Of a stretch of 47,531 bases of DNA, positions 1 through 47,531 are shown in pieces. The translations under genes and the position numbers were made by a program. A model generated the notes under the pieces. It saw only the letters and a list, made by a program, of their open reading frames with translations, did no database searches and had not been told where the DNA came from. Source of the DNA: Pseudomonadota bacterium (GTDB lineage: Bacteria > Desulfobacterota > S145-22); assembly GCA_015493505.1 (NCBI GenBank), contig WGDA01000051.1:1-47531 (forward strand), in the 5' to 3' direction. Every line of letters begins with the position of its first letter. Positions within the stretch are counted from its first letter, which is position 1.

Positions 1-505
1 ACCTTTGGGGGCAGGACACCTTCAGAGATCTACTGGGGTGAAACCAAACAGAAAAGGGCAGCGTGAGGATGAAAAGAGAAACAAAAACAACCAAAACTTC
101 TACACCTTATTTTCACTCAAAAACTGTCTTGACAATAGGGTCCACCTTAGTGGCAGGCTTATGGATTTAACTCAAAATCACGGCCATTCATAAGGCCAGG
201 TACGCATTAGTCGGATGAACCGAATTTTGTCTGTGCGCGAAGCCCGTGTTTGCCCATACCCTGTTTTTCAAGAAGCGTTATTTACTAAAAAAGTGATGAA
301 TAATTGAGATAAGAAAAGTGTATATTTGTAAAAATATTTCATTATAAAATACAGGTTGGCGATTTCCCCCCCCCTTGACAAATGCCGTAATTATTGTATA
401 TATTGTAAATATAGTGTTTTTAGGTAGGGGTGGGCGTGAAATTTAAGGTACGTATATTTTAACAAAACAGCGTTTACAAACCGCATGATGGGGGAGGGAT
501 TTATC
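1..505. other. Intergenic leader without a convincing gene
   Basis: AT-rich stretch upstream of the secreted-protein gene at 506. Short open frames occur, but none has a good ribosome site or a recognisable product. The supportable content is the sigma70-type promoter at 375-404, preceded by a run of nine C residues at 366-374. The first 300 bases may be the trailing end of a neighbouring unit outside the window. Confidence 0.5.
375..404 (+). promoter_or_regulatory. Sigma70-type promoter for the polysaccharide export block
   Basis: TTGACA at 375-380 and TATATT at 399-404 are separated by 18 bp. The -35 is a perfect consensus and the -10 matches 5 of 6. Transcription would start near 411, leaving a leader of about 95 nt before the ATG at 506. 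No other strong promoter is seen until the end of the block, so it may drive several downstream genes. Confidence 0.6.
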
Positions 506-1153
506 ATGAGGAGTTTTCTGATGCACAAAGGTTTTAAGAGGTATTCCCTGCTGGGAATAATGGCTATGGGATTGTTTTTCCTTATTGTTTCACCGGTTAT
601 GGCGGCAAAGACAGCGCCGGCGGGTCCGACTGTTCCTTCGGCCCTTTCACCGGGAGAGATAGCAGCCCTGACCCCGGCGCAGAAGCTTGCCCGGTCAAAT
701 GCGCTGACCAACGCCGCCTTTTTCATGGCGACGAAAGGGCTGAAGACGGGGGATATCGCCCTGTTGCGTGAGGCGCAGGATCTGATAAACCAGGCATCCG
801 CCCTGGATTGTGATGTGTCGCGCCATTCGGCGGGCGCACATAACGCGAAACTGGCGCAAAAAGCCTTGAATATTTCCGCGCAGATTGTAAAGGCCTACAA
901 CCTGATCCTGGCGGCATTAGAGAACATGGCCTCCAGCAGCACGAGTCCCAAGGTGGTGGCTGCCATCAAGGCCTTTCAGGTGAAAACGACGAATGCCCGG
1001 AAAGACATCCTGACCTGCCAGAAAATCGCCCTGAACGCGGGTGCCAGTATGGGCGCCGTCGAAGCGTATGAGCCTCCGGCCCCCACGCTGAAGGGACCTG
1101 GCATAAGTATGGTGCGCTGGGAAAAGGGGCACGAACCCGCAAGCGCACGTTAA
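506..1153 (+). CDS. Secreted protein of unknown function, polysaccharide locus
   Basis: Function not recognised. From the chosen ATG the protein has 215 residues. It starts with a basic N-terminus, a hydrophobic stretch and an AAK-type cleavage region ending about residue 34, so it should be exported. The mature part is alanine-rich and mostly helical in character, with two cysteines that could pair. An ATG at 485 is also in frame, but GGGGAGGG at 490-497 sits 8 nt before the ATG at 506 and decides for the latter. It is the first gene after the promoter at 375-404 and precedes the outer-membrane barrel gene. A periplasmic role in polysaccharide export is possible from position only. Confidence 0.7.
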   Translation: MRSFLMHKGFKRYSLLGIMAMGLFFLIVSPVMAAKTAPAGPTVPSALSPGEIAALTPAQKLARSNALTNAAFFMATKGLKTGDIALLREAQDLINQASALDCDVSRHSAGAHNAKLAQKALNISAQIVKAYNLILAALENMASSSTSPKVVAAIKAFQVKTTNARKDILTCQKIALNAGASMGAVEAYEPPAPTLKGPGISMVRWEKGHEPASAR

Positions 1154-1230
1154 GGGCGGTTGCAACGCACCTATCCCACGATCGCACGTGATGTAACAGC
1201 GTTGAAAATTTAAAGAAAGAGGATAGCAAG

Positions 1231-2490
1231 ATTAAAATAAAAAGAAGTTTTTCCCTGTTGATGGCGGCCTCCTTGTTTCTTGTGCTTCTTCTCAGCCAGA
1301 CATGCTTGGGCGGGGAGGGGAAGATGGTTTTTAAACCCCATTTTGACGCGGGCTGGAAGGCCAACACAAACTTCTGGCGTGCGGAGCATCACGAGCAGGA
1401 TGTCTTTACCTATATGGTGATGCCGGGGTTTGCCTTCGGGTATAAAACGGCTAAAAGCGAAATTCAACTGGACTATACCCTGGAGAGCTATACCTATGAC
1501 GACCAGGGCACACGGGCGCCTGGCGTGCGCAAGGCCTCCGACGATAATTACATCGGCCATACGCTGAACATGCTTGCCTATACCCGCCAGATGAAGCGGA
1601 GGCTGCTGACAGGTGTTCGGGAAGATTTTTACCTAACCCGGGATCCGGCGGAGTCGGATGTGCTTAACAACGCCGTCCTGAGGGAAAAGTATTATATCAA
1701 CCGGGTAGAACCCTTTGCCATGTATGAATTGACGGATAGGTGGACCGTCGGGCTGCGTTACAGGAATACCTATACCAATTATACCAGTTCCGGATGGGAG
1801 GATTCGATTGACAACCGGGGGATCGGGGATTTGATTTATAACCTTTCCGATACGGCATCCCTGAACCTGAACTATCAGATCTGGCGCAGGGACTACAACA
1901 TGGATACCTCGGACTACCTGTCCAACCAGGTCTTATTGACCTATCGAAAGCTTTACCGCCGCGCAACCTTTGAAGCAGGGGTGGGGTATCAGCACCGGTC
2001 TTTCAGCAAGGATTACCTGGACAGTATCGACGTGGTCCCATGGCACATCAGTGTGGAATACGCCACGAACCCGACACCCATCAGCCCGGTGCTGCCGGAG
2101 GAGCGGAAAAGGACCTACGCGAGTCTGACGTTCGCCAGAAATTTCAATGACCAGGCACCTGGGGAAGGCTATTTCAAGGGAACAAGGATCACGTTACGTA
2201 CCGGCCATGTTTTCCGGAAGAGAATCCCTGTCGATCTTGAAGGCTATTACCAAAAGAGTAAATATGAGTTTGAAAGCGGCATTACCAATTCGGGAGGCCT
2301 GGCCAGACGGGATGATGATACCTATAAGGTAAGCTTCGACATCGGGTATAAATTTAAGCGGTGGTTTACCCTTTCCATCGAACCCGGGTATGAGAAGCGG
2401 GATTCAAACATCAGGGGGTTCAGTTACGAGGATAAAAGCATCATGGCCATGTTCAAGTTTTTTTATGATAAGGGAAAGGGTACCGAGTAG
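1231..2490 (+). CDS. Outer-membrane beta-barrel protein of the polysaccharide locus
   Basis: The protein shows an alternating pattern of aromatic and polar residues in many short strands (for example around GLRYRNTYTNYTSS and ASLNLNYQIWRRDY) and ends in strand-like segments. This is typical of the barrel proteins that accompany Wza/GumC-type export systems (BBP2/EpsL-like). It probably sits in the outer membrane and assists polymer passage. Start choice is unusual. The only ATG or TTG starts (1261, 1258) lack a ribosome site and a charged N-terminus. An ATT at 1231 lies 8 nt after AGAGGA (1217-1222) and adds the residues KIKRS, completing a textbook signal peptide. From ATT the product is 419 residues. 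The family call is from pattern, not alignment. Confidence 0.7.
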   Translation: MKIKRSFSLLMAASLFLVLLLSQTCLGGEGKMVFKPHFDAGWKANTNFWRAEHHEQDVFTYMVMPGFAFGYKTAKSEIQLDYTLESYTYDDQGTRAPGVRKASDDNYIGHTLNMLAYTRQMKRRLLTGVREDFYLTRDPAESDVLNNAVLREKYYINRVEPFAMYELTDRWTVGLRYRNTYTNYTSSGWEDSIDNRGIGDLIYNLSDTASLNLNYQIWRRDYNMDTSDYLSNQVLLTYRKLYRRATFEAGVGYQHRSFSKDYLDSIDVVPWHISVEYATNPTPISPVLPEERKRTYASLTFARNFNDQAPGEGYFKGTRITLRTGHVFRKRIPVDLEGYYQKSKYEFESGITNSGGLARRDDDTYKVSFDIGYKFKRWFTLSIEPGYEKRDSNIRGFSYEDKSIMAMFKFFYDKGKGTE

Positions 2491-2556
2491 CTGGCCATGA
2501 CGGTAAAATTTGAAACCTGCCTGTTCGCATTCTGAAATAAAATCAGGCCAATCGAG

Positions 2557-3468
2557 ATGACAGCCAAAAGGATTTATATTCTTATCTTCATTTCCTTTAT
2601 TGCTGTTCTGGGCCAGGTGTTGCCGCCGATGCCCGCGTGCCGCGCAGCGCAGGATAAAAAGGCCTATATCATCGGGCCGCGGGATGTCCTGAGCATCACG
2701 ATTTTCGCGGGGGGGGAAAAGCAGCAAGAGGTGGAGGTCACGGTAACAGCCAGCGGCACGATTAATGTGCCGTTTCTTGGCCCCACGAAGGCGGCGGGGT
2801 TGTCCGTGTCGCAGCTTGAGCAGCACATTGTGAAGCCCCTCGCGGAAAATTACTTCGTATCTCCGGAGGTGAATATCATCGTGGTGGGGTATCACAGCCT
2901 CCGTTATTTTATTTCCGGGGCCGTCAAAAACCCCGGACTGTATGAGATGGAAAGACCGGCGACACTCATGGAGTTGATCGCCAGGGCCGGGGGCCTGCTT
3001 CCGGAACGGGGAAATGTCGCCTATGTCCTGCGGGGATCTACCTCTGAAGTAGAGGGCGGAAAGGCCGTTAAAGATATTCTAACCCACAAAAAACCCATCA
3101 AGGTGAACCTGGAAGACCTGCTCGACAAAGGGGACATGACCTATAACCTCCCTCTTAAAACGGGGGACGTGGTTTATATTCCCCTGCGTAAGGTTCTGGA
3201 TGTGGCTTCAACCAAGATCTATGTCGGGGGAAAGGTGAAAAGGCCGGGGCTTTACGATTACCAGCCCGGACTTACCGCCTTGAGCGCCTGCATCATGGCG
3301 GGGGGGTTTGATAAGTTTGCGGCGCCCAATCGCACAAAGATCATCCGCAAAGAAAAAGGCAAGCAAAAGGTCATCGAGATTAATCTCAAGGAAGTCATGG
3401 AAGGAAAAACTCCCGACGTGGAGCTGAAACCCGGTGATCGGGTTCAGGTTCCGGAATCGTGGCTGTGA
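2557..3468 (+). CDS. Wza-type polysaccharide export protein (SLBB)
   Basis: Periplasmic or outer-membrane component that channels polysaccharide through the outer membrane. The 303-residue product has an N-terminal signal sequence (hydrophobic residues 6-22), then a Poly_export domain beginning YIIGPRDVLSITIF near residue 37. Two SLBB-like modules follow: one starting with FISGAVKNPGLYEM near 119, the second with IYVGGKVKRPGLYDY near 221. The length fits short Wza/KpsD relatives. A cysteine at residue 28 follows MPA, but the lipobox is poor and an ordinary Ala-x-Ala cleavage just after it is equally likely. It precedes the GumC-like gene by 97 bp, the usual order in Wzx/Wzy-type export loci. 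Confidence 0.9.
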   Translation: MTAKRIYILIFISFIAVLGQVLPPMPACRAAQDKKAYIIGPRDVLSITIFAGGEKQQEVEVTVTASGTINVPFLGPTKAAGLSVSQLEQHIVKPLAENYFVSPEVNIIVVGYHSLRYFISGAVKNPGLYEMERPATLMELIARAGGLLPERGNVAYVLRGSTSEVEGGKAVKDILTHKKPIKVNLEDLLDKGDMTYNLPLKTGDVVYIPLRKVLDVASTKIYVGGKVKRPGLYDYQPGLTALSACIMAGGFDKFAAPNRTKIIRKEKGKQKVIEINLKEVMEGKTPDVELKPGDRVQVPESWL

Positions 3469-3565
3469 CGACAGGGAGGGTGCCCCTTTCCATCAATCTT
3501 TTGAAGCATGGGTTGGTTTCGCCTATTGAAAGGCCGGGGCTGGTTAAAGGCATTAAACAAGGAGA

Positions 3566-5068
3566 ATGGTTCGTTCAATGATTGAAAACCAGGAACAGGA
3601 AAAGACACCTCATCTCGTGGATTATTACTACGTGCTGAGCAAGCACAGGTGGCTGATTATAGGCACGCTGATTCTCATGGTGACGCTGACCATGCTGTTT
3701 ACCTTCATGATGAAGCCGGTCTATCGTTCAACCGCCTCTCTCGTGATTGACAAGGAACGGACGAAGTCTCCCCTGACCGGCGAGAGAACGGATTATGAGG
3801 ATTTTCGTTCACAATCTCTTACCTTTAATACCCATTTTAAATTGATTACTTCCCGTCCGGTCCTGGAAGAGATTGTCAGGCAACTCAAGCTGGACCGCGA
3901 GGATGAAAACCTTCAGGCAGGCCTTTTAAGCAGGATGATAACCCAGGTGAAGGATAACATCCGGCTCCTCCTGCATAAGGAAAAGCGGGAGCTGACACCG
4001 GAAGAGCGTTTCCGCCGCGTAGTGAATGTCCTGCGGAAAAAGCTGGATATCGAGCATGTCAGGGATACGCGGCTTCTCAAGATATCCGTGGAGGACAATG
4101 ACCCGAAGCGGGCGATGGCCATTGCCAATGCCCTGGCGAAGGACTACATCCGGTTTAATATTTCAAACCACCTGAAAACCTCCCAAAACACCCTGAGCTG
4201 GATGAACAGTCAGCTTTATGAGATGAAGAAGAAACTGGAAGACGCGGAAGAGGCCTTCATGGCCTTCAAGCAGCGGGAGAACCTCTATTCCATCGAGGGA
4301 AAGCAGAAACTCATCGCCGAAAAGATTTCCGAGTTCAACGATTCCCTGCTCAAGGCGCGGAACAAGCGGCTGGAGGTGGACGCGAAGCTTCAGCAGCTCA
4401 GGCGCATTCTGAATTCGAAGAAGGGAACCTATGACGTTCGCTTTCTGGTCGATAATCCCCTGATTAATACGTTGAATACCCAGCTTCTGGAGGCGGAGGT
4501 TCGGCTTTCCAGCCTGAGCAAGGTTTATAGGGCAAAACACCCTAAGATTATCCAGGTGAAGACGAAGATAAACAAAATTCGTAAAAAACTTGGCCAGGAA
4601 ATCAATAAGGAAGTAAAAAGCCTGAACGCGGAAAGGGCGGTTCTGCTGACAAGGGAAAAGGCCATGGGAAAAACCATCGCCGATTTTAACCAGGAAGCGC
4701 TGCGAATCAGTCGAAAGGCGCTCAAATATTCCATCCTTCAGCGGAATGTCCGGACCTACCAGAAATTATACGATACCCTTTTGTCTAAGATAAAAGAGTC
4801 CAACGTAGTGAAAGAGGCGGATGTTTCCAATATAAGAATCGTGTCCACCGCGAAGATGCCGCTGAAGCCGGTGAAACCTAAAAAGGGTTTGAACCTTCTG
4901 CTGAGCATCATTTTCGGGCTCATGACAGGGGTAGGGCTGGCCTTTCTCCTGGAGTATGTGGATCGCTCCCTGCGCACCGAGGAGGATATCCAGCGGTTTA
5001 TCGACCTGCCGGTTCTTACCATCGTGCCCGAGGCAGACAGGACGAAGGTAAAGGCGCGAGGGGTTTGA
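3566..5068 (+). CDS. GumC/Wzz-type polysaccharide chain-length determinant
   Basis: Inner-membrane polysaccharide co-polymerase that controls chain length and acts with the BY-kinase encoded next. The 500-residue product has a first membrane segment at about 29-49, a large periplasmic part with long coiled-coil helices (about 200-260 and 330-400), and a second membrane segment at about 442-465. The latter is preceded by the Pro/Lys-rich PLKPVKPKKG motif typical of Wzz proteins. The cytoplasmic tail of about 35 residues contains no ATPase, so the kinase is a separate polypeptide. AAGGAG at 3559-3564 is only 1 nt from the ATG at 3566 and 13 nt from the in-frame ATG at 3578, so the exact start is open. 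Confidence 0.92.
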   Translation: MVRSMIENQEQEKTPHLVDYYYVLSKHRWLIIGTLILMVTLTMLFTFMMKPVYRSTASLVIDKERTKSPLTGERTDYEDFRSQSLTFNTHFKLITSRPVLEEIVRQLKLDREDENLQAGLLSRMITQVKDNIRLLLHKEKRELTPEERFRRVVNVLRKKLDIEHVRDTRLLKISVEDNDPKRAMAIANALAKDYIRFNISNHLKTSQNTLSWMNSQLYEMKKKLEDAEEAFMAFKQRENLYSIEGKQKLIAEKISEFNDSLLKARNKRLEVDAKLQQLRRILNSKKGTYDVRFLVDNPLINTLNTQLLEAEVRLSSLSKVYRAKHPKIIQVKTKINKIRKKLGQEINKEVKSLNAERAVLLTREKAMGKTIADFNQEALRISRKALKYSILQRNVRTYQKLYDTLLSKIKESNVVKEADVSNIRIVSTAKMPLKPVKPKKGLNLLLSIIFGLMTGVGLAFLLEYVDRSLRTEEDIQRFIDLPVLTIVPEADRTKVKARGV

Positions 5069-5088
5069 CAAAGGACAGGAAACAGTTT

Positions 5089-6327
5089 ATGAAATCGAAG
5101 AAGAAATCAGGCGACCATAACACCAGCCCCCTGACACAGACGTTCCTTGAAAATTATACGTCAAAATCCCGTTTCGCGGAGGCGTTTCGCACGCTTCTGA
5201 CCAACGTCCAGTTTTCCTTCCTTGAACGGGAGTTTAAAACCATTCTTGTCACCAGCACCGGCCCCGGTGAGGGGAAAACAACCACCGTGGTAAACCTGGC
5301 TTATACCATGGCAAAGGCAGGGGATTCGGTCCTGATGGTGGATGCCGACCTGCGCAAGCCCACGTTAAGCAAATTGGCGGCCGGAAATCACTCCATGGGA
5401 CTGAGCGGCCTTGTCTCCCGGCTTTTCTCAACGAACGTGGGAAAAGGAAGCCTGGAGAAACTGGGGGTCAGCGACCTGATCCGGCTTCTGACACTGCAGA
5501 AGAAAAGCGGGCTTCTCCACCTTGAAGACGGCAGGGACGTGGTAGAGGTCCGGTTTGGAAAGGGGCGTATTACCGGTGTGGCATGGCTGACCCGGCCGAA
5601 CGAAAAAAAGCTGGCCTCGGTGCTTGTCAGGGGGGGCCTGATTACAAAGGAGCAGGCCGCGCAGGCCATCAAACGCCAGAAAGACACGGGCCAGATGTTG
5701 GGATTTATCCTCATTAATATGGGGCTGATACCGGAAGACAAGCTGAAAGGCCCCCTGACGATTCATATGATCGAGGGACTGCGAACGGCCCTGCAGATGA
5801 AGAAGGGGCAGTTTCGCTTCGAGGAGCTCCAGGAGTCGGAAAACGAGGCGGATTCCTTTGACCCGGTGGATTTTGATCAGGTGTATCACAGGGCGCTCAT
5901 CGGGAAGGAACGAATCCCCTTTTTGCGCGGGGTGATAGATGAGGCGATTGTCCGAACGAAGACGGAAAACCTCTTTCTCCTGCCCTCCGGGCGCCTGACG
6001 CCGAATCCCCTGGAAATGATGGGCTCCAACAGGCTGGCCTTTTTAATTGCCCAGCTCAAGAAAACCTTCGATTGCCTGATTATCGACACGCCGCCGGTGT
6101 TGCCCGCGAGTGATGCCCTTGTTTTGACCCCGTCAATGGATGGGGTCGTCCTGGTGGTGCGGGCGGGCCTGGTGAATCGGGAGCTTGTTCAGAACGCGGT
6201 CAACCAGCTCAAGACGGCCAAGGCCAATCTGCTGGGGGTTGTTCTTAACCGGGTGGACTTCAAAAAAGAGGGATATTACAAATACTACCATAAGTATTAT
6301 TCCGGGTATTACGGGGAAGGCGCATAG
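5089..6327 (+). CDS. BY-kinase (CpsD/CapB type) with inserted DUF4388/PATAN domain
   Basis: Bacterial tyrosine kinase of the Wzc/CpsD family, expected to phosphorylate its own tail and tune polymerisation through the GumC-like partner. Visible parts: Walker A GPGEGKTT at residues 58-65, Walker A' LMVDADLRKP at 82-91, Walker B CLIIDTPPV at 329-337, and a C-terminal cluster of eight tyrosines at 396-408. Between Walker A' and Walker B lies about 130 extra residues (roughly 121-250). They resemble DUF4388/PATAN: DLIRLLTLQKKSGLLHL, then a GxIT turn, then a GLITKEQ...GFILINMGLI helical segment, then GQFRFEEL. The start was set at ATG 5089 because ACAGGA lies 8 nt upstream. A TTG at 5065 overlapping the previous stop is possible. 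Confidence 0.9.
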   Translation: MKSKKKSGDHNTSPLTQTFLENYTSKSRFAEAFRTLLTNVQFSFLEREFKTILVTSTGPGEGKTTTVVNLAYTMAKAGDSVLMVDADLRKPTLSKLAAGNHSMGLSGLVSRLFSTNVGKGSLEKLGVSDLIRLLTLQKKSGLLHLEDGRDVVEVRFGKGRITGVAWLTRPNEKKLASVLVRGGLITKEQAAQAIKRQKDTGQMLGFILINMGLIPEDKLKGPLTIHMIEGLRTALQMKKGQFRFEELQESENEADSFDPVDFDQVYHRALIGKERIPFLRGVIDEAIVRTKTENLFLLPSGRLTPNPLEMMGSNRLAFLIAQLKKTFDCLIIDTPPVLPASDALVLTPSMDGVVLVVRAGLVNRELVQNAVNQLKTAKANLLGVVLNRVDFKKEGYYKYYHKYYSGYYGEGA

Positions 6328-6348
6328 TTTTTCATCCTCTCCCGTCTT

Positions 6349-7968
6349 ATGGCGCGCGACTTCATGACCAGTAAACAACAGCATGCTACCGGAGTTTGCA
6401 GATCGGCACCGGGGGTCAGGAGCCGCGTTCTTTGTCTGCTTTTCCTGGCAGTCCTTTTTGCCCTGGCCCTGCATCCCCTCGGGTATCGCCTGGCGGGGCA
6501 GGCGCGTTTCCACAGGGCGAAAGGCCTGCTGAGAGCCGGATACGCGGGGCTGGCGCTGGTTGAACTTCAAAAAGCAGCAGCAGACCAGCCGAACGATGAC
6601 GAGATACGCAAGGCCCTGGGGAAGACCTTTTCCAAATTGGGGGAGCTGGCCCTGAAGCGCAGCGACAGAGAGGCCTTCAAATTCTTTCAGAAATCGCGGG
6701 AGGCGTATCTTTCTGCCGAGGCGCTGAACCCTCTTGACCCTTACACCGCCTATGGCATTGCCAGGGCGGAGATGTGGCTGAAAAAGCTTTACCCCACCCT
6801 CCATCCCGGGAGGGAAAAGGCTCTCTATCACCCCGCCTCCTATTTTAAAAAGGCGATTCGCCTGCGCCCCAACAATGTGTTTTATCGGTATGCCTATGCC
6901 TACTATCTTTACCGCCAGGGGCGCAATGAAGAATTGATTTCCATCGTCCGTCAGATGGCCCGAAACAACCCCCTCACCTATGACTACCTCAAAAAGGAAG
7001 CGTTCTGGTCTCCGGAGGTTGAAAAAGCCTGCCGGGAGGGCATTGAAGAGGCACTGCGCGAAAATAACCGGCCCAGGGATGCCTGGATGGCCTTGTCGTC
7101 CATGGACGCAGGGAAGGGGAAGTGGTCCGCGGCCATCGGCGAATATGAAAAGGCGCTGCGGGTCGAGACCGGCAGAAACAGGGCGGAAGATTTTGTTCAC
7201 CTGGGGAGCCTTTGCCTGAAAAACGGGCATCTGAGGAAGGCGCGCGCAGCCTTTTTCAAGGCGCTTGACCTGAGCCGGGAGAGGGGCAGACTCATGGAGT
7301 GGATATATTATCTTTACAGGCAGCAGGGGCTTTCGGACGCGTTTGAGCAGGTGTATCACGACGCGGATCATGCCTTTGTCCTTCCCTCCGGGACGAAGAT
7401 CCTCCTGGCCCGAACCCTGATGGACCTGAAGGAAGACATGCACGCGCAGCGGATTCTTCAGGATTATGTCAAAAAAAAGCCTGAGGCGGAGGCCTACTAC
7501 TGGCTGGCCCGCGCCTATCGGGAGACGGACGACTGGGACAATATGGAGTTGGCCGTTCAAAAGGCGACTGTCCTGGCGCCGAAAAACGGACGGTACCACC
7601 TCCTTTTTTCACAGGTGCTTGCCCACAATGGGAAGCTGAAAGATGCCGAGGCGGAGGCAGACCTCGCCATCAGGTATCAGCAGCGGCCTTCTCCCTGGCC
7701 CTTCAACCAGCGGGCGTGGATACGGTGGGCCAGGAAAGATGTGAAGGGCGCATTGCGGGACTGGATGCTGGCGATAAGCCTTAAAAAGAATCATCCTGGA
7801 TTTTATGCCCATGCCGGGGATGCGCTGGTAAGGCTGGGGCATGATCGAGAGGCGCTGACGTATTACGAAAAGGCCATTGAGCTTGCCCCGGACAACGAAA
7901 ACTACTGGAAACGATACCGGAAAATGAAAAAACAGGTGGGTCAATTGCCGAACATGGAACCGAAATAA
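6349..7968 (+). CDS. TPR-repeat protein with N-terminal membrane anchor
   Basis: The 539-residue product has one hydrophobic segment at about 27-43 that would anchor it in the inner membrane or act as a signal. It is followed by tandem tetratricopeptide-like helices to the end. The clearest repeats are the last ones, with the A-x-x-x-G-x-x-x-x-A-L-x-x-Y-E-K-A-I-E-L-A-P pattern near residues 485-520. TPR proteins of this kind accompany polysaccharide polymerase loci as assembly scaffolds. That role here is inferred from position between the kinase and polymerase genes. No ribosome site is evident before the ATG at 6349, and the ATG at 6364 is an alternative. It ends 9 bp before the next gene. 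Confidence 0.8.
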   Translation: MARDFMTSKQQHATGVCRSAPGVRSRVLCLLFLAVLFALALHPLGYRLAGQARFHRAKGLLRAGYAGLALVELQKAAADQPNDDEIRKALGKTFSKLGELALKRSDREAFKFFQKSREAYLSAEALNPLDPYTAYGIARAEMWLKKLYPTLHPGREKALYHPASYFKKAIRLRPNNVFYRYAYAYYLYRQGRNEELISIVRQMARNNPLTYDYLKKEAFWSPEVEKACREGIEEALRENNRPRDAWMALSSMDAGKGKWSAAIGEYEKALRVETGRNRAEDFVHLGSLCLKNGHLRKARAAFFKALDLSRERGRLMEWIYYLYRQQGLSDAFEQVYHDADHAFVLPSGTKILLARTLMDLKEDMHAQRILQDYVKKKPEAEAYYWLARAYRETDDWDNMELAVQKATVLAPKNGRYHLLFSQVLAHNGKLKDAEAEADLAIRYQQRPSPWPFNQRAWIRWARKDVKGALRDWMLAISLKKNHPGFYAHAGDALVRLGHDREALTYYEKAIELAPDNENYWKRYRKMKKQVGQLPNMEPK

Positions 7969-7977
7969 GGCAGGGGA

Positions 7978-9249
7978 ATGGGGTTACCCGACAAGCAAGG
8001 GCCGGCATTTGTTGACACGCGGTTTACCGCGGCTGCCCGGTTTTTGATTTATGGCCTGCTGATTTTTACGCCACTTGCCCGAGGGTCCGTGCAGGGATGG
8101 GCCATCGCAACGATTGAGGTTGCTACGCTGATATCTCTGACCCTTTTTCTTTTGGGAAAGTGTCTCGCCGGGGGCTTTGAATGGATTCCCACACCCCTGG
8201 ATAAGCCGTTTGTGGTCCTCGTTATCCTGACCGGCCTTTCCGTTGTTTTTTCGCTTGAAAGGCGGACAAGCATCTGGTCCGCCATTTTCCTGTTGACCTG
8301 CCTGATTATTTTCTATCTCGTGATTCAAACAGTCCGGACGCGGGCGCATGTGCGGCACCTGATTTATCTGCTGATCGGCATGGCCGTCTTCCTCTCGATT
8401 TTCGGCCTGTTCAAGAAATTTGGGGCCAATCCTTTCCCGTGGTGGGACTACGGGGACCTCGGCTATGGCTCTCGGCTCGCGTCAACCTATGGCTGCCCCA
8501 ACCACCTGGCGGGTTATATCGAGATGACGCTGCCCCTGCTCCTGGGGCTTTTCCTGCTTGATTTCCGGCCCGCCATCGCCTTTATCCTCGGCTACCTGAC
8601 CCTGCTGCTGCTTGTGGCCCTGATGCTTTCGCTCTCCCGTGGGGGCTGGATAAGCGCGGCCCTGGGACTGGCTTTCATGGTCGGGATGCTTTTGAAAAGC
8701 CGTCACTTTATCCGTAAAAGGATGCTGATCGCTATTGTGGCCGGTGTGGTAATCCTTGCCGTTATTGCCCTGGTCAGCACGCCGGTGGTGGAGCGGCTGC
8801 AAACCGCGATGGAGCGGGGGCGGGACCCCAGCTTTCACTCCCGGGTTGTGGTATGGGGCGGCGTGATAAAGATGATTGCCGACCACCCGCTGACGGGCAT
8901 TGGCCCCGGGGCCTTCAAGACGGTTTTCATGCAGTACCAGCCCCCCGGGATGATGGCGCATTTTTTCATGGCCCATAACGATTATTTCCACTTTGTTTCC
9001 GAAACCGGACTGCTGCTTGTTCCCGTGATACTCTGGATGATGGTGGTCTTTTATCGGAGGGGGCTTGAAAAGCTGAAGCATCCGAGCCGCCTGGTTCGCG
9101 CCACCACGCTGGGGGCGTTGAGCGGGGTGACGGCGCTTTTGGTTCACAGCATCTACGATTTTAACCTGCATATTCCCGCCAACGCAATTTTGTTTGTCGT
9201 CTTAGCTGCCATTGTTGCCGCGCCACTTCCTGTTCATGACATAATGTGA
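7978..9249 (+). CDS. O-antigen ligase/polymerase-like membrane protein (Wzy_C)
   Basis: The 423-residue integral membrane protein has about ten hydrophobic segments and one long periplasmic loop. The loop region contains the family hallmarks: SRLASTYGCPNHLAGYIEM near 172-190, SLSRGGW near 220, and the Wzy_C-type stretch HSRVVVWGGVIKMIADHPLTG followed by HNDYFHFVSETG. Such proteins polymerise or ligate polysaccharide repeat units on undecaprenyl phosphate. With the chain-length protein and kinase nearby, the polymerase role is the likelier one. AGGCAGGGGA precedes the ATG at 7978. It is the last gene of the block. Confidence 0.88.
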   Translation: MGLPDKQGPAFVDTRFTAAARFLIYGLLIFTPLARGSVQGWAIATIEVATLISLTLFLLGKCLAGGFEWIPTPLDKPFVVLVILTGLSVVFSLERRTSIWSAIFLLTCLIIFYLVIQTVRTRAHVRHLIYLLIGMAVFLSIFGLFKKFGANPFPWWDYGDLGYGSRLASTYGCPNHLAGYIEMTLPLLLGLFLLDFRPAIAFILGYLTLLLLVALMLSLSRGGWISAALGLAFMVGMLLKSRHFIRKRMLIAIVAGVVILAVIALVSTPVVERLQTAMERGRDPSFHSRVVVWGGVIKMIADHPLTGIGPGAFKTVFMQYQPPGMMAHFFMAHNDYFHFVSETGLLLVPVILWMMVVFYRRGLEKLKHPSRLVRATTLGALSGVTALLVHSIYDFNLHIPANAILFVVLAAIVAAPLPVHDIM

Positions 9250-9316
9250 GCTCGTAAGGGTATCGTGCCAGGTTCGTCAAACGCCCCTGCATCCCGTTGA
9301 ACATTTTATCTTTAAT

Positions 9317-9545
9317 GGTTTCGTAATAAGTCAGAATTAGAAGGCAAAGTAAAAAGCTTCAAGTTCAAGGAGCGCAATTCCTGAGGAATGAGGCGACCTT
9401 GAAGGTCGCTGCAATGATTCACCCTGCCTGCCCCGTAGCTCTGGAAGATGGTACTGGGGTTAAATTGGCTTTGCCACCTCGCTTTGCGAGATTTAACAGG
9501 GCAGGGGATGCAGCGCAACGCCGAAATTGGACTTTTTACGAAGCC
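9317..9545. repeat. MITE-like palindromic element, 229 bp
   Basis: The ends are imperfect inverted repeats. TTCGTAATAAGTC at 9320-9332 matches the complement of the right end (GACTTTTTACGAA, 9530-9542) at 12 of 13 positions, and GG/CC flank both. The inside is rich in further self-complementary parts. GCGACCTT/AAGGTCGC is perfect around 9401, ATTCC/GGAAT lies at 9377-9389, CCTGCCC pairs with GGGCAGG, GTTAAAT pairs with ATTTAAC, and CTCGC/GCGAG lies near 9478-9490. No coding frame is convincing. This fits a small non-autonomous transposable or REP-like unit. Whether it recurs in the genome cannot be tested here. Confidence 0.55.
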
Positions 9546-9589
9546 GACATCTTTGGTTTGTTAGCCCTATGGACTTGAACCTGTGTGGC

Positions 9590-9616
9590 AACCCCCTTGT
9601 AAGGGGGTTTTTTTTT
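9590..9616 (+). terminator. Intrinsic terminator
   Basis: Stem AACCCCCTT / AAGGGGGTT with a tiny loop, running directly into a run of T residues (ends 9616). It lies upstream of the pyrB promoter, so it most likely ends transcripts arriving from the polysaccharide block or the palindromic element. Confidence 0.85.
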
Positions 9617-9710
9617 GCATATTCCGGTGTACGATATAAAAGTGATAGTTATGAGGGGGAGCGTGATGGGAAAGGTGCACCAAAATGCTTCTTCCCAAAA
9701 ATATTTTTTG

Positions 9711-9719
9711 TGCTATAAT
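9711..9719 (+). promoter_or_regulatory. Extended -10 promoter of pyrB
   Basis: TGC followed by a perfect TATAAT (9714-9719) gives an extended -10. No good -35 is seen at the right distance. The start would fall near 9726, leaving only about 12 nt before the pyrB ATG and no clear Shine-Dalgarno sequence, so the message is nearly leaderless. Confidence 0.65.
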
Positions 9720-9737
9720 ACACATGGCGACTGAACA

Positions 9738-10676
9738 ATGGAAATATCCTTCTTCCATAAGAACCTCCTTGGAATTGAAGGGCTTCGTGTTGAAGAAATC
9801 AGGACACTTTTAGACGCCACGACGGCCTTTAAAGAGATTTCAAGGCGGGAGATCAAGAAGGTTCCCACGTTACGTGGCAAAACCGTTGTCAATCTCTTTT
9901 TTGAACCCAGCACGCGAACACGCACCTCTTTCGAACTGGCCGCCAAACGGCTCAGCGCCGACACGGTCAATATTTCCGCGTCGACCAGCAGTGTCGTCAA
10001 GGGGGAAACCCTGGTGGATACCGCCCGGAACCTGCAGGCCATGCATCCGGACCTTATCATTCTACGGCATGGGGCGGCGGGGGCGCCGCACTTTCTCTCG
10101 CGCCACATCGATGTCCCCATCGTCAACGCGGGGGATGGGGCCCACGAACATCCCACCCAGGCGCTTCTGGATCTTTACACGATGGAAGAACATGTGGGAA
10201 GCGTGAAGGGGAAGACAATCGGCATTGTGGGGGATATCAAACACAGCCGCGTGGCCCGGTCAAACGTCCTTGCCCTCACGAAGATGGGCGCGCGGGTTGT
10301 TGTGTGTGGCCCACCCACCCTTATCCCCGCGGGGATCGAAGCGATGGATGTCACGGTAAGCTACGATTTCGATGAAATTCTTCCGGAGCTGGACATCGTC
10401 ATGATGCTGCGGATTCAGTTGGAGCGACAGGAACGCGGCCTGTTCCCGACCCTTTTGGAGTATTCCCGCCTGTATGGGCTGAACAAGAATCGGGTGAATC
10501 GCTGTAAGCCTAACATCCTCATTATGCATCCAGGCCCCATCAATCGTGGCATCGAACTGGACCCCGACGTGGCAGACGGATCGCGTTCCGTGATTCTGGA
10601 CCAGGTGGAAAACGGACTGGCCCTGCGAATGGCGATTCTGTATCTCCTGTGTGGAGGAAAACATCATGATACTTAA
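9738..10676 (+). CDS. pyrB: Aspartate carbamoyltransferase catalytic subunit
   Basis: Catalyses carbamoyl phosphate plus L-aspartate to N-carbamoyl-aspartate, the committed step of pyrimidine synthesis in the cytoplasm. The 312-residue length is normal. The carbamoyl-phosphate site STRTRTSFE is at 58-66, HPTQALLDL starts at 138, and the C-terminal MHPGPINRG motif is present. No pyrI regulatory-subunit gene follows. The dihydroorotase gene comes next, overlapping by 11 bp, as in class A/B ATCase-DHOase operons. No PyrR-type attenuator is visible in the very short leader. Confidence 0.97.
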
Positions 10677-11988
10677 AGGGGGTTGGGTTTTGAACCCCGC
10701 CACGAACACGCAGGAGATCATGGATATCCTCATCACGGAAGAACGCATTGAAAGGATTGGGGGCGGAATCGCGCGCCAGTTCCACGGAGAGGAGACCTTT
10801 GACTGTACTGGCCTTTGGGTGATGCCGGGGTTGGTTGACCCGCACGTCCATCTCCGCGAGCCGGGGTACGAATACAAGGAAACCATCCATACGGGTACCC
10901 AGGCGGCGGCAGCGGGGGGGGTTACCAGCATCGCCTGCATGGCCAATACCTTGCCGGTGAATGACACCGCGACTGTGACCCGATATATCCGGGAAAAGGC
11001 CAACGCGGAAGGAATCGTCGAGGTCTATCCCGTCGGCGCCGCCACAAAAGGCCTGCGGGGAGAGCGGCTCGCTGAAATCGGCCTGATGCGGGAGGCCGGG
11101 ATCGTGGCCTTGTCGGATGACGGGTTTCCCATCCGGGACGCGGAAATCCTCCGGCTGGTTCTTGAATATGCCAGGCGATTCGGCCTGCCCGTGATCGACC
11201 ACTGCGAAGACCTGACCCTCACAAAAGGCGGCATGGTCCATGAGGGGAAGACCGGAACCCGCATGGGTTTAAAAGGCATCCCATGCGTCGCGGAAAGCGT
11301 GATGGTGGCGAGGGATGTCCTCCTGGCGGAGTGGCTGAAAGCCCCCGTGCATATCGCGCACGTGAGTTGCAAGGAATCTGTGGAGCTGATTCGCCGGGCC
11401 AAGGAACGGGGGACACCCGTGACCTGTGAGGTCACTCCCCATCATCTCTCCCTCACGGTGGATGACCTGTTTCTCTCCAAATATGACGCGAATTTCAAGG
11501 TCAACCCGCCGTTGCGTGAAGAATCGGACCGTGAGGCCCTTCTGGCCGCCCTGAAAGACGGAATCATCGACTGCATCGCGACGGACCACGCGCCCCATGA
11601 CGCGCAGTCTAAGATGGTGGAATTTGAATACGCGGCCAACGGAATTTCCGGCCTGGAAACGGCACTTCCCCTCGCGCTGGAAGCCGGCAGACAGGCGGGA
11701 ATCCCGTTGCTTTCTCTCTTGTCCAGAATGACAGTGGAGCCGGCCCGTATCCTGGGGATAGACAGGGGACGAATCTCTCCGGGCGGGATGGCAAATCTTG
11801 TGATCTTCGACCCGGAAAAGGAGTGGACCGTTGACCCGGAAAGGTTTTTTTCAAAGGGGAAAAACACCCCTTTCTCGGGAAGAGCCCTGAAGGGGAAGGT
11901 GATGGCGACCCTCTTTCACGGAAGGGCGGTTTATCTGGATGAGAATAATCCGTGGGGTCTGACGCCGATTTGCGTGAAGAGATCGTGA
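10666..11988 (+). CDS. pyrC: Dihydroorotase
   Basis: Cyclises carbamoyl-aspartate to dihydroorotate, the next step after PyrB. The 440-residue type I enzyme carries the metal-binding [10 protein letters not shown] at 58-67, the [10 protein letters not shown] and CEVTPHHL segments with further metal histidines, and the catalytic TDHAPH. It is therefore expected to be active, unlike the PyrC' pseudo-enzymes. GGAGG (10653-10657) sits 8 nt before the ATG at 10666, which is why this start was taken over an upstream GTG at 10651. The start lies inside the end of pyrB, suggesting translational coupling and perhaps a PyrB-PyrC complex. Confidence 0.96.
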
Positions 11989-12033
11989 GGATGTGGCCTT
12001 ACGTTGAAGAAACACGAAAAGGAGGGTTCCACC

Positions 12034-12909
12034 GTGGGGTGGTGGCGGCGATTTTTCAGGACGTTTAAGGGGGAAGACGAGCCCCCCTCGTCCGTGACCG
12101 AAAAAGACATCCAGCAGCTCATTGACATCGGCGAACGGGAAGGACTCCTGAATGAGGACGAGCACGACATGATTACGGGGGTCTTCGAGTTCAAGAAAAC
12201 CATGGTCAGAGAGGTGATGATTCCCCGAACGGAAATCGTGGCGGTTCCCAAAGAGACCCCCCTGAGCGACTGGATTACGTTGGTGGTCAAGGAAGGCCAT
12301 TCCCGTGTCCCCGTCTTCGTGGATACCCTGGATAACATCATTGGCATCGTGCATGTCAAAGACCTGTTCCAGTTCTGGGGCAGGCCGGAGGAGGAATTCT
12401 CCCTCGATGACATTCTCCATGCGCCCCACTTCATCCCCGAAACCCGCCGGCTGGAAGAGCTTCTCAAAGACTTCAAGGCCTGGCGGGTGCATATCGCGAT
12501 CGTGGTGGATGAATATGGGGGAACGGCGGGCATTGTCACCATTGAAGACCTGATAGAAGAGATTTTCGGTGAGATCGAAGACGAGTTTGACGAGGTAGAG
12601 CAGGAGCCGTTTCAGCCCCAGGACGATGGCTCTGTTCTGGTGGACGCGGGGGTAGAGATCGATGAGTTTCAGGAATATTTCGGCCTGCCGGAGGAAAAGG
12701 GCCAGTATGAAACCCTGAGCGGTTTAATCTTTGAGATTACGGGGCGCGTTCCCCTCCCGAAGGAAAAAATTTCGTATAAAAACCTGACCCTGGTGATTGA
12801 GGCGGCAGACCCCAAACGCATCTACTCCGTACGGGTGATTCCCCCCGCTTCCCGGAAGGGCGACAAGAAGAAAGAAGGTCAGGACGCGGGGGATGCCGTG
12901 GCCAGCTGA
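12034..12909 (+). CDS. CorC/HlyC-family CBS-domain protein
   Basis: Soluble protein of the CorC/TlyC group. It has a short basic N-terminus, then an acidic helix, a CBS pair from about residue 50 to 170 ([60 protein letters not shown]) and a C-terminal transporter-associated domain (about 200-275). Relatives bind adenine nucleotides and assist Mg/Co efflux, and some delta-type genomes pair them with Lnt or YbeY. No membrane segment is present. The start is set at GTG 12034 because AAAAGGAGGG ends 7 nt before it. A TTG at 12004 has a poorer site. Its last 31 bp overlap the convergent rlmN gene. Confidence 0.88.
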
Positions 12910-13913
12910 CCGCAGGCGGCGGAGATGTCATCCCCCCGGCTGTCACGGATGATGGCCGTCATGTGCGCCTTCAACAGCAATTCCTGGAATTTCCGGATAG
13001 AAACCTCATCCGGACGTTTGAAAGGAATTCCTTCGGTTTCGTTGAAGGGGATGAGGTTGATTTTGGCTTTGAACCCTTTGAAAAGATTAATCAGCGCCTT
13101 CGCGTCCCGTTCCCGGTCGTTCACGCCCTTCAGCATGACGTATTCGAACGTGATACGTTCCCGGTTTCGGAGGCTGATGGCGCGACACGCGGATAGGAGG
13201 CGCTCGATGGGATACGTGCGGTTGATGGGCATCAGGCGGCTCCGTGTCTCATTGTCCGCGGCGTTCAGGGAGACGGCAAGGCGAAAACGTTTGGCCTTCT
13301 CGCCCAGCGTCTGAAGCTGGTCCACCAGCCCGCATGTCGAAACCGTTATCCTGCGATGCGAGAACTGAAAGCCATCCGGGGCCCCAAGAATTTCTATGGC
13401 CTTGAGGGTATTTGCCAGGTTGTCCAGGGGTTCTCCCATGCCCATGAAGACAAGGTTGGTGATCTTGCGTTTTGGCCCGATCGCGGCCTGCACCCGGCAG
13501 ACCTGATCCACGATCTCTCCCGCCTGAAGGTCCCGACGCCACCCCATCCGCGCCGTCTTGCAGAAGGCGCACCCCATCCGGCATCCTACCTGAGTCGAGA
13601 CGCACAAGGTCAGCCGCGGGGAATCGGGGATGAGTACCCCTTCGACCGCCTGCCCGTCTGAAAGCCGATAGAGGTATTTCGTGGTGCCATCCCGGGAAAT
13701 CTCCGATGTTTCTATCTCAAGGGAATGGGTCAGAAACGTGGCATCAAACTTACGCTGGGAGATTTTGGAAATATCCGTCATCGTGGTAAAATCGGTGACG
13801 CCCTTCTGATAGAGCCATTTGAAAAGCTGCGTGGCGCGGAAGCGCGGTTCTCCCATCTTTTTCAGAAGCTCAACCAGTTCCTCTTTCGTGTAGTTTTTGA
13901 TGGGAAGCGGCAT
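12879..13913 (-). CDS. rlmN: Dual-specificity 23S rRNA/tRNA adenine C2-methyltransferase
   Basis: Radical-SAM enzyme that methylates C2 of A2503 in 23S rRNA and A37 in some tRNAs. The 344-residue product has the N-terminal RNA-binding helices and the cluster motif CRMGCAFC (Cys111, 115, 118). It also has a cysteine in TLCVSTQVG (104) and the C-terminal methyl-carrying cysteine in AACGQLA (about 334). The SAM-binding GMGEPLDN segment is clear. It is the last gene of the long minus-strand run and reads convergently into the corC-like gene. Confidence 0.96.
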   Translation of the reverse strand: MPLPIKNYTKEELVELLKKMGEPRFRATQLFKWLYQKGVTDFTTMTDISKISQRKFDATFLTHSLEIETSEISRDGTTKYLYRLSDGQAVEGVLIPDSPRLTLCVSTQVGCRMGCAFCKTARMGWRRDLQAGEIVDQVCRVQAAIGPKRKITNLVFMGMGEPLDNLANTLKAIEILGAPDGFQFSHRRITVSTCGLVDQLQTLGEKAKRFRLAVSLNAADNETRSRLMPINRTYPIERLLSACRAISLRNRERITFEYVMLKGVNDRERDAKALINLFKGFKAKINLIPFNETEGIPFKRPDEVSIRKFQELLLKAHMTAIIRDSRGDDISAACGQLATASPAS

Positions 13914-13931
13914 AGACGCAAAGAGGGGTTG

Positions 13932-14429
13932 TCAGGAACGATGGTGGGGGTTCAATGACCGGATCAGAAACCGGGTAAGAATGTTTTCAGACTGCCGACG
14001 CAGGTCCGGATCCTGAATGTCCTCCACGCAGCGTTTGACCCAGGCGGTTTCATCCGGGGGGAGACTGTAAACCTCGCGTTCAGTTTCATTTCGGGGGTTG
14101 GGTTCCGGAGCGGCGTTTTCCGAGGTGATGGCCCCGATCTCGATTCGGAGGTCCCTGACAAAGGGATGGCCGGCGGCATGATTCAGCCGGTCGATCAGGT
14201 GCGACTTCATCTGGGTCAGCTCAAACCGCCAGGTTGGGGAAGGGGTGCGGATCCATGCCACGCCTTTCTGGAATCGGCGAACCTCCGTGTTCCTGAGGAT
14301 GTACGGTCCCATAGTCTTCCTCCAGAGGGCCGCAAATTTTACCAGGTCCGGGTAAAACGGGATGCCATGCTGGCGGCAGATTCGTTGCATCACACGGGAG
14401 ATGGGATCGTAATGGCGATAGGTCATCAT
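13932..14429 (-). CDS. DciA-like protein (DUF721)
   Basis: The 165-residue protein has the DUF721/DciA core in its first 100 residues: a helix ending FAALWRKTMGPYILRNTEVRRFQKGVAWIRTPSPTWRFELTQ in two short pieces, then MKSHLIDRLNHAAGHPFVRDLRIEIG. DciA proteins help load the replicative helicase DnaB in bacteria that lack DnaC. The ATG overlaps the TGA of metG in an ATGA arrangement, so translation should be coupled. The acidic C-terminal half is not conserved in the family. Confidence 0.75.
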   Translation of the reverse strand: MMTYRHYDPISRVMQRICRQHGIPFYPDLVKFAALWRKTMGPYILRNTEVRRFQKGVAWIRTPSPTWRFELTQMKSHLIDRLNHAAGHPFVRDLRIEIGAITSENAAPEPNPRNETEREVYSLPPDETAWVKRCVEDIQDPDLRRQSENILTRFLIRSLNPHHRS

Positions 14430-15967
14430 ATGTCGGTTTCCACCCTGGGGAAAAGCGGGGGTTTCCGGGTGATGGCCTGGCCCAGGGGGATTTGTCCCCA
14501 GGCACGATCCGCGTCCAGCCGGGAGGTGTTTTCATCAATCGGGGGGAGCAAAAGCTGCTCCCGCATCTTCCGCGCGCTTTCGGGCATAAAGGGGTACACC
14601 ATCTGGGAAACGTGCCGGATCCCCTCGAAGAGGGTAGCCATGACCGTCATGAGGCGGTTCCGTTTTTCAGGGTCCTTGGCGAGTTGCCAGGGGGCGGTTT
14701 CATCCACGTACTTGTTCAGGCGACCTACCAGGCGCCAGATAGCGGTCAGGGCCTGGTGGAACGCGATATCCTTGAAGGCCGTGGCCACCTCCTCATAGAT
14801 GTCTTGGGTCAGCTCCCGAATCTCCGTTTCCAGATCCGTCAGGTCAGAGGGCTCCTCCAGCTTGCCGTCGAAATACTTTACCAGCATTCCCACGCTCCGG
14901 TTGAGGAGGTTGCCCAGATCGTTCGCAAGGTCGCTGTTGATGCGGTGCGCCATGGCCTGGTCGGAGTAATCTCCATCCTGCCCGAAGGGGACCTCCCGCA
15001 GGAGAAAGTAACGAAGGGGGTCCACCCCATAGACGTCCACGAGCCGGTAGGGGTCCACCACGTTTCGCAGTGATTTGGACATCTTCTTCCCCTCAATGGT
15101 CCACCAGCCGTGGGCGAAGACCTGTTTGGGTGGCTCGAGGCCCGCCGACATGAGAAAGGTGGGCCAGTAAACCGCGTGGAACCTCAGGATATCCTTGCCG
15201 ATGAGGTGTACGTCCGCCGGCCAGTAGTGGTTAAAGCGGTCCATGTCGTCGGGATAACCGATGGCCGAAATGTAGTTGAGAAGGGCGTCGAACCAGACAT
15301 AGATGACGTGTTTCGGGTTCCCTGGCACGGGAATTCCCCAGGAAAAGGTGGTGCGGCTGATACTCAGGTCTTTCAGTCCTCCCTTGACGAAGGAGACGAG
15401 TTCGTTGTAGCGGGTCTCGGGCCGGACGAAGGTTGGGGATGTCTTCAGATAGTCGAGAAGGCGTTCCTGATAGGCGGACATCTTGAAGAAGTAGCTTTCC
15501 TCCTGAAGTTTATGGACCTCACGCCCGCAGTCGGGACACTTCCCGTCCGCCAGTTGCTGTTCCGTCCAGAACGATTCGCACGGAGTACAGTACCAGTCCT
15601 CGTACATACCGAGATAGATATCTCCCCCTTTTTGGACCGTCTCAAAAAAATGGCTCGCCGCCTTGATGTGGCGCTCCTGGGTGGTGCGGATGAAATCATC
15701 GTTGCTGATGTTCAGCCTGACCCACAAGTTTTTGAACCGTTCCACCACCCGGTCAGCCAACTGAATAGGCGTTTCTCCCGCCGCCTCGGCAGCCTTTTCC
15801 ACTTTCTGGCCGTGCTCATCCGTGCCAGTCAGGAAAAAGACATCCCGACTGGCATAGCGGTAATAACGCGCCAGGACATCCGCCGCCACCGTGGTGTAGG
15901 CGTGTCCGATATGCGGGAGGTCGTTGACATAGTAAATCGGGGTCGTCACGTAGAATGTTTCAGCCAT
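14426..15967 (-). CDS. metG: Methionine--tRNA ligase
   Basis: Charges tRNA-Met in the cytoplasm. In the 513-residue class I synthetase, the HIGH motif lies at 19-22, KMSKS at 295-299, and a single zinc knuckle is formed by Cys127, 130, 144 and 147. The C-terminal EMAP/tRNA-binding domain found in longer MetRS forms is absent, so the enzyme stops after the anticodon-binding helical domain. AAAGGAT precedes the ATG, and the ricT-like stop is 3 bp upstream. Confidence 0.97.
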   Translation of the reverse strand: MAETFYVTTPIYYVNDLPHIGHAYTTVAADVLARYYRYASRDVFFLTGTDEHGQKVEKAAEAAGETPIQLADRVVERFKNLWVRLNISNDDFIRTTQERHIKAASHFFETVQKGGDIYLGMYEDWYCTPCESFWTEQQLADGKCPDCGREVHKLQEESYFFKMSAYQERLLDYLKTSPTFVRPETRYNELVSFVKGGLKDLSISRTTFSWGIPVPGNPKHVIYVWFDALLNYISAIGYPDDMDRFNHYWPADVHLIGKDILRFHAVYWPTFLMSAGLEPPKQVFAHGWWTIEGKKMSKSLRNVVDPYRLVDVYGVDPLRYFLLREVPFGQDGDYSDQAMAHRINSDLANDLGNLLNRSVGMLVKYFDGKLEEPSDLTDLETEIRELTQDIYEEVATAFKDIAFHQALTAIWRLVGRLNKYVDETAPWQLAKDPEKRNRLMTVMATLFEGIRHVSQMVYPFMPESARKMREQLLLPPIDENTSRLDADRAWGQIPLGQAITRKPPLFPRVETDI

Positions 15968-15970
15968 TTC

Positions 15971-16771
15971 TTATCCTTTCATCCAGTTTTCCGGCGTCAT
16001 CTCGACCGTTTCACCTGTTTTGTTGAGGTGAACCCAGAAGCGCTCCTTCAGAATATCGAGCCGGACAACGCGGCCCTCTCCCTTCGTGGTTTTAATCCGC
16101 TTGCCCATTTTCGGAATTTTTTTGCCCATTTCCTTATAGAGGGGGAATTCAAAGGCCAGACAACACATGAGCCGTCCGCAGCGCCCCGAAATATCATCCG
16201 GGTTGAGCAGCAACCCCTGGGCCTTGGCCATCTTGATGGAAACCAGTTCGAAGGAGGGCATAAACTTGGCGCAGCAGAGTTCCCGGCCACACGCCCCGAT
16301 GCCTCCGACCAGCTTCGCCTCGTCCCGGGCCCCGATCTGGCGCATCTCGATGCGGGTCTTGAACTCAGAGGCCAGCAGACGCACCAGCCTGCGAAAATCG
16401 ACCCGCTTGTCAGCCGTGAAATAGAAGATGGCCTTGGAGCCGTCGAAGAAATATTCCACATTGACCACCTTCATGAACAGCCCCAACTCCCGCGCCTTTT
16501 CGGCGCAGAAGAATTTCGCTCTCAGTTCCTTCTGACGGATTTCCTCCGCCTGGCGGATATCGTCTTCCGTCGCCTTTCTGAGAACCCGTTTCAAACCCTT
16601 GTGAATCAGGTTTTTCTCTTTCATGTGCGGGGGGATGACCACCTTGCCCAGGGTGATGCCATGCTCCGTTTCCACGATTACCGGATCGTTCTTCTCGAGT
16701 GCGAGGGAATTGGCGTCAAAGTCATAGATTTTCATGGTGCGTTTGAACCGCACACCGACCACTTCAACCAC
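15971..16771 (-). CDS. PSP1/RicT (YaaT)-like protein
   Basis: The 266-residue protein is of the PSP1 C-terminal family. Hallmarks are the FKRTMKIYDFDA start, the GKVVIPPHM turn, the stretch KAIFYFTADKRVDFRRLVRLL, and cysteine pairs in CGRELCCAKF and CGRLMCC. In Bacillus, RicT(YaaT) forms an iron-sulfur-bearing complex that aids RNase Y. The Gram-negative function is not settled. The gene follows holB with an 8-bp overlap, the same tmk-holB-yaaT order seen in Firmicutes. The GTG start has GGAGG 6 nt upstream, inside holB. Confidence 0.85.
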   Translation of the reverse strand: MVEVVGVRFKRTMKIYDFDANSLALEKNDPVIVETEHGITLGKVVIPPHMKEKNLIHKGLKRVLRKATEDDIRQAEEIRQKELRAKFFCAEKARELGLFMKVVNVEYFFDGSKAIFYFTADKRVDFRRLVRLLASEFKTRIEMRQIGARDEAKLVGGIGACGRELCCAKFMPSFELVSIKMAKAQGLLLNPDDISGRCGRLMCCLAFEFPLYKEMGKKIPKMGKRIKTTKGEGRVVRLDILKERFWVHLNKTGETVEMTPENWMKG

Positions 16772-17759
16772 GAAGTTCCTCCATTTCGAGCCGGAGCGTG
16801 GTGAAGATCAGCTCGGGGCTCGCGTTGTTTTTCAAATCCGCCATGGCCTGAAGGATATCCTCCACCAGATTGGGAAATTTTTCCCTTGCCTCCGCGGGTA
16901 GCCTGGCGGCGATTTTTTTCACAATCCCGGAGGTATGCGCGGCTACCCCGCACTTGCCTTCCAGGGTAGCCCAGACATCTCTGACTGTCCATAGGGCACG
17001 TTCCAGAAATGCCTCCATCGTATCCCTCTGTTTAGCCCATTTAGGCGTTTCAATCAAGCCCGCGGCACTTTCCCCGAGGAGGATGGAGGTGAGGAGGGCG
17101 TCTATCTCCCGAGAAGTGTCCTGGCCGTCCGTTTCCAGGAGGGAGAGTAGTCGCGTAACGCTTCCCTGGCAGAGCTCGAGGGCGGGCTCGGAGAGTGAAA
17201 TCTCAACGCCCGCGTGCCGCGCCACCTCGATGAGGGCCTGTTTGGAGAGGGGAGACAGCCGCACAATCTGGCAGCGGGAACGGATGGTTTCGAGCAGCGC
17301 GTAAGGGGTGGAGGTGACGAGGATAAAAATGGTGTGGGATGGAGGGGCCTCCAGCGTCAGCAAAAGGGCGTTCGAGGCCTCAATTCCCAGCCGTTCCGCA
17401 GGGTCGATGACCACGACCCGCCGGTTGCCCTCATAAGGACCGTAGGCGAGGGTTTCCTGAAGCTGACGGACCTGCTCAACTGAGATGGTCTGTTTGCCGG
17501 GAGCCGGTGAAACCTTCAGGAAGTCCGGATGGTTTCCAACGAGAATTTTCTGGCAGGCGTCGCAGCTCCCACAGGGCGCCTCGGCTTCATTCTGACAATT
17601 GAGGCTGAGGGCGAAGAATCGCGCGGTGGTTTTCTTTCCCACGCCGGGAGGGCCCGTGAAAAGATAGCTGCCACCCACGCGCCTCGAAGCAATCATTCTC
17701 CGGATGAGCTGAATCGCCACGGGCTGGCCGACAGGCGTGAAGGAGGCCGGGTCGGACAT
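16764..17759 (-). CDS. holB: DNA polymerase III delta' subunit
   Basis: Clamp-loader subunit. The 331-residue AAA+ protein has Walker A GPPGVGKKT (36-44), a zinc module from Cys55, 63, 66 and 69, the modified Walker B region VVVIDPAERLG, and the SRC motif (IRSRCQIV) that supplies the arginine finger. The C-terminal helical domain is present. GGAGGGG stands 8 nt before the ATG. It lies 2 bp after tmk, a common pairing. Confidence 0.9.
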   Translation of the reverse strand: MSDPASFTPVGQPVAIQLIRRMIASRRVGGSYLFTGPPGVGKKTTARFFALSLNCQNEAEAPCGSCDACQKILVGNHPDFLKVSPAPGKQTISVEQVRQLQETLAYGPYEGNRRVVVIDPAERLGIEASNALLLTLEAPPSHTIFILVTSTPYALLETIRSRCQIVRLSPLSKQALIEVARHAGVEISLSEPALELCQGSVTRLLSLLETDGQDTSREIDALLTSILLGESAAGLIETPKWAKQRDTMEAFLERALWTVRDVWATLEGKCGVAAHTSGIVKKIAARLPAEAREKFPNLVEDILQAMADLKNNASPELIFTTLRLEMEELRG

Positions 17760-17761
17760 GC

Positions 17762-18424
17762 CTAATTCCCCTCCAGGAGTCCCCGGTCACGCAGCGCCGC
17801 CGTGACCTTCCGGAAGACATTCTCGACAGGCCGGGTCGCGTCGCAGAGGACAATACGATCTGGAAACTTCTTCGCCAGGGCCAGGTATCCTGCACGGACC
17901 CGCCGGTGAAAGGCCATGTCCTGGGATTCCATCCGGTCCAGGTCACCCCGGATCCGTTTCAGGCCCACCTCGGGCGGACAGTCCAGGAGAAAGGTAATAT
18001 CCGGTGTGAGGCCCCGCGTGACGAAGGCGTTGAGGTCCTGGATCTTTTTCAGGTCGATCCCGCGGCCGTAGCCCTGGTAGGCGACGGTGGAATCGGTATA
18101 CCGGTCACACAGCACGATCTTCCCTGCCCGCAGGGCGGGCGTCAGGATCCGGGCCACGTGCTGGGCCCGGTCGGCCAGATAGAGCATCAGCTCCGCCAGG
18201 GGGTCCAGGGGTTCCGGGTGGTGGGTGAGCAGATCCTCCCGGATTCGCCGCCCGATGGGGCCCTCACCGGGCTCCAGGGTGGTCAGGGCGGCCAGGCCCT
18301 TTGTGGTGAGGAGGGCCTCAAGGCGGGTCATCTGGGTGGTCTTGCCACACCCCTCGATCCCCTCGAAGGTAATCAGGACGCCCCGTTTGTTGCCTGACTC
18401 GGGGTTCATGGCCTCAGTAGACAT
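17762..18424 (-). CDS. tmk: Thymidylate kinase
   Basis: Phosphorylates dTMP to dTDP. The 220-residue product has P-loop GIEGCGKTT at 22-30, LEPGEGPIGRRIRE (the first Arg after the P-loop partner is replaced compared with EPGGT), and the DRYTDSTVAYQGYGRG nucleotide-binding motif. The LID region reads LDRMESQDMAFHRRV. The first 14 residues are a nonconserved extension. GGAG 7 nt upstream supports the ATG at 18424, which overlaps the floxA stop by 11 bp. The join of a redox operon to replication genes falls here. Confidence 0.93.
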   Translation of the reverse strand: MSTEAMNPESGNKRGVLITFEGIEGCGKTTQMTRLEALLTTKGLAALTTLEPGEGPIGRRIREDLLTHHPEPLDPLAELMLYLADRAQHVARILTPALRAGKIVLCDRYTDSTVAYQGYGRGIDLKKIQDLNAFVTRGLTPDITFLLDCPPEVGLKRIRGDLDRMESQDMAFHRRVRAGYLALAKKFPDRIVLCDATRPVENVFRKVTAALRDRGLLEGN

Positions 18425-19247
18425 CGGTCAACTCCCGGAGTTCCTTCAGCGTGAAGATGGGGCCGTCCTTGCAGACGAATTTCGGACCGAGGTTGCACCG
18501 CCCGCAGAGCCCCACGCCACACTTCATCTTCATCTCCATGGAGATGAAGACCTCCTCAGGTTTCAGGTCCAGTTTCTCGAGGACCGGCAGGGTGTATTTG
18601 ATCATGGGAGGTGGGCCGCAAATGACCGCCACTGCGTTTCGCGTGTCCGGCGCCACCTTTTCAACCAGCGCGGGAACCACCATGACGGGGCCCTTCCAGT
18701 TTTCATCGGCCGCGTCGACGGTGAGATGAAGGGAAAAATTCTCCGCCTTTTCCCACCGGGCAAGCTCCTCCTTGTAGAGGAAGAGCCCGGGTGAACGCAC
18801 ACCGTAGAAGAGGGAGATATGCCCCACCTTCGGGCGTTGCGCATCCGTGAGAAGATAAGCGATGAGCGACCGAAGGGTCGTAAAGGCGTATCCCCCGCCG
18901 ACCACGATGAGATCCCTGCCCTCAAAACGGGCCAGGTCGAAGGGATTCCCCAGCGGGCCCCGCAGTCCTACCGTGGCGCCGACACCGAGACGGTGAAGCT
19001 CCTGGGTCAAGGCCCCCATCCGCTTGACGGAGAACCGAACGGTTTCCGTCTCGTGGGGAGAGGAGGCGTAACCAAAGGTGGCCTCACCCACCCCGAAGAC
19101 GGAAAGCTCGGCAAACTGGCCCGGCAGGTAGGGGGCGATCTCCCCGTCCAGTGGGCGCAGCTCGAAGGTGAGGATGTCGTGGCTGTCAACCTCATCGGTT
19201 ACCGAGACGATTTCCATACGCTGAGGGACAAAGAGCGGCTGGTCCAT
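18414..19247 (-). CDS. FloxA-like FAD/NAD(P)H-binding oxidoreductase subunit
   Basis: Flavin- and NAD(P)H-binding subunit related to dihydroorotate dehydrogenase electron-transfer and sulfhydrogenase gamma subunits. The 277-residue product has an N-terminal FAD barrel, the NAD-binding VVGGGYAFTTLRSLI segment near 117-131 and CGPPPM near 214. A C-terminal 2Fe-2S module (Cys243, 248, 251, 259; CGVGLCGRC) completes it. In Desulfovibrio the FloxABCD-Hdr complex feeds NADH electrons through this subunit. GGGGGAGGG about 6 nt upstream decides for the ATG at 19247, which directly follows the floxB stop. Confidence 0.88.
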   Translation of the reverse strand: MDQPLFVPQRMEIVSVTDEVDSHDILTFELRPLDGEIAPYLPGQFAELSVFGVGEATFGYASSPHETETVRFSVKRMGALTQELHRLGVGATVGLRGPLGNPFDLARFEGRDLIVVGGGYAFTTLRSLIAYLLTDAQRPKVGHISLFYGVRSPGLFLYKEELARWEKAENFSLHLTVDAADENWKGPVMVVPALVEKVAPDTRNAVAVICGPPPMIKYTLPVLEKLDLKPEEVFISMEMKMKCGVGLCGRCNLGPKFVCKDGPIFTLKELRELTDVY

Positions 19248-19248
19248 G

Positions 19249-20310
19249 CTATCCCTCCCCCGGCTGAAAGTGGTCAATCACCTCGCGGATATCGATGCAG
19301 GTGGGGCACTGCGTCACGCAGCGGCCGCACCCCACGCATCCGGGAGGTTCTCCGTTTTCGAGGCTGTAGAAAAATTTATGAAAAAATCGCTGCTTGACGC
19401 GATCAACCGCCGCACCTCGGGGATTGTGCCCGGAGGCCTCCCGGGTAAAGACGGAAAACATACAGGCGTCCCAGTGACGGATTCGGCGTCCTCCCTTGAG
19501 CGCTCCCTCGTCGACGAGGGAGAAGCAACTGCAGACGGGGCAGGCAAAGGTACAGATGCCGCACCCCAGGCAGACCGCCGCCAGAGATTCCCAGAAGGGC
19601 TCCTCCCGTCCGGCCTCTACTGCTGCCTTCAGGGCGGCGAAATCGACCGCCGCGCCGTCCGGGTGAGGGGCACCTTTCCGCCGAAGGGCCTCCGCCTGGC
19701 TTGCTGTCACGGGATCGGCTTCCTTAAAGAAAGAGGCAAGGGGCGCGATGAGGGCCTTGCCCCGATCCGTCAAAGTCCTGAAGAGATAACCCTCCGGCAG
19801 GGGAATCATCTGGATATCCATCCCAGCTTCGTCGAAGGGGCCGCCGCCCATCCGCTCGCAAAAGCAGGTGGCGGCGGGGTCAAGGCAGCCGAAGCCGATG
19901 ATAACGAGGCGATTGCGCCGCTGCCGGTAGGAGGTGTCCGGGGCCGAGCGTTTCAGAAAGACGGCGTCGAGGGCGTCAAAGGCGCGGATATCGCAGCTTC
20001 GCGCCCCAAAGAGCGCGAGGGGCTGGTTCGTGGTCTCCTGGGGGATAAGGGTGATGGCCCCATCTTCCGTACGCTCGTAGCGAAAGAGTGTTTCCGTGTT
20101 GGGAAAGAGGATGGATTTGGCCGGGTGATCCGGGGGAGTCTGATCCAGGTTCAGCAGGGCCTCCTCTCGGTAGGGAAGAAACCGAACACCCTCGCCCACG
20201 GCCTGGGGGATCCAGAGCTCGCACCGCTCCGATAACGCCGACAAGAAAGCCGTCAGGTCATCACGGAGCAGGAAACGGCTATCCGATGTGTTCGTCCGGG
20301 TCATCTTCAC
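19249..20310 (-). CDS. FloxB-like 4Fe-4S dicluster protein
   Basis: The 353-residue protein is similar in layout to sulfhydrogenase beta / anaerobic sulfite reductase A subunits. The N-terminal half contains LALFGARSCDIRAFDALD and a GFGC...CFC segment. The C-terminal half holds two 4Fe-4S motifs, CLGCGICTFACP and CVGCGRCVTQCP. It should carry electrons between FloxA and the FloxC/D-HdrA side. The frame opens with GTG at 20310 and an ATG at 20304; neither has a strong ribosome site. The start overlaps the end of floxC by about 30 bp, implying coupled translation. Confidence 0.85.
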   Translation of the reverse strand: MKMTRTNTSDSRFLLRDDLTAFLSALSERCELWIPQAVGEGVRFLPYREEALLNLDQTPPDHPAKSILFPNTETLFRYERTEDGAITLIPQETTNQPLALFGARSCDIRAFDALDAVFLKRSAPDTSYRQRRNRLVIIGFGCLDPAATCFCERMGGGPFDEAGMDIQMIPLPEGYLFRTLTDRGKALIAPLASFFKEADPVTASQAEALRRKGAPHPDGAAVDFAALKAAVEAGREEPFWESLAAVCLGCGICTFACPVCSCFSLVDEGALKGGRRIRHWDACMFSVFTREASGHNPRGAAVDRVKQRFFHKFFYSLENGEPPGCVGCGRCVTQCPTCIDIREVIDHFQPGEG

Positions 20311-21241
20311 TGAAATGGCTCAAAGGTTGGGGAAGGGTGGCGTCGAGGCCCGCCTCGTAGGAGAAGAGTTCCGCCACGTCCGCCGTAATCTTTCCATAGA
20401 GAAGGCGCAAGGGGATATGCTCGGGGCAGACCCATTCACAGCTCCCGCAGGCCACGCAGCGTCCCGCCATGTGCATCATGCGGTTCACGTGGTAGAAAAA
20501 GATGTTTCCCGGCTCGAGGGCGGGGGTCATCCAGGCCGGCTGGTTGACGTCGGTGAAGCAGGTGTCGCAGTAACAGAGGGGGCAGATGTTCCGGCAGGCG
20601 TAGCAGAGGATGCACCGGGACAGCTCGTCGGCAAACAGGGCGGCCCGCTGGTTGCGGGGCATCTCGCCGATGGGGCCGACCTCTGCGCTGAAATCCATTT
20701 CCGCCTCGGGAGCGGCAAAGGGGGGAGGTCCCAGCAGGAGCTCCACGTCTTCCGGAATCCGATGATGGCAACTTCGGCAAGTAGGCAGTAACATGTCGTC
20801 GCGGGAGAGGGTCCGGGGCCCGTCAGGCGTCCGGACCGTGACGGTTTCACCTGATTCCTCCACCTGGTCGGACTGGAGTCCAGGAAACTCCTCCAGCAGC
20901 CGGGTCCGGCTGAGCATTCCCGGGCAGGGGATGCCGGCGAGGAAGAGATTTTCCCGTGAGACCTGTTTTTCCTGGATCAGGACGTTGATGGCCCGCCGGT
21001 CGCACCCTTTGACGAGGACGCCGACGCGCCCCTCGGGGTGATGCTTAAGGTAGCCCGCCAGGTTCTGGACACAAAACCCGTTGAAGATAAGGTTATCCAA
21101 CTCATCGGGACTTGTAAAAACCGTGGGGCGGACCCGCAGGGGGACGCGGCTTGGCGCGTAGGCGATCCATCTGTCCAGGCCCTCCCTTTCGAAGGCCTCT
21201 CGGAGGGTTTCAACGAGGGCGCGGGTGTAATCCTCAGACAT
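20279..21241 (-). CDS. FloxC-like 4Fe-4S dicluster protein
   Basis: The 320-residue cytoplasmic iron-sulfur protein has an N-terminal region (GFCVQNLAGYLKHH, VGVLVKGCDRRAINVLIQE) typical of FrhB/FdhB-like proteins. A CRSCHHRIP segment follows, then two ferredoxin-type motifs, CILCYACRNICPLCYCDTC and CVACGSCEWVCP. Such subunits occur next to FloxD and HdrA in sulfate reducers and syntrophs. It overlaps floxD by 8 bp at its start. The specific electron partner is inferred from cluster composition only. Confidence 0.82.
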   Translation of the reverse strand: MSEDYTRALVETLREAFEREGLDRWIAYAPSRVPLRVRPTVFTSPDELDNLIFNGFCVQNLAGYLKHHPEGRVGVLVKGCDRRAINVLIQEKQVSRENLFLAGIPCPGMLSRTRLLEEFPGLQSDQVEESGETVTVRTPDGPRTLSRDDMLLPTCRSCHHRIPEDVELLLGPPPFAAPEAEMDFSAEVGPIGEMPRNQRAALFADELSRCILCYACRNICPLCYCDTCFTDVNQPAWMTPALEPGNIFFYHVNRMMHMAGRCVACGSCEWVCPEHIPLRLLYGKITADVAELFSYEAGLDATLPQPLSHFSEDDPDEHIG

Positions 21242-21695
21242 GGGTGTCCCTCGTTTCTTCCCTTAAGAAACCTCGGAAAGGGCCGACAGCCCGAACCTTC
21301 TCGGTAATCTCGCGGATGAGCTCGGCAAATTCCTCCCCCTCGCTGGCGGATATCCAGGAGAACAGGACGCGTGCCTCTTCAATTCCCAGGTAGGCGAGCA
21401 GACGTTTGAGCACGATGAACTTGCGGCGCGCCACGAGGTTCCCCGTGAGGTAGTGGCAGTCTCCCGGGTGGCACCCGGAAACCAGAACGCCGTCGGCGCC
21501 CGCCATCAGGGCCTTGGTAATGTGATACGGGCTGATGCGGCTGGAACAGGGGACCAGGATCACCCGGGTGGTGGGGGGATACGAGAGCCGGGAAACTCCC
21601 GCCAGGTCGGCCCCCGCGTAACTACACCACCGGCACAAGAAAGCCACGATACGGGGCTCCCATGCCTCCTTTGCCACCTGTGGGGTCCTTTCCAT
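21234..21695 (-). CDS. MvhD/FloxD-like hydrogenase iron-sulfur subunit
   Basis: The 153-residue MvhD-family protein links an electron-donating module to HdrA. The conserved cysteines are in AFLCRWCSYAGAD, VPCSSR and GCHPGDCHY, expected to hold a 2Fe-2S cluster. The protein is unfused, whereas in some genomes it is joined to HdrA. It lies 12 bp after hdrA and overlaps the floxC start. No hydrogenase large subunit is nearby, so NADH through FloxA is the likely electron source. Confidence 0.9.
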   Translation of the reverse strand: MERTPQVAKEAWEPRIVAFLCRWCSYAGADLAGVSRLSYPPTTRVILVPCSSRISPYHITKALMAGADGVLVSGCHPGDCHYLTGNLVARRKFIVLKRLLAYLGIEEARVLFSWISASEGEEFAELIREITEKVRAVGPFRGFLREETRDTHV

Positions 21696-21707
21696 TTCCT
21701 TCCCTTC

Positions 21708-24700
21708 CTATCCCAGGGCCTTGAGCATTTCGACCACCTGCAGGTCGTCCGTGTTGGGGAGGTGCAACGCCCCGTTACGGCAGCTCGCCACGCAGGCGCC
21801 GCATCCCTTGCAGAGGGCCGCGTTCACGACCGAGACCTTTTTTGTAGCATCGATCTCGATGGCATGGAAGGGGCACACCATTTCGCACAGGCCGCACCCG
21901 GCGCACCGGTTGGTATCGACCTCGGCGATAGAGGATTCGCCCTCAAGGGCCTGCTTGGCGAGGATGCCGCAGGCGCGGCTCGCCGCGGCGAGGGCCTGTT
22001 CCATGGATTCCTCCAGATCCTTGGGCCCCTGGGCCGTTCCGGCCAGGAAAATGCCCTCCATGGCGCAGTCCACGGGACGGAGCTTGGCGTGCGCCTCCAG
22101 GAAAAACCCGTCCGGATCGAGGGAGACCTTCGCCATTTGGGCGATGGTGGGATTTCCCTCTTGCGGAATCATGGCGGCGGCGAGGACAACCCGCTCCGCC
22201 GGGATCTCGAACGTCGCCTCCAGGATGGGGTCATACAGATGTACGGGGATGGGCCGGGTGATATCCCGGTCCTCCGGAACCTTCACCTCGGGAGGCCGTT
22301 CCGGCGTGTAACGCACGAAGAGGACCCCCTTCTCCCGCGCGGCCCGGTAGAGGTCTTCCCGCAACCCGTAGGTGCGGATATCGCGGTAGGTCACGATGAT
22401 CTGGGCCTCCGGGGCTGCCTCCCGAAGGGCCATGGCGTTCTGCATGGCCTGGGTGCAGCAGACCCGACTACAGTAGGGCCGCTCCTCCGTCCGGGAGCCC
22501 ACGCACTGGATCATGACCACGCGCCGGAGGGTCTTGAATCGTTCCGGGTCTTCGCGCAGAAGGGCACTCAGGTCCATCTGGGTGAGGATCCGGTCGTCCT
22601 GGCCGAAACCATACTGTCCCTCGGGCCGCCATTCCCGTGCGCCGGTCGCCAGGATGATGGTTCCCACCGTCTCCTTTTCTTCCTGACCGTTCTGTAGGGT
22701 CACCTCAAAATGTCCCTTGTAGCCCGAGATGTCCGTGATGCGTGTCGCGGTTTTGACTGAGATAAGTTCATTTTTCATCACCGCGGCCGTCAGGGCCTCG
22801 AGAAACGGCGCCACCGGACGCCCGTCCCAGAACCGGGGAAGCCGACGGGCCATGCCCCCAAGGGTGTCGGACTGTTCCACCAGGGTCACGCCGAAGCCAC
22901 GGCGCGCGATCCCCAGGGCCGCGGTCATCCCGGCCACGCCGCCTCCCAGGACGAGGGCCTTGTGGGTGACCGTAAGTATTTGTGGGGTCAGGGGACGATG
23001 GGTGCGCACCTTGGCTACCGCCATGGCGACCAGTTCCTTCGCCTTCGCCGTGGCCTGGTCAGGGGTGTCGCCGTGAACCCAGGAGCACTGGTCCCGGATG
23101 TTCGCCATGTCAAAGAGGGCCGGGTTGAGCCCCTTCTGGTGAATGGTTTCCTGGAAGAGCGGCGCATGGGTCCGCGGGCTGCACGAGGCGACGATGACCC
23201 GGTTCAGGGCGTGCTTTTCGATCATCTTCTGGATGGTGATCTGGCTGTCCTCTGAGCAGGCGTAGAGGAGCTCCCCCGCGTAAACCACGTTGGGCAGGGT
23301 TCGGGCGTAGTCTTTGACCTCCTTGACTGCCACCACCGAGGCGATGTTCGTGCCGCAGTGGCAGACGAAGACCCCGATCCGTGGCACCTCCCCCGTGACA
23401 TCCCGTTCCGTGAACTGGGGGGAAGTTGATGGAGTTTTGGTTGGCCGGAGTTTCGTGTGTCCGGCCACCTGGAGGGCGCCGCCGCTTGCTGAGACCACCG
23501 ATTCCGGGATATCCCGGGGACAGGCCGTGGGCCCGATGGGAACGCATCCCGGTTCTTCGAGGAGCTGTTCCCCCGACTGCCGCAGAAACCCGTAGGGACC
23601 CTCCGCGGGGAGGGTTGCCGCCAGGGACGGGGCCGTGTTGGGGACCACCCCGACGGCCAGGACCACCAGGTCAAAGGCTTCCTCCCGTACGCCACCTGAT
23701 TCCGGGCTATAGGTGAGGACGAGCTTTCCGTCCTTCCGGGCGACGCTGACCACGCGGCTGCGGACGAAGGCGACACCTTCCTCCTGGGCCCGCATGTAAT
23801 ACCGCTCGAACCCCTTTCCCTGGGTCCGGATGTCCATGTAGAAGATCTTCGTCTCGACCGGCCCGCCGCAGTGTTCCTTGGCAAGGATGGCCTCCTTGAT
23901 GGAATAGGTGCAGCAGACCGAAGAGCAGTAGGGCCGTCCAAAACGCACGTCTCGGGAGCCCACGCACTGGAGAAAGGCCACCCGTTCGGGCTCCTTCCCC
24001 GTGGAGGGGACCAGGAGTTTGCCGCCCGTGGGGCCGGAGCTGGAAAGCAGACGTTCCATCTCCAGCGAGGTGATAACATCTTTGTCTGAACGGTAACCGA
24101 GTTGGATCAGGGCGTCGATGTTGCCCAGCCGATACCCACCCGACCAGATAATCCCGCTGACTCGCAGCCGGATGAATTCCTCCTGGGCGTCCAGGTCAAT
24201 AGCCTTGACGGGGCAGGCCTCCACGCACTTCCCGCACCGGACGCAGGCCGTCTCGTCGATGGCGTAGGCGTTGGGGTAGGCCTGGGGGAAGGGCCGATCA
24301 ATGGCCTTCACCTTGACAAGGCCCTGGTTGAAGGTGCTGTCGCGTTCCGTGGGGCAGACTTTTGCGCAGGCCCCGCATCCGAGGCATTTTCGGGGGTCCA
24401 CCTTTCGGGGGGCTATCCGCAGGAGAACCTCATAGCGCCCCGGTTTCCCCGTGACCTCCAGGACCTCAGTCAGGGTAAGGATAGAAATCAGGGGGTTTCT
24501 GCCACATGCCACCATCCGGGGGGAAAGGATGCACATACTACAGTCGTTGGTGGGGAAGGTCTTGTCCAACTGGGCCATGTGCCCCCCGATGGAGGGGGTC
24601 TTCTCCGTCAGCGTCACGCGGAACCCCATCTCCGCCATGTCGAGGGCCGCCTGCATCCCGGAGACACCACTCCCGACCACCAGAAAGTCGGCGGTGGCAC

Positions 24701-24716
24701 GTTTCAGCCGCGCCAC
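21708..24716 (-). CDS. Double-module HdrA-like flavin iron-sulfur protein
   Basis: A 1002-residue protein with two HdrA modules. Module 1 has FAD motif GSGVSG (15-20), 4Fe-4S sites CLGCGACAKVCP (111-122) and CVRCGKCVEACP (158-169), and the HdrA cluster motif CSSVCC (264-269). Module 2 begins with the HdrA N-terminal signature VCHCGTNI (about 451-458), then FAD motif GGGVAG (591-596), CSRVCC (749-754), and ferredoxin sites at 938-949 and 969-979. HdrA is the electron-bifurcating flavoprotein of heterodisulfide reductase complexes. GTG at 24716 is the start because AGGAGG lies 7 nt upstream; the frame stays open further up but is antisense to nothing conserved. No hdrB or hdrC follows. Confidence 0.9.
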   Translation of the reverse strand: MARLKRATADFLVVGSGVSGMQAALDMAEMGFRVTLTEKTPSIGGHMAQLDKTFPTNDCSMCILSPRMVACGRNPLISILTLTEVLEVTGKPGRYEVLLRIAPRKVDPRKCLGCGACAKVCPTERDSTFNQGLVKVKAIDRPFPQAYPNAYAIDETACVRCGKCVEACPVKAIDLDAQEEFIRLRVSGIIWSGGYRLGNIDALIQLGYRSDKDVITSLEMERLLSSSGPTGGKLLVPSTGKEPERVAFLQCVGSRDVRFGRPYCSSVCCTYSIKEAILAKEHCGGPVETKIFYMDIRTQGKGFERYYMRAQEEGVAFVRSRVVSVARKDGKLVLTYSPESGGVREEAFDLVVLAVGVVPNTAPSLAATLPAEGPYGFLRQSGEQLLEEPGCVPIGPTACPRDIPESVVSASGGALQVAGHTKLRPTKTPSTSPQFTERDVTGEVPRIGVFVCHCGTNIASVVAVKEVKDYARTLPNVVYAGELLYACSEDSQITIQKMIEKHALNRVIVASCSPRTHAPLFQETIHQKGLNPALFDMANIRDQCSWVHGDTPDQATAKAKELVAMAVAKVRTHRPLTPQILTVTHKALVLGGGVAGMTAALGIARRGFGVTLVEQSDTLGGMARRLPRFWDGRPVAPFLEALTAAVMKNELISVKTATRITDISGYKGHFEVTLQNGQEEKETVGTIILATGAREWRPEGQYGFGQDDRILTQMDLSALLREDPERFKTLRRVVMIQCVGSRTEERPYCSRVCCTQAMQNAMALREAAPEAQIIVTYRDIRTYGLREDLYRAAREKGVLFVRYTPERPPEVKVPEDRDITRPIPVHLYDPILEATFEIPAERVVLAAAMIPQEGNPTIAQMAKVSLDPDGFFLEAHAKLRPVDCAMEGIFLAGTAQGPKDLEESMEQALAAASRACGILAKQALEGESSIAEVDTNRCAGCGLCEMVCPFHAIEIDATKKVSVVNAALCKGCGACVASCRNGALHLPNTDDLQVVEMLKALG

Positions 24717-24717
24717 G

Positions 24718-26403
24718 TCAGAGCCTCCTGGAGCGAAGGACGCCGACCACCACCCAGAGGCCCATGAAGAAGGCGATGATGAAACCGACGGTTCCGGGGA
24801 TGCTGATCCCCCGGATGACAGGGCCGACCCGATATTTGATGAGAAAGGAGGAGCCAAGGATCAGGGCGCCCGCGAAGATGGCCAGTGCCAGTCGGTTGGC
24901 GGCCCGCTCCATGGTGCTGGCGAGGGAATCAAGCCCTTTGTGCCGGAATCCGATTTCCAGTCTGTTCTCCCGGACCTGCCGCAGGGCCTCCCCGAAATCC
25001 TCAGGGATCCGCTTGGAGAAGAAAAGGGTTTCCTCGGCGTAACGGGCCAGCCGCCCCGCGAGCTCCGTTGGCTGCATTTGGCGACTGACGAGCCCCATGA
25101 CAAAGGGCTCCAGGGTCTCCATGATATTGAAAGGAGGAAAAAGCATCAGCCCGACACCCTCGATGGTGATAATCGCCTTGATAAGAAGCACCAGGTCCGA
25201 GGGAATCTGAATCTTGTATTGCCTGAGGAGCTCCAGGAACTGGCCGAGCATCTTTCCCACTTCGAGTCGGTGCTTGCCCAGGCCTGAGTAGGTATCGATG
25301 AAGAGGAGGGCGTCGTTTCGAAAGGCCCGCCGGTCAAGGGGCCGCAGGGGCCTGCCGATGACGAGGAGATACCGAACGAAGCGATCCAGGTCCCGCTTGA
25401 TAATGGCGGAAAGCAGCAGAACCAGGGCCTCACGGGTCTGGGGGTCGAGGCGCCCCACGATCCCGAAATCAAGGAAGCCGATTTTATCATGCCCCAGGAT
25501 GAGGACGTTCCCCGGATGGGGATCCCCGTGAAAAAGCCCCAAGTCCAGAATCTGCCTCAGGATAGCCTCACAGCCCTTTCGCGCGAGAAAAAGACGGTCG
25601 GAACGCAGGAGGTCCGAGGATTCATCCAGCTCCGTGACCTTGATACCTTTGACAAACTGTTCTGTGAGGACCCGTTTCGTGGAAAGCTCCCAGTAGGCCA
25701 TGGGGATGACGATGTTGGGATTGTCCGCAAAGGCCTCGTAAAACCGGGTGAGATGATTGCGCTCGTAGGTGAAATCCATCTCCCGCTGGAGGACTTTCTC
25801 GAACTCGCGAACCACGCCCACTGGGTTCGCAATACCGAAATCCGGCGTGTGGCGTTCCAGTTGGTGCGCCAGGTAATAGAGGATGTCCATGTCCGCCTCG
25901 ACGACCCGGCCGATGCCGGGGCGCCTTACCTTGACGACCACCTCTTCGCCCGTGGTCAGGGTGGCCCTGTGAACCTGAGAGATGGACGCGGCCGCCAGGG
26001 GGTCTGTCTCTATGTGGCTGAAAACTTCCGAAGGGTCCCGCCCCAATTCATTCGTGAGAATTTCCTTAACCGTGTCGAAGGAAAAACCGGGGACCTGGTC
26101 CTGAAGCTTCTGGAATTCCCGGACGTATTCAACGGGGATAAGGTCAGGACGGGTACTCAGAATCTGCCCCAGCTTGATAAACGTGGGGCCCAGCTCTTCC
26201 ATAGCCATGCGAACCCGCATAGGAGTGGTGAGGGTCTCCCGTTCCTCCGCCGACGTCAGGTGCAGGAGCCGCTTCCCCCGCTCGATGGTGGCCTCGATCT
26301 TCAGACGGTCGAGGATGTCTCCAAACCCGTATTTGACAATGACCCCGAGGATCTGCTGGAAACGCCGGATGTTCTTGTAGGTCTTGTCAATCCTTGGAAT
26401 CAT
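24718..26403 (-). CDS. UbiB/ABC1 (AarF) family protein kinase-like protein
   Basis: The 561-residue atypical kinase of the UbiB family is needed for quinone biosynthesis or trafficking in many bacteria. Visible motifs: the family KxGQ helix FIKLGQILSTRPDLIP near 75-90, the alanine-rich AAASISQVHRA loop in place of a glycine-rich loop, VVVKVRRPG with the ATP lysine, HGDPHPGN catalytic loop and FLDFGIVGRL. Two membrane segments lie at the C-terminus (about 505-525 and 533-553). Its start overlaps the phasin-like gene and its stop is 1 bp from the hdrA start. Confidence 0.92.
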   Translation of the reverse strand: MIPRIDKTYKNIRRFQQILGVIVKYGFGDILDRLKIEATIERGKRLLHLTSAEERETLTTPMRVRMAMEELGPTFIKLGQILSTRPDLIPVEYVREFQKLQDQVPGFSFDTVKEILTNELGRDPSEVFSHIETDPLAAASISQVHRATLTTGEEVVVKVRRPGIGRVVEADMDILYYLAHQLERHTPDFGIANPVGVVREFEKVLQREMDFTYERNHLTRFYEAFADNPNIVIPMAYWELSTKRVLTEQFVKGIKVTELDESSDLLRSDRLFLARKGCEAILRQILDLGLFHGDPHPGNVLILGHDKIGFLDFGIVGRLDPQTREALVLLLSAIIKRDLDRFVRYLLVIGRPLRPLDRRAFRNDALLFIDTYSGLGKHRLEVGKMLGQFLELLRQYKIQIPSDLVLLIKAIITIEGVGLMLFPPFNIMETLEPFVMGLVSRQMQPTELAGRLARYAEETLFFSKRIPEDFGEALRQVRENRLEIGFRHKGLDSLASTMERAANRLALAIFAGALILGSSFLIKYRVGPVIRGISIPGTVGFIIAFFMGLWVVVGVLRSRRL

Positions 26404-26725
26404 CCTCTTTCCTCAGGCGTTTCAGCTCGCGCTTGATCTCCCGAAGATCCTGTTTGATCAGTTCTACCTCCGACCGGGAAGGAAGGTCCAGACTGGAAAG
26501 GATTTTTTTCATCTCCTGGCTGAACTTGCCGGTCCACTCCTGCCGTCCCTTTTCGAACTTCTTCGCGATCTCGTCCGCGAGGGACTTGGAGCGTGTCCCG
26601 GAAATCTCGCCCTTTTCCACGAGATCATCCACGAACTTCCTGACCTTTTCCTCGGTCATGGCGAACAGGCCGACGCCGGCCTTCAGCAGCTTGTCAACAA
26701 CGTCCTTTTCTCTGTCTTCAGTCAT
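26387..26725 (-). CDS. Phasin-like coiled-coil protein
   Basis: The 112-residue, highly charged helical protein resembles phasin / polyhydroxyalkanoate granule-associated proteins: KLLKAGVGLFAMTEEKVRKFVDDLVEKGEIS, then a coiled coil ending IKQDLREIKRELKRLRK. Small coiled-coil proteins of this type are often found before ubiB-like genes, so a role in lipid or quinone handling is possible and PHA storage is not required. The ATG at 26725 follows GGGGGG by 4 nt. An upstream frame extension lacks a ribosome site. Confidence 0.75.
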   Translation of the reverse strand: MTEDREKDVVDKLLKAGVGLFAMTEEKVRKFVDDLVEKGEISGTRSKSLADEIAKKFEKGRQEWTGKFSQEMKKILSSLDLPSRSEVELIKQDLREIKRELKRLRKEDDSKD

Positions 26726-27039
26726 TTTTCCCCCCTTTGAGGATGAATTTGGATGGAATTCTATCACCCCTTCGGGACACACGCAAGGTTTACAGATTTG
26801 TGGCGCTGAGCTGAAATCTTATAAAGCGTATTCCATTTGGATTTCGTAATCTCAGGGTTGGGGTATTATCTAAAAATCGTTTAATCTTACTACGAAATCG
26901 GTCATTATGCTTTAAGGGTAATGATTTGGAGGTTTGACAGGGAAAGCCACGAATGATAAGCAAATGTTACGTTGATGATGCTCGAGAAATTTTTATGAAC
27001 TTTATATGAACGCTTCAAAAAGCGTGAGAGGGGGTCTCG
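26726..27039. other. Divergent intergenic region
   Basis: The region separates the phasin-like gene (-) from a small membrane-protein gene (+). It contains the minus-strand promoter at 26758-26786. On the plus strand TTGACA occurs at 26934-26939 with no convincing -10. A small hairpin (ACGCTT/AAGCGT, 27010-27025) stands just before the ribosome site of the plus-strand gene. Nothing else is recognised. Confidence 0.5.
26758..26786 (-). promoter_or_regulatory. Promoter of the phasin-ubiB-hdrA-flox run
   Basis: On the minus strand, TTGCGT (26786-26781), a 17-bp spacer and TAGAAT (26763-26758), with TGA before the -10 giving an extended -10. The leader would be about 25 nt. It is the only promoter-like site found upstream of the 13.8-kb gene run. 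Confidence 0.5.
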
Positions 27040-27345
27040 TTGACTAAGATTGCAGGGCGTGTGACGTTCGCCAGGATTTTATCGGGGCTGTATGTGGTTT
27101 GTCTTCTGGCTGCCCTGGCCGTTCTCTTTCTGACAAGGCAGCATACGCCGTTCGCGGGGATTTTTTTCGTTGTCGTCACGATCCCCTGGCCCCTCGTTTT
27201 AGAGGGAATCCACAAGTTTTTTCACGTGAATACCTTTGTCTTTAACCTCGTTTTCCTTCTGATGGGAGGGCTGGTTAACGCCTGGATTCTCTACTGGGCC
27301 GCTTCGCGGATTGCCAGGTTCCTAAAACGCGCGCCGAAGGGATAG
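27040..27345 (+). CDS. Small multi-pass membrane protein, unknown function
   Basis: Not recognised. The 101-residue hydrophobic protein has three likely membrane segments (about 13-32, 39-55 and 67-89), a basic N-terminus and a basic C-terminus. TTG start preceded by GAGAGGGGG about 5 nt upstream. It stands alone between two minus-strand units, with the glycine-related genes converging on it. A second possible frame starting at 27007 stops after 13 codons. Confidence 0.6.
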   Translation: MTKIAGRVTFARILSGLYVVCLLAALAVLFLTRQHTPFAGIFFVVVTIPWPLVLEGIHKFFHVNTFVFNLVFLLMGGLVNAWILYWAASRIARFLKRAPKG

Positions 27346-27378
27346 GCGGACGGACTGCCGTGAAGCGGCGTCGTGCCT

Positions 27379-27921
27379 TTACTGCCAGAGGATATCCACG
27401 TTCAGCTCGTTGCTGATCTGGGTGAGGCCCTCTTCCAGCTCTTCCTTCCTGGATTTGTCCGGTATTTCAATCTTCAGATCGATGAGATACATGGCGGCAC
27501 CCGTCTGCGGGGAAGGGTGGCTTTTCGATTCAAAGTGGGTGATGTTGACGCCCTGTTCGGCCAGGTATCGGCTGAGTTTGTACACGATGCCGACCTGGTC
27601 GAGGCCCTCCACGTGGAGGGTGTGGCGCGAGGTCTTCTTGCCGGCAGAGGGAGCTTCCGAGGTGATGGGACGGACAAAGGCGGAGATCCCTTTTTCCATT
27701 TCCAGGCGGCGGCATTCGTTCGACAGGCGGGTGAGGAGGGTTCCGGGAGCCGAAGGGTCTGCCTCTCCCTCCACGAGGAAGATCATGGCAAACTCGTCAG
27801 AAAGGCTGGTCATGGTAGAGTCTTCCAGGCTGCACCCGTTTTCGTAGATGACGCGGGCCACGTCCGCGATAAATCCCAGCCGGTCTTTTCCGAAAGCCGT
27901 CATGATGAATCTCTGCTTCAT
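27379..27921 (-). CDS. GcvR-like protein with two ACT domains
   Basis: The 180-residue protein consists of two ACT domains (about 4-75 and 98-175). The second begins HTLHVEGLDQVGIVYKLSRYLAEQGVNI, a typical ligand-binding ACT pattern. The same two-ACT layout occurs in GcvR, the glycine-responsive antagonist of gcv activation in enterobacteria. Here it is the last gene of the gcvT-gcvH-gcvPA-gcvPB-lipB-lipA run, 42 bp after lipA. A glycine-sensing role is therefore likely, although no GcvA partner is seen in the window. Confidence 0.8.
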   Translation of the reverse strand: MKQRFIMTAFGKDRLGFIADVARVIYENGCSLEDSTMTSLSDEFAMIFLVEGEADPSAPGTLLTRLSNECRRLEMEKGISAFVRPITSEAPSAGKKTSRHTLHVEGLDQVGIVYKLSRYLAEQGVNITHFESKSHPSPQTGAAMYLIDLKIEIPDKSRKEELEEGLTQISNELNVDILWQ

Positions 27922-27963
27922 CGGCCACCTCCACGCGTTTGTGGTTACATTGCTATTCCGGAT

Positions 27964-28842
27964 TTAGGCTCCTTTCATAAGCCGATACATCTCCCCGGCG
28001 TGATAGGAGCTTCGGACGAGAGGAGCGCTGTAAACCTCTTTGAACCCGATTTCAAGCCCCCGCGTACGCCAGTGATCGAACTCCTCCGGGGTGACATAAC
28101 GGGCCACCGGAAGATGCTGCCGGGTCGGCTGGAGGTACTGCCCGATTGTCAGGATCTGGCAGCCCGTGGCGTGAATCTCCTCAAGGGTGCGTTCGATTTC
28201 TTCCGACGTTTCCCCCAGCCCCAGCATGATACCGGATTTTACCGGAATGTCGGGGTAATCGCAAGCGGCTCGGGTTAGAAGACCGAGAGACCGCCGGTAG
28301 TCCGCGCCGGGGCGTACCATTTCATACAGCCGGGGAACGGTTTCAACGTTGTGGTTCAGGACGTTGGGCCCCGCCGCCAAGACAAAGTTCAAGGCGCGGC
28401 GGTTTCCTTTGAAGTCGGGGATCAGGACCTCCACGCCCGCGCCGGGGATCTCCTTTCTGATCTCCGTGATGGTACGGGCGAAGACGGAGGCCCCGCCGTC
28501 GGGGAGGTCGTCGCGGGTCACGGAGGTCACGACCACGTAGGTTAGGCCCAGGTCACGGGCGGCCCTGGCCACGCGGGCCGGCTCATCCGGATCCACCGGG
28601 GCGGGCGCGCCGTGTGTGATGGAGCAGAAGCGGCAGTTCCGCGTACACTGGCTCCCCAGGATGAGGAAGGTGGCGGTCTTCCGGGAAAAACATTCCCACA
28701 TGTTGGGGCATTTCGCCTCCTGGCAAACCGTGTGCAGCAGGCCTTGCCGCAGCATCGCGCGCACCTTCTCGTAGGTGGGGCCCACCGGGAGGGGGCGTTT
28801 CAGCCAGCGCGGTTTCGGGGTGTGTCGGGGTGCCGGATTCAT
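27964..28842 (-). CDS. lipA: Lipoyl synthase
   Basis: Radical-SAM enzyme inserting two sulfurs into octanoyl groups on lipoyl domains. The 292-residue product has the auxiliary cluster cysteines 40, 45 and 51 (CQEAKCPNMWEC), the SAM cluster cysteines 66, 70 and 73 (CTRNCRFC), and the C-terminal RSSYHAGE motif whose serine ligates the auxiliary cluster. The start was set at ATG 28842, 7 bp after the lipB stop; a longer frame lies over lipB. Its target in this window is GcvH. Confidence 0.96.
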   Translation of the reverse strand: MNPAPRHTPKPRWLKRPLPVGPTYEKVRAMLRQGLLHTVCQEAKCPNMWECFSRKTATFLILGSQCTRNCRFCSITHGAPAPVDPDEPARVARAARDLGLTYVVVTSVTRDDLPDGGASVFARTITEIRKEIPGAGVEVLIPDFKGNRRALNFVLAAGPNVLNHNVETVPRLYEMVRPGADYRRSLGLLTRAACDYPDIPVKSGIMLGLGETSEEIERTLEEIHATGCQILTIGQYLQPTRQHLPVARYVTPEEFDHWRTRGLEIGFKEVYSAPLVRSSYHAGEMYRLMKGA

Positions 28843-28849
28843 GATGCTG

Positions 28850-29599
28850 TTAGACCTGCCGCGTGGATTGGAGATGCCGCCCCGTGGCCTCGCCGTGTGT
28901 GTGGGCCATGGGGGTTCCAAAAAACTCTTTCAGGCATCGGGACAGGGTTTCCATGACCTCTCGCGGGGAGACATCTCCCGCGCCGGCTTCCCGCAGGGAA
29001 GTCATGGCAACCCCGGTCAAGCCACACGGCGTAATCCACGAAAACGGTTCCAGGGAGAGGGTCACGTTCAGGGCCAGACCATGATACGTGATCCCGTGAC
29101 GGACGGCGATCCCCACGCTTCCCAGCTTTTTTTCTCCGACCCAGATGCCGTGGTTGCGCGGATTTCTTCTGGCGTTGACGCCATGGGCGGCGGCGGTCTG
29201 GATCATGGCCTCCTCGAGCATCCAGACATATTCCGTGACGCGCAGGCGACGTGCCCGCAGGTCGATGATAGGGTAGGCGATGACCTGGCCAGGGCCGTGG
29301 TACGTGATGTTGCCCCCCCTTTTGGTCTGGACCACCTGAATGCCTTTTTTTCTGAGGATGTTTTCTGAAACGTTGAGGTTCTCCCGCCCGCCGTTGTGCC
29401 CCAGGGTGAAGACAGGCTCATGCTGCAATAGCAGGATAAGGTCTGTGCTCAGGGTGCCGGCGTGCCGGGCGGAGACGAGCCGGTGCTGCAGGTGCAGAAT
29501 GGGCACATAGGGTTGGAGCCCCTCCAGAACAAGAATTCTAACGGCTTCGTCAAGAGTCCGATTTGTGGGTTTTCGCGGGCACGTCAATCTATGGGTCAC
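28850..29599 (-). CDS. lipB: Octanoyl-ACP:protein N-octanoyltransferase
   Basis: Transfers octanoate from acyl carrier protein to the lipoyl lysine of GcvH and similar proteins. Motifs: LLQHEPVFTLG, the signature RGGNITYHGPGQVIAYPIIDL (split here as RGGNITYHGPGQ and VIAYPIIDL), the lysine of GEKKLGSVGIAV, and the catalytic cysteine in ITPCGLTGVAMTSL. The start is GTG 29599, with AAAGGGAG 8 nt upstream, giving about 249 residues. Starts further upstream (29680) would run into gcvPB. The tail after residue 230 is unusual and not conserved. Confidence 0.93.
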   Translation of the reverse strand: MTHRLTCPRKPTNRTLDEAVRILVLEGLQPYVPILHLQHRLVSARHAGTLSTDLILLLQHEPVFTLGHNGGRENLNVSENILRKKGIQVVQTKRGGNITYHGPGQVIAYPIIDLRARRLRVTEYVWMLEEAMIQTAAAHGVNARRNPRNHGIWVGEKKLGSVGIAVRHGITYHGLALNVTLSLEPFSWITPCGLTGVAMTSLREAGAGDVSPREVMETLSRCLKEFFGTPMAHTHGEATGRHLQSTRQV

Positions 29600-29639
29600 C
29601 CATTTTTCTCCCTTTGAAGGTTTCGGCGGCCCGGGTGGC

Positions 29640-31094
29640 TCAGCCCGCCAGTTGGGGGTGCCGAGCCGCCCGTGTTTCATCCATCCGCCGGACCTTGGGC
29701 TTGGTCGGAGCCTCCCGCAGAAGCTCGGGGGATTCTTTCGCCTCTTCCGCGATGGCCTTGCAGGACGCGATAAAGGTGTCCAGAGTCTCTTTCGATTCCG
29801 TTTCAGTCGGTTCGATCATGATGGCCCCATGGACCACCAGCGGGAAGTAGATGGTGGGGGGATGGAACCCGTAATCAATCAACCGCTTGGCGATGTCAAG
29901 GGTGGTAATCTTGTGGGCCTCCTGCCACTTGTCCGTAAAGACGCATTCGTGCATGCAGGGGCGGTCGTAGGGAAGATAAAAGGTGTCTTTCAGCTTTTCC
30001 TTGACGTAGTTGGCGTTCAGAACAGCAAGCTGACTGGCCTTTTTCAGGTTCGGCCCCATGGAAAGGATATAGCTGTAGGCCCGGATCAGGATGCCCACGT
30101 TTCCATAAAAGGCATGGACCTTGCCAATGGACTTGGGATGGTCATAACTGAGGTGGAAGGTGCCATCCTTTTCTTTCACCCGGGGGACCGGCAGAAAGGG
30201 CGCCAGGTCCTGCCGTGCGCAGACGGGACCGCTGCCGGGACCGCCGCCCCCGTGCGGCGTGGAGAAGGTCTTGTGAAGATTCAGGTGCATCAGATCAACT
30301 CCGATATTGCCCATGCTGACGATGCCCATCATGGCGTTCATGTTGGCGCCATCCACGTAAACGAGGCCGCCCTTTCCGTGAACGATGTCGGCGATCTTAC
30401 GAATGTTTTCCTCAAACAGCCCCAGCGTGTTGGGGTTGGTAATCATGATGCCCGCCGTGTCCTCGTCCATGAGTTCGGCGACCGTCTCGGGGGCAAGCAC
30501 GCCCCGTTCGTTCGATTTGACGGGAACCGGGGAAAAGCCGCAGAGGACGCTGCTTGCCGGGTTGGTACCATGGGCGGTGTCGGGAATGAGGATTTTATGG
30601 CGGGGCGCTCCCCGGTCGTTGTGGTACGCCCGGACGATCATCATTCCGGTCAGCTCACCGTGCGCGCCGGCCGCCGGCTGAAGCGTCACGGCGGGCAGGC
30701 CCGTGATTTCTCCCAGGAACCTCTGAAGGGTGGCCATCATCCGCAGGATGCCCTGTGAAAGGGATGCCGGAAGCAGAGGGTGCGCCGAAGCAAACCCGGG
30801 TAAGGCCGCCTGGCGTTCGTGGGTCTTGGGGTTGTACTTCATGGTGCAGGACCCCAGGGGGTACATCCCGCTGTCCACCCCGTAATTCCACTGTGACAGG
30901 CGGGTATAATGGCGGACCACGTCCACCTCGCTCAGGTCCGGAAGATCGGGGCCGTCACCCGTCAGGGCTTCGTCAAGGGGGGCATGCTCCACGTCTCTTT
31001 TGGGCAGGGAAAAGCCCGTCCGGCCCTTCCGGCCTTTTTCCCAGATCAGGGGTTCATTGAGTGCCAAACCGGTGGTGCCAATAGGTTCTTTCAT
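29640..31094 (-). CDS. gcvPB: Glycine dehydrogenase (decarboxylating) subunit 2
   Basis: C-terminal half of the P-protein, the PLP-bearing subunit that decarboxylates glycine and passes aminomethyl to the lipoyl arm of GcvH. It has 484 residues, with the PLP lysine K275 in NLHKTFSTPHGGGGPGSGP and the SMYPLGSCTMKYNP-type motif (GMYPLGSCTMKYNP) near 77-90. It starts 4 bp inside gcvPA (ATGA overlap), as expected for two subunits made in equal amounts. Confidence 0.97.
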   Translation of the reverse strand: MKEPIGTTGLALNEPLIWEKGRKGRTGFSLPKRDVEHAPLDEALTGDGPDLPDLSEVDVVRHYTRLSQWNYGVDSGMYPLGSCTMKYNPKTHERQAALPGFASAHPLLPASLSQGILRMMATLQRFLGEITGLPAVTLQPAAGAHGELTGMMIVRAYHNDRGAPRHKILIPDTAHGTNPASSVLCGFSPVPVKSNERGVLAPETVAELMDEDTAGIMITNPNTLGLFEENIRKIADIVHGKGGLVYVDGANMNAMMGIVSMGNIGVDLMHLNLHKTFSTPHGGGGPGSGPVCARQDLAPFLPVPRVKEKDGTFHLSYDHPKSIGKVHAFYGNVGILIRAYSYILSMGPNLKKASQLAVLNANYVKEKLKDTFYLPYDRPCMHECVFTDKWQEAHKITTLDIAKRLIDYGFHPPTIYFPLVVHGAIMIEPTETESKETLDTFIASCKAIAEEAKESPELLREAPTKPKVRRMDETRAARHPQLAG

Positions 31095-32425
31095 GACGCA
31101 ACCTCCCGGATGAGCGCGTCTATCTCATCCTTCGTTATGGTCTCCGTGGCGCAGAGCAGGTAATGGTTTTTAAGCTCCGGATAGAACGGGGCCAGTGCTA
31201 ACCCCGCCACGATTTTCTTCTCCATCAGGCGGGCGTGTTTTTCCTGGAACCCGTCGGGAAACTCCGCCACGAACTCATTGAATGTGGGGGCACTGAAAGG
31301 GATTTTTACCCCCGCCCGGGCCAACGCTCCCTTCAGGTATTCCGCCTTGTCGTGATTCAGCGATGCCAATTCCCGAAGGCCCGTTTCCCCCAGCGACGAC
31401 AGGTACATGGCCGTGGCCAGCGCGCAGAGTCCCTCGTTGGAACAGATGTTGGAGGTGGCCCGCTCCCGCCGGATGTGCTGTTCGCGGGTCGCCAGGGTCA
31501 GCACGAATCCCCGTTTCCCGTCTTTGTCCACCGTCTGCCCCACCAGGCGTCCGGGCATGTTGCGGACGTATTTCATCTTCGTGGCGAACATGCCCAGCCC
31601 GGGCCCTCCGAAGGATTGCGGGATGCCCAGGCTCTGCCCCTCGCCGCACACAATATCGGCCCCGTAGGCGCCGGGAGGTTTCAGGAGGCCGTAGGCGAGC
31701 GGTTCCGTAAAGGCGACGACGAAAAAGGTCTTGGGGTCTTCGTGAATTTTTCCGCCGAATGAGCGCAGGTCTTCGATGCAGCCGAAGAAATTGGGGGACT
31801 GAATGGCGATGCCCGCGTATTTCTCCGGGTGGTCGATGGATGAAAGATCGGTGGTGCCATCCTCGCGGGAAGGCAGCTCAACGATTTCAAAGCCGGGCGC
31901 CTTCAGATAGGTTTCCACCACCTTTCGGTAGAACGGATGGATGAGGCGTGATACGGCAACCTTCTTCCGCTTCGTGACCCGAATGGCCATGAGGAGCGCC
32001 TCCGCCAGGGCGGACGCCCCATCGTACATGGAGGCGTTCGCCACCTCCATCCCCAAAAGCCGCGTGACGAAGGTCTGGTATTCGTAGATAGCCTGGAGAG
32101 TACCCTGGCTTATTTCGGGCTGATAGGGAGTATAGGCCGTGTAGAACTCGCTTCGCAAGAGAAGCTGCCTGATGGCCTCGGGGATATGGTGGTGATAGCT
32201 TCCCGCCCCCAGGAAGATTTTGTAGCCGGGGGCCACGGCCATTTCCGCCGCGAGCGCGTCCATGTGGCGGTTCAGCTCCCACTCCGTCAGGGGTTCCGGC
32301 AGGTCCAGGGGGTCCGTTCTCCGGCAGTCTTCCGGGATGGACGTGAACAGCTCATCCAGGGACTTCAGGCCAATGGCCGCCAGCATCTCAGAGATTTCTT
32401 CATCGGTGTGGGGCAAGTACCGCAT
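31091..32425 (-). CDS. gcvPA: Glycine dehydrogenase (decarboxylating) subunit 1
   Basis: N-terminal half of the split P-protein, 444 residues. Family signatures: YLPHTDEEISEML at the start, GAGSYHHHIPEAIRQ near 95, TAYTPYQPEISQGTLQAIYEYQT near 117 (shown in part), and ATSNICSNEGLCALA. It forms the heterotetramer with GcvPB. GAGGAGG lies about 9 nt before the ATG, and gcvH ends 4 bp upstream. Confidence 0.97.
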   Translation of the reverse strand: MRYLPHTDEEISEMLAAIGLKSLDELFTSIPEDCRRTDPLDLPEPLTEWELNRHMDALAAEMAVAPGYKIFLGAGSYHHHIPEAIRQLLLRSEFYTAYTPYQPEISQGTLQAIYEYQTFVTRLLGMEVANASMYDGASALAEALLMAIRVTKRKKVAVSRLIHPFYRKVVETYLKAPGFEIVELPSREDGTTDLSSIDHPEKYAGIAIQSPNFFGCIEDLRSFGGKIHEDPKTFFVVAFTEPLAYGLLKPPGAYGADIVCGEGQSLGIPQSFGGPGLGMFATKMKYVRNMPGRLVGQTVDKDGKRGFVLTLATREQHIRRERATSNICSNEGLCALATAMYLSSLGETGLRELASLNHDKAEYLKGALARAGVKIPFSAPTFNEFVAEFPDGFQEKHARLMEKKIVAGLALAPFYPELKNHYLLCATETITKDEIDALIREVAS

Positions 32426-32429
32426 GACC

Positions 32430-32831
32430 CTATTCCTCCTCCAGCAGTTTCAGGTAGGCGTTTTTGTCCAGGAGGGAGTCCATCTCGCTCAGGTCGCTGG
32501 GGGCGACCTCGATCATCCACCCCTTCCCGTAGGGGTCCGTGTTCACGTATTCCGGATGGTCGGCCAGCTCTTCATTGATGGCAACCACTTCTCCACTGAC
32601 GGGCATATAAATCTCCGAGACGGTTTTGACGGACTCGACCGTGCCGAACTCGTCTCCCTTGTTGAAGGAGCTTCCCACTTCCGGCAGTTCCACGAAAACC
32701 ACGTCTCCCAACTGGTCCTGGGCATAATCGGAGATGCCCACCCGAACGTGGTCGCCTTCGACCCGTGCCCACTCGTGTTCGTCGGTAAACTTGACATCCT
32801 CGGGTAGAATCAATTCATTCAGTTCTTTCAT
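32430..32831 (-). CDS. gcvH: Glycine cleavage system H protein
   Basis: Lipoyl-carrying shuttle protein of the glycine cleavage system, 133 residues. KFTDEHEWARVEG opens the domain, and the lipoylated lysine is K69 in GTVESVKTVSEIYMPVSG. The C-terminal YGKGWMIEV segment is typical. GGGGGAAGAG precedes the ATG. It probably receives octanoate from LipB and sulfur from LipA, both encoded downstream. Confidence 0.97.
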   Translation of the reverse strand: MKELNELILPEDVKFTDEHEWARVEGDHVRVGISDYAQDQLGDVVFVELPEVGSSFNKGDEFGTVESVKTVSEIYMPVSGEVVAINEELADHPEYVNTDPYGKGWMIEVAPSDLSEMDSLLDKNAYLKLLEEE

Positions 32832-32898
32832 TCTCTTCCCCCTTTTTGAGGCGCCGTTAAGAAGCGCCCCACAGTTGAATTAAAATGTTCGCGCGTTT

Positions 32899-34155
32899 TT
32901 AAAGCATCTTTTGGATGGGAACCCTTGCAGTTCTGTCCGGACGGATATCGTACGTCACGGTGACGCGGATCGCCCGCCGTCCGTCTCGAAGTTCGAGGGC
33001 CTCCCCTTCGTTGAGGTTTTGGTGCACCTTCACAAACCCGCAGCTCAGCCCTCGAGGCGTGAAGCCTGCCGGCTTGTCGGGGCTGGCGATGCTGTAAACG
33101 GTGTCTCCCACCCGGCCGATTCCCATATCGGAAACACAGGTGAGCACGGTTCCGATCACCTCCTGATTTTTATCCAGAACCTGTGTCTCGTGATCGATGG
33201 AGACCTTTCGGAGGTCCTTGCCTATAAATGGCAGCGTGTAGTCTGCCCCGGTCATATCGAGCAGGGCCTGGCCGCCCACGAATTCCTTGGTAAACCCCTT
33301 TTGCGTATCGTCGTAAGGCAGCGCGAATGTCCAGGGATTGTTGAGGAACGGCCAATGTCCGATATCCTGATGAGAGAGGGGAAGGACCGCGCCGGCTCGC
33401 AGAGAGTCCCGTGCCGCAAGGCCGCAAGGCGTCAGGCCAAGGACTTCGCCCGCCTTCAGGAGGCGCTCCCACACCTCGACGGTGTGGGAAAGGTCCGTGA
33501 AGATTTCAAAGCCGAATTCTCCCGTGTACCCGGACCGGGAGAGGAGAATGGGGATTCCGTCTAACAGGACAGGGCCCTCCGGGCCGTCAAAACCGGGGAA
33601 GCCTCCTTTGAAACTGAAATAAATCATGTTTTCAAAGACCTTTTCAGGGTCCTTTAGGAGGGCCTTGAGCACCTTCGCCGAGAGGGGCCCCTGGATGTCC
33701 ATCTTTCCTACCCGGTCGGTCAGGTCGTGGATGGAGACGTTGAAGCCCTCCGCGTATTGGGTGAGGTGTTGGGCAATGACTCCTCCCATGCCCGCGTTGA
33801 CCACGCAGAGATAGCGGGCCTCGCCCAACTGATAGACGATGGCATCGTCCACGACATGTCCTTCTTCATTCAGGAAGACGCCATACACGCATCGCCCGGG
33901 CTTCAGGGGATGGTTCAGAGGGCCCAGGCAACGCGTCAGGTCCCGCGAAAAACAGCGCTGCAGGAGGGCAAAGGCATCAGGGCCTTCCACGGCGACTCCC
34001 GCCATGTGGCTGGTGTCGAAGAGGCCCGCGTGTGTCAGGACGGACAGGTGTTCATTCTTCGCGGAGGAATACCACAGGGGCATGTCATAACCGCCGAATT
34101 CGGCCATGTTGGCCCCTTGACGGCGGTGCCAGGCGTTGAGTGGCGTCGTTTTCAT
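32899..34155 (-). CDS. gcvT: Aminomethyltransferase (glycine cleavage T protein)
   Basis: Releases ammonia from the aminomethyl-lipoyl arm and makes 5,10-methylene-THF. At 418 residues it is somewhat longer than the E. coli protein (about 364). The extra length sits mainly around 260-300 (HQDIGHWPFLNNPWTF). GGYDMPLWYSS, FDTSHMAGV, the folate-site region SRSGYTGEFGFEIF and GLAARDSLRAGAVLPL are recognisable. AAGGAAGGG lies before the ATG. First gene of the gcv-lip run, divergent from lpdA. Relatives in sarcosine or dimethylglycine metabolism are less likely given the gcvH neighbour. Confidence 0.93.
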   Translation of the reverse strand: MKTTPLNAWHRRQGANMAEFGGYDMPLWYSSAKNEHLSVLTHAGLFDTSHMAGVAVEGPDAFALLQRCFSRDLTRCLGPLNHPLKPGRCVYGVFLNEEGHVVDDAIVYQLGEARYLCVVNAGMGGVIAQHLTQYAEGFNVSIHDLTDRVGKMDIQGPLSAKVLKALLKDPEKVFENMIYFSFKGGFPGFDGPEGPVLLDGIPILLSRSGYTGEFGFEIFTDLSHTVEVWERLLKAGEVLGLTPCGLAARDSLRAGAVLPLSHQDIGHWPFLNNPWTFALPYDDTQKGFTKEFVGGQALLDMTGADYTLPFIGKDLRKVSIDHETQVLDKNQEVIGTVLTCVSDMGIGRVGDTVYSIASPDKPAGFTPRGLSCGFVKVHQNLNEGEALELRDGRRAIRVTVTYDIRPDRTARVPIQKML

Positions 34156-34215
34156 TGTTCCCTTCCTTTCTCAAACCAACAATAATTTTATTTGCGCGTT
34201 GTCCTTTCATCCGGC

Positions 34216-34244
34216 AAATTACCTTGAAATGATGAAAATGTCAA
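34216..34244 (-). promoter_or_regulatory. Candidate gcvT promoter
   Basis: On the minus strand a perfect TTGACA (34244-34239) is followed after 17 bp by TAATTT (34221-34216), a weak -10 (3 of 6). The leader would be about 55 nt. The weak -10 would suit an activated promoter. Confidence 0.35.
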
Positions 34245-34281
34245 GAAAAAAATAAAATTCTTATTTTTTTGTAAAAAATTG

Positions 34282-34310
34282 TTGACAAAACTGAGAGATG
34301 CTGCTATAAG
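34282..34310 (+). promoter_or_regulatory. lpdA promoter
   Basis: TTGACA at 34282-34287 and TATAAG at 34305-34310 with 17-bp spacing. An inverted repeat, TGCTGCTA / TAGCAACA, straddles the -10 (34299-34318) and could be an operator. The motif TAGCAACA recurs at the selenoprotein promoter. Confidence 0.65.
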
Positions 34311-34365
34311 TAGCAACAACATGGGAAATATAACGCGGTTATCAAAAAAGGGACAGGGAGTTTAA

Positions 34366-35796
34366 GTGGTTAGAATAGCCGTTCTCGGCGGTGGCCCGGG
34401 TGGATATGTGGCGGCCATTCGATGCGCTCAACTGGGCGCTGAAGTAACCCTCATCGAACGAGATAAACTGGGTGGAACCTGCCTGAACCGCGGGTGCATT
34501 CCTTCAAAAGTTCTCAAAACCACGGCGGAACACCTTGAAATGGTGAAACGCGCGGCTGAGTTTGGTATTGGCCTGACAGGCGAGGCGCGCGTCAACATGG
34601 AAGCCCTGCTGAACCGAAAAGAGCGTATCCTGCAGGTGGAGCGGCGCGGAATCGAGGGCCTTCTCAAAAAGAACGGGGTTGCTTGGATCAGGGGGGAAGG
34701 GCGCGTAACGTCTCCTGATGAGGCCGTTGTCCGCGAGGCGGATGGAGGGGAGATGCCTCTCAAGTGGGATCGCCTCATCATCGCGACGGGTTCCCGCCCG
34801 GCGTCCCTGTCGGGTCTGCCTTTCGACGGAAAGGACATTATCTCGAGTGACGACGCCCTTTCCATCAAGGAGATTCCCCGTTCCATCCTCATTGTGGGTG
34901 GCGGTGTGATCGGGTGTGAATTCGCCTCTATTTTCTCATCACTGGGATCGCGTGTCATCATCGTAGAGGCGCTGGACCGCCTGTTGCCCTTGCCCTCCGT
35001 GGATGAAGCGTGTTCCAAAACCCTCCACCGTGAAATGAAAAAACGGAAAATACAAATATACACGGCAATGATTGTTGACCACGTGGAAAAGGGAGGGGAA
35101 GGACTCAAAGTGACGCTTTCACCCTCTCCCTTCGGGGACTTCCCGGTCCCAAAAAAGGCATCGCCTGTTGCACTGGAGGCCGAGAAGGTCCTGGTATGCG
35201 TTGGCCGCGCGCCCAACACGGCTGACCTGGGGCTGGATTTGGCAGGGGTGTCGGTGGACGCCAAGGGTTGGATCCAGGTGAATGAAAAACTGGAAGCTTC
35301 AACCCCGTCGGTTTACGCCATCGGCGATGTTCTGGGCCCGGAAAAGGTCATGCTGGCGCACGTGGCTTCCATGGAGGGAATCGTGGCGGCGGAAAATTGC
35401 ATGGGAGGAGACCGGCGGATGGACTATACCGCGGTTCCCGGCGCTATTTTCACCTCACCTGAAGTCGCGAACGTGGGGCTGACGGAAACGCAGGCGCGTG
35501 AGCGGGGGATTGAGGTTCGCGCCGAAACGGTTCTGTTCCGCACCAACAGTAAGGCGCACGTGCTGGGAGAGATCGCTGGCCAGGCGAAGGTGGTGGCGGA
35601 CAGACAAACAAGCAGGATTCTCGGAGTTCACATGGTGGGGCCTCACGTGACGGACCTGATCGCGGAAGGTACCCTGGCGGTTCAGATGGGATGCACGGTC
35701 AACGAGCTTGCCCAAACCATTCACGCCCATCCCACGCTTCCGGAGGTCATGCTGGAAACCGCGTATAAAATTCTTGAGAGGCCTGTGCATGGATGA
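34366..35796 (+). CDS. lpdA: Dihydrolipoyl dehydrogenase
   Basis: FAD enzyme that reoxidises dihydrolipoyl groups (here the L-protein of glycine cleavage) and makes NADH. The 476-residue product has FAD motif GGGPGG at 8-13, redox disulfide Cys39/Cys44 in GGTCLNRGCIPSK, NAD motif VGGGVIGCEF near 180, and the dimer-interface catalytic pair His455/Glu460 in HAHPTLPE. GTG start with GGACAGGGAG 5 nt upstream. No 2-oxoacid dehydrogenase genes are adjacent, so service to the glycine system is the most likely role. Confidence 0.96.
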   Translation: MVRIAVLGGGPGGYVAAIRCAQLGAEVTLIERDKLGGTCLNRGCIPSKVLKTTAEHLEMVKRAAEFGIGLTGEARVNMEALLNRKERILQVERRGIEGLLKKNGVAWIRGEGRVTSPDEAVVREADGGEMPLKWDRLIIATGSRPASLSGLPFDGKDIISSDDALSIKEIPRSILIVGGGVIGCEFASIFSSLGSRVIIVEALDRLLPLPSVDEACSKTLHREMKKRKIQIYTAMIVDHVEKGGEGLKVTLSPSPFGDFPVPKKASPVALEAEKVLVCVGRAPNTADLGLDLAGVSVDAKGWIQVNEKLEASTPSVYAIGDVLGPEKVMLAHVASMEGIVAAENCMGGDRRMDYTAVPGAIFTSPEVANVGLTETQARERGIEVRAETVLFRTNSKAHVLGEIAGQAKVVADRQTSRILGVHMVGPHVTDLIAEGTLAVQMGCTVNELAQTIHAHPTLPEVMLETAYKILERPVHG

Positions 35797-35847
35797 GAAG
35801 TGGTTGGGAAGAATTGAAAAACGCGCGCGAATAAGTTGGAGCGTATC

Positions 35848-35877
35848 TTGACAAAGAGGGACGATGCGGGATATGTT
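35848..35877 (+). promoter_or_regulatory. Promoter of the liv operon
   Basis: TTGACA (35848-35853), 18-bp spacer, TATGTT (35872-35877). The leader to the ATG at 35916 is about 30 nt and contains AAAGGAGGG. Confidence 0.55.
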
Positions 35878-35915
35878 CACCGCTAATCAAAAACTTTTTT
35901 AAAGGAGGGTGTGTT

Positions 35916-37097
35916 ATGAAGAGAGGATTTTTGGCGTTAACCATTGTAGCGGCTTTTTTGATGGTGGGCTGGACCATGACAACGCCCACGCCTGCCGCGG
36001 CCAGGACCATTGTCATTGGCCTCAACATTCCTCTGACCGGTGACATTCCAAAGGTTGGTGAGAGCAGCAAGAACGCGGCGGAAATGTGGCTTTCTGATAT
36101 CAAAAAGGCGGGTGGCCTCAAGGTTGGCGGGAAAACATATAAAGTAAAACTTGCCATTGAAGACAACGAGTCCCAGGCGAGTTCGGCTGTGTCGGCCGCG
36201 ACCAAGCTGATTACTGAGGATGAAGCGTTGGCCATCGTGGGGCCCCAGGCCTCGAAACAGGCAGTACCCGCCGGTGAGGTTTGCAACAATTACAAGACAC
36301 CCATGATCAGTCCGTGGTCCACGAACCCCGCCACTACCAAAGATCGTCCCTTCGTCTTCCGCGGATGTTTCCTTGATTCCTTTCAGGGGCCCGTGATCGC
36401 GAATTTTGTCACCCAGGAATACCATTTTACCAAGGCGGCGGTTCTGTATGACGTGGCCAGCGACTATCCGAAGGGGCTGGCAGGGTATTTCAAAAAGGCG
36501 TGGGAAAAGCTTCATGGCGCCGGATCTGTGGTTGCTTTCGAAAGCTTCACCACGGGTGATACGGACTTCAGCTCTCAGCTGACAAGAATTATCAAATCAG
36601 ACGCCCAGTTTTTGTTCCTGCCGCAATACTATAACGAAGTTCCCCTGATCGTTCAGCAGGCCCACGCACTTGGATGGAAGAAACCCATCGTGGGCAGCGA
36701 CAGCTGGGGATCCCCTCAGACGATTAAACTCTGCGGGAAAGACTGCTATGGTTGTTTCTTTGTGTCCCACTTTGTCGCAAAAGGCGCCAAGGGGATCACG
36801 AAAGCCTTCTGTGATCGGTACCAGGCGAAATATGGCGAAGAGCCTGATGACGTGGCGGCCCTGACGTGGGATTCTCTCCACATCATCCAGAAGGCCATCG
36901 AGAACTGCGGAAAATTGACAGGAAATCTGAAAAAGGATCGCGTTCTGGTACGGAATGCCATGGCGAAGATCAAGGATTTTCAGGGAATTACCGGCAAGAT
37001 GACCTTCACGGAGGAAGGCGACCCGATCAAATGTGCCGTGATCGTCAAGATCAATGACAAGGGCGAATATGTGTTCTACAAATCTGTTTGCCCTTAA
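35916..37097 (+). CDS. Amino-acid ABC transporter substrate-binding protein (LivK/LivJ-like)
   Basis: Periplasmic type I binding protein for branched-chain or small amino acids. The 393-residue product has a signal peptide ending AAA at about 28, then IVIGLNIPLTGDIPKVGESSKNAAEM (shown in part), VAIED-like KLAIEDNESQA, IVGPQASKQAVPAGE and the second lobe around GDTDFSSQLTRI. No lipobox is present, so it should be soluble. The mature part contains nine cysteines (including CGKDCYGC near 278-285), many for this family, and could hold disulfides. The preferred substrate cannot be told from sequence; the ald/alr neighbours make alanine or BCAA plausible. Confidence 0.92.
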   Translation: MKRGFLALTIVAAFLMVGWTMTTPTPAAARTIVIGLNIPLTGDIPKVGESSKNAAEMWLSDIKKAGGLKVGGKTYKVKLAIEDNESQASSAVSAATKLITEDEALAIVGPQASKQAVPAGEVCNNYKTPMISPWSTNPATTKDRPFVFRGCFLDSFQGPVIANFVTQEYHFTKAAVLYDVASDYPKGLAGYFKKAWEKLHGAGSVVAFESFTTGDTDFSSQLTRIIKSDAQFLFLPQYYNEVPLIVQQAHALGWKKPIVGSDSWGSPQTIKLCGKDCYGCFFVSHFVAKGAKGITKAFCDRYQAKYGEEPDDVAALTWDSLHIIQKAIENCGKLTGNLKKDRVLVRNAMAKIKDFQGITGKMTFTEEGDPIKCAVIVKINDKGEYVFYKSVCP

Positions 37098-37109
37098 TCA
37101 CCTCTAATT

Positions 37110-37150
37110 AGGTGGGATTTCCCCCGGCACTCCCGGGGGGAGTCCCACCT
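37110..37150 (+). promoter_or_regulatory. Strong hairpin between binding-protein gene and livH
   Basis: AGGTGGGA (37110-37117) pairs with TCCCACCT (37143-37150), and inside it CCCCCGG (37121-37127) pairs with CCGGGGG (37133-37139). No T-run follows. Such hairpins between a binding-protein gene and its permease genes usually protect the upstream message or limit read-through, giving more binding protein than permease. A competing small stem, CACCT/AGGTG, is possible at 37100-37114. Confidence 0.6.
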
Positions 37151-37227
37151 GAACATCGAAATAAGCAGATAGTTGTATAACCTCTTTTAAGTTTTGTGCG
37201 GTCCGGAGATAGTGAGGAGCTGAAGCT

Positions 37228-38160
37228 ATGAGCTTAATGACTTTTCTGTTACAGAATGTCCTCAATGCCCTGCAATGGGGAAGCTTTTATGCCATCATCG
37301 CCCTGGGTTACGCCATGGTTTACAGTATCCTGATGCTGTTTAACTTTGCCCATGGCGACATTTTCATGGCGGGATCTTATATCGGATTCGGGATTGCCAC
37401 GGGGCTGTTGTATCTGGTCACGTCCGGGATCATCGCGATGCCGCATTGGCTGATTCTGGTGCTGACCATTATTTTATCGATGTTTGTGACCTCATTCCTG
37501 GGAATTCTCGTTGAAAGGATTGGGTATCGCCCGTTGAGAAACGCCCCACGGGCTTCCGCCGCGATTACCGGTCTTATGATTGGGATTATTCTGGAGACGG
37601 CAAACCTGGCACTGCTCGGCGCGAAACGTCGCGGGTTTCCGGCCCTGATTACCCAAAAGGTTTATACGATTGGGGGTGCCTTCGTTACCAACAGGAAGAT
37701 TTTGGTTGTGGTGGTCTCCATTGGCCTGATGCTTTTGCTGGATCAGTTTGTGCGCAAGACCAAGTGGGGAATGGCCATGCGTGCCATGTCCTATGATTTC
37801 GTGGTGGTTCCCCTGATGGGGGTCTCTATCGACATCATAGCTCCCCTGACATTCGCCATCGGCTCCGCCCTGGCCGCGGCGGGTGGGGTCCTGTACGGCA
37901 TCTCATACCCGGTTCTGAACCCTTACATGGGAATTATCATCGGGTGGAAGGCCTTCGTCGCGGCGATCCTGGGTGGCCGCGGGTCTATCATGGGAGCTGC
38001 GCTCGCGGGGTTTTTATTGGGATTCATTGAAATTTTTGTGGCTACGGTTTTTCCCTCGACTTTGCGGGACTTGATAGCCTTTTCTATCGTCTTGGTGATA
38101 CTGACGTTTCGGCCTTACGGTTTCTTTGGCAAGCCTTATAGTGCCAAACTGCGGTTGTGA
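37228..38160 (+). CDS. livH: Branched-chain amino-acid ABC transporter permease
   Basis: Inner-membrane permease, 310 residues with about eight membrane segments. LivH-type features are ALGYAMVYSILMLFNFAHGD near residue 26 (given in part), the coupling-helix region with AMRAMSYDFVVVPLMGV near 186-202, and the final SIVLVILTFRPYGFFGK. GTGAGGAG precedes the ATG. Confidence 0.93.
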   Translation: MSLMTFLLQNVLNALQWGSFYAIIALGYAMVYSILMLFNFAHGDIFMAGSYIGFGIATGLLYLVTSGIIAMPHWLILVLTIILSMFVTSFLGILVERIGYRPLRNAPRASAAITGLMIGIILETANLALLGAKRRGFPALITQKVYTIGGAFVTNRKILVVVVSIGLMLLLDQFVRKTKWGMAMRAMSYDFVVVPLMGVSIDIIAPLTFAIGSALAAAGGVLYGISYPVLNPYMGIIIGWKAFVAAILGGRGSIMGAALAGFLLGFIEIFVATVFPSTLRDLIAFSIVLVILTFRPYGFFGKPYSAKLRL

Positions 38161-38237
38161 TAAATCGGGACGGAAGTTTTCGTTCCGAGTGCCCCAGAGT
38201 GAAATGAAGCCGAAAATTTTAGAAACGAGGAAATGGG

Positions 38238-39533
38238 ATGAAAGAGAGGAAAAATAAGCGATTTTCAAGGATTCGGGAAATGTTTTCCGGGATCCCCGCC
38301 CTGGGATGGCTGGTGGGGGCGTTGGTGGCCGTGATTATCGAGTACTATTTTGGAAACTCCCTGGCGGATTTCCTTCACATGGACAGGCTGCCGGTCCTCT
38401 TTGGTGTCGTGGTCATACTGAAAAGGCCCCTGGATATTCCTGGCGCTTTCGTCTATGTGATGTTGATTTACGCTATTCCAATCGCCGTTGTCGCCCGCCT
38501 GACGTCGAGACTGATGAACCGGATCGCAGGCTTCTTCGACCGGCTGCCCCTGTGGGTTTCGGCCATCGTTCATCTCATCCTGCTTTATTATGTGCTGAGC
38601 GTGTGGACGGACCTGAGTGATTATCGGTTGTTGATATTGAAGCTATCCCTCATCGCGATTATGGTGACGTTGAGCCTGAATGTCATCAACGGTTATATGG
38701 GAGAGTTTTCCTGCTCCCACCCGGGGTTCATGGCTTTGGGGGCCTATGTGTCGTCTATCTTTTCGGTGGGCCTGTTTGTCAATGACCGGATTCTCGGGCA
38801 TGCCCTGCTTGGGGTTGTCCCCGCCTGGGTTGGCCAGCTGGTCTTCCCCATAGGATTGCTTCTCGGCGGGGCAATTGCCGCGATCGGGGCGCTGATTGTT
38901 GCCATTCCTTCTTTCCGCACGCGCGGGGATTATCTGGCCATTATTTCACTGGCGTTCATGTTTATCGTCAAAAGCCTTTTTGACAACCTGGGCTTTCTCG
39001 GAGGCGCGCGAGGATTGGGATCCCAGCCGGACTGGGCAACCCTGCCGACCATCTTTATCTGGGCGGTTCTTTGCATCTGGACTATCAATAACTTTGTGGA
39101 ATCGACGATGGGCAAGGCCCTGAACGCCGTCCGGGATGAGGAATCCGCGGCGGAGTCCATGACGGTCAACACGCGGAAGACCAAGATGATCGCCTTCATG
39201 TTTGGGGCATTCTGGGCTGGTATTGCGGGTGGGTTGTTTGCCCACGTCTTGCGCTATGTCAATCCGGGAACATTTGGCCTGAGAAAGTTGGCGGAAGTGC
39301 TCGCCATGGTCTATTTCGGCGGGTTGAATTCCGTGATCGGATCTATCGTGGGGGCCGTGGGTTTCAACCTGTTGAGCGAGATGCTCCGGCCGCTTGAAAT
39401 CATTAAGTGGATTATCATTCCGACCTTGCTGATCCTGGTGATGATCTTTCGACCCACCGGTCTCATCGCCTTTAAGCATTTTGACGTGAGAGAAATCTTG
39501 AAGCCGAAACTGAAAGCGAAGGAAAGGATGTAG
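38238..39533 (+). CDS. livM: Branched-chain amino-acid ABC transporter permease
   Basis: Second permease of the Liv system, 431 residues, close to the length of E. coli LivM. The N-terminal third carries extra membrane segments. The core shows LNVINGYMGEFSCSHPGFMALGAY, then FRTRGDYLAIISLAF, GKALNAVRDEESAAESMTVN (the coupling loop), and the end LLILVMIFRPTGLI. GAGG lies 7 nt before the ATG. It follows livH by 77 bp and precedes livG by 4 bp. Confidence 0.93.
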   Translation: MKERKNKRFSRIREMFSGIPALGWLVGALVAVIIEYYFGNSLADFLHMDRLPVLFGVVVILKRPLDIPGAFVYVMLIYAIPIAVVARLTSRLMNRIAGFFDRLPLWVSAIVHLILLYYVLSVWTDLSDYRLLILKLSLIAIMVTLSLNVINGYMGEFSCSHPGFMALGAYVSSIFSVGLFVNDRILGHALLGVVPAWVGQLVFPIGLLLGGAIAAIGALIVAIPSFRTRGDYLAIISLAFMFIVKSLFDNLGFLGGARGLGSQPDWATLPTIFIWAVLCIWTINNFVESTMGKALNAVRDEESAAESMTVNTRKTKMIAFMFGAFWAGIAGGLFAHVLRYVNPGTFGLRKLAEVLAMVYFGGLNSVIGSIVGAVGFNLLSEMLRPLEIIKWIIIPTLLILVMIFRPTGLIAFKHFDVREILKPKLKAKERM

Positions 39534-39537
39534 GACC

Positions 39538-40308
39538 ATGCCGCTGCTTCAGGTTAAGAATATGACACATTATTTCGCGGGTCTGAGGGCCGTTCACAAC
39601 TATAACCTGACCATTGAGCCGGGAGAGGTCCATGGCCTCATCGGGCCGAACGGTGCCGGAAAGACCACCATCTTTAACCTTATAACGGGGGTGTACCGGC
39701 CCACGGAAGGAGAGATTACCCTGGAGGGGAAAAGCCTGATTGGCCTGTTCCCTCATGAGATTGCCTCTATGGGGCTGGGACGCACCTTTCAGAACATGAA
39801 ACTCTGGCGGCACATGACGGTACTTGAGCACGTGAAGATGGCGCATTATTCCGAGTTGACCTACGGCCTTGTGGGGGCCTTTTTCGGAACCGCGAAACGC
39901 TACAAAGAGGAAGAGGAAATCGAGCAGCACTCCTATGAACTGCTCAGACTGCTGGGGATTGAAAATATCGCGGACCAGAACGTGCTGAATCTTCCCTACG
40001 GCGTTCAGCGCAAGGTCGAGATGGCCAGGGCCCTGGCGATACGGCCGCGGATTCTGTTCCTGGATGAGCCAACCGTCGGCATGACGCCGGAGGAACTGAA
40101 GGAAATGATGGACGTTTTCCGGAAGGTTCACGAAGAATTCGGGCTGGCCATTTTCCTGATTGAGCACAGGATGAAAGTGGTAATGGAATTGTGTGAACAG
40201 ATCCAGACACTGAATTTCGGAGAAGTAATCGCGGAGGGAACACCGGAAGAGATTCAAAACAATCCCAAGGTCATCGAGGCGTATCTGGGTAAAGAGGAGG
40301 TTGAATAA
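39538..40308 (+). CDS. livG: Branched-chain amino-acid ABC transporter ATPase LivG
   Basis: Nucleotide-binding subunit, 256 residues. Walker A GPNGAGKTT is at 36-44, the signature region reads LPYGVQRKVEMARAL as is common in LivG (in place of LSGGQ), and Walker B ILFLDEPTVGM follows. The C-terminal LivG extension IAEGTPEEIQNNPKVIEAYLG is complete. Its stop codon overlaps the livF ATG by one base (TAATG). Confidence 0.95.
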   Translation: MPLLQVKNMTHYFAGLRAVHNYNLTIEPGEVHGLIGPNGAGKTTIFNLITGVYRPTEGEITLEGKSLIGLFPHEIASMGLGRTFQNMKLWRHMTVLEHVKMAHYSELTYGLVGAFFGTAKRYKEEEEIEQHSYELLRLLGIENIADQNVLNLPYGVQRKVEMARALAIRPRILFLDEPTVGMTPEELKEMMDVFRKVHEEFGLAIFLIEHRMKVVMELCEQIQTLNFGEVIAEGTPEEIQNNPKVIEAYLGKEEVE

Positions 40309-41021
40309 TGCTTTTGGAGGTGGAAAATCTCCGGGTTTCGTACGGACACATCAAGGCCCTCCATGGAATCAGCTTCAAGGTGGATGAAGGGGAAATCGTC
40401 TGTATTATTGGCGCGAACGGGGCCGGGAAAAGTACGACCTTACGCGCCCTGTCCCGGATGGTCGATGTGGAAGAAGGGACAAAGATGCTGTTCAACGGGA
40501 AAGACATGCTGAAATACAAACCAGAGAAAGTCGTCAGTGAGCTGGGCATCTCCCACGTGCCGGAAGGCCGGCGCCTTTTCGGAAACCTGACCGTTCTGGA
40601 AAACCTGAAGCTGGCTACCTTTGCGAGAAAGGATAAGGAGAACATCAAAAAGGACATGGAGCGGATGTTTTCCATCTTTCCCCGGCTTGAAGAGAGAAGG
40701 CATCAGGAGGCGGAAACGCTGAGCGGGGGCGAACAGCAGATGCTGGCGGTTGCCCGCGCCTTTATGAGCGCCAAAAAGGTGATGCTTCTGGACGAGCCTT
40801 CCATGGGACTGGCTCCCAAACTGATGCTAAGCATGTTTGATTCCCTGGCGGAGATTAGCCGGGAGGGCACGACCATTCTTCTGGTGGAGCAGAATGCGCG
40901 CCTGGCCTTGAAATTCGCGCGTCGGGGATATGTTCTTGAGGTGGGGAATCTGGTTCTTCAAGGCGATTCCAAGGATCTGCTGAATAACCCTGAGGTCAAA
41001 AAGGCCTATCTTGGCGGGTAG
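40308..41021 (+). CDS. livF: Branched-chain amino-acid ABC transporter ATPase LivF
   Basis: Second ATPase, 237 residues. Walker A GANGAGKST at 35-43, HVPEGRRLFGNLTVLENL (Q-loop side), signature LSGGEQQMLAVARA and Walker B VMLLDEPSMGL. GAGGAGG within the end of livG serves as its ribosome site. It ends 14 bp from the convergent lrp-like gene. Confidence 0.95.
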   Translation: MLLEVENLRVSYGHIKALHGISFKVDEGEIVCIIGANGAGKSTTLRALSRMVDVEEGTKMLFNGKDMLKYKPEKVVSELGISHVPEGRRLFGNLTVLENLKLATFARKDKENIKKDMERMFSIFPRLEERRHQEAETLSGGEQQMLAVARAFMSAKKVMLLDEPSMGLAPKLMLSMFDSLAEISREGTTILLVEQNARLALKFARRGYVLEVGNLVLQGDSKDLLNNPEVKKAYLGG

Positions 41022-41035
41022 GCGATCCCCCAAAT

Positions 41036-41479
41036 TTACAGAAGATAGGGCACCATGTGGTTGTATCCCTTGTAAACCACGAAGGTTTCCACGGACTGAA
41101 CCTCTTTGACCTTCGAAACCTCCTCGGAGATGAAGTCGAGGAGGCGGAATTCCTCGTTGAACAAGACTGTCACGATGATATCGAACCGGCCGGTCACGAC
41201 ACAGGCCGAAACCACGCCTTTAAGCTTGCTGAATTCCTCAGCCCGACTGATGAGATTCATGGAGCTTAGCTTCACGCCGATGATGGCTGTCCGGTGATCG
41301 GGAATCTTCTCCGGATTCACCAGACCCCTGATATCCAGAACCCCTTCGGAAACCATGGCGTTGACACGCCCCCGAACGGTATTTTCCGAGATCCCCAGGT
41401 CCTGCGCGATTTTTCTGAAGGATTCACGGCCGTTTCGAAGGTGGCGAATGATGGCAAGGTTTGTGGCGTCTATCTTCAT
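41036..41479 (-). CDS. Lrp/AsnC-family transcriptional regulator
   Basis: The 147-residue regulator has an N-terminal helix-turn-helix (SFRKIAQDLGISENTVRGRVNAMVSEGVL, about 19-47) and a C-terminal RAM ligand/oligomer domain (about 66-143). Such proteins sense amino acids. Placed last in the ald-alr-lrp run and facing the liv operon, it is a good candidate for control of alanine catabolism and uptake. A possible operator is the TTGCATTT/AAATGCAA repeat at 43800-43841. GGGAG precedes the ATG. Confidence 0.9.
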   Translation of the reverse strand: MKIDATNLAIIRHLRNGRESFRKIAQDLGISENTVRGRVNAMVSEGVLDIRGLVNPEKIPDHRTAIIGVKLSSMNLISRAEEFSKLKGVVSACVVTGRFDIIVTVLFNEEFRLLDFISEEVSKVKEVQSVETFVVYKGYNHMVPYLL

Positions 41480-41513
41480 TTCTTATCTCCCGTAAGTTCA
41501 GGCGTGTCGCAAT

Positions 41514-42653
41514 TTATGTGATGTGGCGGTCCCTGTCAAGATAGATTCGTGGAAGCCGGGGGGACATGCGGCTGACAATCTCATAATTGATGGTCTCCAC
41601 CTTTTCAGCGATGTCATCGGCTGAGATGGTTTCCTCCCCCTGTTTGCCCAGGAAAACAATTTCCTCACCACGATCGCAACCTTCCACATCGGTCACATCG
41701 ACCATAAACTGATCCATGCAGACCCGGCCGACGATGGGGCACCGCCTGCCATGGACGAGGACCTCGCCCCGGTTGGAAAGCGCCCGCGGGATGCCGTCGG
41801 TGTATCCCATGGGGACCGTCCCGATCCGGGATTCCCGGGGCGTGATAAAGGTGCACCCATAACTGATGGGGGTTCCTTTGGGAACCTCCTTCACGTGAAC
41901 AAGCTTAGCCTTGACGCGCATCACGGGGCGCAGCGTGATTTTGGGGCGCCGCGCCATCTCCACGTCGGGATAAAGGCCGTAAAGCGAAATCCCGATTCTT
42001 ACCAGGTCCAGGTGCATGTGAGGGTAATTAATGGTGGTGGCGCTGTTGGCCATGTGGCGGATTTTGAACTGAACGCCCCTTTCACTAAGGGCGTTGAGAA
42101 ATTTTTGAAACCGGCTGAACTGCTCCTGGGCGAATGATCCATCGGGGTTGTCTGCCCACGCCTGGTGGCTGTAGATGCCCTCTACGTCCAGATGACGGAG
42201 GGATATTATCTCCCTGATTTCCTCAATGGAATCATCCGTCGGAAGGAATCCGATCCGGCCCATGCCCGTATCGATCTTTAGGTGAACCCGAGCGGGCTTA
42301 CCCACATTGCGTGCCACTTTGTCGAGGGCTCGGGCCTCCTCGGGCGCGTAAAGGGTTAGGGTTAAATCGCGTGCCACGGCTTCAGGGAAGTCTTCTATGG
42401 GGGTGTGGCCAAGAATGAGAATCGGGAGGGTTACGCCACTTTCCCTCAACGCGATCGCTTCCTGGAGGAGAGCGACCCCGAAATGAGAAACCCCCTCTTT
42501 TTCCAGCACAGGCGCGAGGCGCGAGGCGCCGTGTCCGTAGGCGTCCGCCTTGATGATTCCCATGATGCATGATCCGGGAGACAGGTGCTTTTTAAAAACA
42601 GTGACGTTGTGCCTCAAGGCCTCCAGATCGATTTCAATCCACGCCTCACGCAT
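41514..42653 (-). CDS. alr: Alanine racemase
   Basis: PLP enzyme interconverting L- and D-alanine, 379 residues. The PLP lysine is K35 in IIKADAYGHG. The catalytic tyrosine region is ISYGCTFITPRESRIGTVPMGYTDG (in part), and the C-terminal CMDQFMVDVTD motif is intact. It lies 14 bp after ald. It can supply D-alanine for the wall, and with Ald it also lets D-alanine be oxidised (the DadX-like catabolic role). Confidence 0.96.
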   Translation of the reverse strand: MREAWIEIDLEALRHNVTVFKKHLSPGSCIMGIIKADAYGHGASRLAPVLEKEGVSHFGVALLQEAIALRESGVTLPILILGHTPIEDFPEAVARDLTLTLYAPEEARALDKVARNVGKPARVHLKIDTGMGRIGFLPTDDSIEEIREIISLRHLDVEGIYSHQAWADNPDGSFAQEQFSRFQKFLNALSERGVQFKIRHMANSATTINYPHMHLDLVRIGISLYGLYPDVEMARRPKITLRPVMRVKAKLVHVKEVPKGTPISYGCTFITPRESRIGTVPMGYTDGIPRALSNRGEVLVHGRRCPIVGRVCMDQFMVDVTDVEGCDRGEEIVFLGKQGEETISADDIAEKVETINYEIVSRMSPRLPRIYLDRDRHIT

Positions 42654-42667
42654 TGTATGCCATCCGG

Positions 42668-43774
42668 TTAGAAATCGACCTGCTCAAGAGGCAGGTCGAA
42701 CGCCTCAGCCACGGCCGGATAGCAGATTTTCCCGTCGATGAGGTTCAGGCCCTTTTTAAGGGCGGGGTCAACCGCCATTGCCTTTTGGTATCCCTTGTTG
42801 GCAATTTCAAGCCCGTACGCCAGCGTTACGTTGGTCAGGGCGATGGTCGATGTCCTGGGTACAGCTCCCGGCATGTTGGCCACGCAGTAGTGCACCACGT
42901 CATCCACGATGAAGGTGGGGTCCTCATGCGTCGTGGGGTGAGAGGTTTCACAGCATCCACCCTGATCGATGGCGATATCCACGATGGCGGAGCCCGGCAT
43001 CATCTGTTTGATGATATCCCTGGTGATAAGCTTGGGCGCGCGCGCGCCCGGAATCAGCACGGATCCGATGACCAGGTGGCTGTTGACGCATTCTTCTTCG
43101 ATATTAGCGGGGTTGGACATGATGGTGACCAGGCGGAAATCGGAGATGTCCTCGAGATAGCGCAGGCGCATGGGGTTTTTGTCAAGGATGGAAACCTGGG
43201 CGCCAATTCCCACCGCCACCACGGCCGCGGAATACCCCACCACGCCGCCGCCGATAATCGTGACGCGCGCCGGTCGGACGCCGGAAATCCCGGACAGCAG
43301 AATGCCCATCCCACCGTTTTGCGCTTCAAGGCAATAGGCTCCCATCTGGATGGACAGCCTCCCGGCGACTTCACTCATGGGCGAAAGAAGCGGAAGAGAT
43401 CCGTCTTCAAGCTGAACCGTTTCGTAGGCGATACCGACAATCCTTTTCTCAAGGAGCTTTTCGGTCAGCTCCCGGTTCGCGGCCAGATGGAGATACGTGA
43501 AGATAATCTGTCCTGGCTTCATCCGGTCCAGTTCAGGCCCAATGGGCTCTTTGACCTTCATAATCATGTCCGCTTCCGCCCAGACATCTTCCGGCCTTTC
43601 CAGAATCGTCGCGCCGGCCTTCAAGTATTCCTCGTTTCTAAAGCCAGACCCCAGACCAGCGTCTTTTTCGACAAAGACCTTATGCCCGTTGGCGACAAAG
43701 GCGCGAACGCCTGCGGGAGTTGCCGCGACACGTTTTTCGGCGGATTTAATCTCTTTTGGGATGCCGATTTGCAT
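42668..43774 (-). CDS. ald: Alanine dehydrogenase
   Basis: NAD-dependent oxidative deamination of L-alanine to pyruvate and ammonia. The 368-residue product has MQIGIPKEIKSAEKRVAATPAGV (start, in part) with the substrate-binding Arg/Lys, the KVKEP motif near 74, the catalytic His in FTYLHLAANRELTE, and the Rossmann GGGVVGYSAAVVAVGIGAQV near 174. GGAGGAG precedes the ATG. First gene of ald-alr-lrp. It is the main link from amino-acid uptake to pyruvate in this region. Confidence 0.97.
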   Translation of the reverse strand: MQIGIPKEIKSAEKRVAATPAGVRAFVANGHKVFVEKDAGLGSGFRNEEYLKAGATILERPEDVWAEADMIMKVKEPIGPELDRMKPGQIIFTYLHLAANRELTEKLLEKRIVGIAYETVQLEDGSLPLLSPMSEVAGRLSIQMGAYCLEAQNGGMGILLSGISGVRPARVTIIGGGVVGYSAAVVAVGIGAQVSILDKNPMRLRYLEDISDFRLVTIMSNPANIEEECVNSHLVIGSVLIPGARAPKLITRDIIKQMMPGSAIVDIAIDQGGCCETSHPTTHEDPTFIVDDVVHYCVANMPGAVPRTSTIALTNVTLAYGLEIANKGYQKAMAVDPALKKGLNLIDGKICYPAVAEAFDLPLEQVDF

Positions 43775-43799
43775 AATCTCCTCCTTTCTGCCCCTCTAA

Positions 43800-43841
43800 T
43801 TGCATTTTACGCAGTATATCCCAAGTCTTAAACAAATGCAA
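43800..43841. promoter_or_regulatory. Inverted repeat overlapping the ald promoter
   Basis: TTGCATTT (43800-43807) and AAATGCAA (43834-43841) form a perfect 8-bp inverted repeat with 34 bp between centres, about three helical turns. One arm covers the -35 and the other lies downstream of the -10, so a bound regulator such as the nearby Lrp-like protein could loop over the promoter. Confidence 0.5.
43813..43841 (-). promoter_or_regulatory. ald promoter
   Basis: On the minus strand TTGCAT (43841-43836), 17-bp spacer, TATACT (43818-43813). The -10 matches 5 of 6 and the -35 matches 4 of 6. The leader is about 30 nt. Confidence 0.6.
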
Positions 43842-44003
43842 ACACCTTTTTGCGAACGTCAGAGAGATGAAAAATTTCATGGCACGCATGCGGGAAGGGT
43901 CGTTCCTTTTTAAAAGGAGGCGGCATGCCGAGGGGATTCAGGCAGGTCGCGGGCGCGCTGTCGTATTGAGTTTTTGCGTGTTATCCCATAAGGTAATACC
44001 ATC

Positions 44004-44921
44004 ATGGCCTCCGCGCTGAACACCATCCTTCCTATCTTTATCGTCATCGGATTGGGGTTTGTTATTCGAAAGAAAGGATGGCTGACCGATGCCTTCATGT
44101 CATCTGGCAATAAGGTTCTTTACATGGTGGCCGTGCCCTGCCTTCTGTTCCACAAAATTTCGACGGCACCGTTTCACGCGAGCTTCTCGCCCCATCTGAT
44201 CCTCGCGTGCGCCGTGGCCATCGCCTTCATGTGGGTGGGTGCGCTCGTGCTCGGCCGGGTTTTGAAGCTCGATCGGGGAAGCTGGGCCACCTTTGTTCAG
44301 ACCAGCATTCACGGGAATATCGGGTACATCGGACTGGCGGTCTGTTACTACAGCTTTGACGACAAAACCTTTGGGGTGGCGGGGGTTCTGGCGGGGTTTT
44401 TTATCATTACGCAGAACGTTTTTTCTATTACGTCCTATCACCTGATTGCGGACCAGGGGGCAAAGCACCGGGGAGGCACGGTGATTAAGCTGCTGGTCAA
44501 CCCGATTATCCTGTCCACTTTTGCCGGGCTCGCTTTCTCCTTTTTTCGGATTCCCCTGCCTCACATCATCAACAAAAGCCTGATGATTATCAGCAAGATG
44601 GCGCTGCCCACCGCCCTTCTGATTATTGGAGGGTCTCTCGATATGGGGCAGGTTTTCAGCGATATCAGGCTGTCTCTCTTTTCATCCGCGTTGAAAATGG
44701 TGGGGCTTCCCCTCATAGGCGTTGGGTTTTTCTATCTTTTTTCCGTGCCTGCGCCTCTCTGGGTGGTCGGGCTGGTGCTTCTTCCGACCCCCTCTGCCAT
44801 TACCTGTTACATCATGTCGCGGGAGCTGAATGGTGACCCGGATCTGGCCTCTTCGACTGTCACCACCTGTACCCTTCTGTCCCTGATTACCTTTGTTTTC
44901 TGGCTTTCTGTTTCGGGATAA
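44004..44921 (+). CDS. AEC-family transporter
   Basis: Membrane transporter of the auxin-efflux-carrier family (PF03547 type), 305 residues with about ten membrane segments and inverted-repeat topology. Typical stretches are ILPIFIVIGLGFVIRKKGWL at the start, SIHGNIGYIGLAV near 100 and MALPTALLIIGGSL near 200. Bacterial members move malate, malonate or amino acids; the substrate is not evident here. It is divergent from ald, separated by 229 bp. The ATG follows a poor ribosome site. Confidence 0.9.
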   Translation: MASALNTILPIFIVIGLGFVIRKKGWLTDAFMSSGNKVLYMVAVPCLLFHKISTAPFHASFSPHLILACAVAIAFMWVGALVLGRVLKLDRGSWATFVQTSIHGNIGYIGLAVCYYSFDDKTFGVAGVLAGFFIITQNVFSITSYHLIADQGAKHRGGTVIKLLVNPIILSTFAGLAFSFFRIPLPHIINKSLMIISKMALPTALLIIGGSLDMGQVFSDIRLSLFSSALKMVGLPLIGVGFFYLFSVPAPLWVVGLVLLPTPSAITCYIMSRELNGDPDLASSTVTTCTLLSLITFVFWLSVSG

Positions 44922-44962
44922 CCCTTATGGGTAATTGTGGATGAATGATGATGGAGGTACGC

Positions 44963-45535
44963 GTGAAAATGGATGGAACTGGAGAGGGTGGGGCGCTTCT
45001 GATGCAAGTGGCGCGCCGTTACGTGGCCCTGGAGAAAGCCATCCGGGAAGACATTGACCGGTTTGTGGGGCCGGTCTGCGCTCAGTGCAAGCGGGTTTGC
45101 TGCAAAGCGAGCTATTGCCGGAATACCCTGCTGAACCCCTGGTATCACTATCTGTTTGAACAATTTGGAGACGCTATTCCTCTCCCGTGGGAGCGGCGAG
45201 ACCCTCCGCCCGGCCTTGGTCCAAACGGCTGTCTGATACGCGCGGGGCGATATGCCTATTGCTCCGCTTACAACTGCAAAGCGGTTCGAGTCTCTTTCGA
45301 ATCAGAAAGGGCCTTTAAAGCGTTCCAAGAGCTGTCGGATCTCCTGAAGGATGTTGGGCTGGGTTTTGCCGGCAAAAGGCACCTGACTGATGTGCGTTCA
45401 TGGGATGAAATCACCCTGTCACGTCTCGAAAGGCTGGATAAAAAGATCAAGGAGGGAATGGAGCGTTTTTCCGAACTCCATTCCCTCCTCTGTATGGTGA
45501 AACCGGGTGATCTCTTTACCCGGATCGTTTTTTAA
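44963..45535 (+). CDS. Cysteine-rich cytoplasmic protein, unknown function
   Basis: Not recognised. The 190-residue protein has a cysteine cluster near the N-terminus (CAQCKRVCCKASYC, about 38-51) and more cysteines at CLIRAGRYAYCSAYNC (about 91-106). This suggests a zinc- or iron-sulfur-binding site, loosely like YkgJ-type CxxCxxxCC proteins. The C-terminal third is a charged helix. Three ATGs stand in a row at 44945-44953, but the third is part of ATGGAGG, a ribosome site 5 nt before the GTG at 44963, chosen here (ATG 44969 also possible). It converges on the selenoprotein gene. Confidence 0.7.
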   Translation: MKMDGTGEGGALLMQVARRYVALEKAIREDIDRFVGPVCAQCKRVCCKASYCRNTLLNPWYHYLFEQFGDAIPLPWERRDPPPGLGPNGCLIRAGRYAYCSAYNCKAVRVSFESERAFKAFQELSDLLKDVGLGFAGKRHLTDVRSWDEITLSRLERLDKKIKEGMERFSELHSLLCMVKPGDLFTRIVF

Positions 45536-45543
45536 AGATTATC

Positions 45544-45858
45544 TCAGATACTGCACGTCCCCGTGAAGAGATCCTGCTCCGACCAGACAGGGGTGATGGA
45601 AAACCCCGGCCGGAATCCCTCTTCGTTGTAATCAACTTTAATTCCTTTCAGGTATTTCCTGATCGCCTTATCAATCAAAAAGGTTACTCCCTGAATCTCG
45701 TAAACCTCGTCCGTCTCTTTTGGCTCATCCAGAGCCAATCCAAAGGCCGGGCCCGATCACCCGCCTGGGGACATATACACCCGTAACGGTGAATCCATAT
45801 TATTTTTTTTCAGGTAATCCTTGATCATTTCGATGGCTTTGTCTGTGACTTCAAGCAT
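45544..45858 (-). CDS. HesB/IscA-like selenoprotein, UGA-encoded Sec34
   Basis: Relative of A-type iron-sulfur carrier proteins (HesB-like selenoprotein family). The frame from ATG 45858, with AGGAGGAG about 5 nt upstream, runs to an in-frame TGA at 45759-45757 (codon 34) and continues to a stop at 45546-45544, 104 residues in all. Sequence around the TGA is MSPGG-U-SGPAFGLALDEP. That is the place where IscA has its first cluster-binding cysteine followed by SG. A 7-bp hairpin with a G-containing loop lies 18 nt downstream of the TGA, as expected for a bacterial SECIS. The C-terminus has one cysteine (TGTCSI) rather than CGCG. Without Sec decoding this would look like a 33-codon fragment followed by a separate 64-codon frame. 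Confidence 0.88.
45720..45738 (-). promoter_or_regulatory. Bacterial SECIS-like hairpin
   Basis: On the minus strand TTGGCTC (45738-45732), loop TGGAT (45731-45727) and GAGCCAA (45726-45720): a perfect 7-bp stem with a 5-nt loop whose second base is G. The loop begins 25 nt after the UGA, inside the 16-37 nt window known for bacterial SECIS elements. It lies within the coding frame. Confidence 0.75.
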
Positions 45859-45887
45859 CTAACTCCTCCTTTTTAGTAAGTGTTGCT

Positions 45888-45915
45888 AATATAATTATAT
45901 TTCTGAGTTTGTCAA
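45888..45915 (-). promoter_or_regulatory. Promoter of the HesB-like selenoprotein gene
   Basis: On the minus strand TTGACA (45915-45910), 16-bp spacer, TATATT (45893-45888). The leader is about 23 nt. TAGCAACA follows the -10 as in the lpdA promoter. Confidence 0.65.
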
Positions 45916-45987
45916 CCCCTCCCCAAGGGCGTAACTCTTCCCTCTCGGCAGATGGTCTTGAATTTGTTGGCGGTATGGTAATCGCAG

Positions 45988-46019
45988 AAAAAGTCAGGGT
46001 CAGGCCAAATCTCCTAACC
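45988..46019 (-). terminator. Candidate terminator of the tRNA gene
   Basis: Minus-strand hairpin GGTTAGG (46019-46013) / CCTGACC (46004-45998) with one G-U pair, followed after a 5-nt gap by TTTTT (45992-45988). The gap weakens the call. Confidence 0.4.
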
Positions 46020-46031
46020 CCTTGAAATCAC

Positions 46032-46107
46032 TGGAGCCAACGAGCGGACTCGAACCGCCGACCTGCTGATTACGAATCAGCTGCTCTACCAGCTGAGCTA
46101 CGTTGGC
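46032..46107 (-). tRNA. tRNA-Thr (anticodon CGU)
   Basis: The 76-nt cloverleaf has acceptor GCCAACG/CGTTGGC, discriminator T and encoded CCA. The D arm is GCTC...GAGC, and the anticodon stem closes a TTCGTAA loop, reading codon ACG (Thr). The T arm contains GGTTCGAGTCC. No intron or mismatch is seen. Confidence 0.95.
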
Positions 46108-46115
46108 TCGGGCAT

Positions 46116-46144
46116 TATTTATCATAAACCACCCGGAGTGTCAA
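46116..46144 (-). promoter_or_regulatory. Candidate tRNA-Thr promoter
   Basis: On the minus strand TTGACA (46144-46139), 17-bp spacer with a GC-rich part, TAAATA (46121-46116). It starts just before the end of the cytochrome gene, 12 nt from the mature tRNA 5' end. The -10 is weak. Confidence 0.4.
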
Positions 46145-46149
46145 AAGCT

Positions 46150-47531
46150 TTATGGCGCGTTCACCGCCGCGACAGGCAAGGACAGGCGTTTTTCAACCAT
46201 GTCGATAATCGGCACGGGAAACGATTTGTCTTTCAGCAGCGTGTTCACGAGTGACTGGGGATATGACCTGTAACGCAGCTTCACGATGACGCGTACCTCT
46301 TTTCGTATCCCCTTCGGGACGAGGAGGGTGTAGTTCGCGATTGCCAATCCTTTAGGCGGAATCGTGTGGTTCCACAGAAAATGATCGATCTCCCAAGGCT
46401 TGAGGGTGTGCTGTCCATTCTTGTCCACGGCATAAGCCCCGAACAGGGTGGCTCCCTGCTCGATGTCTCCGTTGTCCGTCAGTTCCCCCGAGTGATAAAA
46501 GACCCTTCCTTCCGGGTCAGAGACCCGCACGTCCAGCCACATCTGCCTCAGCCAGGGCAGAGAGGTCGGGAGATTATGTCCCGCCGCCACGTTACGGACC
46601 TTGACCTTGATCTTTAACACCTGCCCGGGGGTTACCACCGCGTCGGATACCTCGACCTCCAGGGATGCGGCTGTTTGCAACCGGTGCATCATTTCCCTGG
46701 CGTGATCCTGAAAACCGTCCTGGCGGGCCATCGCCACATTGCCCCCCAGGAACCAGTGGGGGTAAAAGGGTGTCCTTTCCGGTGTCAGGTCGGACGCGGG
46801 GCCGGAGATCACGGGCGGTTTCAGGGTACGGGCGGCTTCTACCGCCTTGTCTACCGGCATCATGTGGCAATCCTGGCACTGGATTCCCTTTCTCGCGTAA
46901 ACGGAATGCTTCCACTCATCATAGGTCCGTTCGAGAGGAATGTTGCCGTGAAAGGACTGGTGGCAGTTGGCGCAGACCTTTGACGTGACGTGAAGAGAGG
47001 ACCAGACTCCCTGGTGAATCTTCGAGGGGCAGGTTTCGTACGGCCCACGTTTCACCTTGCCAGGGTTCATGGTAAACGAGCCATTCCCAGGTTCTCCGTT
47101 TATCCCTTCGGCCGCTTCATCTCGGGACATGACGTGACACGCGTCACACTGGACCCCAAAGGTGGACAGCAGATCGGTATCTTCGGAAAAGATACCTTCC
47201 ACGTTTGTGACGTCCCCGGTTATCAGGCCTATGGGCGTGTGACATCCGATACAGAACTTATCGATTTTGCCGCCTGTTTCTTCTGAGCCCATGGCCACAA
47301 AGGCGCGCCAGATGGGATCGGTAAAGGCTGCCGCGTGCATGGAGCCTTTCCACTGTTCGTAAATCTGTTTGTGGCAGACACCGCATTCAGGCGCCCCGGT
47401 AAAGTCATCGAGTGACGCGGGTCCCGGTCCCCCCAGGCGTGTCAGCAGCGGGAAGAACGGAAATTCCGGATGCAGGTTTTCCGGAGGAGACGGGGGTTGA
47501 GTGGCCGGATTTGGCTTTTCAGGTTGGGCCG
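46150..47531 (-). CDS. Multiheme c-type cytochrome (5' end beyond window)
   Basis: The frame is open to the window edge, so the N-terminus is missing. At least 460 residues are present. Five CxxCH heme sites are visible: CGVCH (just upstream of an internal Met at 47340), CIGCH, CDACH, CANCH and CQDCH. This gives a cytochrome c554/NrfA-NapC-like heme region. About 200 residues without heme sites follow (from LEVEVSDAVVTPGQVLKIKVKV), with a beta-sandwich character. A periplasmic or outer-surface electron carrier is likely. The proline-rich stretch near the edge (PNPATQPPSPPENLHPE) looks like a linker after a signal or anchor. The ATG at 47340 is internal, not the start. Confidence 0.88.
   Translation of the reverse strand, partial: AQPEKPNPATQPPSPPENLHPEFPFFPLLTRLGGPGPASLDDFTGAPECGVCHKQIYEQWKGSMHAAAFTDPIWRAFVAMGSEETGGKIDKFCIGCHTPIGLITGDVTNVEGIFSEDTDLLSTFGVQCDACHVMSRDEAAEGINGEPGNGSFTMNPGKVKRGPYETCPSKIHQGVWSSLHVTSKVCANCHQSFHGNIPLERTYDEWKHSVYARKGIQCQDCHMMPVDKAVEAARTLKPPVISGPASDLTPERTPFYPHWFLGGNVAMARQDGFQDHAREMMHRLQTAASLEVEVSDAVVTPGQVLKIKVKVRNVAAGHNLPTSLPWLRQMWLDVRVSDPEGRVFYHSGELTDNGDIEQGATLFGAYAVDKNGQHTLKPWEIDHFLWNHTIPPKGLAIANYTLLVPKGIRKEVRVIVKLRYRSYPQSLVNTLLKDKSFPVPIIDMVEKRLSLPVAAVNAP

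Follow-up and report, generated by a model that had tools for sequence, protein, structure and literature searches.

A predicted HesB/IscA-like selenoprotein gene with an in-frame UGA and a single-cysteine tail in an uncultivated lineage of Desulfobacterota

The gene and its flanking signals

The window, by which we mean the whole 47,531-nucleotide stretch analyzed (contig WGDA01000051.1 of assembly GCA_015493505.1), carries a HesB/IscA-like selenoprotein gene at 45544..45858 on the minus strand; with TGA translated as selenocysteine (Sec), its product scores above the cut-offs of NF038090, TIGR01911 and PF01521. The gene runs from an ATG through 104 codons, with an in-frame TGA at codon 34, to a closing TGA (ATG and 32 further sense codons, TGA, 70 sense codons, TGA), and translation of minus-strand positions 45858..45547 gives MLEVTDKAIEMIKDYLKKNNMDSPLRVYMSPGG-U-SGPAFGLALDEPKETDEVYEIQGVTFLIDKAIRKYLKGIKVDYNEEGFRPGFSITPVWSEQDLFTGTCSI, in which codon 34 (45757..45759, minus) is the single in-frame TGA. 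A first-pass annotation, made from the letters alone, had proposed a real gene here that is read through this TGA, and both that reading and its coordinates are borne out; it had not given the strand, which is minus. A plus-strand reading of 45544..45858 was rejected, there being no such protein there.

The signals upstream are those that the first-pass annotation had described as a good ribosome site and an own promoter. The ribosome-binding site AAGGAGGAG (45863..45871, minus) lies 4 nt before the ATG, and GGAG-type sites precede nearly all complete relatives of the gene; a sigma-70-like promoter, TTGACA-16-TATATT (45888..45915, minus; 11/12 match), has hexamers that align at the same place, without any change, in both of the closest relatives. 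Downstream, a long hairpin (45450..45489, minus; z -7.09) is followed by a T-rich run at about 45449..45440. Two relatives retain its stem and T-run, the alignment showing paired changes, and stem and T-run together probably end the selenoprotein transcript; a simple terminator scanner did not list the hairpin.

The convergent neighbor (44945..45535, plus) encodes a Cys-rich protein of 196 aa that matches no Pfam or NCBIfam family; its synteny extends to two relatives, G001 and G005, where it again lies convergent. Positions 45440-45489 appear to serve at once as the 3' coding end of this gene and as the terminator on the other strand. Three genomes of the group conserve the Cys-rich gene beside a gene of the auxin-efflux-carrier type. 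On the other side of the selenoprotein gene, a 396-aa ORF (46150-47340, minus) has weak matches to multihaem c-type cytochromes and reaches 32.5 of the 250 bits of the ExtKL (seleno)protein model. As a clue to function we found no conserved neighborhood that is general across the HesB-like family, only local synteny within the window's own group.

Conservation across the UGA codon

Standard gene calling would end this gene at codon 34, and if the UGA were a true stop the locus would hold a 33-residue peptide, whether as a decayed gene (pseudogene) or through a sequencing error. A comparison set of 142 distinct sequences, made up of relatives in species genomes together with loci sampled widely within the phylum, argues against this: codon 34 is TGA in 112 of them and Cys (TGC or TGT) in the other 30, and among the 15 relatives in species genomes it is TGA in 14 and Cys in one fragment. 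Over all 104 residues the window protein shares 81% and 78% identity with its two nearest relatives, in keeping with the earlier claim that sequence is conserved on either side of the TGA. Changes after the TGA fall mostly at third codon positions (by codon position, 9/7/37 against G001, 12/8/22 against G005 and 13/7/39 between G001 and G005), a sign of purifying selection beyond the supposed stop; the L010 and L011 copies of the gene are the same sequences as those in G005 and G001. As read from the alignment, conservation through the TGA to the stop is far beyond chance. Close homologues with a genuine stop and no conservation beyond it, which the first-pass annotation had named as grounds for doubt, were not seen in the set, in which all Sec-form homologues have TGA with conserved sequence downstream.

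A separate question is where translation ends, since the frame stays open past the second TGA (45544..45546, minus) for four further codons up to a TAA. Were both TGAs Sec codons, the protein would finish in a ...CSI-U-DNL tail; that continuation is not conserved, and this longer reading is highly improbable. Because both close relatives have TAA at the aligned codon, we take the second TGA to be the true stop.

A bacterial SECIS hairpin within the coding sequence

With the U of the UGA as base 1, a hairpin of the bacterial SECIS type, UUGGCUC-UGGAU-GAGCCAA (45720..45738, minus), starts at base 22. Its stem is 7 bp long, its loop UGGAU starts 25 nt after the UGA, and its folding energy is about -10.1 to -10.2 kcal/mol (z -3.97). 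The published rule for bacterial SECIS elements calls for a loop of 3-9 nt, a stem of 4-16 bp, a G in the first two loop positions, a spacing of 16-37 nt and an energy of at most -7.5 kcal/mol (PMC13188914), and the window hairpin agrees with every part of it. The hairpin is at the same time coding sequence, TTG GCT CTG GAT GAG CCA A.., specifying L41 A42 L43 D44 E45 P46 K47, and codon choice can therefore be compared between Sec and Cys forms of the same protein.

This comparison is a clean demonstration of the SECIS of the HesB-like family at the level of codons. A stem of at least 5 bp is formed in 97.3% of the Sec forms, against 11.6% of synonymous-codon shuffles of them; for the Cys forms the corresponding values are 3.3% (1/30) and 0.7%. 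The wobble bases of the 112 Sec forms are held to those that pairing in the stem demands: GCT or GTT stands at codon 42 in 107 and CTG at codon 43 in 110, and the third base of codon 45 is G with Ala42 and A with Val42. Position 2 of codon 42 and position 3 of codon 45 are thereby paired in 112/112 (C-G in 93, U-A in 19), and in two sequences where Gly (GGA) replaces Glu45, the next pair is restored by a U-to-C change. The codon 42/codon 45 pair shows four joint changes on the tree; given so few independent events, we place the weight on the contrast in codon choice between Sec and Cys forms. Codon choice and covariation together rule out a plain stop at codon 34, the probability of which we regard as negligible. 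Simple minimum-free-energy z-scores for 48-61 nt around the UGA are weak (-0.8 to -1.4), and it is the localized stem test that is decisive; in an Rfam scan of the locus, tRNA alone passes.

One Cys form (L136, in G205; codon TGT), the sole such case, still holds a 5-bp SECIS stem and is likely, judging from its sequence, to have changed from Sec to Cys recently and to have kept its SECIS as a fossil. A fossil SECIS after a Sec-to-Cys change was reported earlier for another HesB-like protein (PMC1794560).

The selenocysteine machinery of the host

The first-pass annotation had implied that the host makes selenocysteine and had suggested a search for selA, selB, selC and selD; all four are present. 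The window genome (99% complete, 4.1% contamination) encodes a tRNA-Sec with anticodon UCA, SelA (622 bits), SelB (360 bits) and SelD (377 bits), on four different contigs, none of them the window's, so that an absence of machinery gives no ground for reading the UGA as a stop. The SelD gene (G000:C104:8988-9914, L034) has an in-frame TGA of its own and is probably itself a selenoprotein gene.

A contaminant source of the Sec genes was considered and is not supported, because tRNA-Sec is found in all five same-family relatives searched (G001-G005), including the two nearest carriers of the gene, and SelA in four of the five. SelA and SelB were not found in G001, a member of the same genus in 520 contigs that carries the gene and has tRNA-Sec, most likely because that genome is incomplete; SelB was also not found in G003.

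With a UGA, a SECIS, SelA, SelB, SelD and tRNA-Sec in place, the ribosome should therefore insert Sec at codon 34. We propose that SelB and the hairpin decode UGA 34 as selenocysteine and that translation would end at the second UGA, a decoding step that the comparative data strongly support. That 45858..45544 encodes a translated selenoprotein of the HesB-like family is, on the evidence of its sequence, almost certain, and pipelines that halt at UGA miss this gene, which encodes the only A-type-fold protein found in its genome.

Family membership and predicted fold

The read-through product scores 117.4 bits with NCBIfam NF038090 (IscA_HesB_Se; cut-off 85), 71.4 bits with TIGR01911 (HesB_rel_seleno; cut-off 66.35) and 46 bits with Pfam PF01521 (cut-off 26.3). 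The alignment with TIGR01911-type proteins that had been suggested for the 104-residue product is thus passed, and NF038090 is passed more clearly; these scores, with the SECIS, support the identity first proposed. The equivalog cut-offs of the classical A-type carriers are missed (IscA 56.8 of 150.6, ErpA 53 of 117, SufA 42.9 of 136.2).

Sec34 aligns with the first cluster-ligand Cys of IscA, and with the Cys of the IscA-fold proteins AQ_1857 and HI1723, bearing out the claim that the UGA falls at the cluster-binding Cys position of IscA/HesB. The protein also has U34-S-G-P, an instance of UxGP, the motif of HesB-like selenoproteins (PMC13188914). For an AF2 model (pLDDT 82.9) that draws on 15 window and locus sequences, Foldseek gives a match to E. 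coli IscA (1s98) with E 4.6e-7, probability 1.00 and TM 0.76-0.81, and further matches to the [2Fe-2S] form 1x0g and to 2d2a; residues 99-104, the tail that includes Cys102, have pLDDT under 50.

The first-pass annotation had called HesB-like selenoproteins known but sparsely studied. This holds as regards function and does not hold as regards their catalogue: 11 were counted in 2006, with several anaerobic deltaproteobacteria listed (PMC1794560), and in our sample of the same phylum 168/395 genomes exceed the NF038090 cut-off. The family has been known for some two decades and the window protein is a new member of it; what is new here is that an uncultivated lineage belongs to the family, that covariation proves the SECIS and that the lineage has a single-Cys tail specific to it.

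A single-cysteine tail, absent carriers and tandem pairs

Only three of the 142 sequences, the window protein and two family relatives, have a single Cys in the tail (TGTCSI, SGTCSI or TGTCRI), the remaining 139 having two or more; the window protein therefore has one Sec and one Cys, Cys102, in all. The IscA-type set of three Cys ligands, of which the second and third form a C-terminal CxC, is not found in it.

No PF01521 protein besides the selenoprotein was found in the window genome, and none at all was found in G002 (same genus, 95% complete) or in G003 (same family, 94% complete). Because these two genomes appear to lack an A-type carrier, the selenoprotein would not be essential, and it would be dispensable in the group, as far as gene content tells, provided that G002 and G003 are not merely missing the gene. 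The neighbor gene is kept in G004 (78% complete), where the best tblastn hit (E 0.15) falls short of a convincing hesB remnant; searches of G002 and G003 did not recover the neighbor gene, and an intact empty site was found in none of the three.

Elsewhere in the phylum, 21 genomes carry Sec and Cys forms as head-to-tail neighbors on one strand, mostly with the Sec form first (L103-L114, L120, L123-L129 and L133), and the SECIS stem is kept in the Sec copies only. Such a tandem is possibly a selenium-dependent isoform pair. In one family yedE (TIGR04112) starts about 2-2.5 kb from the pair (L123, L125, L126, L127 and L129), a short yedF-like gene lies near the pair at L120, L126 and L127, and a full YedF (TIGR03527) is encoded nearby at L177. 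YedE is a putative selenium transporter, and yedE and yedF have been linked to selenium metabolism (PMC5322559); this proximity in one family is the only clue to function that gene context offers.

Possible roles of the selenoprotein

In the mechanism that we propose, the 104-aa product would fold like IscA, with Sec34 at the position of the first cluster-ligand Cys, and Sec34 and Cys102 would most likely provide a selenolate/thiolate site at which iron or an Fe-S cluster is bound between protomers. The protein would then act as an accessory, and not an essential, A-type carrier. We give about even chances to a metal or Fe-S site being its main role; loss of the usual CxC-type tail weakens the case for a plain Fe-S carrier.

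Within the same framework, Sec34 and Cys102 could instead be a redox-active Se-S pair, forming a selenenylsulphide to reduce a substrate or to sense the redox state. The window lineage has no such residues beyond one Sec and one Cys, and a 2026 review deems most uncharacterized selenoproteins likely redox proteins (PMC13188914), but the fold match is to IscA, including its [2Fe-2S] form, and most homologues retain at least two Cys in the tail, in line with the needs of a metal site. We regard a redox role as a real possibility, somewhat short of probable.

The tandem pairs near yedE and yedF homologues, seen in several genomes of one family, would suit a protein that handles selenium or a soft metal, in storage, delivery or sensing, and has neither an Fe-S nor a redox function. 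That linkage, however, is confined to the one family, with varying neighbors elsewhere, and no yedE- or yedF-type gene flanks the window copy, which makes such a role unlikely.

Returning to the metal or Fe-S site and the redox pair, it is conceivable, though we rather doubt it, that the window lineage has a reduced form of the family that is no Fe-S carrier and keeps a two-residue Se-S redox or metal site. If this is true, an A-type fold is in use without a three-Cys site, as the sole A-type-fold protein of its genome. The single-Cys lineage and the Sec/Cys tandem pairs could help to settle the role of HesB-like selenoproteins.

Comparison with known systems

The window protein resembles the HesB-like family (TIGR01911/NF038090) in having Sec at the first ligand position, UxGP, the LALDEP stretch and an in-frame SECIS; it differs in its tail, TGTCSI with a single Cys, where the Cys residues of the other 139 sequences usually have CxC or CxxC spacing. 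With IscA, SufA and ErpA it shares the A-type carrier fold (1s98, 2d2a) and the aligned ligand position, but it has Sec in place of Cys, is without the C-terminal CxC and scores below their equivalog cut-offs. The HesB-like selenoprotein of Methanococcus maripaludis, found by mutagenesis and 75Se labelling, belongs to the same family, and an unpublished remark has it that nitrogen fixation is unimpaired in the disruption mutant (PMC11097638); its host, unlike that of the window protein, is archaeal, and its SECIS is of a different type.
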